Assembly: GCA_003226295.1 (NCBI GenBank)
Contig: CP029803.1
Span: forward strand, 2,299,001-2,363,000
Length of the DNA: 64,000 bases
DNA from: Candidatus Moanabacter tarae
GTDB lineage: Bacteria; Verrucomicrobiota; Verrucomicrobiia; Opitutales; UBA2987
Direction of reading: 5' to 3'
A program made the position numbers and the translations under genes. A model generated the notes under the pieces. That model did not search any database. It worked only from the letters and a program-made list of their open reading frames with translations, and had not been told where the DNA came from. Below, one piece after another: positions 1 to 64,000 of the stretch (its first letter is position 1; the number at the start of each line of letters is the position of its first letter).

Positions 1-2
1 TG

Positions 3-1409
3 AATTCTGACGAATGGCCCCGCAGCAGGGTAGAATCCGGGCTTTTCAGTGGGGACCAGATAGGAAAATTGAATCAGATGGTGTTGAAGCAGGGACGTCA
101 AGGAGAAGGGCACGTTGTGCTAGAGGCAGACAACAGCTGGATTCATTCATCCTCTGACCTACGGCTATCAAGCCTTGTTCATTTTAGTCGTCTCTTACGT
201 GTTCCGCGTCGAGGGCTTGCGTTGACATTTTCGGCCGAGAAGAGAACTGCTACCCTCGAGATGGGTAGGCCGAGCGAATTTTTACTTAAGGTTTATTGGG
301 TTGATAAAGGAAGTCTTCTCGAAGGAGACGAATTGAAAACGCTCATCAAGAAAACAAACGGGTGGCTTGATGGGATGTTTAGCAAAACGTTAGATAGCAG
401 GGATCAAACCGATCAAATGTTATCTGCATTCAAAGCCCGAAGGGATCCTGAAAAACCTTTTAGCGAATATGAATTCAGCTACCGAGAGCCTCCATCGGGA
501 GGCCTTTCGCTGTCTGCAAGCGCGTGGGATATTCTTATGGAACGACCTGCAGAAGTCTGGCTCAATCATGTCCTGAAACTGCGGAAGAGGCAAAATTGGT
601 CGGAAAAAATGGGATCTAATTTGGCGCATGGGTCGTGGGTACATTCGTGGTTGCGGATTGGGAATGAGAGAGGTGAATTCATCCCTTTCCCTAAGGCCGA
701 TGATTGGCGTGAGTCGGCGCGACATTCGGCGCATTTAACGCTCGACAAGGTCTCATTAGCTTATCGTAAAGCAGGACGCGAGGTTCCGGACTGGTGGCTT
801 TCTCAATGGAACGAAGCAACTGAAGTCGCTGAACAGTTCCTTGAGCGCCTAACCGGCATCGCTAAATGGACCCATCTGGCAAGCGAACGGCCTCTCCCGA
901 CAAATGGCGCTGCTCTATTGCCGGATGGCACGCGATTGCCTATAAAGGGGCGGATGGACCTCATCCTTGCTAACGGGTCCATCGAAGGTTGTAAATGTGA
1001 CGATGCTTGGCCTGCTGATGCCTCGGCCTGGATTATCGACTTCAAGACTAGTGCCGGCGCGAGACCTCTCACATCCCGTAATTTTTTAAAAGGATATGGC
1101 CTGCAAATAGGCCTTTACGCACAGTCTCTGGCCACCATGGGATGCCAATCCATTTCTATGAGTATAGCACTCTCACACTCTCCACTAAGACCTCAGATTA
1201 ACCAAGAAGACCTGACAACCGCAAATACGCTTTGGCAAGAAATCGCTAGGGTTCACAATACTGGAGTGGTGGGCCAGTCGAGTGAGCTGCGGTCCAACTT
1301 TTCCTTCAAAGGGGACTATCCTATCGCTACCCTACAGGTCGATCCAGCGATAATTGAGCGCAAACGGGCGATGAAGCGGGAGGGTAAGAAATCCCAGACT
1401 GAGGAATGA
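3..1409 (+). CDS. AddB-like PD-(D/E)XK nuclease (3' part, partial gene)
   Basis: C-terminal part of a RecB-family nuclease that would act with the downstream helicase in double-strand break end processing. The frame is open to the left window edge (first in-frame codon at base 3); the TTG at 69 is only the first possible start inside the window, so the gene almost certainly begins upstream. Visible: a segment GGLSLSASAWDILMERP like the start of the AddB/RecB nuclease domain, a catalytic GRMDL (Asp), then IIDFKTSAG (Asp...Lys) and a following QIGLYAQ helix, the classic order for this fold. The ATGA overlap of 4 bp with the next gene indicates an operon and translational coupling. The helicase-like N-terminal part of AddB is not visible, so AddB versus a stand-alone nuclease cannot be settled here. 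Confidence 0.75.
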   Translation, partial: NSDEWPRSRVESGLFSGDQIGKLNQMVLKQGRQGEGHVVLEADNSWIHSSSDLRLSSLVHFSRLLRVPRRGLALTFSAEKRTATLEMGRPSEFLLKVYWVDKGSLLEGDELKTLIKKTNGWLDGMFSKTLDSRDQTDQMLSAFKARRDPEKPFSEYEFSYREPPSGGLSLSASAWDILMERPAEVWLNHVLKLRKRQNWSEKMGSNLAHGSWVHSWLRIGNERGEFIPFPKADDWRESARHSAHLTLDKVSLAYRKAGREVPDWWLSQWNEATEVAEQFLERLTGIAKWTHLASERPLPTNGAALLPDGTRLPIKGRMDLILANGSIEGCKCDDAWPADASAWIIDFKTSAGARPLTSRNFLKGYGLQIGLYAQSLATMGCQSISMSIALSHSPLRPQINQEDLTTANTLWQEIARVHNTGVVGQSSELRSNFSFKGDYPIATLQVDPAIIERKRAMKREGKKSQTEE

Positions 1410-4400
1410 AGTCACCGAATGTTGGGAGAGAGGTTAAAACCCCGTTAAAAGATGAAGTAGCGCGGAGACGCTTCAGTCAGGAGCTCGAGTGTAATTTTTC
1501 CGTTATCGCACCCGCGGGGGTAGGCAAGACTTCAGCAATCGTTGATCGCGTAGTAAATATTGTCCAGATTGATGATAAGAGACAAGGGACGGGTTTAAAA
1601 CCACTAGCAATCGTCACTTATACTCGGAAAGCGGCGCGTGATATGGAAGTCCGATCTCGTAACGCCCTGCTTCAGCAGGGCGCCCGGCCGGAATCTCTAG
1701 TTCGTTTGAGCCAGGCTTTTTTCGGGACTATTCACAGCTTTTGCCTCGATCTTATTCGAGCGGAGGGGCATTTCTTGGGACTATCTTCTGCGATCGAAAT
1801 CGCGAATAACCATTCCTCCCTTTGGTTGCAATTCATTCGCGATAATGACCAAGTCATAGATATAATGGAGGGCAATAACCTCGACGGATTCCGACGTCAT
1901 TCTGAGGTTGGAAAGGTTATCGAATTAGCCCGGGAGTGGCGAGGTTCGGGGCCAACCAACAAGACGTTGGAACCCTTACCGAAGCCGGACCTGACGCCGC
2001 TTCTTAATTTTGTACCGCATGGGCGCACAAAGAAAGGAGTGGAAGAAGGAAAAGCAATTTTACATCGCTGGGAGAAACTCTTTGAAGGAAATCAATCTTA
2101 CCTGCCTTTACCTCGATTTAGTAAGGGTGGCCGGGAATTTCAAGCGCTCTGGAACCAAGCGTTTCTTCCTCTACGCACGTGGTTGGAAAATTTTGGGATG
2201 GAAGCTGTGAAGCAAGTAGCACGTGACTATCGTGACTATCGCGTAAGTCGGGGTCTTCTTACTTACGATGATTTGGTGTACTTTGCCATCTTGCTCTTAG
2301 CACACCCGGTTGCTGGCCCAAGGCTTCGCTCACGAGCGTATAATATCATTTTGGACGAAGCTCAAGATACAGACCGCGACCAATTTAGAGTACTGCTTGG
2401 TCTTACTCGATCGGGCAATACGAAAGGCGAATGGTTGAACGGGGAAGGTCCGCCGCCAGAGCCTGGCCGGTTTTGCATGGTTGGCGATCCGCAGCAATCG
2501 ATCTACAGTAGTCGAGCTGATCTTCCAACATATCTCGATATTCATCGGCGCTTCGTCGAACATGGGGTTGGGGAAGGACTGAACTTCTCGGTGACCTTTC
2601 GATGTGATAGACGGATTGTTGACGCAGTGAATCACTGCTTCCCTGCTATTCTCAAAGACTGCTATGGCCAAGTAGGGTTTGAACGGCTAACAGCACGGCC
2701 GGATGCTGGCCCAGGGCAGGTTATTCGCTGCCGACTAAGGCCGACTGAGGCCCTTCAGCCAGATCGTGATGTGGAAGCTTCGTCGATGGCTGAGGCTCGA
2801 TCTTTGGCAGCTTGGTTGCAGAGTATTGGAACGGAAGGACTTGGAATCAAAGAATGGGCGGAAGTTGCTGTCCTTTGTCCAAGGAGGAGATGGCTTTCCA
2901 CACTCTCCTCCGTTTTTGAAGAAGTGGGTCTAAAAGCAGTGCTGCAATCTAACGAAGAGATCTGTGGAGATAGTCCGGCAGTTGCTTGGTTAACCGCCTT
3001 GGTAGTTATTATGGCAGAGCCGGAGAACTCTTTCGAGATTGTCGGGGTTCTTCGCGAGATCTTCGGAGTTTCTGATCATGACCTTGCGAGGTATGTGGAA
3101 GAAAGACACAGCTATGTAGATAACGAATTCCATCCTGTTCGGATATGTGACCCAATTATGGGAGAAGGACAGGTCATAGAGGTATTGAATTCTCTTGTTA
3201 AAATACGTTCCGATGTAGGCTCATTGCCGCTTTATGAGCTTTTGGCTAGTTTGGTAGAGAAAACGAAACTACGCCAACGCCTCTCGGTTTTGCCCGGCTA
3301 TCCTAAGGAATTGGTTATGGCAACTTTGGATGCTTTGCTCGAGGAGGTAGCGGATTGGGAGGAGCAAGGCCACTCTTTAACAGCAGTGGCGGCTCTTTTA
3401 CGCAATCGCTTCCAGGAGGAAGTCCAAGATGTTGAGGGAAGTTCCGATCAAATATCCCTCATCACTTGTCACAAAGCAAAGGGATTAGAGTGGAATGTCG
3501 TGATTCTCCCATTTTTATTTCGCAAGATAAATTTCTTCTCCGATCCATATCCTAGAATCGTCAGAGCCCCCCAAAAAAGGAGTTCAAGAATGATCCTGTT
3601 CCGAGAGGAGGATTTGGGAGAATCGCAAAAACAACTTGACCGCAATAGGATGCAAGAATGCGAACGCCTTCTTTACGTTGCCACTACACGAGCAAGGCAG
3701 TCGCTGGTCCTGGTTGATTCTTCGGCCTTCTATGAGAACGGTCCTACTGGACGCGGGTTCTCCTTCGGTGAACTTTTGCGAATTCTCCCAGGGGAGGAAA
3801 ATCATCCCATTTGGAATAGTATGCCTTGGGATCCAAAATTACAAAGTTCTGACTTAGAACTTCCTACAGATGCTCTAGGCGCGAAAGAACTAGTAGACCG
3901 ATTTGATCCTTCCGTAGTTAGCGAGGCAGCTGGAGTAGCAAGTTGTTTTGTCCGAAGAGTTACTCCTAGTTCCCTCGCGGTGGCAGGGGGAGCATCTTTG
4001 CATCGAGAGGAATCGGATCTTGCTGCTCTCCCGTCTTTTCCTGAAATGTTCGTCATTCAGCAGAGACAGGACGGAATAGATTATGGCAATTGGTGGCATC
4101 AGATGATGGAAACGAATCACTGGAAAGAAGACATTGAGGAATGGACTCTCCATTTCAATAAGAGTCTCACATTCTGCCCCGATCCTAATCGGGGCAGAAT
4201 CGAAGTAGAGCTTTTTAGAAATTCACCGTTGGTCCAGGCACTTCTATCTCCAGAACTCAAAATCACTACCGAAGTGCCCATTCTCTGGAAAAACAAAAAA
4301 GGTATTGCCTATGAAGGGTTTATTGACCTAGTTGCCTGGAACGAAAAAAGGCGAAATTGGCTGGTTGTCGACTGGAAAACAGACCAAACAAAAGTCAATG

Positions 4401-4546
4401 CGGTTACCAAATTGATGAATGCTTACGGAAGTCAACTTAAAGCTTATGCCGAATCTTTAATGGGCCTCTCACCGGAAACCACTGTTGATGTATTGCTTTA
4501 CTCGACTGTTCTGGGAAAACCCCTAACTTTGTGCAGTGACAAGTAA
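1406..4546 (+). CDS. AddA/RecB-like UvrD-family helicase-nuclease
   Basis: Superfamily 1 DNA helicase with a C-terminal nuclease, expected to unwind and degrade double-strand ends for recombination. Visible motifs in order: Walker A APAGVGKT (residues about 35-42), motif Ia TYTRKAARDM, Walker B ILDEAQD (about 315), VGDPQQSIYSSR, TFRCDRRIVD, CHKAKGLEWNVV (motif V), ERLLYVATTRARQSL (motif VI). A PD-(D/E)XK domain closes the protein: GFIDLVAW then VVDWKTDQ (about 970-990) and QLKAYAESL. The 1046-residue length is in the AddA range. It overlaps the preceding nuclease gene by 4 bp. Gram-negative bacteria often use RecBCD; this pair looks more like AddAB. Confidence 0.88.
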   Translation: MKSPNVGREVKTPLKDEVARRRFSQELECNFSVIAPAGVGKTSAIVDRVVNIVQIDDKRQGTGLKPLAIVTYTRKAARDMEVRSRNALLQQGARPESLVRLSQAFFGTIHSFCLDLIRAEGHFLGLSSAIEIANNHSSLWLQFIRDNDQVIDIMEGNNLDGFRRHSEVGKVIELAREWRGSGPTNKTLEPLPKPDLTPLLNFVPHGRTKKGVEEGKAILHRWEKLFEGNQSYLPLPRFSKGGREFQALWNQAFLPLRTWLENFGMEAVKQVARDYRDYRVSRGLLTYDDLVYFAILLLAHPVAGPRLRSRAYNIILDEAQDTDRDQFRVLLGLTRSGNTKGEWLNGEGPPPEPGRFCMVGDPQQSIYSSRADLPTYLDIHRRFVEHGVGEGLNFSVTFRCDRRIVDAVNHCFPAILKDCYGQVGFERLTARPDAGPGQVIRCRLRPTEALQPDRDVEASSMAEARSLAAWLQSIGTEGLGIKEWAEVAVLCPRRRWLSTLSSVFEEVGLKAVLQSNEEICGDSPAVAWLTALVVIMAEPENSFEIVGVLREIFGVSDHDLARYVEERHSYVDNEFHPVRICDPIMGEGQVIEVLNSLVKIRSDVGSLPLYELLASLVEKTKLRQRLSVLPGYPKELVMATLDALLEEVADWEEQGHSLTAVAALLRNRFQEEVQDVEGSSDQISLITCHKAKGLEWNVVILPFLFRKINFFSDPYPRIVRAPQKRSSRMILFREEDLGESQKQLDRNRMQECERLLYVATTRARQSLVLVDSSAFYENGPTGRGFSFGELLRILPGEENHPIWNSMPWDPKLQSSDLELPTDALGAKELVDRFDPSVVSEAAGVASCFVRRVTPSSLAVAGGASLHREESDLAALPSFPEMFVIQQRQDGIDYGNWWHQMMETNHWKEDIEEWTLHFNKSLTFCPDPNRGRIEVELFRNSPLVQALLSPELKITTEVPILWKNKKGIAYEGFIDLVAWNEKRRNWLVVDWKTDQTKVNAVTKLMNAYGSQLKAYAESLMGLSPETTVDVLLYSTVLGKPLTLCSDK

Positions 4547-4636
4547 ATGCAATATTTCTAATTCATTTTGAACTTTTCGTTGCAATTTTTCGAGAGGCCC
4601 CAATTGATCTGACGAGAATTCTGGAATGTACGATAC

Positions 4637-5701
4637 ATGATTAACGGGAAGCTTGTATTAGAGAACGGGATTGAATTCAAGGGGCAGCTTTTTGGCGCTC
4701 CAGGATCGTCGGCTGGAGAGGTGGTTTTTAACACGGGAATGGTTGGCTACCCTGAAGCTCTTACCGATCCTTCCTATCACGGCCAGATCCTGACATTGAC
4801 CTATCCGCTTGTGGGAAACTACGGTGTTCCTTCCTTTGAGCTGGATGAGGATGGTCTACCAATGAATTTCGAATCCAACCGGATCCAGGTTTCAGGGCTT
4901 ATTATTTCAACTGCTTCCTTCGATTCTTCACATTGGACGGCGGAGTGTACTCTTGATGACTGGTTTCGATCCTGTGGAGTACCAATACTCTCGGGGATAG
5001 ACACAAGAGAACTAACAAAGACTCTACGTGACAAGGGGACTATGTTGGGTAAGATCGTGCCGGAAGGGGAGGACATCCCATTCCACGATCCCAATATTAG
5101 AAACCTGGTTGCGGAGGTTAGCATTTCAGAGCCTGAAGAATATGGCACTCAGGGACCGCGAGTTGTTCTTATAGATACGGGAGTCAAAGCAAGTATCATT
5201 CGGTGCCTTGTTAAGGCGGGAGCGAGAGTTCTCCGAGTGCCGTGGGACTACGACTTTTTCGACGACGAGTACGATGGGATTTTTTTGTCCAACGGGCCTG
5301 GCGATCCAAAATTAGCCGAGGCGACGATTGCTAATTTAAGCCGAGCTTTGAAAGGGAAAGTTCCCATATTTGGAATTTGCTTGGGAAATCAATTGCTGGC
5401 CTTAGCCGCGGGTGCTGATACCTACAAGCTGAAGTTTGGGCACCGAGCGCAAAATCAGCCGTGTCAGGAAGTGGGTGCGACTCGCTGTTATGTTACATCT
5501 CAGAACCATGGATTTGCTGTCGACGCGTCAACACTACCCGATGGGTGGCGGCAATGGTTTATTAATCTAAATGACCAAACTAATGAAGGAATTCGACATG
5601 AGTGGAAACCAATTCGAAGTGTTCAGTTCCATCCTGAAGCAACTCCAGGTCCAACTGATACAGTAGGCCTTTTCGATCGATTTGTAGACATGATTAGTTA
5701 A
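4637..5701 (+). CDS. carA: carbamoyl-phosphate synthase small subunit
   Basis: Glutamine-hydrolysing subunit of carbamoyl-phosphate synthase, feeding ammonia to CarB for pyrimidine and arginine synthesis. The N-terminal CarA domain is clear (EFKGQLFG, EVVFNTGMVGYPEALTDPSY). The C-terminal class I amidotransferase has the nucleophile in FGICLGNQLLAL (Cys near residue 248), the SQNHGFAV segment and the catalytic His/Glu in VQFHPEATPGP. The 354-residue length is normal. It is followed after about 95 bp by carB on the same strand, so the two are probably co-transcribed. Confidence 0.97.
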   Translation: MINGKLVLENGIEFKGQLFGAPGSSAGEVVFNTGMVGYPEALTDPSYHGQILTLTYPLVGNYGVPSFELDEDGLPMNFESNRIQVSGLIISTASFDSSHWTAECTLDDWFRSCGVPILSGIDTRELTKTLRDKGTMLGKIVPEGEDIPFHDPNIRNLVAEVSISEPEEYGTQGPRVVLIDTGVKASIIRCLVKAGARVLRVPWDYDFFDDEYDGIFLSNGPGDPKLAEATIANLSRALKGKVPIFGICLGNQLLALAAGADTYKLKFGHRAQNQPCQEVGATRCYVTSQNHGFAVDASTLPDGWRQWFINLNDQTNEGIRHEWKPIRSVQFHPEATPGPTDTVGLFDRFVDMIS

Positions 5702-5795
5702 TACGATGGGTGAATTGAGCATTATAGAAACAAAGAATTTGGGGGCTGAGATCGATATTGGTGAAGGAAACCCCTGTATCTCTCATTAAGGTTTA

Positions 5796-8700
5796 ATGAC
5801 AAATACTTCTACGCGAAAGGTTCTTCTTCTGGGAAGCTCTGCTTTGAAGATTGGCGAAGCAGGCGAATTCGACTATTCGGGTAGCCAGGCCATCAAAGCT
5901 CTGAAGGAGGAGAAGATCGAGACCGTCCTGGTCAATCCCAATATCGCAACTATTCAAACTTCCGAACATCTAGCGGATCGGGTCTATTTCCTCCCCGTTA
6001 CACCCTATTTTGTCGAAAAGGTTATTGAAAAGGAGAAACCAGATGGCGTCCTTCTAGGCTTCGGTGGACAGACTGCGTTAAACTGTGGTATCGGTCTCGA
6101 GGACAGAGGTGTGTTTGAGAAGCATGGCGTCCAAATTCTGGGAACCCCCGTTCAAACGGTACGTGAGACTGAAGACCGCGGCCTTTTCAAGGATCGGCTT
6201 AACGAAATTGGGGTTTCACTTCCTCAAAGTGCAGCTGTCCATTCGGTAGAAGAAGCCCTGCATGCTGCCTCCAAAATTGGATATCCAGTAATGTTACGAA
6301 TTGCCTATGCGCTGGGAGGACTGGGCTCCGGTATGTGCTTTGACGAAGCGGAATTGAAGCAGAGGGCATCCGCAGCGTTTTCTCATGCTTCGCAAGTATT
6401 GATCGAAGAGTGGCTGCAAGGTTGGAAGGAAATCGAATACGAAGTAGTGAGGGATCAGTACAATAATTGTGTTACGATTTGTAACATGGAAAATTTTGAT
6501 CCGATGGGGATCCATACCGGAGAATCGATTGTCGTAGCTCCTAGCCAAACCCTTACTAATCACGAGTACCATAAGCTCCGCGAAGTTTCCATTAAAGTGA
6601 TTCGCCATCTTGGGGTGGTGGGCGAATGCAATATTCAATTTGCTTTCAGCCCAAAGTCCGACGAATACCGCATTATTGAAGTGAATGCCCGACTTTCCCG
6701 GAGTTCGGCTTTGGCCTCTAAGGCGACGGGTTATCCCTTAGCTTTTGTGGCGGCTAAATTATCGCTTGGATATCCTCTCAGTGATCTTGGGAACAAGGTG
6801 ACAGGTATTACTAGTGCCTGCTTTGAGCCGGCTCTCGACTACATTGTAGTCAAAGTTCCAAGGTGGGACCTTAAGAAGTTTCGAATGGTTTCGACCCGAA
6901 TCGGATCGGGTATGAAGTCAGTAGGGGAGGTAATGGGTATTGGGCGAACCTTTGAGGAAGCTTTTCAGAAGGCCCTTCGTATGCTCGATGTAGGTGCGCT
7001 TGGAGTGATGCCTGGAAAGGGAGTGGAATTTAATGATCTAGAACTCGAACTCCGTGAACCAACCGATCGTAGGGCCTTTGCATTGGCAAGTGCTTTTGAG
7101 ATGGGCATGACGGTTGAGGAAACCCAAAGGCTCACCGGAATCGATAGCTGGTTTCTCGAGAGAGTAAAGCGAATCACAGTTCTCGGGGCAAAAATACGGG
7201 AGCAAAAAGGGCGAGAATTGAATGCTGAGTTCTTGCTGGAACTGAAAAAATCGGGATTTTGTGACCGGCAAATTGCGGATTTTAGCGGCCACAGCGTTGA
7301 GGGGGTGAGGAAAGCACGCCTCGCTGCCGGCATTCGACCTTACATAAAGCAGATAGATACCCTCGCGGCCGAATACCCAGCCGTTACAAATTATCTCTAC
7401 CTCACTTACCATGGGTCTGAGGATGATGTTGATTTCAATTCAGAGAATTCCGTTCTCGTGCTCGGCTGCGGGGCTTATCGAATCGGCAGTTCGGTTGAAT
7501 TCGATTGGTGCTGTGTGAATACCGTAAAGACCTTAAGGGATTTGGGATATCCAACCATCATGCTTAATTGCAATCCGGAAACGGTGAGCACCGATTACGA
7601 TGAATGTGATCGGCTCTACTTTGACGAGATCACTCTAGAGACGGTGAGGGAAATTTATGACCGAGAGAAAGTCCATGGAGTGGTTGTTTCGGTAGGTGGG
7701 CAGACTCCTAATACCCTTGCGCCCCAATTCAAAAAATGCGGCATTCGTATTCTCGGGACTTCACCTGATAACATTGATGCGGCGGAAGACCGACATAAAT
7801 TCTCCACGCTGTGTGATCATCTAGGTGTCGAACAACCTCCATGGAGCGAAGTTCCTTCTATTGAGGAAGCAGAGAGATTTGCTAGAGAAGTCGGGTATCC
7901 AGTTCTCGTCCGACCTAGCTATGTTCTTTCTGGTGCGGCGATGGCTGTTGCGGAGAATAATGAAAGTCTACGCGAAGTCCTTCATCGGGCTGCCGATGTT
8001 TCACCGGAGCATCCACTTGTGGTTTCGAAATTTATCACCGGAGCAAAGGAGATCGAAATTGATGCTGTAGCTAGCGATGGAATGATCCAGGTCTACGCGA
8101 TGAGCGAGCATGTGGAAAATGCTGGAGTTCATTCTGGCGACGCAACTCTTGTCCTCCCTCCGCAGCGCACCTACGTAGAGACGACTCGCCGGGCCCGACA
8201 GATTGCGGCGCAAGTAGCCAAAGCTTTGAGTATTAATGGGCCCTTTAATATTCAGTACATTGCGACGGATAATCATGTTATGGTTATTGAGTGTAACCTT
8301 CGGGCTTCTCGTTCTTTTCCTTTCGCGTCCAAGATATTAAAAGTGAACCTGATCGACCTGGCTACCCGCATCCTCATGAACCGGCCGATTCCCACCGTCG
8401 AAGCTTCTGTATTCGAATTAGACTATGTCGGCGTGAAGGCGCCGCAATTTTCCTTCACCCGCCTGGAAGGAGCTGATCCCATTCTAGGGGTGGAGATGGC
8501 TTCCACTGGTGAGGTGGGTTGCATTGGCAGCGATTTCGACGATGCTTTTCTTAAGTCGGTTATTTCTGTCGGGTACAATTTGCCCATAAAAAGCATTCTC
8601 CTGAGCACTGGCACAATTGAAACAAAGGCTTCTTTTCTAAAAAGTTCGAGGAAGCTTTGGGAAAGCGGTGTACAGTTTTACGCCACGCCTGGCACGGCGC

Positions 8701-8987
8701 AATTCATGTCCGATGTAAATATACCCGCCGATACCGTTTATTGGCCTCTTGAAGACAAATCGCCAAATGCCCTCGAGCTCATTCAAAAGAGGGAAATTGA
8801 TCTAGTTGTGAACATTCCGAAAGATTCGAGTGGGGAAGAACTCGAAAATGACTACAAAATTCGCCGGGCAGCAGTGGATCACGGTATTCCTCTGGTTACA
8901 AATATTCAGCTCGCTGAACGCCTTGCCAATGCCCTTTGTGAAAAGGATCTCCAAAGTTTGGAGATCAAAAGCTGGGACGAGTACTGA
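5796..8987 (+). CDS. carB: carbamoyl-phosphate synthase large subunit
   Basis: Makes carbamoyl phosphate from bicarbonate, ammonia and two ATP. Both internally duplicated halves are present: the first carboxyphosphate domain begins at VLLLGSSALKIGEAGEFDYSG and carries GFGGQTALN and IIEVNARLSRSSALASKATG; the second begins near residue 555 with VLVLGCGAYRIGSSVEFDW and has SVGGQTPNTLAP and VIECNLRASRSFPF. A methylglyoxal-synthase-like allosteric domain ends the protein (from about residue 935, STGTIETKASF). The 1063-residue length is usual. The ATG at 5796 has AAGG a few bases upstream. The first-half motif reads SGSALKIGEAGEFDYSG-like with LGSSALKIG where GSGPIRIGQ is common, a minor variant. 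Confidence 0.97.
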   Translation: MTNTSTRKVLLLGSSALKIGEAGEFDYSGSQAIKALKEEKIETVLVNPNIATIQTSEHLADRVYFLPVTPYFVEKVIEKEKPDGVLLGFGGQTALNCGIGLEDRGVFEKHGVQILGTPVQTVRETEDRGLFKDRLNEIGVSLPQSAAVHSVEEALHAASKIGYPVMLRIAYALGGLGSGMCFDEAELKQRASAAFSHASQVLIEEWLQGWKEIEYEVVRDQYNNCVTICNMENFDPMGIHTGESIVVAPSQTLTNHEYHKLREVSIKVIRHLGVVGECNIQFAFSPKSDEYRIIEVNARLSRSSALASKATGYPLAFVAAKLSLGYPLSDLGNKVTGITSACFEPALDYIVVKVPRWDLKKFRMVSTRIGSGMKSVGEVMGIGRTFEEAFQKALRMLDVGALGVMPGKGVEFNDLELELREPTDRRAFALASAFEMGMTVEETQRLTGIDSWFLERVKRITVLGAKIREQKGRELNAEFLLELKKSGFCDRQIADFSGHSVEGVRKARLAAGIRPYIKQIDTLAAEYPAVTNYLYLTYHGSEDDVDFNSENSVLVLGCGAYRIGSSVEFDWCCVNTVKTLRDLGYPTIMLNCNPETVSTDYDECDRLYFDEITLETVREIYDREKVHGVVVSVGGQTPNTLAPQFKKCGIRILGTSPDNIDAAEDRHKFSTLCDHLGVEQPPWSEVPSIEEAERFAREVGYPVLVRPSYVLSGAAMAVAENNESLREVLHRAADVSPEHPLVVSKFITGAKEIEIDAVASDGMIQVYAMSEHVENAGVHSGDATLVLPPQRTYVETTRRARQIAAQVAKALSINGPFNIQYIATDNHVMVIECNLRASRSFPFASKILKVNLIDLATRILMNRPIPTVEASVFELDYVGVKAPQFSFTRLEGADPILGVEMASTGEVGCIGSDFDDAFLKSVISVGYNLPIKSILLSTGTIETKASFLKSSRKLWESGVQFYATPGTAQFMSDVNIPADTVYWPLEDKSPNALELIQKREIDLVVNIPKDSSGEELENDYKIRRAAVDHGIPLVTNIQLAERLANALCEKDLQSLEIKSWDEY

Positions 8988-9067
8988 GTGGCGAGGAAGT
9001 ATCTTAGTAGAATGGATGTTCAGCTTCTCTGACTGTCATAACTCTCGATAGTGATCCGTTGGTCGAG

Positions 9068-9655
9068 TTAAAACTGGCTGAGAATATCGGCCCTTCGAAA
9101 GCAATCAACTATATGATCATTAACCATTCCCGTTGCTTGCATGTGAGCGTAACAGATAGTCGAACCGAAAAACTTAAATCCTCGTTCTCGAAGATCTTGG
9201 CTCAAGGTATCTGATTCGGGGCTCGTTGTGGGATAATCGCTCATTGCTTTGAGTTCGTTCACGATCGGCTTGCCCCCAACAAAACGCCATATATAAGCAT
9301 CGAAGCTGCCAAACTCTTCCTGTACCTGAAGAAACCTTTGAGCGTTGTTGACAGCGGCATTGATTTTAAGGCGATTTCGGATAATTCCCTTATCTGTCAT
9401 TAATTGTTCGATCTTTTTTTTACTATAGCTGGCGACTTTCTCGGGATCGAATAAATCAAAGGCATGACGATAGTTCTCACGCTTGCGTAGCACCGTATAC
9501 CAGCTCAGTCCCGCTTGAGCCGACTCCAGAGTGATGAACTCAAAGAAGGTTCTATCGTTGTGCAGGGGCACGCCCCACTCCCGGTCGTGGTACTCAATAT
9601 ATTTGGGCTTCGATAGATCTACCCACGGGCAACGAATGCAGCTACGATTATTCAT
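9068..9655 (-). CDS. tag: DNA-3-methyladenine glycosylase I
   Basis: Base-excision repair enzyme removing 3-methyladenine. The sequence starts with RCPWVD, followed by YHDREWGVPLHND, the conserved FEFITLESAQAGLSWYTVLRKRENYRHAF block containing the catalytic Glu, and the C-terminal GMVNDHIVDCF. The Cys/His pairs at both ends correspond to the structural zinc site of E. coli Tag. I chose the ATG at 9655 (MNNRSCIRCPW), which places the start just before the first zinc-ligand Cys as in the family; the frame also stays open to an ATG at 9688. It is the last of a minus-strand run that includes the MTH1187-type gene. Confidence 0.93.
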   Translation of the reverse strand: MNNRSCIRCPWVDLSKPKYIEYHDREWGVPLHNDRTFFEFITLESAQAGLSWYTVLRKRENYRHAFDLFDPEKVASYSKKKIEQLMTDKGIIRNRLKINAAVNNAQRFLQVQEEFGSFDAYIWRFVGGKPIVNELKAMSDYPTTSPESDTLSQDLRERGFKFFGSTICYAHMQATGMVNDHIVDCFRRADILSQF

Positions 9656-9909
9656 CGAGCAACATTCAAGTTTTGAGGTGGGCGCCAATAGTCCCGCAAG
9701 AAACTAGACAATAGTCAGGAATCAACGGCATTCGAATAAGAATGTTGAATAAGGGCAATACCCGTACTTTGGTAACCCAACCAATGCGAGAGGCACGGGC
9801 TTCCTCTAGAAATGTTGGACTGATGATAATATCTGTAATTCTCGATTCGACCGCGAGGGGCTTAAGATTTTGTTCTAAATGCAGCGAGAAGATTTGCGAG
9901 GGTACCCAT
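9656..9909. other. stretch without a confident gene between tag and the MTH1187-type gene
   Basis: A minus-strand open frame of 86 codons spans 9666-9926, overlapping the end of the upstream gene by 17 bp and ending about 10 bp before the preferred tag start. That spacing would suit an operon gene. However its only early start is TTG, there is no good ribosome binding site, and I recognise no family in the translation. It may be a small unknown gene, a remnant of one, or chance. Confidence 0.3.
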
Positions 9910-10206
9910 CTACATTTTTTGCTCAACGCTTACCACTTTTTCTTCTATAGTCTGATTCCTATCTGTACGAGTTCCAAATTTCAGAGTTGTCGAAATTCGG
10001 GGAGCCCCCATCTTATGGATTATCTCATGGCAACGGTGGATAGCATCGAACACAACTTCCCATTCTCCTTCGATATTTGTCCCATAAGCGTGGAGTTGGA
10101 TTTTAAGCTCTGCTTCTGATAAAACTTGTTGGCAGGCCGCTACATATTCGGAAATCGATAATCCAACCCCCAGAGGCACGATGCAAAGATCAGCTATAAC
10201 TTTCAT
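9910..10206 (-). CDS. MTH1187-family (UPF0045) thiamine-binding-like protein
   Basis: Small cytosolic protein of the MTH1187/YkoF-like ferredoxin-fold family; some members bind thiamine or a related compound. The N-terminal strand and helix MKVIADLCIVPLGVGLSISEYVA and the central LKIQLHAYGTNIEGEWEVVFDAI block are typical, and the 98-residue length fits. The ATG at 10206 is the natural start. It is the first gene of a short minus-strand run leading to tag. The biological role of this family is poorly known, so only the family call is firm. Confidence 0.85.
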   Translation of the reverse strand: MKVIADLCIVPLGVGLSISEYVAACQQVLSEAELKIQLHAYGTNIEGEWEVVFDAIHRCHEIIHKMGAPRISTTLKFGTRTDRNQTIEEKVVSVEQKM

Positions 10207-10642
10207 TTCGCTATTATGGAATCTGGATGAGGCGATTCATTCAACTATTTATCTTGAAGGTGACGGATAGGCTATACGCGAAGACAAAGAAGATGTGTTC
10301 CTGGATACCAAGACGGATGGAGAAACAGTGAGTTACTTTATCAGATTACTGCGGAGTAGGGATGGTTGCATTCATTGGCCTAACAGCAAACGGTGCTGTT
10401 TAATTCGACGAATGATAGGTGAGTACCGTTTGTCAATATTCGTGGCCAATGAGAGCTAGGGATCGGGGTTTAGCCCTAGGCCCATTGCTGAGTTTTGATT
10501 AAGACCCTAGGTGCAATGGTGTTCTCAGATGTAGACGCAGGATCCTAAGGCGATGGCGGCTTAGGCAAGTATTGTGCCCAACGCTAGAACAATGCTGTTC
10601 CCCTGAGGAAAAGGGAAATGTGCCCAGCCAGGACGACCTCCT
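10207..10642. other. intergenic region, no gene recognised
   Basis: About 436 bp separate the MTH1187-type gene from the 3' end of the TorF-like gene. A plus-strand frame is open from about 10270 to 10459 but has no plausible start codon with a ribosome binding site, and its translation was not recognised. No strong hairpin or promoter was seen. It should contain the promoter for the minus-strand run beginning at 10206. Confidence 0.4.
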
Positions 10643-11386
10643 TTAGAATCCAACCGAAAAGACCATTCCCCACCACATATTGGAGGTACGACCGCTGGTG
10701 AGCGCATCGTCAATACCGGAAGCTCGCACACCAATACCAGCAGAACCATAATCATTAAAAGAGTAATTGATATCGACTGAGCCCCCATAGTAGAGCCCAT
10801 TATCCCCTCCTTTTGGACTGACGTAGCCTATGTAAATAGCTGGGTCAAGGGTCAAGGGTGAAGCAGGGCTGCCATCCAAAGGGATGCTCCAGCCTTTAGC
10901 AATTTCCAATGTAAAAGTATCGAGATCGAAATCATAATAGAAGGTTGCATCCGGAGCCCAAGAACTTCCAGTTGAAACCCCTAAGTAGAGTTCGCGTGTT
11001 TGAGTGTCTGTTGCAGGCTCCTCCGGAAACCAGTAATAGGTAAGGCCAAAATCAAGACTTAAATTGTCGCTAACGTCGAAAGCAACACCGCCATAGAAAT
11101 CCACCTCATTGAGAAACATCGCCTTAGGATCAACGATAGGCTGATTTACCCAAGTTCCGAAATAGAATTCACCATAGGCGATATCAACGGCTGGCTGGAA
11201 TGAGTGGTCAGCAAATTGAACTCCACGGAAGACATACTCAGACTCATAGCCGAAGGTGGTGCTGATTGACCAATCCTTCGCTGCCTCCGTACTAGAAACG
11301 GTTGCTGAAAGAATGAGAAAGCACAAAGTGGCAAATGTATGGAAAGATTTAAGCTTCATCGTTTTCATATGCTTGTTGGTTATCAT
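10643..11386 (-). CDS. TorF-like outer-membrane beta-barrel protein (CHP02001 family)
   Basis: Predicted outer-membrane barrel of the TorF/CHP02001 family. A signal peptide is visible (hydrophobic TFATLCFLILSATVSSTEA, cleavage likely just after). The mature start KDWSISTTFGYESEYVFRGV is diagnostic, with the short repeated amphipathic strands of a small barrel and a C-terminal aromatic residue (SVGF). I chose the ATG at 11386 because CAGGAAC lies just upstream; the frame extends to 11416 without such a site. Members often sit beside nitrogen-assimilation genes. Here it lies downstream of, and on the same strand as, the glutamate synthase-type operon, but with a gap of about 390 bp, so co-transcription is uncertain. 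The transported solute is unknown. Confidence 0.82.
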   Translation of the reverse strand: MITNKHMKTMKLKSFHTFATLCFLILSATVSSTEAAKDWSISTTFGYESEYVFRGVQFADHSFQPAVDIAYGEFYFGTWVNQPIVDPKAMFLNEVDFYGGVAFDVSDNLSLDFGLTYYWFPEEPATDTQTRELYLGVSTGSSWAPDATFYYDFDLDTFTLEIAKGWSIPLDGSPASPLTLDPAIYIGYVSPKGGDNGLYYGGSVDINYSFNDYGSAGIGVRASGIDDALTSGRTSNMWWGMVFSVGF

Positions 11387-11778
11387 TCGGTTCCTGCGAA
11401 TCACGACCTCTTTCAAGCCAGAATCGGGCCAATCTCTAAAAAGAGATTGTAGAATTGTAGAAATGGCCGAATTTCTACTTATTTTAGTTCCTAATCGTAG
11501 ATCTGGATTTCGTGTGGGTGAGCAATTTTGGCCAGTTGCACATCCTGCAAACTATTGTGACATAAAAGGGGTAATGAGGGTTCCGGATAGGCCAATGAGA
11601 CCCCCCAGAATCACTTAGCAGCAAATGTCACCCGCCAGGACATCGCTAAATTCCTGCCAATTATGGCGGAGAGCACGCTCAAAACCAGAGATGACATACC
11701 TATTAGAAGAGGCACATTGAGTATTAATGGATCTGAAATACAAGCCGATCCTCCGGTCCTAAGTACTGAGGCCAGTGG
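11387..11778. other. intergenic region between the glutamate synthase operon and the TorF-like gene
   Basis: About 390 bp with no recognised gene. A plus-strand frame from 11663 runs into the end of the neighbouring minus-strand gene and looks like a shadow. The stretch should carry the promoter of the TorF-like gene and the 3' end of the glutamate synthase transcript; I see no clear terminator hairpin. Confidence 0.4.
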
Positions 11779-14328
11779 TTACGGGCCCTTAGCCGGACAG
11801 GCTCCTAGCCCTACTAGCGGAATCCCAGTCGACTCCGCCGTCGTTAGAGTGATAGAACGAAGATCCTCAGGTTCCAGGTTATGCAAATTAGTTTTACCGG
11901 TACAGCGGGCCATCATAGAAGCCTCACCGGTGCTAGCATCAAGAATGCATTGAACTGCCTTAGTCCTCTCCTCACGGCTTCGGTCAGTAGTGAATTCCAC
12001 CCCGTTCTCTCTTGTAATTTGACCTCCGAGGGCGAGTGCCACTGAGAGCTCAAATACGACTGCGGTGGCCCCGAGAGCAATCAACTTTGCTGCGTCGGTG
12101 CCTGACCGTACTCCCCCAAAATAGACCAGATCGATAGCTTCTTCGCTGTTGAGCTTGCGCAGTATTCGAATAGCATCGCGAAGGATCTCCAGATGCGGCG
12201 CCCCGCCTAGTTCTGGCCACCTTTGACCTAGCCCAGGGGCGCCGTCTAATAGCAGCATGTCAAATCCTTTGTCCAGGGCGAATGAGAGCGCATATTCCAG
12301 TGATGCCCTGGATGATACCGCCAGGCCTAGAATCTGGTTGGAATGGAGTCGAATTGGGTCCACGGACTGAAAGGGTTCTTCAACTTTGTGTATCTGTGCC
12401 GCGGCCTGGGCGGAAGGGACGCCGTGTCCGCCTGAGTCCAGAACTTGACACCAAGGTACGGAATTCCCAATCGGTTTTACACCGATGTAACTACATTGGT
12501 TTCTCGCCAGGGCTGAGGCTAGTGCCTCGCGTATTTCCTCAGGCGCATAATCGAAACCTGATACAAGGAAAGGTTGTGTCAGAGGCAATTTACTTGAAAT
12601 TGTGGTTTCTATTGAACAATTTTCACGATAAGGATCAATCACCAGCCGGGAAAGATTAGCCGGAAGGAAAACAAGATCATCAATAGTTGCTTCGCGCCCC
12701 TCTGGGAAAGGGTTGTCTCGCATTTTCAGCCTGCTGTTAATCATCACTTTTTGCTTGAGATGTTCCTCGGAGCCAGCGCGAGCCATGGAAAAAATATCCT
12801 CACGATGTTGGATAGAATAGTCTGACGAACCGGTTTCGGCATCGCATCGGTAACATCGAGCAGCTTCCTTACGTGCCGTTTCCCAATTATAGGTTGACTC
12901 GATCTCAGGAAATTCGACCGGCTTCTTGCCGAGACCGAAGAACTCAGGTTCCTGTTGCGGTAGAACTTCCCACCTAAGGTCTTGAGCTACAGGTACCCGT
13001 CGGGTGCGGTAAGGTGTGCGGTAGGGCAATGGATCGGATCGGTTTTCGAGGAATGCATTGATATAGTATGCTGCTTTCTGGCCGTGATGCATAGCCATGA
13101 CGATGGTAGACCCGCCAAAGGCTCCGTCTCCCGCGGCAAAGACTTTTGGGTCGGAGGTACGCATATTGCTGAAATCAGCACGCACACGATCGGGCAACAT
13201 CATACCCAGTTTATTCAGTTCTGCACACTCCGCTTGTTGTCCTACGGCTGCAATGACCATACCACATCGAATGGTGTGTTCGCTTCCGGAAATCTTGACC
13301 GGGTGTCGTCGACCGTCTTCATCACATTTTCCCAACTTTGTTTTTACACAATGTAGGATGATTTCGTGTCTATTGCGTTCAACTCGGACCTGGAGAGTAT
13401 GGTAGATAAATTCAACACCTTCTTCGATAGCGCCCTCTAACTCAATACGTCGGGCCGGTATTTCCTTGGGGCCCCGCCGGTAGATGACCTTAACATTTTT
13501 GCAGCCAGGTAAGCGTTTAGCTACTCTACAGGCATCCATGGCGACATCACCACCGCCGATTACGATAACCGTCTCAGGAAGATGCGGCCGTTCTCCATCA
13601 TTCACTTTACGGAGAAAGCCTACCCCGTCCACTACCCCAGCAGCTTGCTCTCCAGGAGTTTGCATTTGCTTTCCCCACCAAGCGCCGATTGCGAGTAGTA
13701 CCGCATCATGATTGTGTTTGAGCTCGGTAAGACTGGTATCCTTTCCTAGGCTTCTATTGAGATGTACCTTCAAGCCCGGGCAACGTGTCGTTAAACGGTC
13801 GATGTCTTCCTTAATGACATCGGGAGGACAGCGGAATGCGGGAATACCCCAGACCATTAGGCCGCCCAAGCGATCAGTCATTTCATAAACATGTACCTCG
13901 TAGCCCATCTCGCAGAGATCGTGGGCGGCTGTCAGCCCGGTAGGACCGCCACCGACAATTCCGATTGTTTTTTTTCTGGTCACCGGAATTGAAGGTGGAT
14001 CGTAATTGTGTCCCACCTTGTCCATCACGAAACGCTTAAGATTACGAATCATGATAGGACCGTCACTTGCAGTACGTCGACAGGCCGGTTCGCAAGGAGC
14101 GTCGCAAACCCTTCCGCATATGGAACTAAACGGATTAGTAGCGGTGATAGCCTCAAAGGCTTCCTGGAATTTCCCTTCCCAAATATAGGCGAGATAGGAA
14201 GGGGCATCAGTTCCAACAGGGCATGCTACTTGGCAGGGGGCGGGGACGAAATGACGGTCATCTGTATCGTCCTTAAATTCCGGGGGTGCCGGAGGCACAC
14301 TGATCCGATTAATATCGTAGACGCTCAT
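11779..14328 (-). CDS. GltD-type Fe-S/FAD oxidoreductase fused to a glutamate-synthase FMN-domain-like region
   Basis: Residues 1 to about 480 match the glutamate synthase small subunit. They hold an N-terminal Fe-S domain with cysteines at 32, 36, 71, 75, 79 and 83, an FAD site IGIVGGGPTGLTAA (about 122-135), a second dinucleotide site VIVIGGGDVAMDACR and a C-terminal FAD motif VFAAGDGAFGGSTIV. It should take electrons from NAD(P)H. Residues from about 530 to 849 add a second domain resembling the FMN barrel of the large subunit (LLLDGAPGLG, YFGGVRSGTDAAKLIALGA, ending in GKTNLHNLEPEDLRS). This copy lacks the clustered Fe-S cysteines of a working synthase domain, so it may be structural or regulatory. 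Usual GltD is about 450-480 residues. The start overlaps the upstream gene by 4 bp. Confidence 0.85.
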   Translation of the reverse strand: MSVYDINRISVPPAPPEFKDDTDDRHFVPAPCQVACPVGTDAPSYLAYIWEGKFQEAFEAITATNPFSSICGRVCDAPCEPACRRTASDGPIMIRNLKRFVMDKVGHNYDPPSIPVTRKKTIGIVGGGPTGLTAAHDLCEMGYEVHVYEMTDRLGGLMVWGIPAFRCPPDVIKEDIDRLTTRCPGLKVHLNRSLGKDTSLTELKHNHDAVLLAIGAWWGKQMQTPGEQAAGVVDGVGFLRKVNDGERPHLPETVIVIGGGDVAMDACRVAKRLPGCKNVKVIYRRGPKEIPARRIELEGAIEEGVEFIYHTLQVRVERNRHEIILHCVKTKLGKCDEDGRRHPVKISGSEHTIRCGMVIAAVGQQAECAELNKLGMMLPDRVRADFSNMRTSDPKVFAAGDGAFGGSTIVMAMHHGQKAAYYINAFLENRSDPLPYRTPYRTRRVPVAQDLRWEVLPQQEPEFFGLGKKPVEFPEIESTYNWETARKEAARCYRCDAETGSSDYSIQHREDIFSMARAGSEEHLKQKVMINSRLKMRDNPFPEGREATIDDLVFLPANLSRLVIDPYRENCSIETTISSKLPLTQPFLVSGFDYAPEEIREALASALARNQCSYIGVKPIGNSVPWCQVLDSGGHGVPSAQAAAQIHKVEEPFQSVDPIRLHSNQILGLAVSSRASLEYALSFALDKGFDMLLLDGAPGLGQRWPELGGAPHLEILRDAIRILRKLNSEEAIDLVYFGGVRSGTDAAKLIALGATAVVFELSVALALGGQITRENGVEFTTDRSREERTKAVQCILDASTGEASMMARCTGKTNLHNLEPEDLRSITLTTAESTGIPLVGLGACPAKGP

Positions 14329-16286
14329 CCTGCTTTCATTTCAAGCTCACTAGAGACACGATCCCTGTAGCCTGGTTCGTAAGGAAGGCGGGTGATTGTT
14401 GCTGCCTCCGGAGTTAATGCGACCAAATCTTCCCGGCAGAGCTCATGAACACTGGTGTAACCAAGACCCTGGGTGATCGCTGCAATTTGCCAACGAACGC
14501 TCTCCAAGAAACGATGGATATTCTGTGCCTCCACAGAAGGGTTGTAGCGGGTTTCATGTTTGGGGTCCTGGGTGGCGATACCAGTTACGCACTGGCCAAC
14601 ATGACATTGCATGCAAGCGATGCAACCACCGGCTATGATGACCGCAGATCCAAAAGCCACAGCATTAGATCCCAAACACAGTGACTTGACGGCGTCAATC
14701 CCGTCACGCAGTCCGCCCATCAAAACGATTTCTATGTCTTTGCGGCGATCAATTTCATCGAGTGCGTCGAGTGCTTCCATGATGGCTGCGAGGGTCGGGA
14801 TTCCAACATGATCAATGACTTCTGAGCTGCCTGCTCCTGTTGAGCCCTGCATTCCGTCCAGCTCGATGAAGTCGAAACCATCCTTTACTGCGATTTTTAT
14901 GTCGTCGCTGACGCGTCCGGCACCGAGCTTGACGCCTACGGGTAGTTGATATCCAGTGGCCTCGCGAAACTCCTCGACCTTAATAACTAAATCATCAGCT
15001 CCTAAGATATCAGGATGACGCGATGGAGAACGCAGGTCGATTCCTTGGGGAATACCGCGAATGGTAGCAAGTTCCTTGGTAACTTTCTTGGCCATGAGCT
15101 GACCTCCAAGGCCAGGCTTAGCTCCCTGAGAGATGTAGATCTCAAGAGCGTCAGCACGTTTCATATCGTGTATGTTCCAGCCTAAGCGTCCCCCCAAACA
15201 CTGGAAAATAAGCTGCTTAGCAGCGCTCCGCTGGGCGTCGCTCATGCCTCCTTCTCCCGTATTTTCCGCGATATCAGACATAGCCGAGGCCATCGCTACA
15301 GCATGTTTTGTGGAACGGCTTAAGGCACCGTAACTCATTGGTGCGATCATTACGGGCATACTGAGCTGGAGCGGATTAGCCCCATTGATGCCTCCGATTT
15401 CGGTGTACATCTTTACCTTAGAGAGGACGTCAGGATCTGATCCTGCCCGAGACAGGTCTTGTTTAAAAGCCAGGTCTTCCAAATGGGGAAGGGTGCGAGC
15501 ACCGCCGTAGCCACGGATGCGATAGCGCCCAATCTGAGATTTGATCTGAATATCCTCTTGCACCTTATCGTTCCAGTAATCGGAGGTGCCTGAGAAAGTG
15601 GAAAACGGAATGCTTCGCATCTGCTGTTCGCTGGTTTCATAACGTAACTTCTTTCCAGCGTTTATGATTTTCCTGAAAGGTCCTTTAGCCGAAATTCTGT
15701 ACCGGGCTAGAAATTCCATGAGCGAATCTATGTCCTGCCTGGAAGCATCAACAAGCATCGCATCGGATCCGAGCGATTGTATTTCACCGCCAACATAGAT
15801 TTCTCCGCCGGTCATATCTTCACCGACTCGTTCGCCCGAGTCACCTACGATGATGATTCGGCCGCCATACATCATGTAACCAGCCATGAAGTTGGCGTTG
15901 CGGCCGCAACAGAGTGTCCCTGCCTTCATTACTTGCCCGGCGCGCGAGCCAATGTTTCCACGGACTACTATTTCGGCCCCGCGAATTGCTACCCCAGCAA
16001 TGGCGCCGGCATTACCACCTACCACAACCGAACCGCGGTACATGTTGTCAGCTAATCCCCATCCGGCATTATGGGCGATTTCAAAATGAGGTCCGTCAGT
16101 TAGTCCAGCGCAAAAGTAGCCAGCTGATCCTTTGATCCTGACGTTAATTTTCTCGGTTAGGCCGACACCTAAATGATGACGCGCATCTGGGTTTAGAATT
16201 TCAATATCCTCACCGTTACTGCCGTGCTTTCGGATGACTTCGTTGGCCGCCCGGACCGTGGTCTTAGCTAGGTCGATAGAGCCCAT
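14325..16286 (-). CDS. glutamate synthase-type protein with GXGXG domain followed by FMN/Fe-S synthase domain
   Basis: Two large-subunit domains in reverse of the usual GltB order. Residues about 40-200 form the beta-helix GXGXG domain (repeats such as GGNAGAIAGVAIRGAEIVVRG and GRIIIVGDSGERVGEDM). Residues about 270-620 form the FMN/2-oxoglutarate domain: NTGEGGMSDAQR, KPGLGGQLMAKKV, ELDGMQGSTGAGSSEV, MGGLRDGIDAVKSL. A 3Fe-4S-like cysteine set is present in CIACMQCHVGQCVTGIATQ (about 555-575). The separate GXGXG and FMN subunits recall GlxC/GlxD or MgsB/MgsC, here fused. It overlaps the amidotransferase gene by 19 bp and the next gene by 4 bp, so the three products very likely form one complex. 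With a GltD partner, glutamate synthesis is the likeliest activity; another amide or amine acceptor reaction is possible. Confidence 0.87.
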   Translation of the reverse strand: MGSIDLAKTTVRAANEVIRKHGSNGEDIEILNPDARHHLGVGLTEKINVRIKGSAGYFCAGLTDGPHFEIAHNAGWGLADNMYRGSVVVGGNAGAIAGVAIRGAEIVVRGNIGSRAGQVMKAGTLCCGRNANFMAGYMMYGGRIIIVGDSGERVGEDMTGGEIYVGGEIQSLGSDAMLVDASRQDIDSLMEFLARYRISAKGPFRKIINAGKKLRYETSEQQMRSIPFSTFSGTSDYWNDKVQEDIQIKSQIGRYRIRGYGGARTLPHLEDLAFKQDLSRAGSDPDVLSKVKMYTEIGGINGANPLQLSMPVMIAPMSYGALSRSTKHAVAMASAMSDIAENTGEGGMSDAQRSAAKQLIFQCLGGRLGWNIHDMKRADALEIYISQGAKPGLGGQLMAKKVTKELATIRGIPQGIDLRSPSRHPDILGADDLVIKVEEFREATGYQLPVGVKLGAGRVSDDIKIAVKDGFDFIELDGMQGSTGAGSSEVIDHVGIPTLAAIMEALDALDEIDRRKDIEIVLMGGLRDGIDAVKSLCLGSNAVAFGSAVIIAGGCIACMQCHVGQCVTGIATQDPKHETRYNPSVEAQNIHRFLESVRWQIAAITQGLGYTSVHELCREDLVALTPEAATITRLPYEPGYRDRVSSELEMKAG

Positions 16287-17179
16287 GTGTCAAAGCTGCC
16301 GGGCGGCGGCTCTAATGTGTTGAGGGCCTGGCCGGGGAAGAGCCGATTGAGGGAAACTTCTTCGGAAGCGATCGCGATCAAATTCTTGTTCTCGTACATT
16401 ATCATGGGCTTGGCAGCCAATCGATCCTTGGCGTAGCCAATCTCATTCTTGGTCGAAACCAGGAAAGAAAATGTACCATCGAGATCTTCGATAGAGGAAT
16501 TCAGAGCTTCCTTCAGAGGTGTCCCTGTAGTGAGCTTTTCGGCGAGGTAAACAGCGATAAGTTCGCTATCGTTATCCGTGCGAAATTCGTGACCCCTACA
16601 TTCAAGCCGCCGCCTCATCTTCCAATAGTTGGTGATTTGGCCATTATGTACGATTGCAACATCGGCAAAACCAGTTGCCCAAAAAGGGTGGGCTGCCTCA
16701 GGTTTAACATCGGACTCAGTAGCCAAGCGCACATGGCCAAGACCGTGAGTCCCTTTGACACTTCCTACGTTGTAGCGGTTGTCCACGTCTTGTGCACTGC
16801 CTACATCCTTGATAATATCTAGGCTAGTGCCCAGGGAGATCACTTTGGCTGCATGCTCGACGGCGTAGGCAAATGATTGTAGGTCTCCAGAAAAGGTTAC
16901 TGTCACACGGTAGTTATCCCCAATCTTTTCTTCTTGCGCTAGAGCTGCACCATTTTCGCTAAGGGCTTGATGTATACGCTTAATTGCTTCATCCGCTTCA
17001 CGGTCTCGCCCGACGAGAAAACGGAGTTTCAATTCACCTTCATGGTCCTGTTCGTAAAGTGCAAAACCGGTTGAATCCGGACCCCGGTGCTGGCAACCGT
17101 CCAACATGCCGACAAGTGATTTGCCCGTTGGTTGCCTATTTGGGGCTCCCTTATACATGATTCCAGCGATTCCACACAT
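16268..17179 (-). CDS. class II glutamine amidotransferase subunit (GltB/GlxB-type)
   Basis: Stand-alone N-terminal nucleophile amidotransferase releasing ammonia from glutamine. After Met removal the nucleophile is Cys2 (MCGIAGIMY); HRGPDSTGFALYE, GLGHVRLATESDV, VAIVHNGQITNYWKMRR and TDNDSELIAVYL are the expected substrate-site blocks. About 100 residues are inserted between the first two blocks, as in GlxB/MgsA-like proteins of about 300 residues. It is the first gene of the three-gene operon running down to 11779 and probably channels ammonia to the synthase subunit. No separate regulator is visible in the 216 bp upstream. Confidence 0.9.
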   Translation of the reverse strand: MCGIAGIMYKGAPNRQPTGKSLVGMLDGCQHRGPDSTGFALYEQDHEGELKLRFLVGRDREADEAIKRIHQALSENGAALAQEEKIGDNYRVTVTFSGDLQSFAYAVEHAAKVISLGTSLDIIKDVGSAQDVDNRYNVGSVKGTHGLGHVRLATESDVKPEAAHPFWATGFADVAIVHNGQITNYWKMRRRLECRGHEFRTDNDSELIAVYLAEKLTTGTPLKEALNSSIEDLDGTFSFLVSTKNEIGYAKDRLAAKPMIMYENKNLIAIASEEVSLNRLFPGQALNTLEPPPGSFDTWALST

Positions 17180-17395
17180 GGTTTTTTATCTGTTACAAAA
17201 TGTTTGTGTGATATCGACCTGAAGGCCTACAGCCTGATAAGGTGAGACGTTAGTTTGTGTTTGAACCGAGACTACAGGGGGGGGACTGTGCAAAAATTGA
17301 TGTGTGAGGTCAAGCGCCAGAACATTCAGTTTCTGTGGTGTAAGCGGGCTGGAAATAGTACCTAGTTGCTGATGTCCCATCGGGATATTATGGAT

Positions 17396-19564
17396 TCAGA
17401 ATCTGACATTATGTAATCGCAATGCATTGGCGATGACTGAAATAGAACTCAAGCTCATTGCAGCACCGGCAATCATCGGATTTAATAGAGTGTTGGTAAA
17501 GGGATATAGCAACCCAGTTGCGATGGGGATGGCTAGGGCATTGTAGAAAAAAGCCAAGAAAAGATTTTGTCGGATGCTGCGCATTACGGCACGGCTTAGA
17601 GCTAAAGATTTAGCGATACCTTTGAGGTCTCCTTTGACAAGCGTAATTCCAGCACTCTGGATAGCAATATCGGTTCCCGTACCCATCGCGATGCCGACAT
17701 CGGCTTCAGCAAGGGCAGGAGCATCATTGATCCCGTCGCCGGCCATTGCAACGACGCCCCCCATGGAGCGTAGTTGCTTAACGAAGAGATGTTTTTCTTT
17801 TGATGACATATCGGCATGCACGTCGTCGATATCCAGTTGCTGAGCCACATAGTCAGCAGTGTTCTGATTATCGCCGGTGCACATCACAATTCTTAGGCCC
17901 ATTCCATGCAAATCGCGTATCGCGCCAGGGGTCGACTTCTTAACCTGGTCGGTGATTCCAAAAATGCCTGCACTTTTTCCGCCAATACTAACCCAAACAA
18001 CGGAATGGGCACTTGCTTGTAACTCTCTTGCTTTTTCCCAAAGCCTTTCTTCGAGTTTGATCCCATGTCGCAAAAGATAACTAGCTTTCCCAACAAGGAC
18101 CTGGACTCCTTCGATGGTCCCAGTCACTCCTTCGCCGGCACTAGATAGAAAGTTTTCCGGTTCAACTAGAACAACCTTTCTGTCTCTTGCAGCTTTAAAT
18201 ATGGCGCGAGCTAGCGGATGCTCGCTTGCCTTCTCAAGAGATGCGGCGATCTGAAGAACCAAATCCTCCTCGAAGCTGGAAGATACAACACAGTGAGCCA
18301 CTGAGGGCTTCCCTGTTGTCAAGGTTCCCGTCTTGTCTACGACAAGATGGGTAATATTACTTGTGTTCTCAATTGTCTCGGCATTCTTGATGAGTATACC
18401 CATCTGCGCACCACGACCTACCCCCACTGTTATCGACATCGGCGTAGCCAGTCCCAAAGCACAGGGGCAGGCGACAACTAGAACCGCAATAGCATTAACC
18501 AGAGCATAAACCATGGCCGGATCGGGTCCCTCAAGAGCCCAGACTCCAAATGTAATCAGTGAGATAACGACGACCGCTGGAACAAAGAAACCCGCTAAGG
18601 TGTCTACCATTTTCTGGACGGGAGCACGGCTTCTTTGTGCCTCAGCAACCATTTCAACTATCTGAGATAGAAGGGTCTCGTTTCCTATTTTGTCGACCCG
18701 CATGATAAAACTGCCGACTTGATTAACAGTGGCACCAATTACCGGATCGGGAGCTTTTTTCTGCACTGGAGTGGGCTCGCCAGTAATCATCGATTCATCG
18801 ATTCTGCTCAACCCATTGACGATGGTTCCGTCGACGGGTATTTTCTCTCCCGGACGGACACGTAAGAGATCGCCTGTCTTAATATCCTCAATTGAAACCT
18901 CCTCTTCCAGCCTACCTCGGACTCTGTGTGCTATTTGTGCAGGCAAAGCGAGAAGCATTTTCAAAGCCCGTCCGGTGCGGCTTCGTGCTTTGGCCTCGAG
19001 GAGTTGACCCAGCAGTACAAAGCTCGTAATTATTGCAGCTGTTTCAAAATAGAGTCCTATTTCGCCATTGCGTTTAAAGGGCTCCGGAAAAATCTCAGGA
19101 AACAAAACGGCTACGACGCTAAAGAGATAGGCCGCACCTACCCCCATTGCGATGAGGGTGAACATGTTTAAGCTACGGTTGACGAGCGATATCCAAGCCT
19201 TAACAAAAAATACACCTCCAGCCCAAACCACCACCGGTGTGCTTAGAAACAACTGTCCCCACTGCACAACGACAGGTGAAAACCGCTTTCTTAATTCTAG
19301 ACCTGGAACAAACTCTCCCATTGCGAGAAACAGCACTAGTAAACTGAGTCCCCCGGACGCCCAAAGTTTCCGGTTCAGGGTACGGGTCTCATCCTCCTCG
19401 CAATCCTCTCGAGAAACCGCGCCTATGGGCTCCAGAGCCATACCGCAGCAAGGACAGTCGCTGGGCTTGTCCGATTCCACCTCAGCGCACATGGGACAGA
19501 TGTAACGCAGTGGCGGACTTTGTCGCAGCCTAGTTTGCTCAACAATATAGTCTTTTGGGCTCAC
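17396..19564 (-). CDS. copA: copper-transporting P1B-type ATPase
   Basis: Membrane ATPase exporting Cu(I). The N-terminus carries a short heavy-metal-binding zinc-ribbon-like domain ([26 protein letters not shown], residues about 21-46) rather than the common GMTCxxC domain. Further on are the actuator motif MITGEPTPV, the transmembrane CPC metal site in [12 protein letters not shown] (about 363), the phosphorylated Asp in [11 protein letters not shown] (about 410), SEHPLARAI, and the hinge [20 protein letters not shown] (about 610). [15 protein letters not shown] in the last membrane segment is the Cu(I)-type signature. The 722-residue length fits this subgroup. It appears monocistronic; no CueR or CopY homologue is adjacent. 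Confidence 0.92.
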
Positions 19565-19983
19565 CAGATCTACCAGAATATCCTGTCATTTCGATGCAGA
19601 TTCCTATTGTGAAATGTCTGCTCCAAATATCTTTCAGAGACCCGAATTCGCCAAGATCTCTGGTCTCAACTTTCAATTTAAGCATAATATCGATTAGTTC
19701 CCCGTAGTGGGTATATGCGAATATGGCTAACACCCAATCCCTCTGTGAAAAATTGGTCAAGAGCGATGCCGAGAGTTCCCGGTGGATTGGATAATTGTCT
19801 TCGGGTTATTGAGCTTCGCCCCCGTCTCGGTCTTGGTTCTCTCGTTCCCTTTGGCAGGGGATGACTCTCTTCTAAGTGAGAGAAAACATTGGGTTGGCTG
19901 TCGGAATTTGGGAACTGGTAGCTTTTCTTAATATCCTTGTGAGTATTAATGAGCCTCGTTGGAAACAGAAAGAACATGCGCAG
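19565..19983. other. intergenic region, no gene recognised
   Basis: About 420 bp between the copper ATPase and tesA, both on the minus strand. Minus-strand frames of 73 and 99 codons overlap here (19539-19760 and 19678-19977), but neither has a recognisable protein family, a convincing start or a good ribosome binding site. The region should contain the copA promoter; no clear metal-regulator dyad was identified by eye. Confidence 0.4.
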
Positions 19984-20760
19984 CTAGAGCTCTGTTTGGA
20001 TAAGAGGTTCTAGGTAATTCCAGACTGTTTCGGCGATGATTTTATGGCCTTCTTCGTTTGGGTGGATGCCGTCGGGAAGGTTGAATTTGGGAATTGCTGC
20101 CACACCCTCTAGGAGAAAGGGTAGGAGGACTGCATTGTTTTTCTTCGCAAGACGGGCAAAAATCGCCTCGAACTGACTCTTATAACGATGGCCCATATTA
20201 GGGGGAACCTTCATCCCAACGACAATAATTTGAATATCCTGAAATCTTTTACGAACAGCAGTAATAATCAACTGTAGATTAGTTGCAGTCGCCTCCGGAC
20301 TTAGCCCCCTCAACCCATCATTTGCTCCCAAGGCGAGGATAAAGTAGTCGATCCGGCTTTTCATTAGCCAATTTATCCGCCGAAAACCGCCTGCGGAGGT
20401 CTCACCACTTAGGCCTGCGTTTACTGCGACCAACTGCAAGCCTTCCTTGTTGATCTTCTCCTGTATGAGAGCGGGAAATGCGAAATTCGGATCGATACCA
20501 TATCCTGCTGTTAGACTATTGCCAAAAAAAAGAATACGAGGCATTTCCGTCTCCCCAGCGGAAATACTTGCCGTTAGGAAAAAACCCAGGACTAGCAGGG
20601 CGAAGAATCTAGAGGGAATCCAGGGCAGATCTCGAAAGAGGGCAAAACGAATTAAGCAGGATCTAGACAGGATATTAAACAGGAACCTAATTTCGTATTC
20701 CGATGAATTCCCGGTAATAGATTTCTTCGATTTGAGATCATAAGGTTGATTATTTTCCAT
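19984..20760 (-). CDS. tesA: TesA-like SGNH esterase / lysophospholipase
   Basis: Periplasmic multifunctional esterase of the GDSL/SGNH family. All four blocks are visible: block I FFGNSLTAGYG (catalytic Ser), block II GLSGETSAGGF (Gly), block III LGANDGLRG (Asn), block V DGIHPNEEGH (Asp and His). A hydrophobic segment at about residues 48-68 should export or anchor it; the N-terminal 45 residues before it are long for a signal peptide, so the true start may lie further in. It diverges from the ybbA-ybbP pair, as in E. coli, where this arrangement links TesA to the lipophilic-substrate ABC module. Confidence 0.9.
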   Translation of the reverse strand: MENNQPYDLKSKKSITGNSSEYEIRFLFNILSRSCLIRFALFRDLPWIPSRFFALLVLGFFLTASISAGETEMPRILFFGNSLTAGYGIDPNFAFPALIQEKINKEGLQLVAVNAGLSGETSAGGFRRINWLMKSRIDYFILALGANDGLRGLSPEATATNLQLIITAVRKRFQDIQIIVVGMKVPPNMGHRYKSQFEAIFARLAKKNNAVLLPFLLEGVAAIPKFNLPDGIHPNEEGHKIIAETVWNYLEPLIQTEL

Positions 20761-20903
20761 CTTTTCAAATGGATTAGAGGCTGTGATAAAGCCTAAAACA
20801 TCGAATTACGGTTATAAGTTCGGACTATACCATTGAACGATAATCGATTTGTGCAAGAGTGATTCTTGCGACTGCCGAATTCATCCGTTATAGAATCTTC
20901 AAT

Positions 20904-21584
20904 ATGTCTTCCATCGAGAATATTCTGAAAGTCGACAATCTAAGTAAAACTTACATCAGTGGCGGCAGGGAATTAACCGTCCTACGGGCAGTGAGTTTTG
21001 AAGTAAAACGAGGGGCAGCGGAGTCAATTGTGGGTCCCTCTGGCAGTGGGAAAACAACCCTTTTGGGGTTGTGTGCGGGACTGGATAAGGCGAGTGCGGG
21101 ATCGGTCATCCTCAATGGGGTGGAGCTAAATGACATTGATGAGGATAGCAAAGCAGAGATTCGCAACCGTTGGGTAGGATTTGTTTTTCAGAATTTCCAG
21201 CTTATACCAACTCTAACGGCGCTTGAAAATGTTATGGTGCCTGTGGAATTGGGAAGGGGGAGCAACGCTTCTGACCGATCTGCAGATATACTTGCCAGGG
21301 TTGGGCTATCGAATCGCTTGGGGCATTATCCGATCCAACTTTCCGGGGGTGAATCACAAAGAGTGGCCTTGGCTCGGGCATTTGTCAACGAACCCAGGAT
21401 ACTTTTTGTAGACGAGCCGACTGGGAACCTTGATAAAGCAAGCAGCGAACATGTTGTGGAGTTGCTTTTTGAGCTCAATCGGGAGAAGGGAACAACTCTG
21501 ATTCTGGTCACTCACGATACAGAACTAGCCAGCCGCACAGATCGAATCCTGCGAATTACTGATGGAGTGCTAGATTCTGTTTAA
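20904..21584 (+). CDS. ybbA: YbbA-like ABC transporter ATP-binding protein
   Basis: LolD/MacB-type ATPase that energises the YbbP permease. Walker A is GPSGSGKTT, the Q-loop is in VGFVFQNFQLIPTLTALENVMVP, the signature is LSGGESQRVALARAF and Walker B is ILFVDEPTGNLD, with the His switch in LVTHDTEL. I chose the ATG at 20904 (MSSIENILKV); a GTG start at 20859 would add 15 residues with no clear ribosome binding site. It is followed after about 170 bp by the permease gene on the same strand and diverges from tesA. Confidence 0.92.
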   Translation: MSSIENILKVDNLSKTYISGGRELTVLRAVSFEVKRGAAESIVGPSGSGKTTLLGLCAGLDKASAGSVILNGVELNDIDEDSKAEIRNRWVGFVFQNFQLIPTLTALENVMVPVELGRGSNASDRSADILARVGLSNRLGHYPIQLSGGESQRVALARAFVNEPRILFVDEPTGNLDKASSEHVVELLFELNREKGTTLILVTHDTELASRTDRILRITDGVLDSV

Positions 21585-21753
21585 GCGGGATCGGGTAGTA
21601 GTTTTGAAAGTGGCCGGGGTGCAAACTTGATGCGCATTTCTAGCTGGTCTCTGCCTGAGCCTTTGATAAGAAGAAAATTAAAAGTAACATGACCGGACGC
21701 GAATCGATCACCAAGCGGAAAATCAATTCAAGTCGGAATATTTGCATTAGGAC

Positions 21754-24327
21754 ATGTTGATTGGTAGAGTTGATCAAAAGCCTAGTCTAATTGGTCTACG
21801 GTGGGTTCTGGCAATGGCTTGGCGAGACAGCAGGGACCATCGTCGAAAACTATTTCTATTCACTCTCTGCGTTATTTTTGGGGTAGGGGCACTAGTTGCG
21901 ATCGAATCTTTCCGACATAATCTGGAGCAGACAATCGATGCTCAGGCCCAACTTCTTCTTGGGGCTGACCTTTCCTTAAGGTCTCAAAGGCCTTTCAGTA
22001 GGAAGATGGAGGGATTTATTTCCGAAATGGGTGGGGAGCAGGCACGCGAGGTTCGATTTCGCTCGATGGCCTACTTTGTTGACCAAGGAAAGTCGCGACT
22101 AGTGCAGGTGAGGGCGCTGGGAGGCGCTTATCCCTTTTACGGAGGGATCAAAACTTTGCCGACAGGGGCCGCGTTCCGCGATGGAACCGAAGCAGGGGCC
22201 TTGGTGGAAGCAAGTCTCCTTATCCAGTTTGGCGCTGGGGTGGGTGACACGGTTCGTCTCGGACAGTCTGATTTTCGAATAGTAGGAAGCGTGATTCAGG
22301 TTCCTGGAGAGAATGAAGTGCGGGGCCTCTTTTCTCCAAGAATCTATATTGATCAGCGCTTTCTTCCCCAGACTGGACTGATGCAACGTGGCAGTCTTGC
22401 GAGCCACAGAGTTTTCTTCAAGATGACGGGCGGCATTGATGCTGGGGTGGAGGCGAAACTGCAACGAGCACATGAAACACTCTTTGTAGAAGAAAGGATT
22501 CAAGTCGATACGGTTGAAAGCCGGAAGCGAAGGCTAGGCCGGGCTATCGATAATTTCTACGAATTCCTTAATTTGATTGGGTTCGTCGCGCTCTTGCTCG
22601 GTGGAATCGGAATGGCAGGTGCGGTTCAGGTCTATGTTAAGGAGAAGGTAAATATAGCGGCCATTCTTCGATGTCTAGGAGCTAGAGCCTTCGCGGCTTT
22701 TTCGATCATTTTGGTTCAAGTTATTGCGGTTGCTTTACTAGGTGTCTTTTTAGGTTCTGGGGTGGGAATTGCAGTGCAATATTTGCTGCCGGCAGTTCTT
22801 TCTTCCTTTCTACCATTCGAAGTCCCCGTATTCGTGTCTTGGATCAGCCTTATAAAAAGTGCGTTTTTTTGCTGGATCGTGATCCTTCTCTTCTCGTTCA
22901 TTCCAGCGATATCCCTTCGGTCGATTACTCCTCTCAGGGCATTACGTTTCACATCAGAAGAAAATATATCACAACGCACGGATCCCCTTTTCTGGGTTGT
23001 GGTCTTCTTAATAGCCTGTGTGGTTCTTGGGTTCAGCATTCCCCAGACCAACCGCTGGTACGGCGGACTTATCTTCGTCGGCGTGCTAGCCGGGAGCCTT
23101 TTTCTTCTAGGAGGACTTGGGTCCGCCCTGATGTGGGTCTTAAGGCGATTCTTTCCAAAGAGCTGGCCCTATCCGTGGCGGCAAGGCCTCCTCAATCTTT
23201 ACCGCCCGAATAATCGGACCCACTTCCTCTTGATCACTCTAGGAATGGGCACATTCCTCATCTTTACCATCCACCACGCCCAGAGGATGTTGTTGCAACA
23301 GGCGGAATTTGATCGCAAAGGTGATCACCCAAATTTGGTTTTGTTCGACGTTCAGAAGGATCAAGTAGATGGAATTACTGAGCAAGTCTTGATGGCCGGC
23401 TATCCCGTGCTTGAAACGGTCCCAATAGTTACCATGAGACTGGACGCAATCGATGGAAGACCGGTTTCGTCTATCAAAAGAGACCCAATATCTCAAGTGG
23501 AACACTGGGCCCTCAATCGGGAGTACCGGGTGACTTTCAGAAGACAGCTGATCGATACGGAAGCAATTATAGCGGGCAAGTTTTTTGGGGTATCGAGTGG
23601 AATCGATCCGGTTCCTATTTCCCTCGAGGAGAGTATTGCCAAAGAACTCGAGGTTAGATTGGGCGATACTTTAACTTTTAATGTTCAGGGAGTCAGGGTC
23701 TTATCAGAAATCTCGAGTATCCGCAAAGTTGACTGGGCCAGCCTTCGGCCAAACTTCTACGTTGTCTTTCCTCGAGGTATTCTAGAAGAGGCGCCAACCT
23801 CTTATGCTATATTGACCCGTGTTCCCGATCAGCTTGCAACAGTGAGGCTTCAAGAAAGTCTGGTTGAAGCCTATCCTAACGTGTCTGCAATTGATCTCTC
23901 TCTGGTCTTGGAGACGATGACTACGATACTGGATCGAGTCGGCTTCGTAATACGCTTTATTTCGTTCTTTTCAGTTGCAACGGGTGTGGTTGTCTTGGCT
24001 ACTTCGGTGATTACGAGTCGATATCAAAGGATTCGTGAGAGTGTGTTGCTTTCAACGTTGGGAGCTTCTAGTAAAGTCATTCGTTTGATTATGGCGGTTG
24101 AATACCTTCTCCTGGGGATTCTATCGGGTTCGGCTGGGTGCTTGCTCTCGCTTATATCTTCCTTGGGACTCTCTCGGTTCATCTTTAAGATTCCCTATCA
24201 TGTCTCCCCAGCTAGCATTATTTTTCCTGTTTTTATTATCGCTGTCGTGACTCTTTTGATTGGCCTCTTAAATAGTCGTGGTATCGCTCGGTTCCCGCCT
24301 CTTTCCATACTCCGAAAGGAGGGGTAA
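21754..24327 (+). CDS. ybbP: YbbP-like FtsX-family ABC permease
   Basis: Large inner-membrane permease with two FtsX-type domains, the partner of YbbA. The first membrane helix follows the Arg-rich WRDSRDHRRKLFLFTL; a periplasmic domain of about 200 residues leads to the first FtsX core (FYEFLNLIGFVALLLGGIGMAGAVQVYV, about residue 265), several central helices, a second periplasmic domain and a second FtsX core near the C-terminus (VLATSVITSRYQRIRESVLLSTLGAS). The 857-residue length agrees with YbbP. AGGA precedes the ATG closely. In E. coli-type clusters the module is linked to TesA and to extraction of a lipophilic or peptide compound; the substrate here is unknown. Confidence 0.9.
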   Translation: MLIGRVDQKPSLIGLRWVLAMAWRDSRDHRRKLFLFTLCVIFGVGALVAIESFRHNLEQTIDAQAQLLLGADLSLRSQRPFSRKMEGFISEMGGEQAREVRFRSMAYFVDQGKSRLVQVRALGGAYPFYGGIKTLPTGAAFRDGTEAGALVEASLLIQFGAGVGDTVRLGQSDFRIVGSVIQVPGENEVRGLFSPRIYIDQRFLPQTGLMQRGSLASHRVFFKMTGGIDAGVEAKLQRAHETLFVEERIQVDTVESRKRRLGRAIDNFYEFLNLIGFVALLLGGIGMAGAVQVYVKEKVNIAAILRCLGARAFAAFSIILVQVIAVALLGVFLGSGVGIAVQYLLPAVLSSFLPFEVPVFVSWISLIKSAFFCWIVILLFSFIPAISLRSITPLRALRFTSEENISQRTDPLFWVVVFLIACVVLGFSIPQTNRWYGGLIFVGVLAGSLFLLGGLGSALMWVLRRFFPKSWPYPWRQGLLNLYRPNNRTHFLLITLGMGTFLIFTIHHAQRMLLQQAEFDRKGDHPNLVLFDVQKDQVDGITEQVLMAGYPVLETVPIVTMRLDAIDGRPVSSIKRDPISQVEHWALNREYRVTFRRQLIDTEAIIAGKFFGVSSGIDPVPISLEESIAKELEVRLGDTLTFNVQGVRVLSEISSIRKVDWASLRPNFYVVFPRGILEEAPTSYAILTRVPDQLATVRLQESLVEAYPNVSAIDLSLVLETMTTILDRVGFVIRFISFFSVATGVVVLATSVITSRYQRIRESVLLSTLGASSKVIRLIMAVEYLLLGILSGSAGCLLSLISSLGLSRFIFKIPYHVSPASIIFPVFIIAVVTLLIGLLNSRGIARFPPLSILRKEG

Positions 24328-24352
24328 GTCTGAGGCCTCACAAGTGTTTGGC

Positions 24353-25270
24353 TTAAATAAGACTGACTTCTACAGTAAAGGAGTCGGTCATTCCAGCAGG
24401 TACTAGGCGAAAACCGGATCTGTGTTCGGGGCTGTTTGGTGGTCCCATCCACGGTTCGACGCAGAAGAAAGGTGCATCGGGGGACTCAGTCCATGTTACA
24501 ATTGTTGCGTCTTTGTCCGGGACTGGATTGGCCCCAACATACATCGAGATGTTTTCTTCTCCCTTCAAAGGGCCAAACCGGACCGGATTACGCATTAAGT
24601 GAGAATGGATTCGATCCTGTGCCTGTGGATCAGCGAACGTAATGTCAGTGCTGAATTTTTTGATTGGCTCGAGGTGTCCATCGGAAGCGTGATAGTAAGC
24701 GCTCCGCGCGGGAATCTCGATGCGATAATCAGATCTTCCCAAGTCGGTATGCCAAGGAAGTCGAAAATAGAAGTGATGACCGGCGGACCAAGGAATCGTC
24801 TTGGAATCTAGGTTGGATAGAAAAAGATCAACTTGTAAGGAAAGCTCTCGGAAACGATACTTCACCGAGAATTGGTACTTAAAATCGTACGCAGATTGGT
24901 CTGTTTCTGCTGGGATAAAATTTGCAGTGAAACCTCCTTCGTCAATTTCATCGATTGCAAATGTGCCTTCCCGGACGAACCCATGCATCGGCATCGGCCT
25001 CCGCACTCCTTCGAATTCCCAGAATCCAATTTTTCCGTTGGCAAAGGTTCGGCCACAGAATGGGAAAAGGATTGGATTGCCTCCGCGAATCTCGCCGAAT
25101 TTGGTGAGATCATGAGTCTCGGGCCAATATACGATGTCCCGAGTAGAACCGTCTTCAAGTCGCAGGTGCCAATCCATCAGTCTTGCTCCCCTTTCGGGCC
25201 AGGCGACGTAAGTAGATGAACCAATTGTCCACTTTCTGATTGTATGTCCGTGGTATTCGACAGTTTCCAT
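24353..25270 (-). CDS. aldose 1-epimerase family protein (galactose mutarotase-like)
   Basis: Beta-sandwich sugar mutarotase or hexose-6-phosphate epimerase-like enzyme. Evidence: the Arg-containing GNPILFPFCGRT segment, the substrate His in MPMHGFVRE, a second catalytic His in SAGHHFYFRLP and the general-base Glu in FCVEPWMGPPN. The 305-residue length is usual. The ATG at 25270 has a GGTGAGG-like site upstream on the minus strand. It converges on ybbP with only 25 bp between stop codons. The exact sugar cannot be told from sequence. Confidence 0.85.
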   Translation of the reverse strand: METVEYHGHTIRKWTIGSSTYVAWPERGARLMDWHLRLEDGSTRDIVYWPETHDLTKFGEIRGGNPILFPFCGRTFANGKIGFWEFEGVRRPMPMHGFVREGTFAIDEIDEGGFTANFIPAETDQSAYDFKYQFSVKYRFRELSLQVDLFLSNLDSKTIPWSAGHHFYFRLPWHTDLGRSDYRIEIPARSAYYHASDGHLEPIKKFSTDITFADPQAQDRIHSHLMRNPVRFGPLKGEENISMYVGANPVPDKDATIVTWTESPDAPFFCVEPWMGPPNSPEHRSGFRLVPAGMTDSFTVEVSLI

Positions 25271-25619
25271 GGAGTCTACCTCACCTTTCTTAAAGGGTAA
25301 TAGATCTTCTTTGTCATGCTCGGGTTTGCTACAGAATTGTTTTCTCGACGGATTGCTGGAGACAGATGTAGTACAGAAGAACGACCGTTCCCCTTAAAAG
25401 CCGCCCGCTCTTAATAGTATATCCAACTTGTTTATCGAATTTACCTCACGCCTTTTCTGAGGGGTGGCAAATTCTACACCAGACCCACTAGCTTCGATTC
25501 GATTGAGCGAAAAACGTTCAAAAAAAATGTGTGAGTCTGCTTTCAATTCCCAGTAATAAGATGAACTTTGAATTTGTTTTATGGTATAATAATTGGTTCA
25601 AGGGCAACCCCGTGTCAAT
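25271..25619. other. intergenic region holding two divergent promoters
   Basis: About 350 bp with no gene recognised. It must contain the promoter of the minus-strand mutarotase gene and that of the plus-strand UVR-motif gene. A perfect TATAAT lies near the right end. Confidence 0.45.
25562..25590 (+). promoter_or_regulatory. candidate sigma-70 promoter with extended -10
   Basis: A perfect TATAAT (25585-25590) is preceded by TGG at 25582-25584, giving an extended -10 (TGN-TATAAT). The hexamer 17 bp further upstream, TGAACT at 25562-25567, is a poor -35, as is tolerated with extended -10 sites. It would drive the small frame at 25620 and the UVR-motif gene at 25720. Confidence 0.5.
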
Positions 25620-25719
25620 ATGGCTGAGAAGTACTATTTGAACGCTGTTGAAGATATATTGGATAGAGTGGTCGTAGCCTTCGAGGGCAATGGAAGTGTA
25701 AATTTAAAAATGAAGGATT

Positions 25720-26244
25720 GTGATTTGGGCTAATGATCTTTTGGATGGATATATGCCTGGTGGAAATGATGGAGCGGAAAAAGGGAAAACCGCCTCCGTC
25801 TACGTTTCATTTATTCAAGGCGGAAGCTTAAAGTCAGCTGCGTTCTATTGGGATGATGCGGAAGAGGCCGGCCTTTTTGATGAGCACGTATATGACCTTT
25901 TAGACACCATTGAAGGAACTCCAAAGAAGATGCCGGGAAGGGTAGCGGATGGTATTTCTTGCTCAACCTGCGGATTCACTTTAGAAGCCCTTGAAGAGCA
26001 AGGCCGCTTGGGTTGTCCGCAATGTTACAAAACATTTGGGTGCATAATTCTGCCTCTCTTAAGAAAATTGCATTCAGGGATTGAACATATGGGAAAACTC
26101 CCGCGAAAGGCACAGGTTGATCAAGTTGTGAATGAGCGAATTCTTGGCCTCAAGTTCCGAATGGAGACAGCGGTTTCCATGGAACGATATGAGGAAGCAG
26201 CTCGATTCCGAGATGAGATAAGGGAGATCAAGGAACGGCTTTAA
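25720..26244 (+). CDS. McsA-like UVR-motif protein with one zinc-ribbon pair
   Basis: Resembles McsA/UvrB-UvrC-motif proteins, which partner protein-arginine kinases or metal-stress responses. The middle has a zinc-binding pair set, CSTCGF...GCPQCYKTF (residues about 87-110), followed by LLRKLHSGIEHMGKLP. A UVR motif closes it (LKFRMETAVSMERYEEAARFRDEIREIKERL). Homologues usually carry an earlier pair, one of whose halves has the form LCxxCA; here that position reads AAFYWDDAEEAG, with both cysteines gone. The start is a GTG at 25720 with GAAGG upstream. An overlapping 37-codon frame precedes it. Function is not assigned beyond the family resemblance. Confidence 0.75.
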   Translation: MIWANDLLDGYMPGGNDGAEKGKTASVYVSFIQGGSLKSAAFYWDDAEEAGLFDEHVYDLLDTIEGTPKKMPGRVADGISCSTCGFTLEALEEQGRLGCPQCYKTFGCIILPLLRKLHSGIEHMGKLPRKAQVDQVVNERILGLKFRMETAVSMERYEEAARFRDEIREIKERL

Positions 26245-26338
26245 GGATCCACGATTCTAAAAGGACACCGCGAACATCCTTAAATTGCGGGGCAGATATT
26301 CAAATATGTGATCGGTTCAGCCCCTCTGATTACGGGAT

Positions 26339-27589
26339 CTAGAAAACCACATCGACACGGAGTCCAAAAATGAACGCATCATTTTCACCTTCCAGAGGAT
26401 CAAATATCACTTGGAGGTCGGGTTTCAAAATGATGTTTTGGGTGATCGGAATTTGATAGGTGATTTCGAGAATGCGTTCGGTTTTGGTGGATGAATCGCG
26501 GGCGGCAGCTTTAGGAATAAGAAAGGTGTCTCCGAATCGAGTTATAGAAAAAGCAATGCCAAAGATATCAGAGTCCCTGCCAGGGAACATTCCATTGTAA
26601 GTCAGCCCAAAATCATTGTAGAACCTGACAGTGTTGTGGTCCTCGCTGGGGCTGTACCCGATTCTGAAAAAAGAACCAAGCCTTTGATCAGGATCTGACT
26701 CTGTAAAAAGGGTCTGATCTGCGGAAAAGTAGATCGAGGAATTTCCTTCGACAGTAAGTCCGGTACCAAGGTTTTCGAAATCTCCGGTATGATAAAAGCC
26801 GCCGAATTTATAGCTTCCAGGTAAGCTGTGTATGTGGGCCTCAACACCGTATTCAAGAAAAATCACATACCCTCGATCTCCACCTAAGCTGAATTCGAGA
26901 CCGTTATCGTTAATTATTTCATCACCGGCGTCGCCACTGTAAACAGCTAATTGAAAGTAACTACTATCGGTGGGACTAACTTTTGTCCATATGCCTGGAG
27001 CACCCAAAGGGTAAATAGGGGCACTGATGTTACCGGACTCGGTTGGTAATGGACCAAAGGCACTGTTAAGAAAAAGCCCGGCGTTTTCGGAGACCATAAA
27101 ATCATCATCAAGTGCGATGTTGCCAATCCGAATTGCTATGGTTCCTTCGAGCCACTCTTTCTGTAGCCACGCCTGAAAGAGCCGCACGGTATTGAAGGCT
27201 GCGATGTTGCTTAAGACATTAAAGTCGCCCACTAGATCCGTACTAGGGTCGCCCCCAAAAATAGCCAGTGCACCCAAGTGCATGTGAGTACCATCCCATC
27301 CTCTAATCTCCTCAAAATCGAGATCAATGCCAAAGTCGAACAAACCCAACCCTGTGGATCCGGTCTCATTTCCCCCTTCTAGATTGGCCACGATTTCTGC
27401 AGTCAATAATCCGTAGGGACGAACTCCAGAGAAATGAATCGATTTCAGCCCCGTTGTTTTGCTGAAAACCACACTTTGGGTATTAACATCTTCTTCGGTA
27501 TTGGCTGAACAGGGCCCTGAATAGACAATTATAAGGATCCCTAACAATAGCCATCTAACCGTAATTCCGTAGTGTGATAGGATTTCCAT
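26339..27589 (-). CDS. OprB-family carbohydrate-selective-type porin
   Basis: Outer-membrane beta barrel of the OprB family. Preferred start is the ATG at 27589, giving the signal peptide MEILSHYGITVRWLLLG...SGPCSA; a TTG start at 27643 would add 18 residues. The mature part has alternating strands and characteristic segments WLQKEWLEGTIAIRIGN, YPLGAPGIWTKVSP and the C-terminal ILEITYQIPITQNIILKPDLQVIFDPL, ending in the aromatic-terminated VDVVF expected for barrel assembly. It is the last gene of the minus-strand cluster beginning with the MntR-like regulator, about 77 bp after phnE. The family name reflects glucose porins; the solute here is not implied. Confidence 0.85.
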   Translation of the reverse strand: MEILSHYGITVRWLLLGILIIVYSGPCSANTEEDVNTQSVVFSKTTGLKSIHFSGVRPYGLLTAEIVANLEGGNETGSTGLGLFDFGIDLDFEEIRGWDGTHMHLGALAIFGGDPSTDLVGDFNVLSNIAAFNTVRLFQAWLQKEWLEGTIAIRIGNIALDDDFMVSENAGLFLNSAFGPLPTESGNISAPIYPLGAPGIWTKVSPTDSSYFQLAVYSGDAGDEIINDNGLEFSLGGDRGYVIFLEYGVEAHIHSLPGSYKFGGFYHTGDFENLGTGLTVEGNSSIYFSADQTLFTESDPDQRLGSFFRIGYSPSEDHNTVRFYNDFGLTYNGMFPGRDSDIFGIAFSITRFGDTFLIPKAAARDSSTKTERILEITYQIPITQNIILKPDLQVIFDPLEGENDAFIFGLRVDVVF

Positions 27590-27666
27590 GAACCGGATTG
27601 GATGCCCAAAAAACATTGGAAGATATGTAAGGAAAATACTCAATTAACGTAACAATTAAGGGAGTA

Positions 27667-28446
27667 TCAGCGAACCCATCGACGGACCCAGTAAGTGAGT
27701 TGGTCGAGGAGACTTACTATCAGGACTATGATAAGCAGAAGGACGGCGACTTTCTCGTATTGGAATCCGCGCACGTAGAGTTGGATGTAATAGCCAATTC
27801 CCCCGGCGCCCACCAGTCCAAGAACAGCGGCATCGCGGAAATTCATTTCGAATCGAAAGACGGTGAAGGTGATAACTTGTGGAAGGCATTGAGGAATTAG
27901 CCCGAATCGGAGAATCTGAGGCCAGGAAGCTCCGGTCCCTTTGACCGCATTAATGATTCCACGATCGGCAGTCTCGAATTCCTCCGCATAAAATTTTGCC
28001 AGCATACCTGTGGAGTGAAAGGCAATCGCCAACGCACCCGGGAATGGACCCAAGCCAACTGCAGCAACGAAAAGAAGTGCGACGATAATCAAGGGAATTG
28101 ATCGCATTATTCCACATAGTAAGCGGACTGGCTGCGCGATCCAAGGAGGCGTGACGTTAACAGCAGCAAGGAATCCCAGGGGCAGAGATATTAAGACCGC
28201 AATAGTTGTACCAGCCAATGTTATCATCAAGGTTTCCGCGGTCGACTTTATGACCAGATGGGCAACGCTCCAATCGGGAGGGGCGAGCCGAGTGAAGAAT
28301 TCAGCGAAGCGAGGACCGGACTGAAAGAGAATTTGTGGGCTGAATTCGGACCAGATCATTGACCAGACAATTAGAGTGCCAGCGACGATGATAACTGCCG
28401 TTCTGACTAAACTTTGCTGAAGCCATCTTTTTCTCAGAGGATGCAT
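27667..28446 (-). CDS. phnE: PhnE-type ABC transporter permease
   Basis: Inner-membrane permease of the phosphonate/phosphite-type importer family. About six hydrophobic helices are visible, starting with TAVIIVAGTLIVWSMIW. The binding-protein-dependent permease loop (GTGASWPQILRFGLIPQCLPQVITF) contacts the ATPase, and FEMNFRDAAVLGLVGAGGIGYYIQLYVRGFQY is typical of PhnE. It follows phnC after 63 bp and precedes the OprB gene. No carbon-phosphorus lyase gene is present in the window. Confidence 0.9.
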   Translation of the reverse strand: MHPLRKRWLQQSLVRTAVIIVAGTLIVWSMIWSEFSPQILFQSGPRFAEFFTRLAPPDWSVAHLVIKSTAETLMITLAGTTIAVLISLPLGFLAAVNVTPPWIAQPVRLLCGIMRSIPLIIVALLFVAAVGLGPFPGALAIAFHSTGMLAKFYAEEFETADRGIINAVKGTGASWPQILRFGLIPQCLPQVITFTVFRFEMNFRDAAVLGLVGAGGIGYYIQLYVRGFQYEKVAVLLLIIVLIVSLLDQLTYWVRRWVR

Positions 28447-28509
28447 CCGATTGCGGACCTAGGTCTCATATTTGCTGGCCAATGCAGAGAAGCTAAGTAG
28501 TCCCACTTT

Positions 28510-29283
28510 CTAGTCAATTCCCTTTGTCTGGTAGAGGAAGGCCGCCTCTGCCGTTGTAAAATCCTTGGGTGGCCCATCATAGACGATCCTTCCTTCGGAG
28601 AGTCCAATTATACGGTCGGCAAACCTACGCGCTAGGGATGGTTGGTGCAAATTGACGACCAATGTAACGCCGCGCCTTTGAACGCATTCGTTAAGAAGCC
28701 CAAGGGCATCTTCTGCCAGTTCCGGATCAAGATTTGAGACAGGTTCGTCAGCTAAGATGATCTCCGATTCCTGCATAAGGGCACGCGCGATGGCGGTACG
28801 TTGTCGCTGTCCTCCGCTCAGGGTGTCGATCTTTCGGTCACTTAGTTGGATGAGTTCCACCTCTCGAAGTATAGCTTCCGCCCTCAACAGCTCCTCTTCA
28901 GGGTAACAGCCGATGATACTTTTCCAGGAAGGAACCCGGCCAAGACAGCCGGTCAGAACGTTAGCGATAACGCTCATTCGAGGCACAAGGAAAAATTCCT
29001 GATCAATTATGGCGATACGACGACCCATTCCTAATTCTGGATTGTCATCAGGTGTCGCAGGATCCACACCAAGAACTTTAACCGAACCCGCCGATGGTTT
29101 TGTTCTCCCCTTGATCAAGCAAGCCAGAGTGGTTTTACCCGAACCGCTTCTACCCAAAACAAAAATACGCTCTCCCCTATTGACCCGGAGTATTTCGACA
29201 TCGAGGGCGCGATGGTTCCCGAAAAGAACGTGTAAGTTGGAGATCTCGATCAGTGGAAAGAGCTGATCACTTGATGAATCCAT
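28510..29283 (-). CDS. phnC: PhnC-type ABC transporter ATP-binding protein
   Basis: ATPase of the PhnCDE importer. Walker A is VLGRSGSGKTTLACL, the Q-loop region IIDQEFFLVPRMSVIANVLTG, the signature LSGGQRQRTAIARALMQ, Walker B IILADEPVSNLDP, and the His switch VVNLHQPSLARRFADRI; the NLHQ form is common in PhnC. The gene overlaps the end of phnD by 17 bp, indicating coupled translation. Family assignment is firm; whether it moves phosphonate is not. Confidence 0.92.
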   Translation of the reverse strand: MDSSSDQLFPLIEISNLHVLFGNHRALDVEILRVNRGERIFVLGRSGSGKTTLACLIKGRTKPSAGSVKVLGVDPATPDDNPELGMGRRIAIIDQEFFLVPRMSVIANVLTGCLGRVPSWKSIIGCYPEEELLRAEAILREVELIQLSDRKIDTLSGGQRQRTAIARALMQESEIILADEPVSNLDPELAEDALGLLNECVQRRGVTLVVNLHQPSLARRFADRIIGLSEGRIVYDGPPKDFTTAEAAFLYQTKGID

Positions 29284-30142
29284 AGGCTCTCGCTATTTCT
29301 GCAACCCCGGCATAATTGTCGTGTGTTACTTCGATGTAACCGTCGACACCGTAAAGATAGCTCAATAGATGGTGGTTTGGCCCTTCCTTGTTCAGCGCCA
29401 GCAATGCTTTTTTTAGCTTGTTGATAATTGTTACTTCGAGCCCCTTTCTAGCCACCAGGCAATGGGAGGGGATGGGCCTCGATTCAGCCAACAAGGCAAC
29501 AGAATCTCGCTCCTCCGGCCGCAATAGATGGTAGGCGAATTGACCTGCTCCAGCAGCGTCTACAAAACGGTTATAGACAGCTCGAATTGCCTGTTCGTCG
29601 CCACCCGCAAAATAAATCTTTCCAAAGTAATCTTCTGGTCTCCCAGTAGCTAACCCAGCTTGTCTGAATATGTCCAGGGGGTACATGAAGCCAGACGAAG
29701 AGATGGGATCAACAAAGGCAATGTTCTTCCCTCTAAGGTCTTCGAGCTTGTTAAATCCGCTGTCCTTACGGACGAATATTCGCGAAACGTATGTAGATTT
29801 CCCGTTGTAGATTTCGCCGAGGAGCGGAACCGCACCAGTTTGTTGGTGTGCCATGATATATTGGAGTGGCCCCATAAAGCCGACATCGGCGGTCTGGTTT
29901 CTGAGTGCCTCCACTACTCCCGAGTAGTCCGTAGCGACAAAGTCCTTGACCAAGATCTGGAGCTCTCGCTCGAGATATTCTATAACTGGGGTTACTTCTT
30001 CGATGAGTTGGTCGGGATTCTCGTAGGCGATGAACACGATTTTCAATTCTGGGCCAGAATTACCAAAAAGGGAGTTACCCCAAGACAATAAGACAGGCAG
30101 GAAAAGGAAGCAGATAAGACTTGAGGTCAAGAAACGGGGCAC
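29267..30142 (-). CDS. phnD: PhnD-type periplasmic binding protein
   Basis: Solute-binding protein of the phosphate/phosphite/phosphonate family. A signal peptide is present (LTSSLICFLFLPVLLSWGNSLF). Typical segments are LKIVFIAYENPDQL, ADVGFMGPLQYIMAHQ, YVSRIFVRKDSGFNKLEDLRGKNIAFVDPISSSGFMYPLDIF and YNRFVDAAGAG. The FVDPxSxSG loop usually contacts the anionic ligand. It starts 12 bp after the dihaem cytochrome gene and overlaps phnC. PhnD-family proteins also bind other oxyanions, so the ligand is open; the MntR-like regulator upstream argues for a metal-linked role. Confidence 0.9.
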   Translation of the reverse strand: MPRFLTSSLICFLFLPVLLSWGNSLFGNSGPELKIVFIAYENPDQLIEEVTPVIEYLERELQILVKDFVATDYSGVVEALRNQTADVGFMGPLQYIMAHQQTGAVPLLGEIYNGKSTYVSRIFVRKDSGFNKLEDLRGKNIAFVDPISSSGFMYPLDIFRQAGLATGRPEDYFGKIYFAGGDEQAIRAVYNRFVDAAGAGQFAYHLLRPEERDSVALLAESRPIPSHCLVARKGLEVTIINKLKKALLALNKEGPNHHLLSYLYGVDGYIEVTHDNYAGVAEIARAYGFIK

Positions 30143-30154
30143 AGTGTATTTCTC

Positions 30155-32056
30155 CTAGTTAAGATATTCGGCATATTCTTCGTAGAGCGCGCGATATTCC
30201 TCCACTATTTGGTCTACTTGGTCGCGGTTCATCTTTAGATTTGCGGCGAATGCTTCTTCCATCAGGCTGGCCATCCTATTTAATATCTGAATGTAGCTAT
30301 GATCCTGAAGGTCCCACTTGTGGGCATTAATCTCTTGGATGATGGTCTGGAAGGTGATTCCTATCAGTTCAAACTTTCCGATCTTTTTTAAATAATCATA
30401 GGTAGATAGGAAGAATTTAAATTCTTCGAGTTCGGATTCTAGCGTGTGAATCGTTGCCTCGTAGGCATCGATTCCGTCGCCCACCGTCATCACATAGGTT
30501 GTCAAATCTCCTATATCTTTTTCAGAGAGGCCGAGTTCAAAGTTCGTATCGAACCATAGATTTACGGAGCGAATATCCGGTTGGCTACCATCGTGGAAAT
30601 ATGGCGCACTGTAATTAATGCCTAGGAGAGTAGGGGTATCCAATGCTCGATCCCGCGAGTTTTTCCCACTTCCGGCAACGGTCCCAATGTCATGTCTCTT
30701 GTGATCAATAAAGTTCGCGCTCGGGATGTGGCAGGTAGCACAACTCATCCCCCCCATTTGTGTAAACGGACGGTTGAATATGGCCTCGCCTCGTTTTGCA
30801 GCTGGAGAAGCATCTTCGCTGAGGGCGCCGCTGGGTGTTATTTTCGGATTGGAGAGAAAGTCAAACTCGAGCATATAGGCAATAATACCATCCATCAGGA
30901 CGGGATCAGGCTCGGGTCCATTAAACTCATTTACAATTACGTTGCGGACGAACTCGCGGAGTGAATCGAAGCGTCCGTTGCGTCCGTAAGGTGCAGTAAA
31001 ACGTATACCGCGAAGGTCGGGAATGTCCAACGCATCAAAGTGGCCATTATTAGCGTGAGGCGCGAAAAAATTGTTGGAAACATCCATTCCGCCTGGGCTT
31101 GAGGAAAGGCCTGGGATGAAAAATTTTGGATTGGTGATACTCTTGTTGTGACAAGTGTTGCAAGAGATCTGAAGAGAGCGGGCTGGCTCGCCAAAAATAT
31201 AGGGACTGTCGAATCCCATGTCCCCTAGTGCGATAAGTACGGTCTCACTTTCGTCCACTCCTCGCTCGGCCATGTTTAGGATTTGGCGAGGCCGGGGAAG
31301 TTGTTTGTTTGTTTGGCTGCCTGGGGGCAGTTTTACCGGGACGACTGCATCATCTTCAAAGGTGGGACTTGCCCACGGGACTGGTGAAAGCAAACTGAGA
31401 TTAAGGGGTATGTAATCCTCCCTATAGTTTTCTTCCACATACTTCTTCACTATCACTGCTGCTTTGGTAAATGCTGCGACATCGGGGACTCTTTCTTCGG
31501 AAACGAATAGGCCGTATCTACCCATCGCACTTGCCATTTCCAACCATGCCTGCCCTAGTCTTCTGAAAGAATCCTGATCAGAGTATTTTACCTCATGTTC
31601 GAAACTGGCCCAGAGCTGGCGGGCCCGCTTCAATACTGCGGTTGCCTTTCGATAATCATTGAGACTAGCCATTGCCTCCTCAAGAGAATCACTAAGGAGA
31701 AAAGCCATCCCTTCCGTTACCGCGCAGAAAATTTCTTGCCTCACTTCTGTGCGCTCTTCCAGCGATAGCTTATCGGTCCGGTCTGAAAACGTCAAACTCT
31801 GGATCCGTTTATTCAGCCACTCACCCATTTCTCCATTCACAGTTTCGACTTCGCCTACAATTACAGCCGTATCCGACCGAACTAGCTCCCAAGGAACCGG
31901 ATTGAGATTAAGAGTGAAAAGTAACCTTCGGTAACTCTCTACAGGAGGCAGAAATGTCTCTGCCGGGACAATGTGTCCGTGCACCAAACTCCCTTTTGTG
32001 AGAATTGAAAGAAGAATTCCTAAGAGAACAAGTATGCGGATTTTTTTGGCTGTCAC
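30155..32056 (-). CDS. dihaem cytochrome c peroxidase-like (MauG/CcpA-type) protein with N- and C-terminal extensions
   Basis: Exported protein with two c-type haem sites, SCNTCHNK (about residue 302) and SCATCHIP (about 440), in a CcpA/MauG-like core (FFAPHANNGHFDALDIPDLRGIRFTAPYGRNGRFDSL; DTPTLLGINYSAPYFHDGS). A signal peptide precedes GHIVPAETFLPP. About 250 residues of mostly helical sequence before the core and a helical tail of about 100 residues after it are not part of standard dihaem peroxidases and were not recognised. The start is GTG. It is the first gene after the MntR-like regulator and lies 12 bp before phnD. It could oxidise a metal or substrate in the periplasm; that is inference. 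Confidence 0.82.
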   Translation of the reverse strand: MTAKKIRILVLLGILLSILTKGSLVHGHIVPAETFLPPVESYRRLLFTLNLNPVPWELVRSDTAVIVGEVETVNGEMGEWLNKRIQSLTFSDRTDKLSLEERTEVRQEIFCAVTEGMAFLLSDSLEEAMASLNDYRKATAVLKRARQLWASFEHEVKYSDQDSFRRLGQAWLEMASAMGRYGLFVSEERVPDVAAFTKAAVIVKKYVEENYREDYIPLNLSLLSPVPWASPTFEDDAVVPVKLPPGSQTNKQLPRPRQILNMAERGVDESETVLIALGDMGFDSPYIFGEPARSLQISCNTCHNKSITNPKFFIPGLSSSPGGMDVSNNFFAPHANNGHFDALDIPDLRGIRFTAPYGRNGRFDSLREFVRNVIVNEFNGPEPDPVLMDGIIAYMLEFDFLSNPKITPSGALSEDASPAAKRGEAIFNRPFTQMGGMSCATCHIPSANFIDHKRHDIGTVAGSGKNSRDRALDTPTLLGINYSAPYFHDGSQPDIRSVNLWFDTNFELGLSEKDIGDLTTYVMTVGDGIDAYEATIHTLESELEEFKFFLSTYDYLKKIGKFELIGITFQTIIQEINAHKWDLQDHSYIQILNRMASLMEEAFAANLKMNRDQVDQIVEEYRALYEEYAEYLN

Positions 32057-32100
32057 TTCCAGTCCCTCTACAAATCTTTCATTTACCCTATGGTTGTATA

Positions 32101-32126
32101 ATTAGCCAATATACAAAATTATAGTA
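32101..32126 (-). promoter_or_regulatory. candidate operator shared with the mntR-like promoter (copy 1)
   Basis: On the minus strand this 26-bp site begins TACTA and ends GGCTAAT. It matches the site at 32671-32696 at 19 of 26 positions without gaps. It lies 45 bp ahead of the GTG start of the dihaem cytochrome gene, and the other copy lies 44 bp ahead of the mntR-like start. A TATAAT is embedded (minus strand), so repressor and polymerase could compete. Binding by the MntR-like protein is inferred. Confidence 0.55.
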
Positions 32127-32189
32127 TATGCTACATTTATTGCCGATCTACTCCACTCCTATGGAAAACGTCAAGGTAAAACAAGTGGG

Positions 32190-32627
32190 TTAGCTCCGGG
32201 TCTTAATAAACTTCCGCATGGCTGTCAAAGTTGCAGGCGAAGCGTGATGCTCGATACCCTCCGCGTCGAGTTCCGCAATTTTTCTAGGAACCCCAATTTT
32301 TAATAGAAAGCGCGCGACAACATGGTGTCTTTCGCGGCTCAGGGTTGCTAATTTTCTTCCTTTATGGGTGAGAAAAATAGAACGATAGGGTTGAGAGTTA
32401 ACTAGGCCAGCATCTTTAAGACGCACGATTGTTTTCGATACCGTTACGTGAGAGACACCCAAATGTCGGGCCAGATCAACAGCTCGAGCTTCTCCGTTCT
32501 GTTGGATTAGATCGTCAATCAGTTCGACATAGTCTTCAGCCAGTTCGTGTTGGTTTCGACTGCGCGAATTTGCGTAGGCGTTTGATAACGAGCGGGGCTG
32601 GGATTGGGTAACTCTCTTCTTTTGCAC
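32190..32627 (-). CDS. mntR: MntR-like manganese-responsive transcriptional regulator (DtxR family)
   Basis: Winged-helix metalloregulator closely resembling E. coli MntR. ELAEDYVELIDDLIQQNGEARAVDLARHLGVSHVTVSKTIVRLKDAGL is the DNA-binding domain, and SRERHHVVARFLLKIGV...DAEGIEHHASPATL contains the metal-binding Glu/His residues of the dimerisation domain. As in E. coli MntR there is a basic N-terminal leader and no SH3 domain. The start is GTG at 32627, with no ATG available upstream of the domain. With Mn(II) bound it would repress Mn-uptake genes. No mntH is in the window; the next genes on the same strand are the dihaem-PhnDCE-OprB cluster, 133 bp downstream. Confidence 0.9.
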   Translation of the reverse strand: MQKKRVTQSQPRSLSNAYANSRSRNQHELAEDYVELIDDLIQQNGEARAVDLARHLGVSHVTVSKTIVRLKDAGLVNSQPYRSIFLTHKGRKLATLSRERHHVVARFLLKIGVPRKIAELDAEGIEHHASPATLTAMRKFIKTRS

Positions 32628-32670
32628 AGATATGAATTTGTGGGTACGATGAATTGCTTGCTAACATAAT

Positions 32671-32696
32671 ATTAGCTCATATCTAGAATATTAGTA
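32671..32696 (-). promoter_or_regulatory. candidate autoregulatory operator upstream of mntR-like gene (copy 2)
   Basis: Second copy of the 26-bp element (minus strand, begins TACTAATATT and ends GAGCTAAT), 44 bp ahead of the mntR-like GTG. The adjoining bases add a short perfect dyad GCTAA-N7-TTAGC (plus strand 32660-32676). Together with copy 1 this suggests one regulator acts on both promoters. Confidence 0.5.
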
Positions 32697-32775
32697 CCGC
32701 CTAAGAAATTTAAACAAGTTTAAAATCAGTTGAGGGTCATTAAAGCCAATCGCTGTGATTGTGGAGGCATTGAGT

Positions 32776-34272
32776 TTAACTCGAACGGGTTGATCTTTCT
32801 GATTTTAGGAAGCAAAAAAGTTCAGAAGCTAGTTTAGGACCTATGCCATCTACCTCTTGGAGTTTACCGACAGAGGCCCTATTCAGGGCTTTTAAAGTTT
32901 TGAAATGTGAAAGGAGCGCATTTCGACGCACCGGTCCTATTCCTTTGAATTCGTCTAGAATCGTCTCTTTGAGTCTCCTGGACCTTAGTTCTGCGTTGAA
33001 TGTATTAGCAAAGCGGTGAGCTTCATCGCGGATTCTCTGTAGCAGTAGGCGAGCTTGGTTGTGGGGAGGAAGATTAAGAGGAGGCCTTTGATCGAGAAAT
33101 ACAATGGTTTCTTCTTGTTTAGCGAGGGCGATGAGAGGGGGCGGATCGAGATCTTGTGCAAGAAAGGCCTTTAGGGCAGCACCCAATTGTCCGATGCCAC
33201 CATCGATTACAATTAGATCAGGAAAGGATTTCTTTTCGGCATGAAGTCGGAGATAACGACGAGAGACCACTTCTTCCATAGCACGATAGTCGTCATTGCC
33301 GACAAAACTTTTTATTTTGTAGCGGCGGTAGTTGCTTTTGTCCGGCTGCCCATCAAGAAAGTGAACCATCGAGGCTACCACATAAGTTCCAGAAATGTGG
33401 CTGACGTCGAAACACTCGATTCGCTGGGGTCTTTCCCCAAGTTTTAGAAGGCGAGTTAACTTTTCAAGAGCGTCGGATTCATCGGACTGTTTGTAACTTC
33501 TGGGCTCACGGATGAACTTTCTTGTTTTGATAATGGTTCTTTCCAAGGCAAAGACGACGTCGCGGAGTTCTGCTGCCTTTTCGAATTCTTTTTTTCCTGC
33601 AGCCTGACTCATTTCCTGTTTTAGCTCTGCCAGCCACTCGCGTGACTTGCCTTCGAGAAAAAGGCAGGCCTTATTCACGCGTTCCCGATATTCCCAAGGG
33701 AACACAATGTTGTTATGGTCGTAGATCTCAGACCGGGCATCGTCGTAAAGCATCCAACTACCATCGGGCATCTGTTTGGGGGTTCCATCTCCAAGGAGGA
33801 TCCCAAATCGACGACGCATTTCGGCAAGCGTTTTACGTAAGAGCCGAGAATGGGCAAAGGGTCCGAAGTAAAGAGAGTTGGTATCTTTACGAATACGAGT
33901 GAGCCGAAAGCAGGGTAACTCATTTCCGGTGTCAACTCTCACGAGAAGGAAACGTTTGTCATCAGTGAAATCAGTGTTGTAACGAGGTTTCCACTCCTTA
34001 ATCAGTCTTCCTTCTAGAAGAAGAGCTTCGGCCTCGGAGCGCACCTCAATGTGTTCGAAATGTGTTACTAACTTCATCATCGCCGCTATCTTGGGCTGGG
34101 TTTTGAGAAACCTCCGGGAGGTTTGAAAATAGGTAGCGACTCTTTTTTTCAGGTCTTTTGCTTTGCCCACATAGAGCACAGTACCAAACCGGTCCTTCAT
34201 AAGGTAGACGCCCGGTTGGCGCGGCAGCTCTCGAAGCCTCTCCTTGATTTTACTTCCTTGAAGTTTTGGCAT
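32776..34272 (-). CDS. uvrC: excinuclease ABC subunit C, short form
   Basis: Nuclease of nucleotide excision repair. An N-terminal GIY-YIG domain (GVYLMKDRFGTVLYVGKAKDLKKRV, about residues 20-45), a UVR motif that binds UvrB (MSQAAGKKEFEKAAELRDVVFALE, about 222-245), the RNase H-like C-terminal nuclease (ECFDVSHISGTYVVASMV; VIDGGIGQLGAAL) and tandem helix-hairpin-helix motifs (EFKGIGPVRRNALLSHF; EVDGIGPKLASELF) are all present. At 498 residues it is about 100 shorter than E. coli UvrC. The central stretch that normally carries the four Fe-S cysteines has only one Cys (VNKACLFLEGK). No SOS-type operator was found upstream by eye. Confidence 0.93.
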   Translation of the reverse strand: MPKLQGSKIKERLRELPRQPGVYLMKDRFGTVLYVGKAKDLKKRVATYFQTSRRFLKTQPKIAAMMKLVTHFEHIEVRSEAEALLLEGRLIKEWKPRYNTDFTDDKRFLLVRVDTGNELPCFRLTRIRKDTNSLYFGPFAHSRLLRKTLAEMRRRFGILLGDGTPKQMPDGSWMLYDDARSEIYDHNNIVFPWEYRERVNKACLFLEGKSREWLAELKQEMSQAAGKKEFEKAAELRDVVFALERTIIKTRKFIREPRSYKQSDESDALEKLTRLLKLGERPQRIECFDVSHISGTYVVASMVHFLDGQPDKSNYRRYKIKSFVGNDDYRAMEEVVSRRYLRLHAEKKSFPDLIVIDGGIGQLGAALKAFLAQDLDPPPLIALAKQEETIVFLDQRPPLNLPPHNQARLLLQRIRDEAHRFANTFNAELRSRRLKETILDEFKGIGPVRRNALLSHFKTLKALNRASVGKLQEVDGIGPKLASELFCFLKSERSTRSS

Positions 34273-34706
34273 TTGTAAGAAACGGAATTTATATCTAGAG
34301 CATTCACTCTAATCTTACAAGATCGCTGGGCGAGGCACTAAATTTCCATTATTAGATCTGGCGAGTGTGATTAAGGACGCGGCGCACTGAAAATAATTAG
34401 CGATGATTGGTTTCTCTGGTTACGGTGGATTGGCGTGGGTTTTAACTCTAAATAGGACTTTCTTTAGCCATTGAATATTATAATTAAAAGCATGCTGTGG
34501 ACTGTATTGTCCACAAGTATCCGGTCGGGGATTAGTTGCAGTTTTTGAGGACACTATTTTAGTGATTGGATGACAATTTAGTACCGTGTGACGATCGGTA
34601 CGGTTGACATGACGAGCTAGAAACTGAACAATAAAGTGTCAAAAATGTTCTCGGATTTATTCGTTTTTAGGAGCTTGAGCGAGGGAGACAGGGCTGATTT
34701 TCTAAG
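34273..34706. other. divergent intergenic region between uvrC and holA
   Basis: About 434 bp without a gene. It contains a TATAAT at 34479-34484 and, 12 bp further on, a perfect inverted repeat, listed separately. A TTGACA-type -35 is not evident before the TATAAT. Confidence 0.45.
34496..34515. promoter_or_regulatory. perfect inverted repeat TGTGGAC-N6-GTCCACA, possible operator
   Basis: Seven-base perfect arms with a six-base spacer form a 20-bp dyad, the size of a typical dimeric repressor site. It sits 12 bp after a TATAAT on the plus strand, so it would overlap the start of a plus-strand transcript. No matching regulator is identified, and it lacks the TGTTC-N4-GAACA form described for verrucomicrobial LexA. 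Confidence 0.4.
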
Positions 34707-35846
34707 GTGAAGGAAGCCAGAAAATTTACTTTTATTTGCGGTGGAGATGACTACTTTGTCTCCCGTATGGGCAAGTCGATTTTGGCTGAGAAGAGCCGCG
34801 ATTTAGAGAGCGAATTCTCCCAGGAGATTGTTGCCGGTGCAGCCAATACGGTGGAGGAAGTAGAAATAGCAGTTGCCCAATTGCGCCAAGCCCTGCAGAC
34901 GTTGCCCCTGTTTGGTGGCAAAAAAGTGATTTGGTTTAAAGAGGTGAATTTTTTAGCTGATTCAATTACCGGACGGGCTGAGGGAACACGGATCCAAGTG
35001 GAGAACCTCCAACTAATTTTGGAGCAGATTGATCCTGAGAACGTCGACCTAGTGATCACCGCATTCCCAGTCGATCGAAGACGTTCCTTTTTGAGGTGGT
35101 GCGAGAAGAATTCCGACTTCCACATGACGGGTGGTGGGCGCGGTGCTGATAGTGCCATTATCCCATTGATCGAGGAGGAGTGTGGTCGCCTAGGGGTTGC
35201 ATTCGAAGAGGGTGCGCAAGATTATCTAGTAGAGAAACTGGGAGGCAATGCTCGTCTGATTGTTGAGGAGTTACGGAAGTTGTCTTCTTACATGGGGGAA
35301 GAAGGAAATGTAATCAGAAAAATCCATATCACGGAGTTGGTTCCAGAATTTGGCGAAGGTAAGTTCTTCGAAGCGGTGGAGGCATTCTATAGTGCTGACA
35401 TAGAACGAGCCCTGGAGGCAGTCAGGCGCCATTTTTTTGGCAACCGAGATGCACGTGGGCTAATCGCAAGCTTGCAGGGCCGTAACCGCCTCCTAATTCA
35501 ACTACGAGCCTTGATGGGTGGTGGAGAGATTCCAATGGGAGGAAGACAGCTAAACCCATCGTCGTTGGAGAAGGCAGCTAATATCTACCAAAAGCATTTC
35601 GGGGAGAGCCGTGAAAAACGAAATTTCAATCTTTTTTCTCAAAGTCCGTGGTATCTCCGTCATCTCTGCGCTGATGCGGACCGATTTTCTCTTAAGAATC
35701 TCATCCGATTTCAGTCTGCTTTCGTCTGCGCCTTTGAGGAGATTCTGGATCGTGCTGGAGAACAGGAGGAGACAGTGCGTAATCTTTTTGTAAGATGTCT
35801 CAGCCGGGACTCGCCTTATTCTCAGGAGAGTTATGAGAAGGACTAA
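34707..35846 (+). CDS. holA: DNA polymerase III delta subunit
   Basis: Clamp-loader delta subunit. FTFICGGDDYFVSRMGKSI is the usual N-terminal strand and loop, LPLFGGKKVIWFKEVNFL and NVDLVITAFPVDRRRSFLRW belong to the degenerate AAA+ domain, and VEKLGGNARLIVEELRKLSSYMG with EGKFFEAVEAFYSADIERALEAV lead to the C-terminal helical domain. The length is normal for HolA. The start is GTG, preceded by a purine-rich stretch. It stands upstream of purB with 45 bp between them, so they may be co-transcribed. Confidence 0.88.
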   Translation: MKEARKFTFICGGDDYFVSRMGKSILAEKSRDLESEFSQEIVAGAANTVEEVEIAVAQLRQALQTLPLFGGKKVIWFKEVNFLADSITGRAEGTRIQVENLQLILEQIDPENVDLVITAFPVDRRRSFLRWCEKNSDFHMTGGGRGADSAIIPLIEEECGRLGVAFEEGAQDYLVEKLGGNARLIVEELRKLSSYMGEEGNVIRKIHITELVPEFGEGKFFEAVEAFYSADIERALEAVRRHFFGNRDARGLIASLQGRNRLLIQLRALMGGGEIPMGGRQLNPSSLEKAANIYQKHFGESREKRNFNLFSQSPWYLRHLCADADRFSLKNLIRFQSAFVCAFEEILDRAGEQEETVRNLFVRCLSRDSPYSQESYEKD

Positions 35847-35891
35847 ATTTTCTTGTTGCCAGTTTCTCAGCGGTAGAGGTTGATCTACTGA

Positions 35892-37319
35892 ATGATGGAA
35901 TCGATACCTAACATCCTGGCTCTGCGTTATGCCTCGTCTGAACTAAAGGAGATTTGGTCTCTAAGGGGGAAGATTCTCATGGAGCGCGATTTTTGGATAG
36001 CGGTCATGAAGGCTCAAAAAGAATTGGGCTTGGGGATTCCCGACGAGGCAATTAGTGCCTATGAAGCGGCCAGGGAAAAGATAGATCTCGATGACATCCA
36101 GAGACGCGAATCGATTTCCAGGCACGATGTTAAAGCCAGAATTGATGCCTTTTGTGATCTCGCCGGTTATGAACACATCCACAAGGGTATGACGAGTCGT
36201 GACCTGACGGAAAATGTTGAGCAACTGCAAGTATTGCGGTCTCTCCGGTTTGTTAGGGTAAAGGCGATTAGTTCCCTCAACGCTCTTTCACGCCGAGCCA
36301 GTGAATTCAAGAGATTGGTGATTACAGCTCGGACACATAATGTCCCAGCCCAACCAACAACCTACGGGAGACGATTGGCTATGTTCGGTGAGGAGATGCT
36401 GTTAGCAATCGAGCGTCTCGATTATCTGATTGAGAATTATCCCATTCGCGGCCTAAAAGGGGCGGTTGGGAACCAGCTGGATTGTCTTACTCTTTTCGAT
36501 GGAGACCGGGACAAGGTTGTCCATTTAGAAGAGAGAATTTATAAACATCTCGGGATGGATAAAGGACTGACTTCGACGGGACAGGTCTATCCGCGCAGCC
36601 TAGATTTTGAAGCTATTGGGGTGCTTACTTCGGTGGCATCGGGGCCGGCCAATTTTGCCCGCAGCATGCGATTAATGGCAGGGCATGAATTGGCGGGAGA
36701 GGGGATAGTGGCAGGACAGGTCGGATCTTCCGCGATGCCGCATAAGGTTAACTCACGAAGCTGTGAGAGGATCGCAGGATTTCTCACGTTGCTAAAAGGT
36801 TACCATAATATGGTTGCAGGACTAGTTGGTGATCAGTGGAACGAGGGGGATGTGTCCTGTTCTGTAGTGCGAAGGGTAGCATTACCAGACAGTTTTTTCG
36901 CGGTTGATGGCCTGCTCGAAACGCTTTTGGTAGTGTTGGATGAAATGGAAGTTTTCCCGGAAGTGATTCGTCAGGAAAATGAGAGATACCTTCCCTTTCT
37001 TGCGACTACCTCGATTCTGATGGAAGCGATTCAAAAAGGAGTAGGGCGGGAATCAGCCCATGAGTTTATTCGGGAACACGCGTTTGCTGTTCTGCGTGAT
37101 CTACGGTCCGGACGAATATCCCAGAACGATTTTATGCAGCGATTGGCTTCCGATCACCGTATCGGAATCGACCTTTGTCGACTCAATGCCATTATTGATC
37201 GTCTCCGTAGTTGGGCCGGTGGTTCGGCTCAGCAGGTCGACCAATTTGTCGAACGAGTCCGAGATTGGGGGGAACGCTTTCCAGAAGCCGAAGGAGTGGT
37301 TCGAAATGAGATTCTCTGA
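35892..37319 (+). CDS. purB: adenylosuccinate lyase
   Basis: Fumarase/aspartase-family lyase acting twice in purine synthesis. HKGMTSRDLTENVEQLQ, ITARTHNVPAQPTTYGRRLAMFGEE (catalytic His region) and the signature loop GSSAMPHKVNSRSCERIAG are all present. The 475-residue length fits. Two ATG codons lie at 35892 and 35895; I took the first. It follows holA closely and precedes the phosphofructokinase gene by about 80 bp. Confidence 0.95.
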   Translation: MMESIPNILALRYASSELKEIWSLRGKILMERDFWIAVMKAQKELGLGIPDEAISAYEAAREKIDLDDIQRRESISRHDVKARIDAFCDLAGYEHIHKGMTSRDLTENVEQLQVLRSLRFVRVKAISSLNALSRRASEFKRLVITARTHNVPAQPTTYGRRLAMFGEEMLLAIERLDYLIENYPIRGLKGAVGNQLDCLTLFDGDRDKVVHLEERIYKHLGMDKGLTSTGQVYPRSLDFEAIGVLTSVASGPANFARSMRLMAGHELAGEGIVAGQVGSSAMPHKVNSRSCERIAGFLTLLKGYHNMVAGLVGDQWNEGDVSCSVVRRVALPDSFFAVDGLLETLLVVLDEMEVFPEVIRQENERYLPFLATTSILMEAIQKGVGRESAHEFIREHAFAVLRDLRSGRISQNDFMQRLASDHRIGIDLCRLNAIIDRLRSWAGGSAQQVDQFVERVRDWGERFPEAEGVVRNEIL

Positions 37320-37401
37320 AGAGGAAAAAAGAATTTGCGTTTCTGGAAGCTTGTATATCTCCTTTCCTCACATTTTCTAAAAACAAGAAGAAATCCATTT
37401 T

Positions 37402-38667
37402 ATGGCAGAAGAATTTACTGGAAACTGTTTAGTAGCGCAGTCGGGAGGACCCACTTCGGTGATTAATGCAACCCTAGTCGGTGTCATAAGCGAAGCGCTG
37501 AACTACGAATGCATCGAGGAGATTTATGGTGGACTCAATGGAGTCCGAGGGATTCTCAATGAAGATTTTGTCGACTTGGCGGCTGAGTCGCAACAGACTA
37601 TAAGGGCTCTGCGCTACACACCTGCCTCCGCCCTTGGCACTTGTCGCTATCGGTTGAATAAAACTCAGGATATCGAGCGTATAGTTCAGGTGTTTGAAGC
37701 TCACAACATCCGCTATTTTTTCTATGTTGGGGGAAACGACTCCCAGGAAACCGCGGGCAAGATCTCAGATCTAGCGCGAAGTCAAGGCTACGAATTACGC
37801 GTCATCGGAATTCCTAAGACGGTGGACAACGATCTTGTTGGTACTGACCATTGCCCGGGGTACGGCAGCGTAGCGAAATACGTAGCGACAACAGTCCGTG
37901 AGATAGCTTGCGACCATGAGTCCATGGGACACGGAGATTTGGTATCGATCCTTGAAGTTATGGGACGAAATGCGGGCTGGATTGCGGCCAGCGCAGCTCT
38001 TGCCAAGAGAAGAGACCGACCCAGCGATCCGCCCCACCTAATCTACCTGCCCGAGGTGGCGTTTTCGGTCGAGAAATTCCTTGATGACGTACAAAGGGTC
38101 TTAAGTCGGGAGCGATATTGCCTTGTAGTTGTGGGAGAAGGGTTGGTGGACAAGGATGGAAACTATATCGCGACCACAGGCGGTGAGTTCGATTCCTTTG
38201 GTAACGCCCAACTGGGAGGGGCCGGAGATTTCTTACATAATCTTGCGGAGAAAAACCTCGGGATTAAAGTACGCTCTGCGAAACTGGGGATCACTCAACG
38301 GGCAGCAGCTCACTGTTCCTCAAAAATGGACAATGATGAGGCCTTTCTCGCAGGGGAAGCCGCAGTTAAAGAAGCGGTTGTTAACGGGAAGAGTGATATG
38401 ATGGTTACTCTCCTGAGAGGAGACGACGAGCAATACACAAGTGAAACGGGTTTATGTAGCCTTTCCGAAGTTGCTAATGGGGCGAAGTCCATCCCGGTTT
38501 CCTGGATAAACGAGGATGGCGTAAGCATGAACTTTCAATTTATAAAATACGCCACTCCGCTTATTCAAGGCGAGGTACCAGTTCCGTACGACAACGGAGT
38601 ACCAATCTACAGCCAGCTGAGTAAAATTCGGGTCGATAAGCTTTTGGGTTCTTATAATATCGAATAA
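37402..38667 (+). CDS. pfp: pyrophosphate-dependent 6-phosphofructokinase
   Basis: Phosphorylates fructose 6-phosphate using pyrophosphate, reversibly. VAQSGGPTSVINATLVGVI is the N-terminal phosphate loop, FYVGGNDSQETAGKI carries the GGNDS form (Asp in place of the ATP-type Gly), and GIPKTVDNDLVGTDHCPGYGS has the Lys typical of PPi enzymes in place of PxTIDND with Gly. VGEGLVDKDG and GITQRAAAHCS follow. The 421-residue length fits the PPi group. A GAAGAAAT-like site precedes the ATG. Confidence 0.9.
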   Translation: MAEEFTGNCLVAQSGGPTSVINATLVGVISEALNYECIEEIYGGLNGVRGILNEDFVDLAAESQQTIRALRYTPASALGTCRYRLNKTQDIERIVQVFEAHNIRYFFYVGGNDSQETAGKISDLARSQGYELRVIGIPKTVDNDLVGTDHCPGYGSVAKYVATTVREIACDHESMGHGDLVSILEVMGRNAGWIAASAALAKRRDRPSDPPHLIYLPEVAFSVEKFLDDVQRVLSRERYCLVVVGEGLVDKDGNYIATTGGEFDSFGNAQLGGAGDFLHNLAEKNLGIKVRSAKLGITQRAAAHCSSKMDNDEAFLAGEAAVKEAVVNGKSDMMVTLLRGDDEQYTSETGLCSLSEVANGAKSIPVSWINEDGVSMNFQFIKYATPLIQGEVPVPYDNGVPIYSQLSKIRVDKLLGSYNIE

Positions 38668-38849
38668 GAACTTGTGCGCTGCACATGCGGGCTCAATTAG
38701 AGGTAGTACTACAAGTTACTCAATTTGTGTAGCGGGGACACCCGGGAGAGTCAAAATAAGACGTTTCTACCAAGCTAATTTCAGGTACTCATTACCCAAT
38801 TAGTTCGCAGTCGGTTTCAAGGATGTCGCGGATATGATGTTTATTGAAG

Positions 38850-38927
38850 TGGCGTCCCGTAGGGGATTTGAACCCCTGTTGCAGGGATGAGAACCCTGTG
38901 TCCTAGGCCTGGCTAGACGAACGGGAC
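38850..38927 (-). tRNA. tRNA-Glu (anticodon CTC)
   Basis: Minus-strand tRNA starting GTCCCGTTCGTCTAG. The acceptor stem GTCCCGT/ACGGGAC is perfect, the anticodon stem CAGGG/CCCTG encloses TTCTCAT (anticodon CTC), the T arm contains GGTTCAAATCC, the discriminator is G and CCA is encoded (38850-38852). It differs at only four positions from the tRNA-Glu at 39976-40053. Confidence 0.96.
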
Positions 38928-39054
38928 AATGCAAATGCTAAGAAAGGACACACAGCCTAAATTTCCGTGAAGAGCTGTCAATAGCCCGTAGAGCCCTTCT
39001 TCTTGTTTGTTCCATATTACTCAGGAGATCAAGATGCTTGTGACATCCTCCCGG

Positions 39055-39966
39055 TTAGTTTTTATGTTCATTCAGGAGATGCTTCAAAACTGCCACATCT
39101 CTGGTTGGGAGTTGGCAAGTATAGTTTTCGCAAAAGTAGGTAGTGGTACTGTCTTGCGTCGGCTTTATGTTTGTAAAAAACCCCAAGTTTCGGCTGAGGT
39201 ATTCTTGGCCACTAGCTCCATCAGCAAGGAGAACAACCTTATTCGGAATGTAGTGGTGGAATATTTCTTTCAACATTAAGCTTGTCTTCTCGCCTTTGGC
39301 TCGACCGGCCAGGATGATTTGAGGTGGAGTATCGAATCCTCCTTCTTTTGAGTCAAAGGTGGCTGCGTATTGAGAGTAGGCAAATTCGAGAATATTGAGG
39401 TCTGGAATTTGTTCGTTGATTGAGGTCGGAAGGGCGCTCTTCCGTAAAGCCTGCACCATTCCCTCAGCCTGCGCCTCGAGGTCTCCGCGGTGTGATTCCC
39501 AGAGTGTAGCGACTTGATTCAGGACAACAGGAAAGCCGGGTTTCCCCCAACGGTTCTCAGGAGGGAAGTAGTTTCCTCCCAAGACCAGCTTGAGATCTGG
39601 TGTGAGCCAGACCTTCATGGGCCAGCCCCCGCTCCCCGTGGTGGCTTGGACGAATCGCATATAAATACTATCAATATCCGGACGTTCCTCTCGATCCACT
39701 TTTATGTTGATGAAATGCCGATTCATAAGGCTAGCGGTTTCTGAGTCCTCAAAAGCCTCCTCTCCCCAAGGATACCAGTCAACCGGATTGAAAGCGTGTT
39801 GAAGTAGGTAGGGTGACTTTTCGCGGATCAGCCGGTTAGCGACAACTTGGCTATCACTCCCTTCCAGTACGCCGCTGGCGTGTTGCACAAGGAATGCAAG
39901 GGCAAGGATCCACACTTGATGTGAGGAGATCACAGAATTCGGGGTGGGGTTGACCTCCGGATCCAT
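39055..39966 (-). pseudogene. DUF255/YyaL-type thioredoxin-domain gene with two in-frame internal deletions
   Basis: The N-terminus after a signal-like segment reads [29 protein letters not shown], exactly the DUF255 (SPATA20/YyaL) start. It then jumps to [25 protein letters not shown]. Homologues have about 30 residues between these, including the CHWCH redox motif, which is therefore missing (junction near 39753). A second jump from [11 protein letters not shown] to IILAGRAKG (junction near 39330) removes the several-hundred-residue alpha/alpha barrel, leaving only the normal C-terminus ([21 protein letters not shown]). The family is about 650-700 residues; this is 303. The frame is intact, so a product could be made, but without redox cysteines. 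It starts 9 bp after tRNA-Glu on the same strand. Confidence 0.75.
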
Positions 39967-39975
39967 AGTGGAAAG

Positions 39976-40053
39976 TGGCGTCCCGTAGGGGATTTGAACC
40001 CCTGTTACAGGGATGAAAACCCTGTGTCCTGGACCTGGCTAGACGAACGGGAC
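39976..40053 (-). tRNA. tRNA-Glu (anticodon TTC)
   Basis: Minus-strand tRNA starting GTCCCGTTCGTCTAG, acceptor GTCCCGT/ACGGGAC, anticodon stem CAGGG/CCCTG around TTTTCAT (anticodon TTC), T arm GGTTCAAATCC, discriminator G and encoded CCA (39976-39978). A CATAAT hexamer about 23 bp upstream (plus-strand ATTATG, 40076-40081) is a plausible -10. It is followed directly by the deleted DUF255 gene. Confidence 0.96.
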
Positions 40054-40290
40054 CCAGAAACAAGAAGACTAAAGAATTATGTCCACTCAATTACGGCGCA
40101 ATAAGAAAATGATGTGGATAGGATTCTAATGTCGCTTGACAAGGAGAGAGGAAGACATTTGCTTTCGTCTTCTTCCGCAGTGCAGAAAGGGCTCGATCAG
40201 GTTGACCTTGCTGGGTTGGCCCGGCTTTATTCGCCGGACCCATTCGGCCGTCGGGGTCATAGCAGATCCGAGTTTTAGTACCTAGATTAG

Positions 40291-40425
40291 ATGAAGCCAA
40301 CTTATAGACCCTCAAAGATTCGTCGGAAACGGAAATTCGGCTTTAGAGCTCGCCGGGCAACGCGGGGCGGCCGAAAGATTTTGGCGAACCGCCGCAGTAA
40401 GGGACGAAAGCGGCTCTCCGCCTAG
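40291..40425 (+). CDS. rpmH: 50S ribosomal protein L34
   Basis: A 44-residue highly basic protein beginning [18 protein letters not shown] and ending GRKRLSA, which is L34 along its full length. It precedes rnpA on the same strand by about 140 bp, the near-universal bacterial order. The start ATG is fixed by the family. The gene is short and easily missed. Confidence 0.96.
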
Positions 40426-40567
40426 CAATTGGCTGGGTGTTGTTTCCCTCTCTTCAGTACTGTTAACAGTGTACCCAGTAAACAACTCCAACATTGGATC
40501 GTAAGTTTATGTCCACAGATCACGCCCAACTCTATTCAACGGTCTTCTTAGACGAACAGCCGCTGTA

Positions 40568-40954
40568 ATGCGCCAACGTCTGACGGGCCGAGAGCGCCTC
40601 AATCGGCAGATCGATTTTGCTGCAGTAAAGCAATTGGGGAAAAAGATCGATTGTGGGCCCTTTGTCGTGCAGATTCAGGTTATTCCGGATCCGATTGGTC
40701 ACCCGCCAATCCGTCGTATAGGAGTAATTGCGTCCAAAAGAATGGGATCGGCGGTGAGGCGAAACCGGGCCAAGCGACTGATGCGGGAACTCTTTCGGAC
40801 GAATCAGGAGATTTTGCCTCAAAGAGTCGATGTTGTGATGATTGCGCGCAGAACTATTGTCAATTTTGCATATGAAGAGTTGCAGATCCGTTATTTGCAG
40901 GCTTGTCAACGCCTTACCCCTTTGAATATTAGCGGGGGTGAACCTGTCGAATGA
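40568..40954 (+). CDS. rnpA: ribonuclease P protein component
   Basis: Protein subunit of RNase P that assists 5' maturation of tRNA. It starts RLTGRERLNRQIDFAAV and carries the RNA-binding signature in RRIGVIASKRMGSAVRRNRAKRLMRELFR (about residues 50-78). Length and position after rpmH agree with the family. It is followed by yidD after 37 bp. Confidence 0.94.
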   Translation: MRQRLTGRERLNRQIDFAAVKQLGKKIDCGPFVVQIQVIPDPIGHPPIRRIGVIASKRMGSAVRRNRAKRLMRELFRTNQEILPQRVDVVMIARRTIVNFAYEELQIRYLQACQRLTPLNISGGEPVE

Positions 40955-40991
40955 ACTTGAAAACTTTTAATAACCCTGAGGCTCTAAATTA

Positions 40992-41351
40992 ATGGTCCGC
41001 TTTTTTGAAAAGTGCAGGTCCAGCCCAATTCCGAAGATTCGGGGTCGGAATCTGCTTTTACTGATGGGGCGGTGGGCAGCTTGGTTAGTTAGGGGTTACC
41101 AGATCCTACTGTCACCCCTCAAACAGGGACTCCTGGGTCCCCAGGCCGCGTGCCGCTTTCATCCTAGTTGTTCACAGTACGCACTTGTTAGTCTCCGGCG
41201 ATTTGGCCTTGGTCTTGGAGCCTGGTTGGTCGTTAAGCGTATTTCGAAATGCCATCCTTTTAATGATGGTGGATTCGATCCGGTGCCGGGAGGAGATTCC
41301 GAAGATAAAAGAGCTGAAACCGAAGACCGCTCCGAGCCTTCGCTTTTCTAA
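40992..41351 (+). CDS. yidD: membrane protein insertion efficiency factor YidD
   Basis: Small membrane-associated protein aiding YidC. The core [41 protein letters not shown] with the two conserved cysteines, and [19 protein letters not shown], are diagnostic. About 25 N-terminal residues before the core and a charged C-terminal tail are longer than in E. coli. It ends two bases before yidC, indicating translational coupling. Confidence 0.93.
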
Positions 41352-41353
41352 TA

Positions 41354-43168
41354 ATGGATAGAATCTATACGATTTTGGGGCTTCTACTTATCGTTACCGC
41401 GGCAGCATTTTTGTTCCTGCAGCCACCGGTTTCGGACAGAGACCGATCGGTCCCTCTCGATCCCATAGGTGAGATCGGGAAGATGCAGGAAAACTTCGGA
41501 TCAATCGAGACCGACAGTGAAGATCAAATAGAAAAAGAACAGAAGTCCAATTTCGTTCCGACCACAGATTCATTAGTTAGAATTCAAAGCCCTACCTCTA
41601 GCCCGGAGTTGGAAGTTTTGGAAGAGATTTACGTCCTCGAGAATTCTTTTATCCGGGTAGAGTTTACAAATCGGGGAGGGGCAATCAGGCAGGTAACTTT
41701 GAAGAAACACCAGGCGGTACAGGGTGAGCTGCGACCTTATGTCTTTAATGAGGGCAGTGACTTGCCTGCTTTAGGGATAAGTCGATTGCGAGAAGATGGA
41801 TCGCTTGAACAGTACGCTCCTACTTACAAGCTCCTTCGGCTGGAAAATTCAGCGATCGAATTTCACCGCGAATTGCACTCTGGAATCGAGTTATTTCGTC
41901 GTTTCGAACTATCCCAGGCTACACAAGGCGCGGCCCCTTACATTCTTAATCATGTTTCCCGGTTTGAAAATCGGTCCGGTAGTATCTTCAATATTGACAA
42001 AATCTTCGTTAATGTCGGCACCGCACCGCCGACACTTTCTGATCCTTCCGGGTACATTCTCAATTTTTCGTATTATCACCCCGAGGATTTCGAGAGCATA
42101 AACGTCAGCAAGTTCAAAGGGAGTCGAGGGTTCTTTGGGTTTTTTGCCAAGGATCCGGTCAGTTCAAAAAGGGATCCGGTGCAAACCATTTGGGCTGCAA
42201 CAACAAATCAATTTTTTACATCCATTTTGACACCTCAAAATCCTGGCAACGGGATCCTTGCCGAGCCCTCATTTCTCCCTTCCGAATACGAAAGAGGTCC
42301 TCTTCGAACCGGGGTCACTGGTAATATCGAATTCGATCTGCCGACGATAAAGCCGAATTCAGACTTGGAGTTGAATTTCCAGTACTATGTGGGACCTAAA
42401 GAATACGGGCGCCTCAGCAAGTTGGAACAGAAACAAGATCTGGTAATGCAGTTCGGCTTCTTTGGACCCATTGGTAAAGCAATGCTCCACCTTATGCTTT
42501 GGCTCCACGATTGGGTGGGTAACTACGGACTGGCGATTATTTTGATGACGGTGATTATCCGTCTTCTCATGTGGCCGCTTACAGCTAAAGCAACCCAAAC
42601 GACTAAGCGGATGCAGCAACTTCAGGGGCCTTTGCAAGCGTTAAGAGAGAAATACAAGGATAATCAGGAGAAACTGAACAAGGAGATGATGAAGATGTGG
42701 AAGGAGCATGGGGTTAATCCTTTCGCCGGTTGTCTTCCTGTCTTCGTTCAACTTCCCATATTTTTTGCCCTTTTTCAAATGTTGCGGAGCGCTTCGGAGT
42801 TAAGGTTTGCTAGCTTCCTCTGGATTCGGGATCTTTCCATGCCTGACACGATTGCGACGATTGCAGGATTTCCTCTCAATCCTTTGCCGTTAGCGATGAC
42901 TGCCAGCATGTATTACTTGATGCGAATGACGCCAATGAATATGGAGCCAGTACAGCAGAAGATTTACCGATTGTTACCTTTGGTCTTCATAGTTTTCTTT
43001 TATACGTTTTCTGCCGGCCTTACCCTCTATTGGACAATGTCAAACTGCTTCTCCATTTTACAGCAGTATTTAACAAATCGAAAAAAGGATCCTGAACCGC
43101 CTCAGACGGTTACGTCTCCTACCAATCCCAAGAGAAAAGGGAAAAGGATGAAGCGCAGGGACGGATAA
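41354..43168 (+). CDS. yidC: membrane protein insertase YidC
   Basis: Inner-membrane insertase and chaperone. An N-terminal helix (YTILGLLLIVTAAAFLFLQPP) is followed by a large periplasmic beta domain (about residues 90-350) as in Gram-negative YidC. The conserved five-helix core begins at NYGLAIILMTVIIRLLMWPLTAKATQTTKRMQQLQ, has the MWKEHGVNPFAGCLPVFVQLPIFFALF loop and ends in a basic tail. The 604-residue length is typical of Gram-negative forms. It is followed by yebC after 11 bp. Confidence 0.96.
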   Translation: MDRIYTILGLLLIVTAAAFLFLQPPVSDRDRSVPLDPIGEIGKMQENFGSIETDSEDQIEKEQKSNFVPTTDSLVRIQSPTSSPELEVLEEIYVLENSFIRVEFTNRGGAIRQVTLKKHQAVQGELRPYVFNEGSDLPALGISRLREDGSLEQYAPTYKLLRLENSAIEFHRELHSGIELFRRFELSQATQGAAPYILNHVSRFENRSGSIFNIDKIFVNVGTAPPTLSDPSGYILNFSYYHPEDFESINVSKFKGSRGFFGFFAKDPVSSKRDPVQTIWAATTNQFFTSILTPQNPGNGILAEPSFLPSEYERGPLRTGVTGNIEFDLPTIKPNSDLELNFQYYVGPKEYGRLSKLEQKQDLVMQFGFFGPIGKAMLHLMLWLHDWVGNYGLAIILMTVIIRLLMWPLTAKATQTTKRMQQLQGPLQALREKYKDNQEKLNKEMMKMWKEHGVNPFAGCLPVFVQLPIFFALFQMLRSASELRFASFLWIRDLSMPDTIATIAGFPLNPLPLAMTASMYYLMRMTPMNMEPVQQKIYRLLPLVFIVFFYTFSAGLTLYWTMSNCFSILQQYLTNRKKDPEPPQTVTSPTNPKRKGKRMKRRDG

Positions 43169-43179
43169 TTTGTTTTACG

Positions 43180-43932
43180 ATGTCCGGTCACAGTAAATGG
43201 GCGACTACTAGACGCCATAAGGCGGTTGTCGATGCAAAGCGAGGAAAGCTGTTCAGCGTCCTTGCCAAAGAGCTTACCTTGGCTGCCCGGGGAAGTGGGG
43301 GAAACCCGGAATTCAACCCCCGGCTTCGTACTCTTCTGAACAAGGCTAAGACTGCAAACATGCCCAGCGAAAATATCGATCGGGCAGTGAAAAAGGGGAC
43401 AGGAGAGCTCCCTGGCATGACATTCGAAGAACTTACTTATGAGGGATACGGCCCGGGTGGAGTGGGGCTGATAGTTGAGGTGGCAACGGACAATAAAAAT
43501 CGGAGTGCCTCTGCGGTTCGTAGCACGTTTACTAAGGCAGGCGGGAACCTGGCAGGGACCGGAGCGCTAGCGTTTAATTTTCAAAAGCAGGGTCAGTTTC
43601 TGATCGGCTTGGAAAAAACAAATGAGGATAATCTTATGGAGGCGGTTCTCGACTATGGAGCCGAAGACATTCGAGCCGAAGAGGATCACTTCGAGGTGTT
43701 GTGCCCAATAGGGGATTTCGACTCGGTTGCCCAAGCACTCGAAAGGGCCGGAATTGAGTCGGAATCATCTGAATTGGCCTGGGTTCCCAATTCCTTAATT
43801 TCTGTTGGTGATGGCGACACTGCTAAAAAGGTTCTTCGTCTCATAGAGGAACTCGAAGAACTGGAAGATGTCCAGCACGTCTATGCAAACTACGATATTG
43901 ACGACAGCATCCTGGGAGAATCACGGAATTAA
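43180..43932 (+). CDS. yebC: YebC/PmpR-family regulator or translation factor
   Basis: Three-domain TACO1/YebC-type protein. MSGHSKWATTRRHKAVVDAKRGKLFSVLAKELTLAAR and MPSENIDRAVKKGTGELPG are signature segments, followed by YEGYGPGGVGLIVEVATDNKNRSASAVRSTFTKAGGNL. The family was described as transcriptional regulators and, more recently, as relieving ribosome stalling. It sits 11 bp after yidC, so it is probably co-transcribed with the rpmH-yidC cluster. Confidence 0.93.
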   Translation: MSGHSKWATTRRHKAVVDAKRGKLFSVLAKELTLAARGSGGNPEFNPRLRTLLNKAKTANMPSENIDRAVKKGTGELPGMTFEELTYEGYGPGGVGLIVEVATDNKNRSASAVRSTFTKAGGNLAGTGALAFNFQKQGQFLIGLEKTNEDNLMEAVLDYGAEDIRAEEDHFEVLCPIGDFDSVAQALERAGIESESSELAWVPNSLISVGDGDTAKKVLRLIEELEELEDVQHVYANYDIDDSILGESRN

Positions 43933-43984
43933 ACTTAATGTCCGCGTGGCCTCCGTAGGCGATCTAGCCCCAGATTGATTCTCA

Positions 43985-44647
43985 TCAACCTCCCACAATG
44001 AACAGGATCACAAGGAATGGGAAACGAAGATATTGCACTGCTGTTCCAATGAGAATTCGAAATGGCGAGAGGTTAATCAGCACAAGCATGATTATTAGAC
44101 CATACATTGAGAGCCGGTAGAAACTCTCTTCGCTCATTCCTGTGAGATAACGTAGAAAATGTGATCCATCGAGTGGGGGGATTGGGATGAGATTGAATAC
44201 GATCAGTGCACAGTTGATAGTAATTATAGAATAGATGAGAGGATTGATATTTATGCCCAACCGCGTTAGAATACCCCCCAGGAATGCTGCTCCTAGAGCG
44301 ATGATGGCATTTGAAAACGGCCCTGCCGCAACCACTATCATGTGGTGGCCGGGTCTTCCGCGAAAATGGTTGATATCTACCTGCACGGGTTTCCCCCATC
44401 CGAGCATGAAGAACCCCTGACCGGATACCAGGGGAGAAAAGATATTGAAGAGGGGTATGAGGCCTGTTCCGATGGGGTCGAGATGGGCCAACGGATTGAG
44501 AGTAACCCTGCCTTGAAGCCGGGGAAGATCGTCACCCAATCGGTCGGCGGCGATGGCATGAGCCCATTCGTGGATAGCAATGCTGCTGGCAAGAATCAAA
44601 TAGACAATAAGCCCCTGCCGTAATATTTCGACCGTATCTGGATCCAT
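43985..44647 (-). CDS. site-2-type membrane metalloprotease (M50 family)
   Basis: Compact intramembrane zinc protease. The zinc motif HEWAH is in SSIAIHEWAHAIAADRLGDDLPRLQGRVTLNPLAHLDPIGT (about residues 24-62). The third ligand is the Asp in NLIPIPPLDGSHFLRYL. Four to six hydrophobic helices are visible and there is no PDZ domain, typical of small stand-alone homologues of unknown substrate. The gene converges on yebC. Confidence 0.9.
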   Translation of the reverse strand: MDPDTVEILRQGLIVYLILASSIAIHEWAHAIAADRLGDDLPRLQGRVTLNPLAHLDPIGTGLIPLFNIFSPLVSGQGFFMLGWGKPVQVDINHFRGRPGHHMIVVAAGPFSNAIIALGAAFLGGILTRLGININPLIYSIITINCALIVFNLIPIPPLDGSHFLRYLTGMSEESFYRLSMYGLIIMLVLINLSPFRILIGTAVQYLRFPFLVILFIVGG

Positions 44648-44772
44648 CGTCCACTTACTGTTTTATTACTCTCTGGATGTAAATATGTTTCTAGACTTTA
44701 TTCCAGGGAGATTTTCGGGAATTAGGCTGAATATGGGGGTGCCTGGAGTTTTCCTGAATGCCGGAAATGTTT

Positions 44773-45699
44773 TTATTTGGCGTGATCGATGATTTCCTGG
44801 CGACTTGTTTCCAATGCCGGTGTTTCAACTATTGAGGCCAGATCCAGAGCTTCATCGAATCGCTTCAGCATGAGGAGAACTTTTGCGCGATGCAATCGAA
44901 CTGCGTCTGCTTCTAGGCCAGGGGTAGCTCCTTTTTGAAGATCGGCCCAAAGCAATAGTGCAGCTTCCCAATCTGGGTTCTGGACATCGTAGAATGACTC
45001 AGCGTAACGAAAACGAAAGATGCGGTTATCAGGAGCAAGGCGAGCCGCATTGGCAAAGGTCTGAAGCATGCTTTCTTCGAGTTCGCTTTCACTAAATAAC
45101 CCGAGTGTGAGTATTTTCGATCGAAAGACATGCATAACTTCGCCGAGCTGATAGTAATAGAGGGCGGTTTTAGGACTTAATTCTACGGCTTGAAAGAAAA
45201 ACCCTAATGCCTCTTCAACCTTACCATTTTCTGCCATATAGTTCCCAAGCTGTTGTTTGACTACAGCGATGTTGGGATCGAGCTTATCAGCGTTGAGGAA
45301 CTGAAGAACTGCATGCTCGTATTGGCCGACCTTGTAGAGGAGTTTACCGTAGAGGATATAGGCTATCACTTTATCTGGGTTTTGAAGCAAATACTCCTCG
45401 TAAGAATGTGTTATTTGCTGGAGCTTATTATCAAATTCGGTCTGACTGTAGCTCCCTTCCCTATTTTCGATATCTCCGAAAATCGCCTCTTGTCTTCCGA
45501 TGATATCTCTTAATTTTCGGTCAGCAAAGGATTCAGCCTGAAGATCAGGCGAGGCATCAGGCGATACTGTTAGTATCGTATTTAGCTCTGAACCGTGGCC
45601 GCGGGCGGTAAGCAGGAGAATTGAGAAGTAAACTACTGTCCGAACGATCCAAAATGACCATCTGGATTCATAACGCCCTTTTCGATTCGATCGGGACAC
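44773..45699 (-). CDS. exported TPR-repeat protein
   Basis: An N-terminal hydrophobic segment (WIVRTVVYFSILLLTARG) indicates export or membrane anchoring. The body is made of tetratricopeptide repeats, for example YILYGKLLYKVGQYEHAVLQFLNADKLDPN, VKQQLGNYMAENGKVEEALGFFFQAVELSP and YYYQLGEVM, with a final helical pair near the C-terminus. The start is a GTG. No enzymatic motif is visible; a scaffold role is likely but unproved. Confidence 0.8.
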   Translation of the reverse strand: MSRSNRKGRYESRWSFWIVRTVVYFSILLLTARGHGSELNTILTVSPDASPDLQAESFADRKLRDIIGRQEAIFGDIENREGSYSQTEFDNKLQQITHSYEEYLLQNPDKVIAYILYGKLLYKVGQYEHAVLQFLNADKLDPNIAVVKQQLGNYMAENGKVEEALGFFFQAVELSPKTALYYYQLGEVMHVFRSKILTLGLFSESELEESMLQTFANAARLAPDNRIFRFRYAESFYDVQNPDWEAALLLWADLQKGATPGLEADAVRLHRAKVLLMLKRFDEALDLASIVETPALETSRQEIIDHAK

Positions 45700-45760
45700 A
45701 ACGGTGAAAAAAATAAATTCGATCGTGGCCGAATTAGTGATTTGGCTGAAATAAATCGGC

Positions 45761-45979
45761 CTAGTTTAGGCCGCAGCTGCCTCCAGGAATTTCACAAGTG
45801 GGGCAAGTGGGTGGGACGAAAGATCCGCTTTGGCCCGAATTGCTGCCTGGGGCGAAGCTAGAAAACTGTTTTGCAAGATTCCGACTGTTACACTCGGGAC
45901 ACTTGATTTTGGTCGTTGGGAGAATGAGAAGCTCAAAGCTGTGACTGCAGTTGGAACAACTATATTCAAATATTGGCAT
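45761..45979 (-). CDS. FmdB-family zinc-ribbon protein
   Basis: A 72-residue zinc-ribbon protein starting MPIFEYSCSNCSHSFELL with a second pair CPECNSRNLAKQFSSF, the FmdB pattern. A third pair, CPTC, lies in the Cys-rich tail TCEIPGGSCGLN. Function of the family is unclear; it was first named from a formamidase/amidase regulator. It lies between the TPR gene and the SRAP gene on the same strand. Confidence 0.88.
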   Translation of the reverse strand: MPIFEYSCSNCSHSFELLILPTTKIKCPECNSRNLAKQFSSFAPGSNSGQSGSFVPPTCPTCEIPGGSCGLN

Positions 45980-46017
45980 CTTTTCTGTAACTCTAGATCT
46001 GAATCATTGAGCCTTGT

Positions 46018-46767
46018 TCAATCGTCGTCAAGGTCGGGGAATAGAGAGCCTTGAAGGCATGTTGACTGGGGTTCGGGCCTGACTTCTTTCAGGAGTTCAG
46101 GGCCATCGTTTTTTGGATTGTTGACAAGTTTAGAAACGGGAAAGCGGCTTATCTTTTCCGGACTGATGGGATGAAAAAGGGACTTGAGTCGGGCTCTGCC
46201 CGCTATTGTAGGATCAAGCCACAGATCAAAACTTTTTTCTTCCAGAATCACGGGCATGCGGTGATGAACATCTTGCATGATCTTGTTGGCTGAGGTTGTA
46301 AGAATGGCACAGGTCTCTCGATTTATTCCGGCGGAGTCCTGCCATCGTTCCCATAGCCCAGCCAATGCCATCGGTTCATTGCCCTTTAAGCTGAAAAAAA
46401 AGGGTTGTTTTAGTTTTCCGGAACCTTGGTTTTGCCACTCGTAAAATCCAGTTGCTGGGATAATGCATCGTCGATGGTTAAAAGCCGCGCGGAACGCGGG
46501 CTTATCCGCTACCGACTCCTTCCGAGCGTTAATCATCTTGTAACCAACCTTGAAGGTTGTGGCCCAAGGTGGCACCAATCCCCAGCTTAGGTTCACGCCC
46601 TCCCGTAATCTGTCCTTACATGAAGTTCGAACCGCCGTCACCGTTTGGCCCGGACAAATATTGAACCGTGGCTTAAGTGTTGTTGTAAACTCTTCGCTAG
46701 TTTCCCGGAGAAGGAATCGCTGCGATAACTCAGCTGGTTGTATTGTTAATGCATAGCGGCCACACAT
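46018..46767 (-). CDS. yedK: SOS response-associated peptidase (SRAP / YedK / HMCES family)
   Basis: Protein that crosslinks to abasic sites in single-stranded DNA through Cys2. I chose the ATG at 46767 so the product begins MCGRYALTI, leaving Cys2 at the N-terminus as the chemistry requires; the frame is open six codons further. NARKESVADKPAFRAAFNHRRCIIPATGFYEWQ and HHRMPVIL, holding the active Asn, Glu and His, are clear. The length is normal. It diverges from the aminotransferase gene. Confidence 0.94.
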   Translation of the reverse strand: MCGRYALTIQPAELSQRFLLRETSEEFTTTLKPRFNICPGQTVTAVRTSCKDRLREGVNLSWGLVPPWATTFKVGYKMINARKESVADKPAFRAAFNHRRCIIPATGFYEWQNQGSGKLKQPFFFSLKGNEPMALAGLWERWQDSAGINRETCAILTTSANKIMQDVHHRMPVILEEKSFDLWLDPTIAGRARLKSLFHPISPEKISRFPVSKLVNNPKNDGPELLKEVRPEPQSTCLQGSLFPDLDDD

Positions 46768-46827
46768 TTTGTGTCGAACAATCAAGAATTGTATGCCATA
46801 AGATTTTCAAATTCAAGATCTCCTGTG

Positions 46828-47973
46828 ATGAAACTTTCCGAATTACATCGAAGCGAGGAGACTCGATTGAGAGAATTTCCCATTGCGAAGGAAGGAGCCT
46901 TTCTTGCTAATGCCGCTATTTGTCCACTTCCAACACGGGTGGGCGTGGCGATGAAGGCCCTCATCGACAAAGCGATACAAACTTCGATTGACTTTGATAG
47001 CTACGAGGGGGTCTACGAGGAGACGCGTGAGCTTGCCGCCAAGCTTCTTCAAGCACGACCAAGAAATGTTGCCCTTCTGGGTCCTACGTCGATTGGGCTT
47101 TCGCTAGTAGCCAATGGTCTCTCGCTTGAGTCGGGTGATAACATTGTCTATTATCATGGTGACTATCCTTCCAATGCAGTAGTTTGGATGAACTTGGCGG
47201 AGAAAGGGGTGGAATTGCGAAGAGTTCTGCCAAGGGAGCCAGGTAATATCAGAGTGGATGATCTGAAAGAATTGGTGGACAGTCGAACTCGACTAGTCGC
47301 CCTTTCCTCCGCGCACTTCATCAGTGGGTTTCGGATTGATCTCGATTCGATCGGGGAGTGGGTTAAGAAATCAAATGCTCTATTCTGCGTTGATGGCATC
47401 CAGACACTGGGTGCAATTCGCACCCATGTTGAGTCCCTCGACTTTCTAGTTGCTGATGCTCACAAGTGGTTGCTTGGCCCTCCGGCAATTGGGTTGTTTT
47501 ATGTCAATCCAGATATCGAAGACCAACTGAAACCGACCCTATTAGGCTGGCACAGCGTGGAGTGTCCGGAATTTGTTACTCCACAGGAATTAACATTTAA
47601 AAGCGATGCAAGGCGCTACGAGGCAGGTTCACCAAACTTGACGGGACTTGTTGCGCTTAACGCGTCTCTCCGCCTCCTCCTTGACTTCACTATCGAGGCA
47701 GTAGAGGAGAGAGTTACCAGCTATACGACACATATACGTGAAGAGGTACGGGAGAAAGGTTATACCCTAGCGTGTAGCGATGATAACCGTCTATCGGGTA
47801 TCTCTTCGTTTAGGAAAGAAGGTGAAGACACCCAAATCCTCTACAATGCGCTGGCTGATGCTGGCATTGTCACTTCGCTTCGTGCGACTCCGGATGGCAA
47901 ACAATGGATCCGATTCTCACCCCATTGCTACAATACGATGGACGAAATAAATCAGGCTCTAACACTTCTATAG
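46828..47973 (+). CDS. class V PLP-dependent aminotransferase (cysteine desulfurase-like fold)
   Basis: Fold type I PLP enzyme. FCVDGIQTLGAIRTHVESLDFLVADAHKWLLGPPAIGLFYV holds the cofactor Asp and the Schiff-base Lys (ADAHKW), and RRYEAGSPNLTGLVAL is the class V substrate loop. I preferred the ATG at 46828 (MKLSELHRS) to a GTG at 46771, which would overlap the divergent SRAP start region. The AHKW context is shared by isopenicillin-N epimerase-like members; the specific substrate is not predictable. No cysteine desulfurase catalytic Cys loop is evident. Confidence 0.85.
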   Translation: MKLSELHRSEETRLREFPIAKEGAFLANAAICPLPTRVGVAMKALIDKAIQTSIDFDSYEGVYEETRELAAKLLQARPRNVALLGPTSIGLSLVANGLSLESGDNIVYYHGDYPSNAVVWMNLAEKGVELRRVLPREPGNIRVDDLKELVDSRTRLVALSSAHFISGFRIDLDSIGEWVKKSNALFCVDGIQTLGAIRTHVESLDFLVADAHKWLLGPPAIGLFYVNPDIEDQLKPTLLGWHSVECPEFVTPQELTFKSDARRYEAGSPNLTGLVALNASLRLLLDFTIEAVEERVTSYTTHIREEVREKGYTLACSDDNRLSGISSFRKEGEDTQILYNALADAGIVTSLRATPDGKQWIRFSPHCYNTMDEINQALTLL

Positions 47974-48260
47974 CCTGTCTTTCCTGAGATTTTCAAAGTA
48001 GTATAATATTAGTGATTCTATAGCGTATGACAGAGAAAAAACGAATTGGTCCAATCAAACCCCTCGACAGGCATTGGATTTTGGTGGTCAGGAGAAAACC
48101 TTGGAAGGCTCTAGGGGGAGCGCCTTCCCTTTGTTGCCGGTCCCAAGATTGAATTAGAGATTCCTATTGAACGTGTTGGCAGAGAAGAGTTGAATATCTC
48201 CAGCTCCTAGAAGGGGCTATCCAAATTAGACGGTTGGTATTTTAGCCACCAGGAGAATCC

Positions 48261-49607
48261 ATGGATACGTTGACGGCAGTTATGATTCTAGTTGTTGGCC
48301 TCACGCTCGGGGTAGGCTTGGCGTTCGTGTTGTTTCGATTGCAGCAGGGAGAGTTGAGAGAGCAACTCAGAAAAGCAGAAGCCGAAACTTCTGAACTGTT
48401 ACGGGAGAATCGCCGACTGGAAAAGGAAGAGGCGGTGGTAGAGACTGAGAAAAAGTCGGCGGAAGAAAAGCTGATCCTGTTAGATGAGGCGGCTAAAAGC
48501 CTGACCAATACCTTCAAAGCACTCTCGGCGGAAGCGCTTAAGAGCAACAACCAATCTTTTCTAGATTTGGCCAAGTCCTCCTTCGAGAAGATTCAGGAGG
48601 GTTCTAAAGGAGATTTAGAGCAGCGCAAGCAGGCAATCGATCAGCTGGTAAAGCCAGTTAAAGAATCCCTGGAAAAAGTGGACGGAAACATTCGGACCAT
48701 TGAAAAAGATCGGGAAGGTGCCTATAAAGAGTTGCGACAGGAGATTAAAGATCTTCACCAAACTCAGGTTAATTTGAGGTCTGAAACCGCGAAACTAGTT
48801 CAAGCATTGCGGACGCCGAATGTGCGGGGGCAGTGGGGAGAGGTGCAGCTAGAAAGGGCTGTGGAGTTCGCCGGTATGGTTGAATACTGCGACTTTTTGC
48901 AGCAAGAGTCGACGACTACTGAGGAAGGCCGACTGCGCCCGGACCTGATCGTTCGTCTGCCTAACGATCGGCGTATCATAGTAGATGCCAAAACTCCTTT
49001 GAATGCCTATTTAGACGCTCTAACATCGGAAGACGAAGAAAGCCGTAGGGCTCGGATTCAGGACCATGCCCGTCATGTACGTGAACATATCCGAACGCTG
49101 GGATCGAAGGCTTATTGGCGTCAGTTTGACGAGACCCCGGAATTTGTGGTACTGTTTCTTCCCGGTGAAGCATTTTTTAGTGCAGCTTTGGAAGTCGATG
49201 CGGAGTTGATTGAATTCGGCGCTAACGAAAAAGTTATCCTCGCGACTCCAACCACGCTTATCGCTTTGCTTAAGGCAGTAGCCTATGGGTGGCAGCAGGA
49301 AAAGATGGCTAAACACGCCAATCGAGTAAGTGAATTGGGAAAAGAGCTCTATGAAAGACTTGCTACATTAGCGTCCCATTTTTCGAAGCTCGGGGGGCAC
49401 CTCAATCGTTCCGTGGAAGCTTATAATAGTGCCGTGCGTTCTACGGAATCAAGAGTTCTAGTAACTGCACGGAAATTTAAAGAGCTTGGGAGCGGCAGCG
49501 ACCGAGATGTTGAGGTGTTAGAACCAATCGAAAGAATTGGTACACCTCCCCAATCTGAAGAACTCGTTGAATCCGATCCAATGCTCCCGGATAGTAAGGT
49601 GGGTTAA
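48261..49607 (+). CDS. rmuC: RmuC-family DNA recombination protein
   Basis: Membrane-anchored coiled-coil protein with a nuclease-like core. An N-terminal helix (LTAVMILVVGLTLGVGLAFVLF) is followed by a long Glu/Lys/Arg-rich coiled coil to about residue 170. The RmuC core has LRTPNVRGQWGEVQLERAVEFAGM, RPDLIVRLPNDRRIIVDAKTPL (PD-(D/E)XK-like DAK) and FLPGEAFFSAALEVDAELIEFGANEKVILATPTTLIALLKAVAYGWQQ. Length is normal. An Smr-domain gene follows 39 bp later. Confidence 0.94.
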   Translation: MDTLTAVMILVVGLTLGVGLAFVLFRLQQGELREQLRKAEAETSELLRENRRLEKEEAVVETEKKSAEEKLILLDEAAKSLTNTFKALSAEALKSNNQSFLDLAKSSFEKIQEGSKGDLEQRKQAIDQLVKPVKESLEKVDGNIRTIEKDREGAYKELRQEIKDLHQTQVNLRSETAKLVQALRTPNVRGQWGEVQLERAVEFAGMVEYCDFLQQESTTTEEGRLRPDLIVRLPNDRRIIVDAKTPLNAYLDALTSEDEESRRARIQDHARHVREHIRTLGSKAYWRQFDETPEFVVLFLPGEAFFSAALEVDAELIEFGANEKVILATPTTLIALLKAVAYGWQQEKMAKHANRVSELGKELYERLATLASHFSKLGGHLNRSVEAYNSAVRSTESRVLVTARKFKELGSGSDRDVEVLEPIERIGTPPQSEELVESDPMLPDSKVG

Positions 49608-49646
49608 GAGGTACGGGTTAGGCTTGGAATCGCGTCCTTACAAATT

Positions 49647-49931
49647 GTGAGCAAAGAAGAGATCTACGACCTGCCGATCGACGGGACTTTAGATTTGCAC
49701 GCATTTCATCCGTCCTGTGTAAGAGAGCTCCTAGATGATTACCTCAAGATTTGTTTGGAAAATGGAATCCTCGACTTGCAGATAGTCCACGGCAAAGGAA
49801 CTGGAGCGCTACGCAGGCTTGTTCATTCCAGGCTAGAGAGATCGCCTTTTGTGATTGGTTTCAGGTTAGCTGATGAATCGGGGGGCGGCTGGGGAGCCAC
49901 CCTCGTCCGACTTAGGGATCAATCAGCCTGA
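49647..49931 (+). CDS. Smr-domain protein
   Basis: A 94-residue stand-alone Smr (MutS2 C-terminal type) domain: LDLHAFHPSCVRELLDDYLKICLENGI is the DLHG-like segment, here DLHA, and LQIVHGKGTGALRRLVHSRL is the HGKG loop. Such domains often act as nucleases or nucleic-acid binders. The start is GTG. It directly follows rmuC and is probably co-transcribed with it. Confidence 0.88.
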   Translation: MSKEEIYDLPIDGTLDLHAFHPSCVRELLDDYLKICLENGILDLQIVHGKGTGALRRLVHSRLERSPFVIGFRLADESGGGWGATLVRLRDQSA

Positions 49932-49988
49932 CCATTTAATCCCTCTAAAAACTGGCGGAGATTCGAGAGTCAAGTCGCGTGTCTGTAA

Positions 49989-50021
49989 ATCAAGGTCCGT
50001 GAAGATCCAACGGTCCTTGAT
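49989..50021. repeat. inverted repeat with 12-bp arms
   Basis: Arms ATCAAGGTCCGT and ACGGTCCTTGAT pair at 11 of 12 positions around a 9-base loop. No T-run follows on either strand, so it is not a standard terminator. It lies 57 bp after smr. Confidence 0.65.
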
Positions 50022-50047
50022 CGGGGAACAGAATCGATTTAACAATA

Positions 50048-50114
50048 TGTGCCATTTTGACGCTACCCTGGAGGCCAAACAACCGCGCCAGGTAAATAGC
50101 GCCAAAATGGCACA
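50048..50114. repeat. long inverted repeat with 18-bp arms upstream of hsp20
   Basis: Left arm TGTGCCATTTTGACGCTA (50048-50065) and right arm TAGCGCCAAAATGGCACA (50097-50114) are complementary at 17 of 18 positions. The 31-base interior carries a further CCTGG/CCAGG stem (50067-50071, 50088-50092). No T-run follows. It could be an RNA hairpin, a regulator site or a small mobile repeat. Confidence 0.75.
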
Positions 50115-50124
50115 GTTAAAATAT

Positions 50125-50137
50125 CGCAATAATTGCG
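50125..50137. promoter_or_regulatory. short perfect dyad CGCAAT-A-ATTGCG
   Basis: A 13-base perfect palindrome 128 bp before the hsp20 start and 10 bp after the long inverted repeat. It is compatible with a small repressor site, but the length is near what chance could give. Confidence 0.35.
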
Positions 50138-50265
50138 TAACTCCTTTTACATTAAATGTTTAAGATAAATATAAAATTGGCATTAATCTAGCATTACTTT
50201 GAAGCGAAAATCAAAATTCCAACGAATGGAACTAGTAAAACCTAATCTATACAAGAGCCAATAAA

Positions 50266-50694
50266 ATGAACATACTAAGATACAGAAAACCTAATATTGA
50301 TAGCATCTCCATGATCAACCGATTGTTTGACGATGCGTTTGCCAACTTTGGGCTTCATCTCGAACCCATTTCTAGAATTGATCCGCAAGATAGGACTTAC
50401 CGAGCGTCAGTCAGAATGGATGAAGAAGGCGATAATTTTGTTGTACGCTTTGAAGTTCCAGGAGTAAAAAAGGAAAATATCAACCTGGAATTGAATGAAT
50501 CGGTGATTGTACTGAAAGCGGAGCGAAGCGAAAATCGAAATGATGAGGAGATAAGAATTTCGCTTAATCGATCAGTTAGGATTCCAGAGGAAACAGAAGT
50601 TTCCAAGGTAAAGGCTAATTTGAAGGATGGAGTATTGACCGTGTTAATTCCGAAACCGCCAAAGAGGCAACCAAAGTTAATCGCGATAAACTAG
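50266..50694 (+). CDS. hsp20: small heat shock protein (Hsp20 family)
   Basis: ATP-independent holdase of the alpha-crystallin family. The alpha-crystallin domain runs from about residue 45 to 135: FVVRFEVPGVKKENINLELNESVIVLKAER, then ISLNRSVRIPEETEVSKVKANLKDGVLTVLIPKP, with the C-terminal RQPKLIAIN carrying an I-x-I-like tail. The 142-residue length is normal. The strong terminator at 50839-50893 lies downstream, and the dyad-rich region upstream suggests stress control. No CIRCE element is present. Confidence 0.93.
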   Translation: MNILRYRKPNIDSISMINRLFDDAFANFGLHLEPISRIDPQDRTYRASVRMDEEGDNFVVRFEVPGVKKENINLELNESVIVLKAERSENRNDEEIRISLNRSVRIPEETEVSKVKANLKDGVLTVLIPKPPKRQPKLIAIN

Positions 50695-51074
50695 CAAGAA
50701 AACTGTCGTTCCCACAGTGCTGGCTCTCTGAATGTGTTCAGCGGGATTCGGCATCTATGCCCTTTTGCTTGTAGCGCAAGAATCGGCGAATGAAACCTTA
50801 CTACCTTAGGAACTAGGGCAGTTTATTAGGAGAATAAACCGAAAGTAAAGGAGGGTCGGTCCGGAAGCGAACCGGCCCTTTTTTTACTTTCGGGGGATTT
50901 AATAGAGATCAGCTAAAGGATGTACAGCCTTATAGTAGTCTCTCCAATGGCTGTAAGAGAGGGATTCACACAAGATTTGAGCGTCGCCCCGGGCAGGAAC
51001 TGTAGCGATGATTTTTACCTTAATCCCATTACAGCAGGGAATGCACTATTTTCTGGGTTCGGTTTGTTTCGGGA
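50695..51074. other. intergenic region with terminator
   Basis: About 380 bp between hsp20 and the convergent alpha/beta hydrolase gene. Apart from the strong hairpin at 50839-50893 no coding or RNA gene was recognised. Confidence 0.5.
50839..50893. terminator. bidirectional intrinsic terminator with extended stem
   Basis: GGGTCGGT (50853-50860) pairs with ACCGGCCC (50871-50878) with one T-G pair, followed by seven T. Flanking CCGAAAGTAAA and TTTACTTTCGG continue the pairing, so the whole 55-bp element is self-complementary and has A-rich and U-rich flanks suited to both directions. It lies between the convergent hsp20 and hydrolase genes. Confidence 0.85.
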
Positions 51075-52229
51075 TCAAGGATCGAGATGACGTTGGGGAT
51101 TTGAGATAAAGATTGTTTCGCTTGGAGAAAGAACGCCAGCCCGTTGCGCGGCGTTGTCAAAGTTAATCGCGATCGTAAAGTAACCGTCAGCTGAGCAGAA
51201 GGCTAGCCAGTGGCCTTTCGGAACATCAGTATAAGTCGAAACGAGGGAGGCTTGGTAGGACTTTCCATTGATTTCAAGGTGAAAGACCTGACCAATAGTA
51301 ATTCCGAGTCGAGTCCAATCGGCACCAACGAAAGTCGTGGATAGATTTCCGAAGGTTGGATCGATACTTCTAATTCGTCCGTAGGCGCCGCCATCAGCAA
51401 AGAGTGCAGTGCTAGTTTCTTTTTCAAACTTGATGGTTGCATCCCTTCGCAACGCGATCTTTTCCCCCTTCGCCCAAAGGAAGAGGTTGTGGAGTGCGGC
51501 AAGATATTCTGCACGGTTGATATTGACGTGTCCTGCACGCTTTATTTCCCAGAGAGCGAGAAGTTTCCCGCGGGCGGCTGCTTTTGCAACATACTCTTGC
51601 GCCTGATCGATCTCGGAGATATTGCACAGAAAAAGAACGGGTGCGTCTGGTTGGTATCGATAGGTGTACGGAGACATAGGATCCATTGTAAAGAGCCCAC
51701 GACCGAGAATGAGAGCACCCTGAAATTGATTTGGGTGGTCTTCCAAAAGTTGAAGGGAGATTGCCCCTCCCATGGATTCACCAATAAGGAACGTATTTCG
51801 CGGCCTTCCAAATCGCTCCCGAAGATATTCAATCAGTTCAAGAACGTCGTCGACGGCATCGCCGATGATTAAACCATTGCGGCGATAACAGCTGGAGGCA
51901 AGTAACCAACCGTCTTCAAGGAGGGTAGTGAATGGTTCTCGTGACGGATCGAGGTAAGTGGATGGGGGAAGATGCTCAAAAATCAATCCGTGATTGTAGA
52001 TTAGGAGGTCACCTATCCACTTCTCCGGATATAAGATATCGAAAAAAACACCGTCAAGTTCCCCAGAAATCTCTCTATGTTGCGCCTGTGAACGACAAGT
52101 TTCTACTATTAGAATGAAACAGAGGACAAATTCGCCTAATTTAAGAAATCTGGTCCTCGAGAAAATCGTTAACTTCACTATTTCGGATGAATGTATCGGT
52201 ATCCTCTGCTCGACTTTGGTTCCGGTCAA
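51075..52229 (-). CDS. exported alpha/beta hydrolase fused to a SAM-hydroxide-adenosyltransferase-like C-terminal domain
   Basis: After an N-terminal hydrophobic segment (FLKLGEFVLCFILIVETCRSQA) comes an alpha/beta hydrolase: YNHGLIFEHLP (oxyanion region), nucleophile elbow FLIGESMGGAISLQLLEDHP (Ser near residue 150) and a probable catalytic His in RAGHVNINRAEY. From about residue 275 a second domain reads YGRIRSIDPTFGNLSTTF, then TYTDVPKGHWLAFCSADGYFTIAINFDNAAQRAG. This matches the C-terminal beta barrel of the DUF62/SAM hydrolase family. The N-terminal half of that family, which holds much of its active site, is absent. The reaction is unknown; esterase activity is plausible. Confidence 0.75.
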   Translation of the reverse strand: MTGTKVEQRIPIHSSEIVKLTIFSRTRFLKLGEFVLCFILIVETCRSQAQHREISGELDGVFFDILYPEKWIGDLLIYNHGLIFEHLPPSTYLDPSREPFTTLLEDGWLLASSCYRRNGLIIGDAVDDVLELIEYLRERFGRPRNTFLIGESMGGAISLQLLEDHPNQFQGALILGRGLFTMDPMSPYTYRYQPDAPVLFLCNISEIDQAQEYVAKAAARGKLLALWEIKRAGHVNINRAEYLAALHNLFLWAKGEKIALRRDATIKFEKETSTALFADGGAYGRIRSIDPTFGNLSTTFVGADWTRLGITIGQVFHLEINGKSYQASLVSTYTDVPKGHWLAFCSADGYFTIAINFDNAAQRAGVLSPSETIFISNPQRHLDP

Positions 52230-52322
52230 GGTCTATGAATGTGTTTGAAGTACTATCCTTCTATGCCTGCTTTGATAATCCGGTTCCTACCCTGATTCAC
52301 AGGGGGGTCTTATAATATTGAA

Positions 52323-54869
52323 ATGCAACCTTTGGATTTGCCGATTCATGAGATTCGACCGAAGTTGGTCGAGGTGTTAAAGGCGAACCAGCGACTAGTT
52401 CTTCGGGCCCCGACGGGTTCGGGAAAATCGACGCAGGTTCCCCAGATGCTGATCGATGCAGGATTGGTTGCGGAGCAGGATGTTGTTATTTTGCAGCCCC
52501 GTCGTATTTCCGCACGCATGTTGGCGCAAAGGGTGGCTAAGGAGCGGGGAGTGAGGCTGGGTGAGGAAGTTGGTTATCAGGTGCGCTTCGAAAATTTTTC
52601 GGGGCCCGGAACTCGTATCAAATACGTAACCGAAGGAATTCTGCTCCGTCGTTTGATTGAAGATCCAAACCTTATTGGGACTGGGGCCGTCATTTTCGAT
52701 GAATTCCACGAACGTAATCTTTACTCTGATGTTTCCATAGCCCAGATCCTCAGAATTCAGGCTGAGAGAAAAAGAAGCCTCCTGGTTTTGGTGATGTCGG
52801 CTACTCTGGATGAAGGGCAAATCACTAAGTATCTAGCTCCTTGTGCTTCATTCAGCTCAGATGGAAGAACTTTCCCAGTTGAAATTGCTTACTCCAAGGC
52901 ATCGGAAAGCGTCTTGAAAAAACCAATTTGGGAACAGGCTGGCTACCATTTCAGGAGGTTGGTGGAGCGATTTCCTGTTGGAGATTTTCTAATATTCATG
53001 CCAGGAGCTTTTGAAATTAAGCGAACAATCGAGGAACTGCAGTCAGGGGTGAGAGCACGTGACTTTATCTTTCTTCCCTTGTACGGGGATTTGCCTCCAG
53101 AGCGTCAGGATGCGGCTTTGGATCACTTTGAGAAGCGGAAAGTGGTAGTGGCAACAAATGTTGCAGAGACTTCTCTCACTATTGATGGAATTAGGATCGT
53201 AATTGATAGTGGCTTGGCACGGATACCGGCCTTTGACCCCAATCGCGGAATCAATACACTTTTGGTGCAGAAAATCAGTCAGGCAGCAGCTGAACAACGG
53301 GCTGGCCGAGCTGGTCGCACCGGGCCTGGGTATTGTTTTCGAATGTGGGGAGAAAAAGATCATGCTCTTCGTCCTGTACGAGAACGTCCTGAAATTCACA
53401 GGTTGGAACTTGCTGAAGTTGCGCTAAATCTACTCGCAAGCGGGGTGGAGAACCTAGCTGAATTTCCTTGGTTTGAAGCTCCGGAGAAGAAAATAATGAA
53501 CCGTGCAATTGAGCTTTTGGAAAATCTGGGAGCATTGGAGTCCGGTCGGCAGACATTAACCGAGATTGGGCAGAGAATGGCTTCATTTCCATTGCATCCT
53601 CGACTTTCACGTCTTTTCCTTGCCGCTCATCAATCCGGCTGCCTGAGACCGATTACCCTGATCGCTGCCTTTACCCAGGCTCGGGCATTTTTGCTGCCTT
53701 TGGATGATAAACGTCGCGCCGCTGAGCGCGACGAATTATTGGGTGATGAAATGACTTCGAAGTCAGATTTCTTCCTCCTCTTGCGGGCTTGGGATTTAGC
53801 GCGGAGTCACAATTTTGCCCCGGGCTTTTGCAGGAAATGGGGAATTCATGGCAATGTAGCTCGGAAGGTGGGCCAGATGATGGAACAATTCCTTCGAATT
53901 GCCAAGGCTCAGGGACTTAAAGAATGCGAAAAGCCGGTTTGTGCCGAGGATATTCAGCGCTGCCTGGTAGTTGGGTTCTCTGACCATCTAGCCAAGCGAA
54001 TTGATCGAGGCAGCTTACGTTGCAACCTGGTAGGAGGTCGAAAAGGGGAAGTACGTCGTCAAAGCATAGTCCGGAAGTCGCCTCTACTTGTATCTGCTGA
54101 GATCGAGGAGCGCGATGTTCGAGGAGAGGTCACAGTTTTGCTGGGCCTTAATACTGAAGTACGGGAGGAATGGATCCGAGAGCTGTCCCCTAAATCTTTT
54201 GTGGAGGACGAAAAAATCTTTTTCGATCAAAAATTACGGAGAGTTCTTAAGACGCGTGTAAGGTTCTTTAGAGATCTCCTCCTTGAGTCGAGCGGAGATA
54301 GCGATCCTTCGCCTGATGAGGCTGCCCGAATCCTTGCAGAAGAGGTATTTCATAGGCGATTAAAGCTAAAAAAATGGAATGAGAAAGTTGAAAGCTGGAT
54401 AAACCGGATCAATTTCGCAGCCTGTCATTTCCCTGAAGCAGAAATACCTTCGATCAACACTGATGAGCGCAAACTTTTGTTGGAACAAGTCTGTTATGGA
54501 GCTTTTAGCTACCGTGAGATCAAGGACCGTGAAGTATGGCCAATCCTAAACGATTGGTTGGTTGAGGAGCAACACGGCCTTCTACAGTCTCTTGTTCCCG
54601 AACGTGTTTTCCTGAGAGAGTGTACACCGTGCAGGGTTAGATATGATGATGATGGAAGGGCTTTTTTGCGGGCTACTATCGAACAGCTCTACGACGTGCC
54701 AAAGAGAGTCGCCTTGGGCGAAGGCAAGGTCCCGCTACTTATTGAGGTCCTTGCTCCCAATGCCACGATTGTCCAGGTTACATCAAATCTTGAGGACTTC
54801 TGGTCCCATACCTATCCTCAGATTCGAAAGGAATTAAAAGGACGATTCCCCAGACACGAGTGGCGATAA
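52323..54869 (+). CDS. hrpB: ATP-dependent helicase HrpB
   Basis: DExH-box helicase. Walker A LRAPTGSGKSTQVPQML (about residues 22-38), QPRRISARMLAQRVA, motif II FDEFHERNLYSD, motif III VMSATLDE, motif V VVATNVAETSLTIDGIRIVIDSG and motif VI QAAAEQRAGRAGRTGPGYCFRMW are all clear. HrpB-specific C-terminal sequence follows (LREFxP-like segments around VLAPNATIVQVTSNLEDFW and YPQIRKELKGRFPRHEW). The 848-residue length is usual. It converges on rsmE with about 40 bp between stops. Confidence 0.96.
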   Translation: MQPLDLPIHEIRPKLVEVLKANQRLVLRAPTGSGKSTQVPQMLIDAGLVAEQDVVILQPRRISARMLAQRVAKERGVRLGEEVGYQVRFENFSGPGTRIKYVTEGILLRRLIEDPNLIGTGAVIFDEFHERNLYSDVSIAQILRIQAERKRSLLVLVMSATLDEGQITKYLAPCASFSSDGRTFPVEIAYSKASESVLKKPIWEQAGYHFRRLVERFPVGDFLIFMPGAFEIKRTIEELQSGVRARDFIFLPLYGDLPPERQDAALDHFEKRKVVVATNVAETSLTIDGIRIVIDSGLARIPAFDPNRGINTLLVQKISQAAAEQRAGRAGRTGPGYCFRMWGEKDHALRPVRERPEIHRLELAEVALNLLASGVENLAEFPWFEAPEKKIMNRAIELLENLGALESGRQTLTEIGQRMASFPLHPRLSRLFLAAHQSGCLRPITLIAAFTQARAFLLPLDDKRRAAERDELLGDEMTSKSDFFLLLRAWDLARSHNFAPGFCRKWGIHGNVARKVGQMMEQFLRIAKAQGLKECEKPVCAEDIQRCLVVGFSDHLAKRIDRGSLRCNLVGGRKGEVRRQSIVRKSPLLVSAEIEERDVRGEVTVLLGLNTEVREEWIRELSPKSFVEDEKIFFDQKLRRVLKTRVRFFRDLLLESSGDSDPSPDEAARILAEEVFHRRLKLKKWNEKVESWINRINFAACHFPEAEIPSINTDERKLLLEQVCYGAFSYREIKDREVWPILNDWLVEEQHGLLQSLVPERVFLRECTPCRVRYDDDGRAFLRATIEQLYDVPKRVALGEGKVPLLIEVLAPNATIVQVTSNLEDFWSHTYPQIRKELKGRFPRHEWR

Positions 54870-54910
54870 GACAGAAATATTAGTTGATTTCTTACCTTTC
54901 AGAAATTGAG

Positions 54911-55666
54911 CTAATCTAGGTATTGTCTAAGGAGAGCGACAGAGACGGTGGCCGCGGTTTCGGATCGCAGGGTGTTGGGGCTGAGGGTAATAGGGATAAA
55001 CCCTGCCTTATGGGCGATCTGATACTCTTCCCTCGTAAAATCACCTTCCGGGCCGATCAAACAAAGAATGGACGCGGGATTATTGATCGAGTGAGTTTGG
55101 CGAAATTCAGATATTGTACAGACGATGTTTGTTGCTTGCGGCTCGAGGCTTCCAATCAGTCGGAGTTCTTGTTCTTGGGGCTGTCCGCAAAAATCCTTAA
55201 GTGCAGTGATAGGGCCAATAGTGGGTAGGAAGAGATTTCCAGACTGCTTACATGCCTCAACGGTGAGGAGTTTCCATCTTCTAAACCGGTTTTCATATCG
55301 GTCGTTAGATAACAATGCTACCGCACGTTCAGACAAAACAGGAACCAAATGGCTGGCTCCCAGCTCAGTGGCCCTTTGAATAACTTGATCCATTTTCTGG
55401 CTCTTAAGGATAGTCTGGGCGAGTATGATTCTACATGAGGGAGGTGCGTATGTTTTTTTTATATCAACTCTTAGAGTTGCTTTGCCGGCTGAAACACCTT
55501 CTAGGAAGCATTTGTATTCGTTTCCTCTACCGTCAAAGACGGTGACGGGATCTTCAACTTTTGCTCTTCGGACCCGGAGAAGATGATGACTTTCCTCAGA
55601 GCTCAGAGAAAAAGTCTCCTCGATAGTCGATTCTGAAGGATCCAGATATGAGCGGTAGCGAGGCAT
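54911..55666 (-). CDS. rsmE: 16S rRNA m3U1498 methyltransferase
   Basis: SPOUT-class RNA methyltransferase. An N-terminal PUA-like domain (SEESHHLLRVRRAKVEDPVTVFDGRGNEYKCFL) precedes the trefoil-knot domain with LAQTILKSQKMDQVIQRATELGASHLVPVLSERA, CLIGPEGDFTREEY and the SAM-binding LSPNTLRSETAATVSVALL. Length is normal. The candidate RNA ending at 55751 lies upstream on the same strand, so the gene may be expressed by read-through of that element. Confidence 0.95.
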   Translation of the reverse strand: MPRYRSYLDPSESTIEETFSLSSEESHHLLRVRRAKVEDPVTVFDGRGNEYKCFLEGVSAGKATLRVDIKKTYAPPSCRIILAQTILKSQKMDQVIQRATELGASHLVPVLSERAVALLSNDRYENRFRRWKLLTVEACKQSGNLFLPTIGPITALKDFCGQPQEQELRLIGSLEPQATNIVCTISEFRQTHSINNPASILCLIGPEGDFTREEYQIAHKAGFIPITLSPNTLRSETAATVSVALLRQYLD

Positions 55667-55750
55667 AGGGAATAGTCTATTGGTTTTGGCTAGATGTTTC
55701 TTATGGAGGAATCTCTAACTTGCTTGAGGAGGCGGAGAATGCAAAGGATT

Positions 55751-55785
55751 AAAAAAAGGCGCCGCAGACTCAAGTCTACGGCGCC
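55751..55785 (-). terminator. intrinsic terminator (minus strand)
   Basis: Plus-strand arms 55758-55770 and 55773-55785 (GGCGCCGCAGACT / AGTCTACGGCGCC) are complementary with one wobble position. On the minus strand the hairpin is followed by seven T (55757-55751). It ends the RNA candidate described above. Confidence 0.85.
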
Positions 55786-55871
55786 ACCCACTGCGTAACA
55801 ACCTACAAACCAAACTGAAACTCTAAATCAGGTAAAACTTCTCCCAAATACAACTTACGCGATACTAGGTT
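55751..55871 (-). ncRNA. candidate small RNA or rsmE leader
   Basis: On the minus strand, a -35 TTGAAC (55902-55907), 18-bp spacer and -10 TCTAAA (55878-55883) predict a start near 55871. The transcript has a closing stem GCGTAA/TTACGC (55855-55860 with 55794-55799) and ends in a strong GC-rich hairpin plus seven U. Its length would be about 120 nt. I recognise no known RNA family: it lacks 4.5S, 6S and tmRNA landmarks. Because rsmE starts about 85 bp downstream, it may instead be an attenuating leader. Confidence 0.55.
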
Positions 55872-55877
55872 TGAATG

Positions 55878-55907
55878 TTTAGATCGAAGTAGGGGGGAAA
55901 TGTTCAA
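55878..55907 (-). promoter_or_regulatory. candidate sigma-70 promoter for the minus-strand RNA
   Basis: TTGAAC and TCTAAA hexamers separated by 18 bp, each matching the consensus at four or more of six positions. The predicted start matches the 5' end of a foldable segment closing in a strong terminator. Confidence 0.45.
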
Positions 55908-55934
55908 AATAAGAAAAAAAAATGACCAGTAACG

Positions 55935-55963
55935 GTTCACTGGCAGCGTTCACAACAGTTCAC
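55935..55963 (-). repeat. three direct repeats GTGAAC upstream of the RNA promoter
   Basis: Plus-strand GTTCAC at 55935, 55948 and 55958, that is GTGAAC-N4-GTGAAC-N7-GTGAAC read on the minus strand. They lie about 30-60 bp upstream of the -35 of the minus-strand RNA promoter, a suitable place for an activator. Confidence 0.4.
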
Positions 55964-56091
55964 CCAAACTAAAAACCTGGCCAATTCTAAGAAATTATGA
56001 CTAAAGGGATAAAGAATTCGTTCAAATTCCTAGATCTTTGTGTCTGGAGAAAGGCGATTGGAGGTAGGATAGGAGCAAAAGGCTGGCGAAG

Positions 56092-56655
56092 ATGCGTGTG
56101 ACTGGCGGGCGAGCAAGAGGTATTCAGTTGGAAGTACCGAAGCGGTGGGTAAGGCCCGCCCTAGACCGAATGCGTGAGGCCGTATTCTCTATAATTGGAT
56201 CCCGAGTTTCGGGGGCGACCTTTCTTGATCTTTTCGCCGGTTGCGGCTCCTATGGCTTGGAAGCGTTAAGCCGAGGGGCCGATAGTGGAGTATTCCTAGA
56301 AAAGAATCGGACCTGTGTCAAATCTGTGCGGCGAAATCTCGGTAAGGTTTGTAAGAGCGTAGGGATTTCTCCAGACCCTTTCATGATTCTCGAAGCGGAT
56401 GTTTTCAGATGGCGCAGTACAGATGGGAGGACCTTCGATTTAATTTTTGTAGACCCTCCCTACGACATTTGGGGAGTGAGCGCCTCTCGCATCCTTCGGC
56501 TCGTCGGGGAGTGCCTTAATATAGAATCTCAATCCCGTGTGGTGTTCGAGACACCGGGAGGATTTGAGTTTGATTTTGGGGAGTGGACCTTAGAGCGGGA
56601 AGTTGGGAATCCCCAAAACCGCGCTGGACCCAGCGTAAAAATTCTGAAGCGATAG
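56092..56655 (+). CDS. rsmD: 16S rRNA m2G966 methyltransferase
   Basis: Rossmann-fold N2-guanine methyltransferase. MRVTGGRARGIQLEVP, RPALDRMREAVFSIIG, the SAM loop FLDLFAGCGSYGLEALSRGA and the catalytic DPPY in FDLIFVDPPYDIWG (about residue 123) are as expected; length is normal. It stands alone between the RNA candidate and tRNA-Gly; coaD, a common partner, is not adjacent. Confidence 0.95.
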   Translation: MRVTGGRARGIQLEVPKRWVRPALDRMREAVFSIIGSRVSGATFLDLFAGCGSYGLEALSRGADSGVFLEKNRTCVKSVRRNLGKVCKSVGISPDPFMILEADVFRWRSTDGRTFDLIFVDPPYDIWGVSASRILRLVGECLNIESQSRVVFETPGGFEFDFGEWTLEREVGNPQNRAGPSVKILKR

Positions 56656-56931
56656 GGCTCTGATCACGTTAGAGCAGCAGAATCGAAGTTTTTGAGTTAG
56701 ATAGTTGTTAGCATTCCCGTTCAATCAATTAGTATTGCTAGAATTTATTAGGCGAGTTGAACCCTATTGTCTACCCCGAAGAAGAATTGCCAGGAAGGGT
56801 GGTACTTTCTAAAATGGGGTCTACCGCTTTGGAGTGAGAGCCGACAATGAATCCGCGAATTCTGATTTTGGTTAATTCGTACCGCGAGAATATCTCTCGG
56901 AGGATATGGCTTTCCCGGTGCTCAGCCAGAA

Positions 56932-57005
56932 TGGTGCGGGCACCCGGAATCGAACCGGGGACACCAGCTTGGAAGGCTGGGGTTTTACCGCTAAACTATG
57001 CCCGC
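56932..57005 (-). tRNA. tRNA-Gly (anticodon TCC)
   Basis: Minus-strand tRNA starting GCGGGCATAGTTTAGCGG. The acceptor GCGGGCA/TGCCCGC is perfect, the anticodon stem CCAGC/GCTGG encloses CTTCCAA (anticodon TCC), the T arm holds GGTTCGATTCC, and discriminator A with encoded CCA ends at 56932. Confidence 0.97.
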
Positions 57006-57236
57006 TTGGGTTATCTTTTCTAGAAATCTCTATTAATCTTGAGGATGGTAACGTATTCATGCAATAGCAGAACCGGGTCCTCGGTACTGTTGGACAGTGT
57101 CAAATACGTACGGGCGAGGCTGGTTGAGGAGCTTAGGATCCATAAAAGTGTCCTAACCAAGACAAAAACAAAATCATGTCGATGAAGTTGTTAAACGGAA
57201 GAAGGCGGCAGAAGAGAATGATGTTGCACTTTTAGG

Positions 57237-58049
57237 CTAGCGGTAGCGGTTAATGCTGTCACGAAGTTCACGTGCCGCACATCGTGCCCTGTCAGCAAAG
57301 TCAACCCCTTTGCCAGCATAGATAATTCCTCGGGATGAATTGATCACCATTCCACTGCCTCTGGAGCAGAGACCGGCAGTAACCGTTGCTTCAATGTCTC
57401 CACCTTGCGCACCCAAACCAGGGATTAGTAAGGGCATATCTCCAACGATCTCACGGATTCTTTTTAGATCCTTCGGGAATGTGGCGCCGACAACGAGCCC
57501 TACGTTTTTTCCTCCGTTCCACTCTTTAGCTGCTTTGTATGCAATAATTTCAAATAGTCGTTGTTTCCCGATGTTGATTTCTTGAATGTCACCAGAACCG
57601 GGATTTGAAGTCCGGCAAAGGATGAAAACCCCTTTATCCATTCTCTCTGTAAAGGGAGTCAGGCTATCCCCACCCATATAGGGATTCACGGTTAAAGCAT
57701 CGGCTCGGTAGCGATCAAAAACCTCGCTAGCGTAATGCTGAGCTGTGTTTGCCACATCGCCCCTCTTGGCGTCGAGAATCAGAGGAATATCCGCATAGTT
57801 ATTATGTAAAAGATCCAAAGTCATGAGAAGTTCATTCTCGGCGGATCGGCTAGCATAAAATGCAATTTGAGGTTTGAAGGCGCAGACGAAATCCGCGGTT
57901 TTCTCAATAATTAAGCGATTAAAAGCAAAGAGAGGATAACGGTGGCCCTTAATCGATTCCGGTAACTTTTCGAAGTCTGGATCAAGGCCAACGCAGAGGA
58001 GGGATCCGACTTTTTCCCATCGCTCCTCCAGTTTTTTTTGAAATTTCAT
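57237..58049 (-). CDS. pyrF: orotidine 5'-phosphate decarboxylase (type 2)
   Basis: Last step of UMP synthesis. LLCVGLDPDFEKLPESI is the type 2 N-terminus, IPLILDAKRGDVANTAQHYASEVF holds the catalytic Asp-Lys-Asp array, DALTVNPYMGGDSLTPF and LIPGLGAQGGDIEATV (phosphate-binding loops) follow. The 270-residue length fits type 2. It complements carAB elsewhere in the window but is not linked to it. Confidence 0.94.
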   Translation of the reverse strand: MKFQKKLEERWEKVGSLLCVGLDPDFEKLPESIKGHRYPLFAFNRLIIEKTADFVCAFKPQIAFYASRSAENELLMTLDLLHNNYADIPLILDAKRGDVANTAQHYASEVFDRYRADALTVNPYMGGDSLTPFTERMDKGVFILCRTSNPGSGDIQEINIGKQRLFEIIAYKAAKEWNGGKNVGLVVGATFPKDLKRIREIVGDMPLLIPGLGAQGGDIEATVTAGLCSRGSGMVINSSRGIIYAGKGVDFADRARCAARELRDSINRYR

Positions 58050-58312
58050 TATCGTCTATCTTGAAGGCTCAGAAGGGGCAGGCGCCTATCCGAAGAAATA
58101 ACCCTTCATGCCAGAATTTTAAAGTTCAATTCGACAAGCTTCTACCTCGACTTATTCCTAAAGGGCTGTCAAACCCTCGACTTCTCAGTTCTCCATTTAG
58201 CTTGAAATTTTCTGAAGCAGGCGCAGACCTTTACGGAGAGCCTGCTGGGCGGTGGTTTCTTGCTACGCGATGATCTGAAGTTTAAGTCCGGTCAGTTCCT
58301 AACATAGGAAAT

Positions 58313-59017
58313 ATGAGTGCCAAGAAGAAAAAATCAGAAGAGGGCCCTGAATTGGGAAAGGATTCGGAGGCTGAGGGAGCTGATATTCAGGGTCGTGATA
58401 TCGAGGAGATATTGCTGGAGTTTTGGAATCGTAACCGGCGAGTAATTGAGGTGGCGGCAGGAATGCTTCTTGTGGCCGTGGTCTGCTACCAGGTGATGAT
58501 TTATGTCGGAGAGAGGAGGAAAGCAGCATTGCAACGAGTGTATCAGGAGGCTTCGGAAGGAGAAGAACGGATTTCTTTTGCCGAAGCAAATTCGGGGAAT
58601 CCGCTAAGTGGGGTTGCCTACCTTGAAGAAGCCCATCGTGAGTATGATGAAAGGGAGTTTGTAGCTGCTGCCGAGCATTATCGTCTAGCTATGGAAACAC
58701 TTGTGGATACGCCCCTTGAGGGTCGTGCCCGCTTCGGGTTTGCCATGGCTCGAATCCAAAGTGGCTACGGCGATGAAGGCGGCAGGACACTTTTGGAAAT
58801 CGCAAACAATTTGCATGAGCTTGACACAACAAGGGCTGAAGCTGCGTACCATTTGGCGGTACTTCACTGGGAACGAGAAGAATTTTCTGAGATGAAGGAC
58901 CAGCTCCAACTTATAGGGGAGCTGAAGTTCCCAGGTCTCCGGAAGCCGTCTTACTGGAGTTCAAAGGCTAATGAGCTAATGAATTCCTTACCTGGGCTTC
59001 GCGAGTTAGCTGAATAA
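58313..59017 (+). CDS. membrane-anchored TPR-like protein (YfgM-like)
   Basis: A charged N-terminal cytoplasmic segment precedes one membrane helix (VIEVAAGMLLVAVVCYQVMIYV, residues about 43-64), then a periplasmic TPR-like region (VAYLEEAHREYDEREFVAAAEHYRLAMETL; RAEAAYHLAVLHWEREEFSEMKDQLQLI). The layout resembles YfgM/BamD-like ancillary proteins. Similarity is architectural; I would not name it more precisely. Confidence 0.7.
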   Translation: MSAKKKKSEEGPELGKDSEAEGADIQGRDIEEILLEFWNRNRRVIEVAAGMLLVAVVCYQVMIYVGERRKAALQRVYQEASEGEERISFAEANSGNPLSGVAYLEEAHREYDEREFVAAAEHYRLAMETLVDTPLEGRARFGFAMARIQSGYGDEGGRTLLEIANNLHELDTTRAEAAYHLAVLHWEREEFSEMKDQLQLIGELKFPGLRKPSYWSSKANELMNSLPGLRELAE

Positions 59018-59060
59018 AGCCATGATATTGGGTTCATCGATGGGAACCCCTTGAAATTCT

Positions 59061-59224
59061 TTAGATCAGGAGGATTCTCAACGTCTTAATCTCGAAAGGA
59101 CGAAAAGAGAGTGAAACCTCTTCATTTTTCACCGGCAGAATAGTTTCGGTATCCTCAAGCATATTAGTCTGCTCCACTTCCTTCGCTGAGATTACTATAG
59201 CAGTCTTACCCCAATCTATTAAAG
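59061..59224 (-). pseudogene. remnant of a GH38 alpha-mannosidase C-terminus
   Basis: The minus-strand frame from the last base before the tRNA-Pro CCA to a TAA at 59061-59063 encodes about 54 residues including EVEQTNMLED, EEVSLSF and RPFEIKTLRI. A leucine-rich NLLE segment followed by a closing PFEIKTxR is the C-terminal signature of glycoside hydrolase family 38 enzymes, which are normally about 800-1000 residues. There is no start codon or upstream domain; the remainder is replaced by tRNA-Pro. It is too short for ordinary gene calling. Confidence 0.6.
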
Positions 59225-59302
59225 TGGTCGGGACGACTGGATTCGAACCAGCGACTTCCTGCTCCCAAAGCAGGTGCTCTAACCAGGCTGAGCTACGTCC
59301 CG
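59225..59302 (-). tRNA. tRNA-Pro (anticodon TGG)
   Basis: Minus-strand tRNA starting CGGGACGTAGCTCAGCC. Acceptor CGGGACG/CGTCCCG, anticodon stem CCTGC/GCAGG around TTTGGGA (anticodon TGG), T arm GGTTCGAATCC, discriminator A and encoded CCA (59225-59227). The GH38 remnant begins immediately after its 3' end. Confidence 0.97.
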
Positions 59303-59474
59303 CCCCATATTGTCTGGTAAGAATAAACTAGGTGGAAAATTGGAGTTGATCAACTATGAAGCTTAAGGAGAGTTCAATGATTTGAAGAGGAAAATGATGT
59401 GGGTGATTATGACAAGGTTCTGGCCGCCTCCAATCCAGGAAGTAGCTATAGTATATCTCCCCGTCAGATTAAAT

Positions 59475-60581
59475 CTACTTGGATAAAATTGTTTTGTATC
59501 TGAGGGTGTGTTTCCGGAGTCGCGTGGGGTCAGGCACAGGCCGCTCAACTCCATATGGCTTAAATGTTAGCTCCTGAGTTAGCTCGGTGGGGGGTGTGGC
59601 TAGATCATTTTCATAGAATCGGCAGCTCGGGAGCAAGTCTCCGGGGTAGGTAAAGTTATCTAGCGTGGCCAATTCGATGCAGATTGAGCCGCCTACGGCA
59701 CTCTCCAACATGCCGCCAACCCATACAGGGATACCTTCTTCCTTGGCGAGATCGTGTACTGCAATAGAATTGTACAAGCCCCCAATCCTGCCGGGTTTAA
59801 TGTTAATAAACTTGCAGGCCCCCGCCCGTATGGCTTGCTCTGCGGCCCTGATGCTGACGATGGTCTCGTCGAGACAGATCGGAGTTCCAATTTTTCTGGC
59901 GAGCGTGGCGTGATCCAAAATATCGGAGTAGTGTAAGGGTTGTTCGATGAAGGCGAGACCAAGATTATCGATGGCCTTAAAGAACGGTAGATCATCGAGT
60001 GTATATCCTGAGTTGCAGTCGATATGAAAAGTAGTTTTTGGAAAGGCTTTCCGGACGGTGCGAAGCATCTCAAGGTCCCATCCCTTAGCAACCTTGAGTT
60101 TGACACGAGGAAAGCCTGAGTCGACAGCTTGCTGGATGTTACCCAGAAGCATATCAAATGAGTCTTGAATCCCAAAATCAGCCCCTGCTTGTACTTCCCG
60201 CGTCTCTCCTCCCAACAACTGATGTAGCGGTGTTTCTGTTATTGCACTTTGAAGTGTCCACCAGCAAATCTCGATTGCTGCTTTGGCAAAACTGTTGCCT
60301 TTGAAGGTGTCTAGACGTTCGTTTAGTTCGGCTGGATTCTCGAATTGGCGCCCAATGACGTGTGGTGCGAATATTTCAGTGATATGGTGGAAACATGAAC
60401 CCGCACTCTCCGTTAGGTAGGTTGGGGCAAAGAAGGGTGTGCTTTCTGACCACCCTTCGTGGTCCCCACTGGTTGCCCTTACCAAGATCGTGTGAATCTC
60501 ATGATCAACACCGTATGCCGTTCGCCAAGGATAGAGTAGAGGCATGGCCACACAATAGACATCCATTTTGTCAATTCGCAT
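59475..60581 (-). CDS. menC: o-succinylbenzoate synthase / N-acylamino acid racemase-like enolase superfamily enzyme
   Basis: Muconate-lactonising subgroup enzyme. Catalytic KxK is in RVKLKVAKGWD; metal ligands are Asp in HIDCNSGY, Glu in FIEQPL and Asp in CLDETI; the second catalytic Lys is in FINIKPGRIGGL; and VWVGGMLESAVGGSICIELA follows. This set fits the OSBS/NSAR class rather than dipeptide epimerases. The 368-residue length is normal. No other menaquinone gene is nearby, so either the MenC role or racemase activity remains possible. Confidence 0.85.
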   Translation of the reverse strand: MRIDKMDVYCVAMPLLYPWRTAYGVDHEIHTILVRATSGDHEGWSESTPFFAPTYLTESAGSCFHHITEIFAPHVIGRQFENPAELNERLDTFKGNSFAKAAIEICWWTLQSAITETPLHQLLGGETREVQAGADFGIQDSFDMLLGNIQQAVDSGFPRVKLKVAKGWDLEMLRTVRKAFPKTTFHIDCNSGYTLDDLPFFKAIDNLGLAFIEQPLHYSDILDHATLARKIGTPICLDETIVSIRAAEQAIRAGACKFINIKPGRIGGLYNSIAVHDLAKEEGIPVWVGGMLESAVGGSICIELATLDNFTYPGDLLPSCRFYENDLATPPTELTQELTFKPYGVERPVPDPTRLRKHTLRYKTILSK

Positions 60582-60882
60582 TAGGTTTATTTTTCTTAGT
60601 GGATCGGATTGTTATTCAGAAAGGCCAAACTCTAACATAACCTGTCTTCCCATAATATAGTTGTCTTGTCCTATGTGACACCTGAATCAGGAGTCGTCGA
60701 TTTAAATTAAATATAGTTTAGGTCTGGCGGTAGCCAAATGACTGGATTTTCGACCTCTAGCACTTAGTTTCATTTGCTCCCACTAAAGCAAACCTTGTAG
60801 TTCCGCAGATAAAGATAATCAGATCCACAGATTACTCGCAAAGCTTCTTGCCCCAGCGAAGAGAAGCCCTACAATCTTATTC
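60582..60882. other. intergenic region, divergent promoters expected
   Basis: About 300 bp between the divergent menC-like and LysM genes. No gene, hairpin or clear promoter hexamer pair was recognised. Confidence 0.4.
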
Positions 60883-61500
60883 ATGGATGACTTTGATGAT
60901 GCTCTTCTCCCTGAAGAGAGAAAAGGGATCAGTACGGTAGGGCCTTTTATTACAAATGCGCTACTCGTGCTCGGGTTGTGTGTTGGATTGGTTGCTCTTT
61001 ACTTCGCTTTACAGGTTCGCAGCGAGATGTTTTCGGTGCAGAATGAATTGAAAGCCAGGCCTGCCCAGACGGTTGCACTCAAGGCTGACCTGGATTCACT
61101 CGAGTCACGGCTCGTAAAAGTCGGAGCTGAAACTGTCCGTATTAAGAATCAGGTGCATGCAGTCCGAGACCAAAACCATCAGGCGTACGACGAACTTCGA
61201 CGAGGAGTCAAAGGGAATCGCAAATGGATCGATGAATTCGACAAGCAGGTTGCTGGGATACGAGGTCAAGCAGTCGAAGAACCTGTAGTTGCCACAGGAG
61301 TTGCTATAACCAAAATAGATGCGGGGGTGGAAACAAGGTTGGAGGAATCTAATGCTGGGTATCATGTGGTCCAGAGGGGTGATAACTTCGGTAGGCTTGC
61401 TAACCAATATAATACCACTGTCGATGCCTTCTTAAAAGCCAATCCAGGTGTCGATCCTAGACGCCTACAAATCGGTCAAAGGCTTAAAATTCCCAATTAA
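60883..61500 (+). CDS. membrane-anchored coiled-coil LysM protein
   Basis: A short cytoplasmic N-terminus, one membrane helix (FITNALLVLGLCVGLVALYFAL, residues about 23-45), a periplasmic coiled coil of about 80 residues (LKADLDSLESRLVKVGAETVRIKNQV) and a C-terminal LysM domain (YHVVQRGDNFGRLANQYNTTVDAFLKANPGVDPRRLQIGQRLKIPN). LysM binds peptidoglycan, so the protein may tether the inner membrane to the wall. No catalytic domain is present. Confidence 0.85.
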   Translation: MDDFDDALLPEERKGISTVGPFITNALLVLGLCVGLVALYFALQVRSEMFSVQNELKARPAQTVALKADLDSLESRLVKVGAETVRIKNQVHAVRDQNHQAYDELRRGVKGNRKWIDEFDKQVAGIRGQAVEEPVVATGVAITKIDAGVETRLEESNAGYHVVQRGDNFGRLANQYNTTVDAFLKANPGVDPRRLQIGQRLKIPN

Positions 61501-61621
61501 TAGTATTAAGGTAGGTGTAACCAACATTTGTCTCGAGTATTGCAGAATACGATCGTCTTCCGTCCATCGCTCTTCCTCGTGTGTATTGCGGGGCCAATTA
61601 GCTGATTCCATCTGTTTTCAC

Positions 61622-62248
61622 CTAGGGTGATAACCGCACTATATCCCAGGAACCAACATCGCACCATCTGTATCTGAAGCGATCGTGAAGGCGATCCTCC
61701 CGCCCTTGCCAGAATTCGAATGAGTAGGGGGAGACACGGTAGCCTCCCCAGAAAGATGGGATCGGAATCTTCCCAGTAGAATATTTTTCCTTTAGCTTCT
61801 CAAAACGTTTTTCAAGAACGGAACGTGATTCAAGCGGGTTGCTTTGGCGTGAGGTCCATGCTCCGATCCGGTTGCCGAGTGGGCGGGAATTAAAGTATCG
61901 AGTCGATTCCGATGGGGATATCTTCTCTGCGCGGCCCTCGATAGAAACCTGCTTCCGGAGGGGCAGCCAAAGAAAGAGAAGTGAGACGAATGGGTTACCT
62001 GCAATCTCCGTTGCTTTACGGCTCTCGTAGTTTGTGAAGAAAACAAAGCCGTTTTGGTTGAAATCCTTGAGCAAAACGGTGCGAGAAGACGGTCTTCCCC
62101 TGCTGGAAACAGTAGCGAGAGTCATTGCCGTGGGATCGAGGATTTCCGATTCCCCTGCCTCCTTATACCATTGCTCAAACTGGAGGAAGGGATTCGCGTT
62201 AAGATCAACCCTTCTTAACGCGGAGGCTGTATTGTCATGGAGGCTCAT
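61622..62248 (-). CDS. pdxH: pyridoxamine 5'-phosphate oxidase
   Basis: FMN enzyme making pyridoxal phosphate. NPFLQFEQWYKEAGESEILDPTAMTLATVSSRGRPSSRTVLLKDFNQNGFVFFTNYESRKATEIAGNPF is the expected N-terminal half with FMN-binding R-T-V-L-L-K. The C-terminus is SFWGGYRVSPYSFEFWQGREDRLHDRFRY. The 208-residue length is normal. It stands alone on the minus strand. Confidence 0.96.
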   Translation of the reverse strand: MSLHDNTASALRRVDLNANPFLQFEQWYKEAGESEILDPTAMTLATVSSRGRPSSRTVLLKDFNQNGFVFFTNYESRKATEIAGNPFVSLLFLWLPLRKQVSIEGRAEKISPSESTRYFNSRPLGNRIGAWTSRQSNPLESRSVLEKRFEKLKEKYSTGKIPIPSFWGGYRVSPYSFEFWQGREDRLHDRFRYRWCDVGSWDIVRLSP

Positions 62249-62308
62249 CCTATTCGCAGTTGGTCTTGTTACTCTATTGTCTTAAATAGGGAGTAACGGT
62301 TATGGAGT

Positions 62309-63265
62309 TCAGTCCCACTCCAAGATCACTCCTAATGCTTCTTGCGGTTTTTGATAGAGGAGGTGGTAGGCTTCGGGCGTTTGCCTCCATGGGAGACGAT
62401 GGGTGATCAATTCTGAAGTTCGCAACCGTCCGTCGATAAGCATTTGGGCTGCTTGAGGTAGGCATTCCTCTCTTGGCTGGTCGATACGGATTCCGGCAAT
62501 GAGGAGTTTGTTCATAAAATTATCTCCATGGAGAGGAAGCGGGGCTCCTTGGTATTTCGAGATAAGGTGGATCACTCCATTGGAGGCCAGCATTTCTTGT
62601 GCTTGTTCAAAGGACTTAATCCCGGCGTCTCCACCTACACACTCAATCACGACATCTGCCCCTTTCCCCTCGGTAAGCTCAAGCACCGCAGTTATCGGAT
62701 CTTTTTCCGAGAGGTCGATGACTACATCAACTCCAAGCTTCTTCGAGACCGAGCAGCGCAGAGGGTGGGAGTCAACCGCAATTATTCGACCTGGGGTGCG
62801 TGCCCTTAAAGCTTGGGCGCACAGGGCGCCAACCAGTCCCTGTCCGAGTACAACGACTGTTTCACCAGGTTCTATCGGGGTAGAGCGCATCCACATCACA
62901 GCGCTGGTAGCGAGGGGAAGAAAAGTTGCTGCTTCGTAGCTCAGCTGATCGGGAAGAGGGAAGAGTCGCCAACTCTTTTCCTCGGCGACGACAAATTGAG
63001 CGTGTGGGGCTGTTACCTCAACGCGCTGACCTACGGAATAAGATTGAACTTGATCACCTATTTCTATCACTTCGCCGGCATCCGAGTAGCCCATAATATC
63101 GGGACTTACTGCTTCATCGAGGATATAGCGGCGGAAGAGTTCAGACCCCCGGCTGATCAAACTCCGTTTGACTTCAACAAGTACTTGGGTTGGACCCGGT
63201 TTGGGATCCGCGACTTCAATCATACGAACATTGCCGAATCCTTCGAGTTTCTCGAGTTGCTTCAT
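62309..63265 (-). CDS. medium-chain dehydrogenase/reductase family protein
   Basis: Alcohol-dehydrogenase-fold oxidoreductase. A GroES-like N-terminal domain (VLVEVKRSLISRGSELFRRY; GYSDAGEVIEIGDQVQSYSVGQRVEV) is followed by the Rossmann domain with VVVLGQGLVGALCAQALRA and AVDSHPLRCSVSKKLGVDVVID. The usual Cys-His-Glu catalytic zinc set is not evident (SRGSE replaces CGSD), placing it among zinc-independent or BchC/quinone-reductase-like members. I chose the ATG at 63265, preceded by AAAAGGGA; the frame is open to 63337. Substrate unknown. Confidence 0.82.
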   Translation of the reverse strand: MKQLEKLEGFGNVRMIEVADPKPGPTQVLVEVKRSLISRGSELFRRYILDEAVSPDIMGYSDAGEVIEIGDQVQSYSVGQRVEVTAPHAQFVVAEEKSWRLFPLPDQLSYEAATFLPLATSAVMWMRSTPIEPGETVVVLGQGLVGALCAQALRARTPGRIIAVDSHPLRCSVSKKLGVDVVIDLSEKDPITAVLELTEGKGADVVIECVGGDAGIKSFEQAQEMLASNGVIHLISKYQGAPLPLHGDNFMNKLLIAGIRIDQPREECLPQAAQMLIDGRLRTSELITHRLPWRQTPEAYHLLYQKPQEALGVILEWD

Positions 63266-63413
63266 TTCCCTTTTAGTACTATCTTTTCCCTGTCCTCGAT
63301 CAGGAACTGCGGACCCGTTCCCTCCATAGTTGAGCAAGATGATTTTTTAAAGGTGCCCAAGCTCAAAATACTTGATATTACCTAATCACTTTTCCCAGAA
63401 AATAGAAGAAAGC

Positions 63414-63442
63414 AACCGGTTGCCCCTCGGGGAGACAACCGG
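63414..63442 (-). terminator. probable terminator of the DUF5069 gene
   Basis: CCGGTTG (63416-63422) pairs with CAACCGG (63436-63442), with an inner CCCC/GGGG stem. On the minus strand an imperfect T-rich tail follows. It lies about 35 bp after the stop codon at 63476. Confidence 0.55.
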
Positions 63443-63475
63443 CTCTATCATCACTTTAAAATCCGAATTAAAAAA

Positions 63476-63916
63476 TTAGGCTATATTCTCCTTATGGAAT
63501 TCAGCCCAGTCTTCGAGATTGTTTAGATTCACCGCATCTTTAACAGATCCGTCATCCGAGCGACCTGCGAGATCACAAATCCCAGCCCGAGTATCGTCGT
63601 CGTGATTATATCCAACGATCGCGTCATTCAACTCCTGTACTGCGTTCTGATCAAGAGAGCCTCCTTTCTGGCATAGGATCCAGCTCTCCATTTGGCAGTA
63701 GCTTGGCTTATTCTCGTTCATGTAAGAGAGAAATTCTTCTTTGTCGATCCCGAGACCATCGAGGACCATTTGATCGAAACCTGCCCCAACCGCAGGATAT
63801 TCGTCATTCAATTGTCCGGTAGAATCGAGTGAGACCTTTAGCCAAAGTCTAGGAAGGTGCAGGACACCTAATGGTCCGGCTGCACCAGAACTGATCATGG
63901 GAATGAATTTTGACAT
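63476..63916 (-). CDS. DUF5069 domain-containing protein
   Basis: A 146-residue soluble protein with PLGVLHLPRLWLKVSLDSTGQLNDEYPAVGAGFDQMVLDGLGIDKEEFLSYM and CDLAGRSDDGSVKDAVNLNNLEDWAEFH, matching DUF5069 proteins that are common in Verrucomicrobiota and related phyla. AAGGA lies upstream of the ATG at 63916 and a probable terminator downstream, so it is likely monocistronic. Function is unknown. Confidence 0.85.
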   Translation of the reverse strand: MSKFIPMISSGAAGPLGVLHLPRLWLKVSLDSTGQLNDEYPAVGAGFDQMVLDGLGIDKEEFLSYMNENKPSYCQMESWILCQKGGSLDQNAVQELNDAIVGYNHDDDTRAGICDLAGRSDDGSVKDAVNLNNLEDWAEFHKENIA

Positions 63917-64000
63917 CGTCTATTCCTTTTTTGAATTGGTTTTGAAGTCCAGCTCCACCACACTAAACGCCCTATGGCAGAGGCGGAGCAATCTACTTAG

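Follow-up and report, generated by a model that had tools for sequence, protein, structure and literature searches.

A six-gene cluster joining mntR, a dihaem protein and a PhnDCE-type importer in Candidatus Moanabacter tarae looks like an undescribed metal-import system

What does an ABC importer of the phosphonate family carry when its genes stand in line with those of a manganese-type regulator and a periplasmic dihaem protein? The question is raised by six genes of Candidatus Moanabacter tarae, which lie in the 64,000-nucleotide stretch of DNA analysed here (the window). To us the cluster looks like an undescribed metal-import system, and we read it, with a probability of roughly 0.55, as a system that takes up a transition metal, manganese being the likeliest, under repression by MntR, and that includes a periplasmic dihaem redox enzyme. 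We favor metal import because of the linkage to DtxR-family regulators, operons that include mntH, operator-like palindromes, changes in the binding pocket, the absence of PhnJ, and the lack of other manganese importers in the window genome. Metal uptake itself is well supported in silico; we infer manganese over iron as the cargo, the reaction and role of the dihaem enzyme, and the outer-membrane route.

All six genes lie head-to-tail on the minus strand, with the order, place, and families given in the preliminary description of this DNA. The 145-aa product of mntR (32190-32627) is a manganese-type DtxR-family regulator scoring 190 bits against the NCBIfam model MntR (NF008273, cut-off 153), which bears out the close match to MntR claimed earlier. 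Next comes the gene for a periplasmic MauG/CCP-like dihaem protein of 633 aa (30155-32056; Pfam CCP_MauG, two CXXCH motifs at residues 299 and 439). The importer genes follow, namely a phnD-like gene for the substrate-binding protein (29267-30142; PF12974, 2e-63), a phnC-like ATPase gene (28510-29283; PF00005, with ABC_phnC as the top NCBIfam model, under its equivalog cut-off), and a phnE-like permease gene (27667-28446; TIGR01097, 274.7 bits against a cut-off of 216.7). An OprB-family outer-membrane porin gene closes the row (26339-27643; OprB PF04966, 1.7e-61). The tight junctions described before were likewise recovered, with 12 bp between the dihaem gene and phnD and a 17-bp overlap of phnD and phnC; the remaining intergenic gaps measure 63, 23, and 133 bp.

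The core of this row is widely shared. Dihaem-phnD-phnC-phnE recurs in nearly all sufficiently long loci from 38 further genomes (39 with that of the window), and at least seven phyla have it: Acidobacteriota, Planctomycetota, Nitrospinota, Hydrogenedentota, Verrucomicrobiota, Sumerlaeota, and Bdellovibrionota. Since the four genes are conserved together in tens of genomes, they form a unit far beyond chance. The porin, proposed earlier as part of the system, is probably the outer-membrane component in the window, but it is peculiar to the window and not a fixed one, as relatives carry a Phenol_MetA_deg-like beta-barrel beside the unit or none. In two genomes, mntH stands directly after phnE, namely at locus L005 (NF001923, 651 bits, together with Usp) and, in the same order, at L027. 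An mntH on a separate contig of genome G147 was considered as a missing operon end and rejected, its context being TolC/ArsR-like.

How far does the regulator point to manganese? In the window MntR, Asp32, Glu35, His101, Glu123, Glu126, and His127 correspond to D8, E11, H77, E99, E102, and H103 of BsMntR; the protein belongs to MntR both by its equivalog score and by having Asp8, Glu99, Glu102, and His103, not Met10 and Cys102. D8 and E99 form the manganese-specific ligand set, as against M10 and C102 for iron (PMC4805248). A DtxR-family gene adjoins the unit in 12 loci, in three different arrangements, where chance would give 0.1-0.15, and 10 of these 12 regulators combine Asp8 with Glu99 (the exceptions, both in relatives, are L015 with Gln and Cys, and L027 with Asn8). 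The regulators scored with NCBIfam fit MntR models best, those of the window, L010, and L022 exceeding the cut-off. DtxR-family sensors can answer Fe(II) too. Neighborhoods lacking mntR and lying beside phosphonate or phosphite genes had been named in the preliminary description as telling against metal control; the unit was not seen beside phosphonate genes, whereas loci without an adjoining regulator do occur and make up about two thirds of the total, some of them incomplete. In the window genome, the mntR product is the sole PF02742 (DtxR-family) protein. We found no publication that connects MntR to PhnD together with a diheme protein and an ABC importer.

Several Acidobacteriota and Nitrospinota have a near-perfect palindrome 5' of the dihaem gene, no more than about 100 nt away from its ORF. 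These palindromes are of the TTTTTGAGTACTCAAAAA type in four Acidobacteriota and of the TTTAGACATGTCTAAA type in seven genomes of the Nitrospinota group. Both types are single-copy per genome, so a search for a wider regulon through them gave no further members. In the window, TTTAAACTTGTTTAAA (32709-32724, minus strand), located 5' of mntR, resembles the Nitrospinota palindrome and is a tentative candidate operator; in its exact form it occurs once in the genome, and AT-rich near-matches are equally frequent in a reversed control. A firm MntR operator was rejected here, the palindromes near mntR being AT-rich and not clearly above chance.

The binding protein belongs to PhnD by family (PF12974, TIGR01098) and fold, and its pocket was mapped by aligning 33 unit-linked PhnD proteins to the ligand residues of PtxB (PMC5700983). 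The pocket residues of the window protein are Tyr73, Tyr118, Ser148-150, Asp182, and His227. In all 33 proteins, the oxyanion-ligand His (His160 in PtxB) has become Asp182 and the capping Tyr has become His227, with Tyr73 and Tyr118 kept; the oxyanion motif of S-T-S plus His is absent from them. Two groups can be told apart: group A, including the window protein, keeps the Ser148-150 anion site, and in group B, to which the L005 protein belongs, Asp-Met-Ser replaces the Ser-Thr-Ser oxyanion site. No unlinked or solved homolog aligned across that position has Asp182, which is the distinguishing residue of unit-linked PhnD. His227 alone was rejected as a marker, as it is common to an iron-linked sister group. 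Together, Asp182, His227, Tyr73, and Tyr118 make up the transferrin ligand set, again at the level of sequence, in a type-II bilobal fold; the group A anion site also recalls that at the helix N-terminus of transferrin and FbpA-type ferric binding proteins. Unlike these, the unit-linked PhnD proteins belong to a different family, show Asp and Met among the group B positions, and are putative metal binders. The structural model of the window protein (pLDDT 90.6) retrieves in Foldseek the PhnD family, one sterol-transport protein, and then transferrin; the closeness to transferrin is partly due to the general type-II fold. The earlier proposal of a metal-controlled uptake system is thus supported by the pocket as well as by the relatives' neighborhoods, with manganese the probable cargo over iron.

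The dihaem protein, whose conservation was examined in 38 aligned rows, has a predicted mature N-terminus at the conserved His28 (VHG-HIVPAE). A helical N domain (about 37-211) precedes the haem motifs CNTCH (299-303) and CATCH (439-443), and a helical C domain (about 538-632) follows. A CCP_MauG domain with two c-type haem motifs places the protein with MauG, MbnH, and the di-haem cytochrome c peroxidases; it differs from MauG in its reversed domain order in the sequence match, its unique flanking helical domains, and its linkage to an ABC importer. With its AlphaFold model, Foldseek returned di-haem peroxidases and, weakly, EfeO/EfeM (probability 0.75-0.85, E 0.55-0.84). An EfeO/M75 identity of the helical domains was considered; the fold matches are weak, and neither Pfam nor profile searches gave any.

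EfeUOB/M is an iron uptake system composed of a haem peroxidase, an M75 metal-binding protein, and a permease. The cluster resembles it in pairing a periplasmic haem enzyme with metal capture, but its haem protein is a di-haem c-type MauG/CCP protein instead of a DyP-type EfeB, its permease is of the ABC type (BPD_transp_1/PhnE) instead of an Ftr1-type EfeU, and an M75 sequence match is missing. With MntH (NRAMP) and MntABC/PsaBCA/SitABCD, on the other hand, the cluster has in common a manganese-type DtxR repressor beside an importer, as well as the mntH genes that follow the unit in two relatives. Beyond what those systems contain, it includes an outer-membrane barrel and a dihaem enzyme, and the protein that binds its substrate comes from the PhnD family instead of the ZnuA/TroA family of the MntABC type.

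That no MntH or MntABC accompanies the cluster had been noted for the neighborhood and extends to the whole window genome, a single contig of 2.63 Mb: neither a canonical MntH/Nramp nor a ZnuA/MntC-type binding protein (PF01297, cluster A-I) was found in it. Its Nramp-family matches were rejected as MntH, the best reaching 78 bits and none being recovered by phmmer against MntH, a comparison in which the DPGN/MPH motif of MntH could not be shown for them. A high-scoring Nramp (>385 bits) is present in 40 of 85 same-class genomes searched, and 24 of the 39 genomes encode a ZnuA-family protein, which could be MntC. The reported absence of an adjacent C-P lyase holds more widely, with PhnJ in none of the 39 genomes and a positive E. 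coli control.

In the reading we prefer, the metal would pass the outer membrane through OprB (or another beta-barrel in relatives) and be gripped in the periplasm by the PhnD-like protein, the ligands being Asp182, His227, Tyr73, and Tyr118. Within the subgroup of the window, an anion might be bound with the metal at the retained Ser148-150 helix end, much as transferrin binds Fe(III) with carbonate. The dihaem protein, with its MauG/CCP-type haem pair between helical domains, would alter the redox state of the metal before or during loading, a role analogous to that of EfeB/EfeO, or would alternatively mature the binding protein. PhnE-PhnC would carry the metal inward, and cytosolic MntR, once loaded with manganese, would switch the operon off.

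The same ligand set suits iron. PhnD could bind Fe(III) by a transferrin/FbpA-like Asp-Tyr-Tyr-His set, with the dihaem protein as ferri-reductase or ferroxidase and a repressor sensing iron or both metals, and the Foldseek neighbor and the weak EfeO/EfeM similarity fit this as well. The closest unlinked PhnDCE relatives adjoin genes for TonB receptors, ExbBD, FeoB, and ferritin; FeoB adjoins the regulator gene at L010, and L021 has a TonB receptor and PepSY nearby. We nevertheless consider iron rather unlikely, given regulators with D8/E99 that score best as MntR, an operonic partner that is mntH and not a dedicated iron gene, and a window genome devoid of other known manganese importers.

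The family names would suggest phosphite, phosphonate, phosphate, or a related anion, with MntR control as metal-phosphorus cross-talk. The cluster does have the ABC family, fold (Foldseek PtxB, PhnD, ArrX), and gene set of PhnCDE/PtxABC/HtxBCDE in common, including the two ligand tyrosines, and the Ser-rich site of group A would be compatible with an oxyanion or a metal-anion complex as cargo. Such an importer is improbable in light of the two pocket replacements in all members, the loss of S-T-S in group B, and the missing C-P lyase; moreover, the metal regulator sets the cluster apart, and the dihaem partner and operonic mntH would have no evident reason. Little credence can also be given to a cargo that is not the free ion but a metal-organic complex, such as a small metallophore or Mn(III)/Fe(III) bound to an organic ligand, from which the dihaem protein would release the metal by reduction. 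A dedicated outer-membrane barrel is often present at the loci, a redox partner suits reductive release, and the PhnD family accommodates larger ligands (GpxB, PhnD), but a TonB-dependent receptor is not a conserved part among the loci surveyed and no metallophore synthesis genes were recognized adjoining the unit.

A bolder version of the manganese reading can be put forward only tentatively, and we doubt it more than we believe it: a redox-coupled importer of a kind unknown until now, in which the dihaem enzyme, whose conserved mature N-terminal His may itself bind metal, converts manganese (e.g., Mn(III)). A PhnD-family protein that reached the ligand set of transferrin by convergence would then receive the metal. 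Taken together with the iron-linked sister group, this whole branch of 'phosphonate' transporters would then be a metal-uptake family across many uncultured phyla.

Some bacteria, including that of the window, have no recognizable manganese importers. To our knowledge, no redox enzyme is established in bacterial manganese acquisition, and one would join it if the metal reading is true. Annotations of 'phosphonate uptake' would then denote metal uptake in at least seven phyla, and inferences on the phosphorus and metal cycles drawn from metagenomes would change.

As the preliminary description had it, six genes lie on the minus strand of the window in the order mntR, dihaem gene, phnD, phnC, phnE and oprB, with gaps of 133 bp (mntR-dihaem), 12 bp (dihaem-phnD), 63 bp (phnC-phnE) and 23 bp (phnE-oprB) and a 17-bp overlap of phnD with phnC. 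The gene upstream of mntR is uvrC, in the same orientation. Convergent with the porin gene, at 25720-26244, lies the gene for a small protein that carries CxxC pairs and whose C-terminus has a UVR-like stretch; by eye it resembles McsA. A contig scan of genomes gave 38 further loci (L-numbers below) from Acidobacteriota, Planctomycetota, Nitrospinota, Hydrogenedentota, Verrucomicrobiota, Sumerlaeota and Oligoflexia (Bdellovibrionota), and the order dihaem-phnD-phnC-phnE is kept in nearly all loci of sufficient length; two divergent dihaem proteins (L039, L040) occur without phnDCE and with an altered N-terminal motif. The dihaem protein is rare within its own class, since among 141 genomes searched only that of the window (G000; 2.63 Mb, a single contig, 98% complete) and G096 have it. 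In a quick-method tree, the cluster-linked PhnD proteins form one branch (support 94), and within it the window protein is placed among those of Bdellovibrionota, Acidobacteriota and Hydrogenedentota, not with verrucomicrobial L019/L027 and L005, which suggests that the cluster has spread horizontally.

Of 40 loci, 12 have a DtxR-family gene next to the unit, against a chance expectation of 0.11-0.15 (62 PF02742 matches in 181 Mb), the 12 including related loci that are not independent counts. It lies upstream and co-directional in the window, L014, L022 and L041, upstream on the opposite strand in L010, L017, L018, L020, L027 and L042, and downstream in L015 and L035. Because two regulator subtypes and three arrangements occur, we argue for repeated recruitment of these regulators despite the related loci. 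MntR models are the nearest NCBIfam match for the regulators tested, and those of the window, L010 and L022 score above equivalog cut-offs. Near-perfect palindromes, candidate operators, precede the dihaem gene in several loci: TTTTTGAGTACTCAAAAA in L007, L011, L021 and L023, with related forms in L018 and L035 (both beside a long-type MntR), and TTTAGACATGTCTAAA in L028, L029, L030, L032, L034, L036 and L038. Genome-wide (genomes up to 10.7 Mb, at most 2 mismatches, reversed controls near zero), each occurs once per genome, at the dihaem-gene site, except in G166, whose single match sits elsewhere. The window candidate, TTTAAACTTGTTTAAA, is weaker.

In L005 and L027, genes for MntH (NF001923, 651 bits in L005) and Usp directly follow phnE. 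Among the Nramps checked, DPGN/MPH metal motifs occur in only 4 of 39 genomes; G000 has none, nor was a ZnuA-family protein found there, in keeping with the earlier claim that MntH and MntABC are missing. Among 85 genomes of the same class, 40 have a Nramp with a high score (>385 bits). In some Acidobacteriota and Planctomycetota genomes (L051, L052, L053, L057, L058, L062), Nramp-family proteins carry GPGT/VPYN where the metal-site helices would otherwise have DPGN/MPHN. In a Hydrogenedentota MAG, an R2lox-like gene (L015, 13828-14655) adjoins both the cluster and the regulator gene; R2lox, the R2-like ligand-binding oxidases, have a Mn/Fe cofactor. In an Oligoflexia MAG (L010, 6285-8381), 6 bp separate the end of feoB from the mntR gene of the cluster, which is convergent with it.

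Both the binding pocket and the gene content of the genomes speak against phosphonate as the substrate. PtxB structures show ligand residues Y55, Y100, S130, T131, S132 and H160, with Y208 as cap (PMC5700983). This pocket aligns to Tyr73, Tyr118, Ser148-150, Asp182 and His227 of the window PhnD, the two tyrosines inside a gap-free alignment block and the others beyond it. Tyr73, Tyr118, Asp182, His227 and Glu110 are present in all 33 aligned cluster proteins; every unlinked or solved homologue whose alignment covers position 182 lacks the Asp. Ser148-150 are kept in group A, including the window; group B (10 proteins: Planctomycetota, Verrucomicrobiota, one Nitrospinota SAG and L005) has Asp-Met in place of Ser148-Ser149. 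The ligand set of transferrin is likewise Asp, Tyr, Tyr and His. In Foldseek (model pLDDT 90.6) the PhnD family and one sterol-transport protein come ahead of transferrin; this fold resemblance is general, and the weight therefore rests on the pocket substitutions.

The dihaem protein has two CXXCH motifs; 28 of 28 members scanned match CCP_MauG, and profile comparison gives hydrazine synthase gamma, CCP and MauG. A mature N-terminal histidine is predicted, since His directly follows the likely signal-peptide end (A/G/S) in 36 of 38 (A|HIVPPE). Its model (pLDDT 72, limited) places helical domains either side of the haem part, and Foldseek returns di-haem peroxidases first and EfeO/EfeM weakly. 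By analogy with EfeUOB, we infer that it may serve a redox role in metal handling; alternatively, it might modify the binding protein, as MbnH/CorB-type enzymes do. The porin, proposed as a cluster part, is so in the window, but OprB is window-specific: at least 10 other loci have Phenol_MetA_deg-like barrels and some have none. For manganese passage across the outer membrane, the parts of a review consulted give MnoP and OmpU as precedents; the importers named there are NRAMP, PsaBCA-type and ZIP, with no mention of a PhnD-type one (PMC9334652).

The main rival to manganese as cargo is iron. The closest unlinked PhnDCE systems, with pocket Tyr182 and His227, adjoin TonB-dependent receptors and ExbB/ExbD (L105, 4665-9257; L106, 1-2473; L107, 3397-8029), with FeoB and ferritin genes in L105, and apparently form an iron-linked 'phosphonate' transporter branch; because of these neighbors, the wider PhnDCE branch looks metal-linked too. 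A second phnDCE set in G000 (L046, 6101-8559; about 2572100-2574559), near a HupE/UreJ-like gene, falls in this sister branch; the pocket of its PhnD reads Ser-Thr-Ser, Tyr and His. On the other side, Met10/Cys102 is the iron ligand set of the regulators and Asp8/Glu99 the manganese set (PMC4805248), and 10 of the 12 adjacent regulators have the latter (L027 has Asn8/Glu99, L015 Gln/Cys). Manganese import by the mechanism proposed is put at slightly better than even, and a transition-metal system of some kind at about 0.8. The proposal of a metal-controlled uptake system gains from the regulators, mntH partners, candidate operators and pocket substitutions, and from the absence of the C-P lyase PhnJ in 39 of 39 genomes (E. 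coli control positive); the cluster is best explained as a conserved, undescribed, metal-regulated uptake system.
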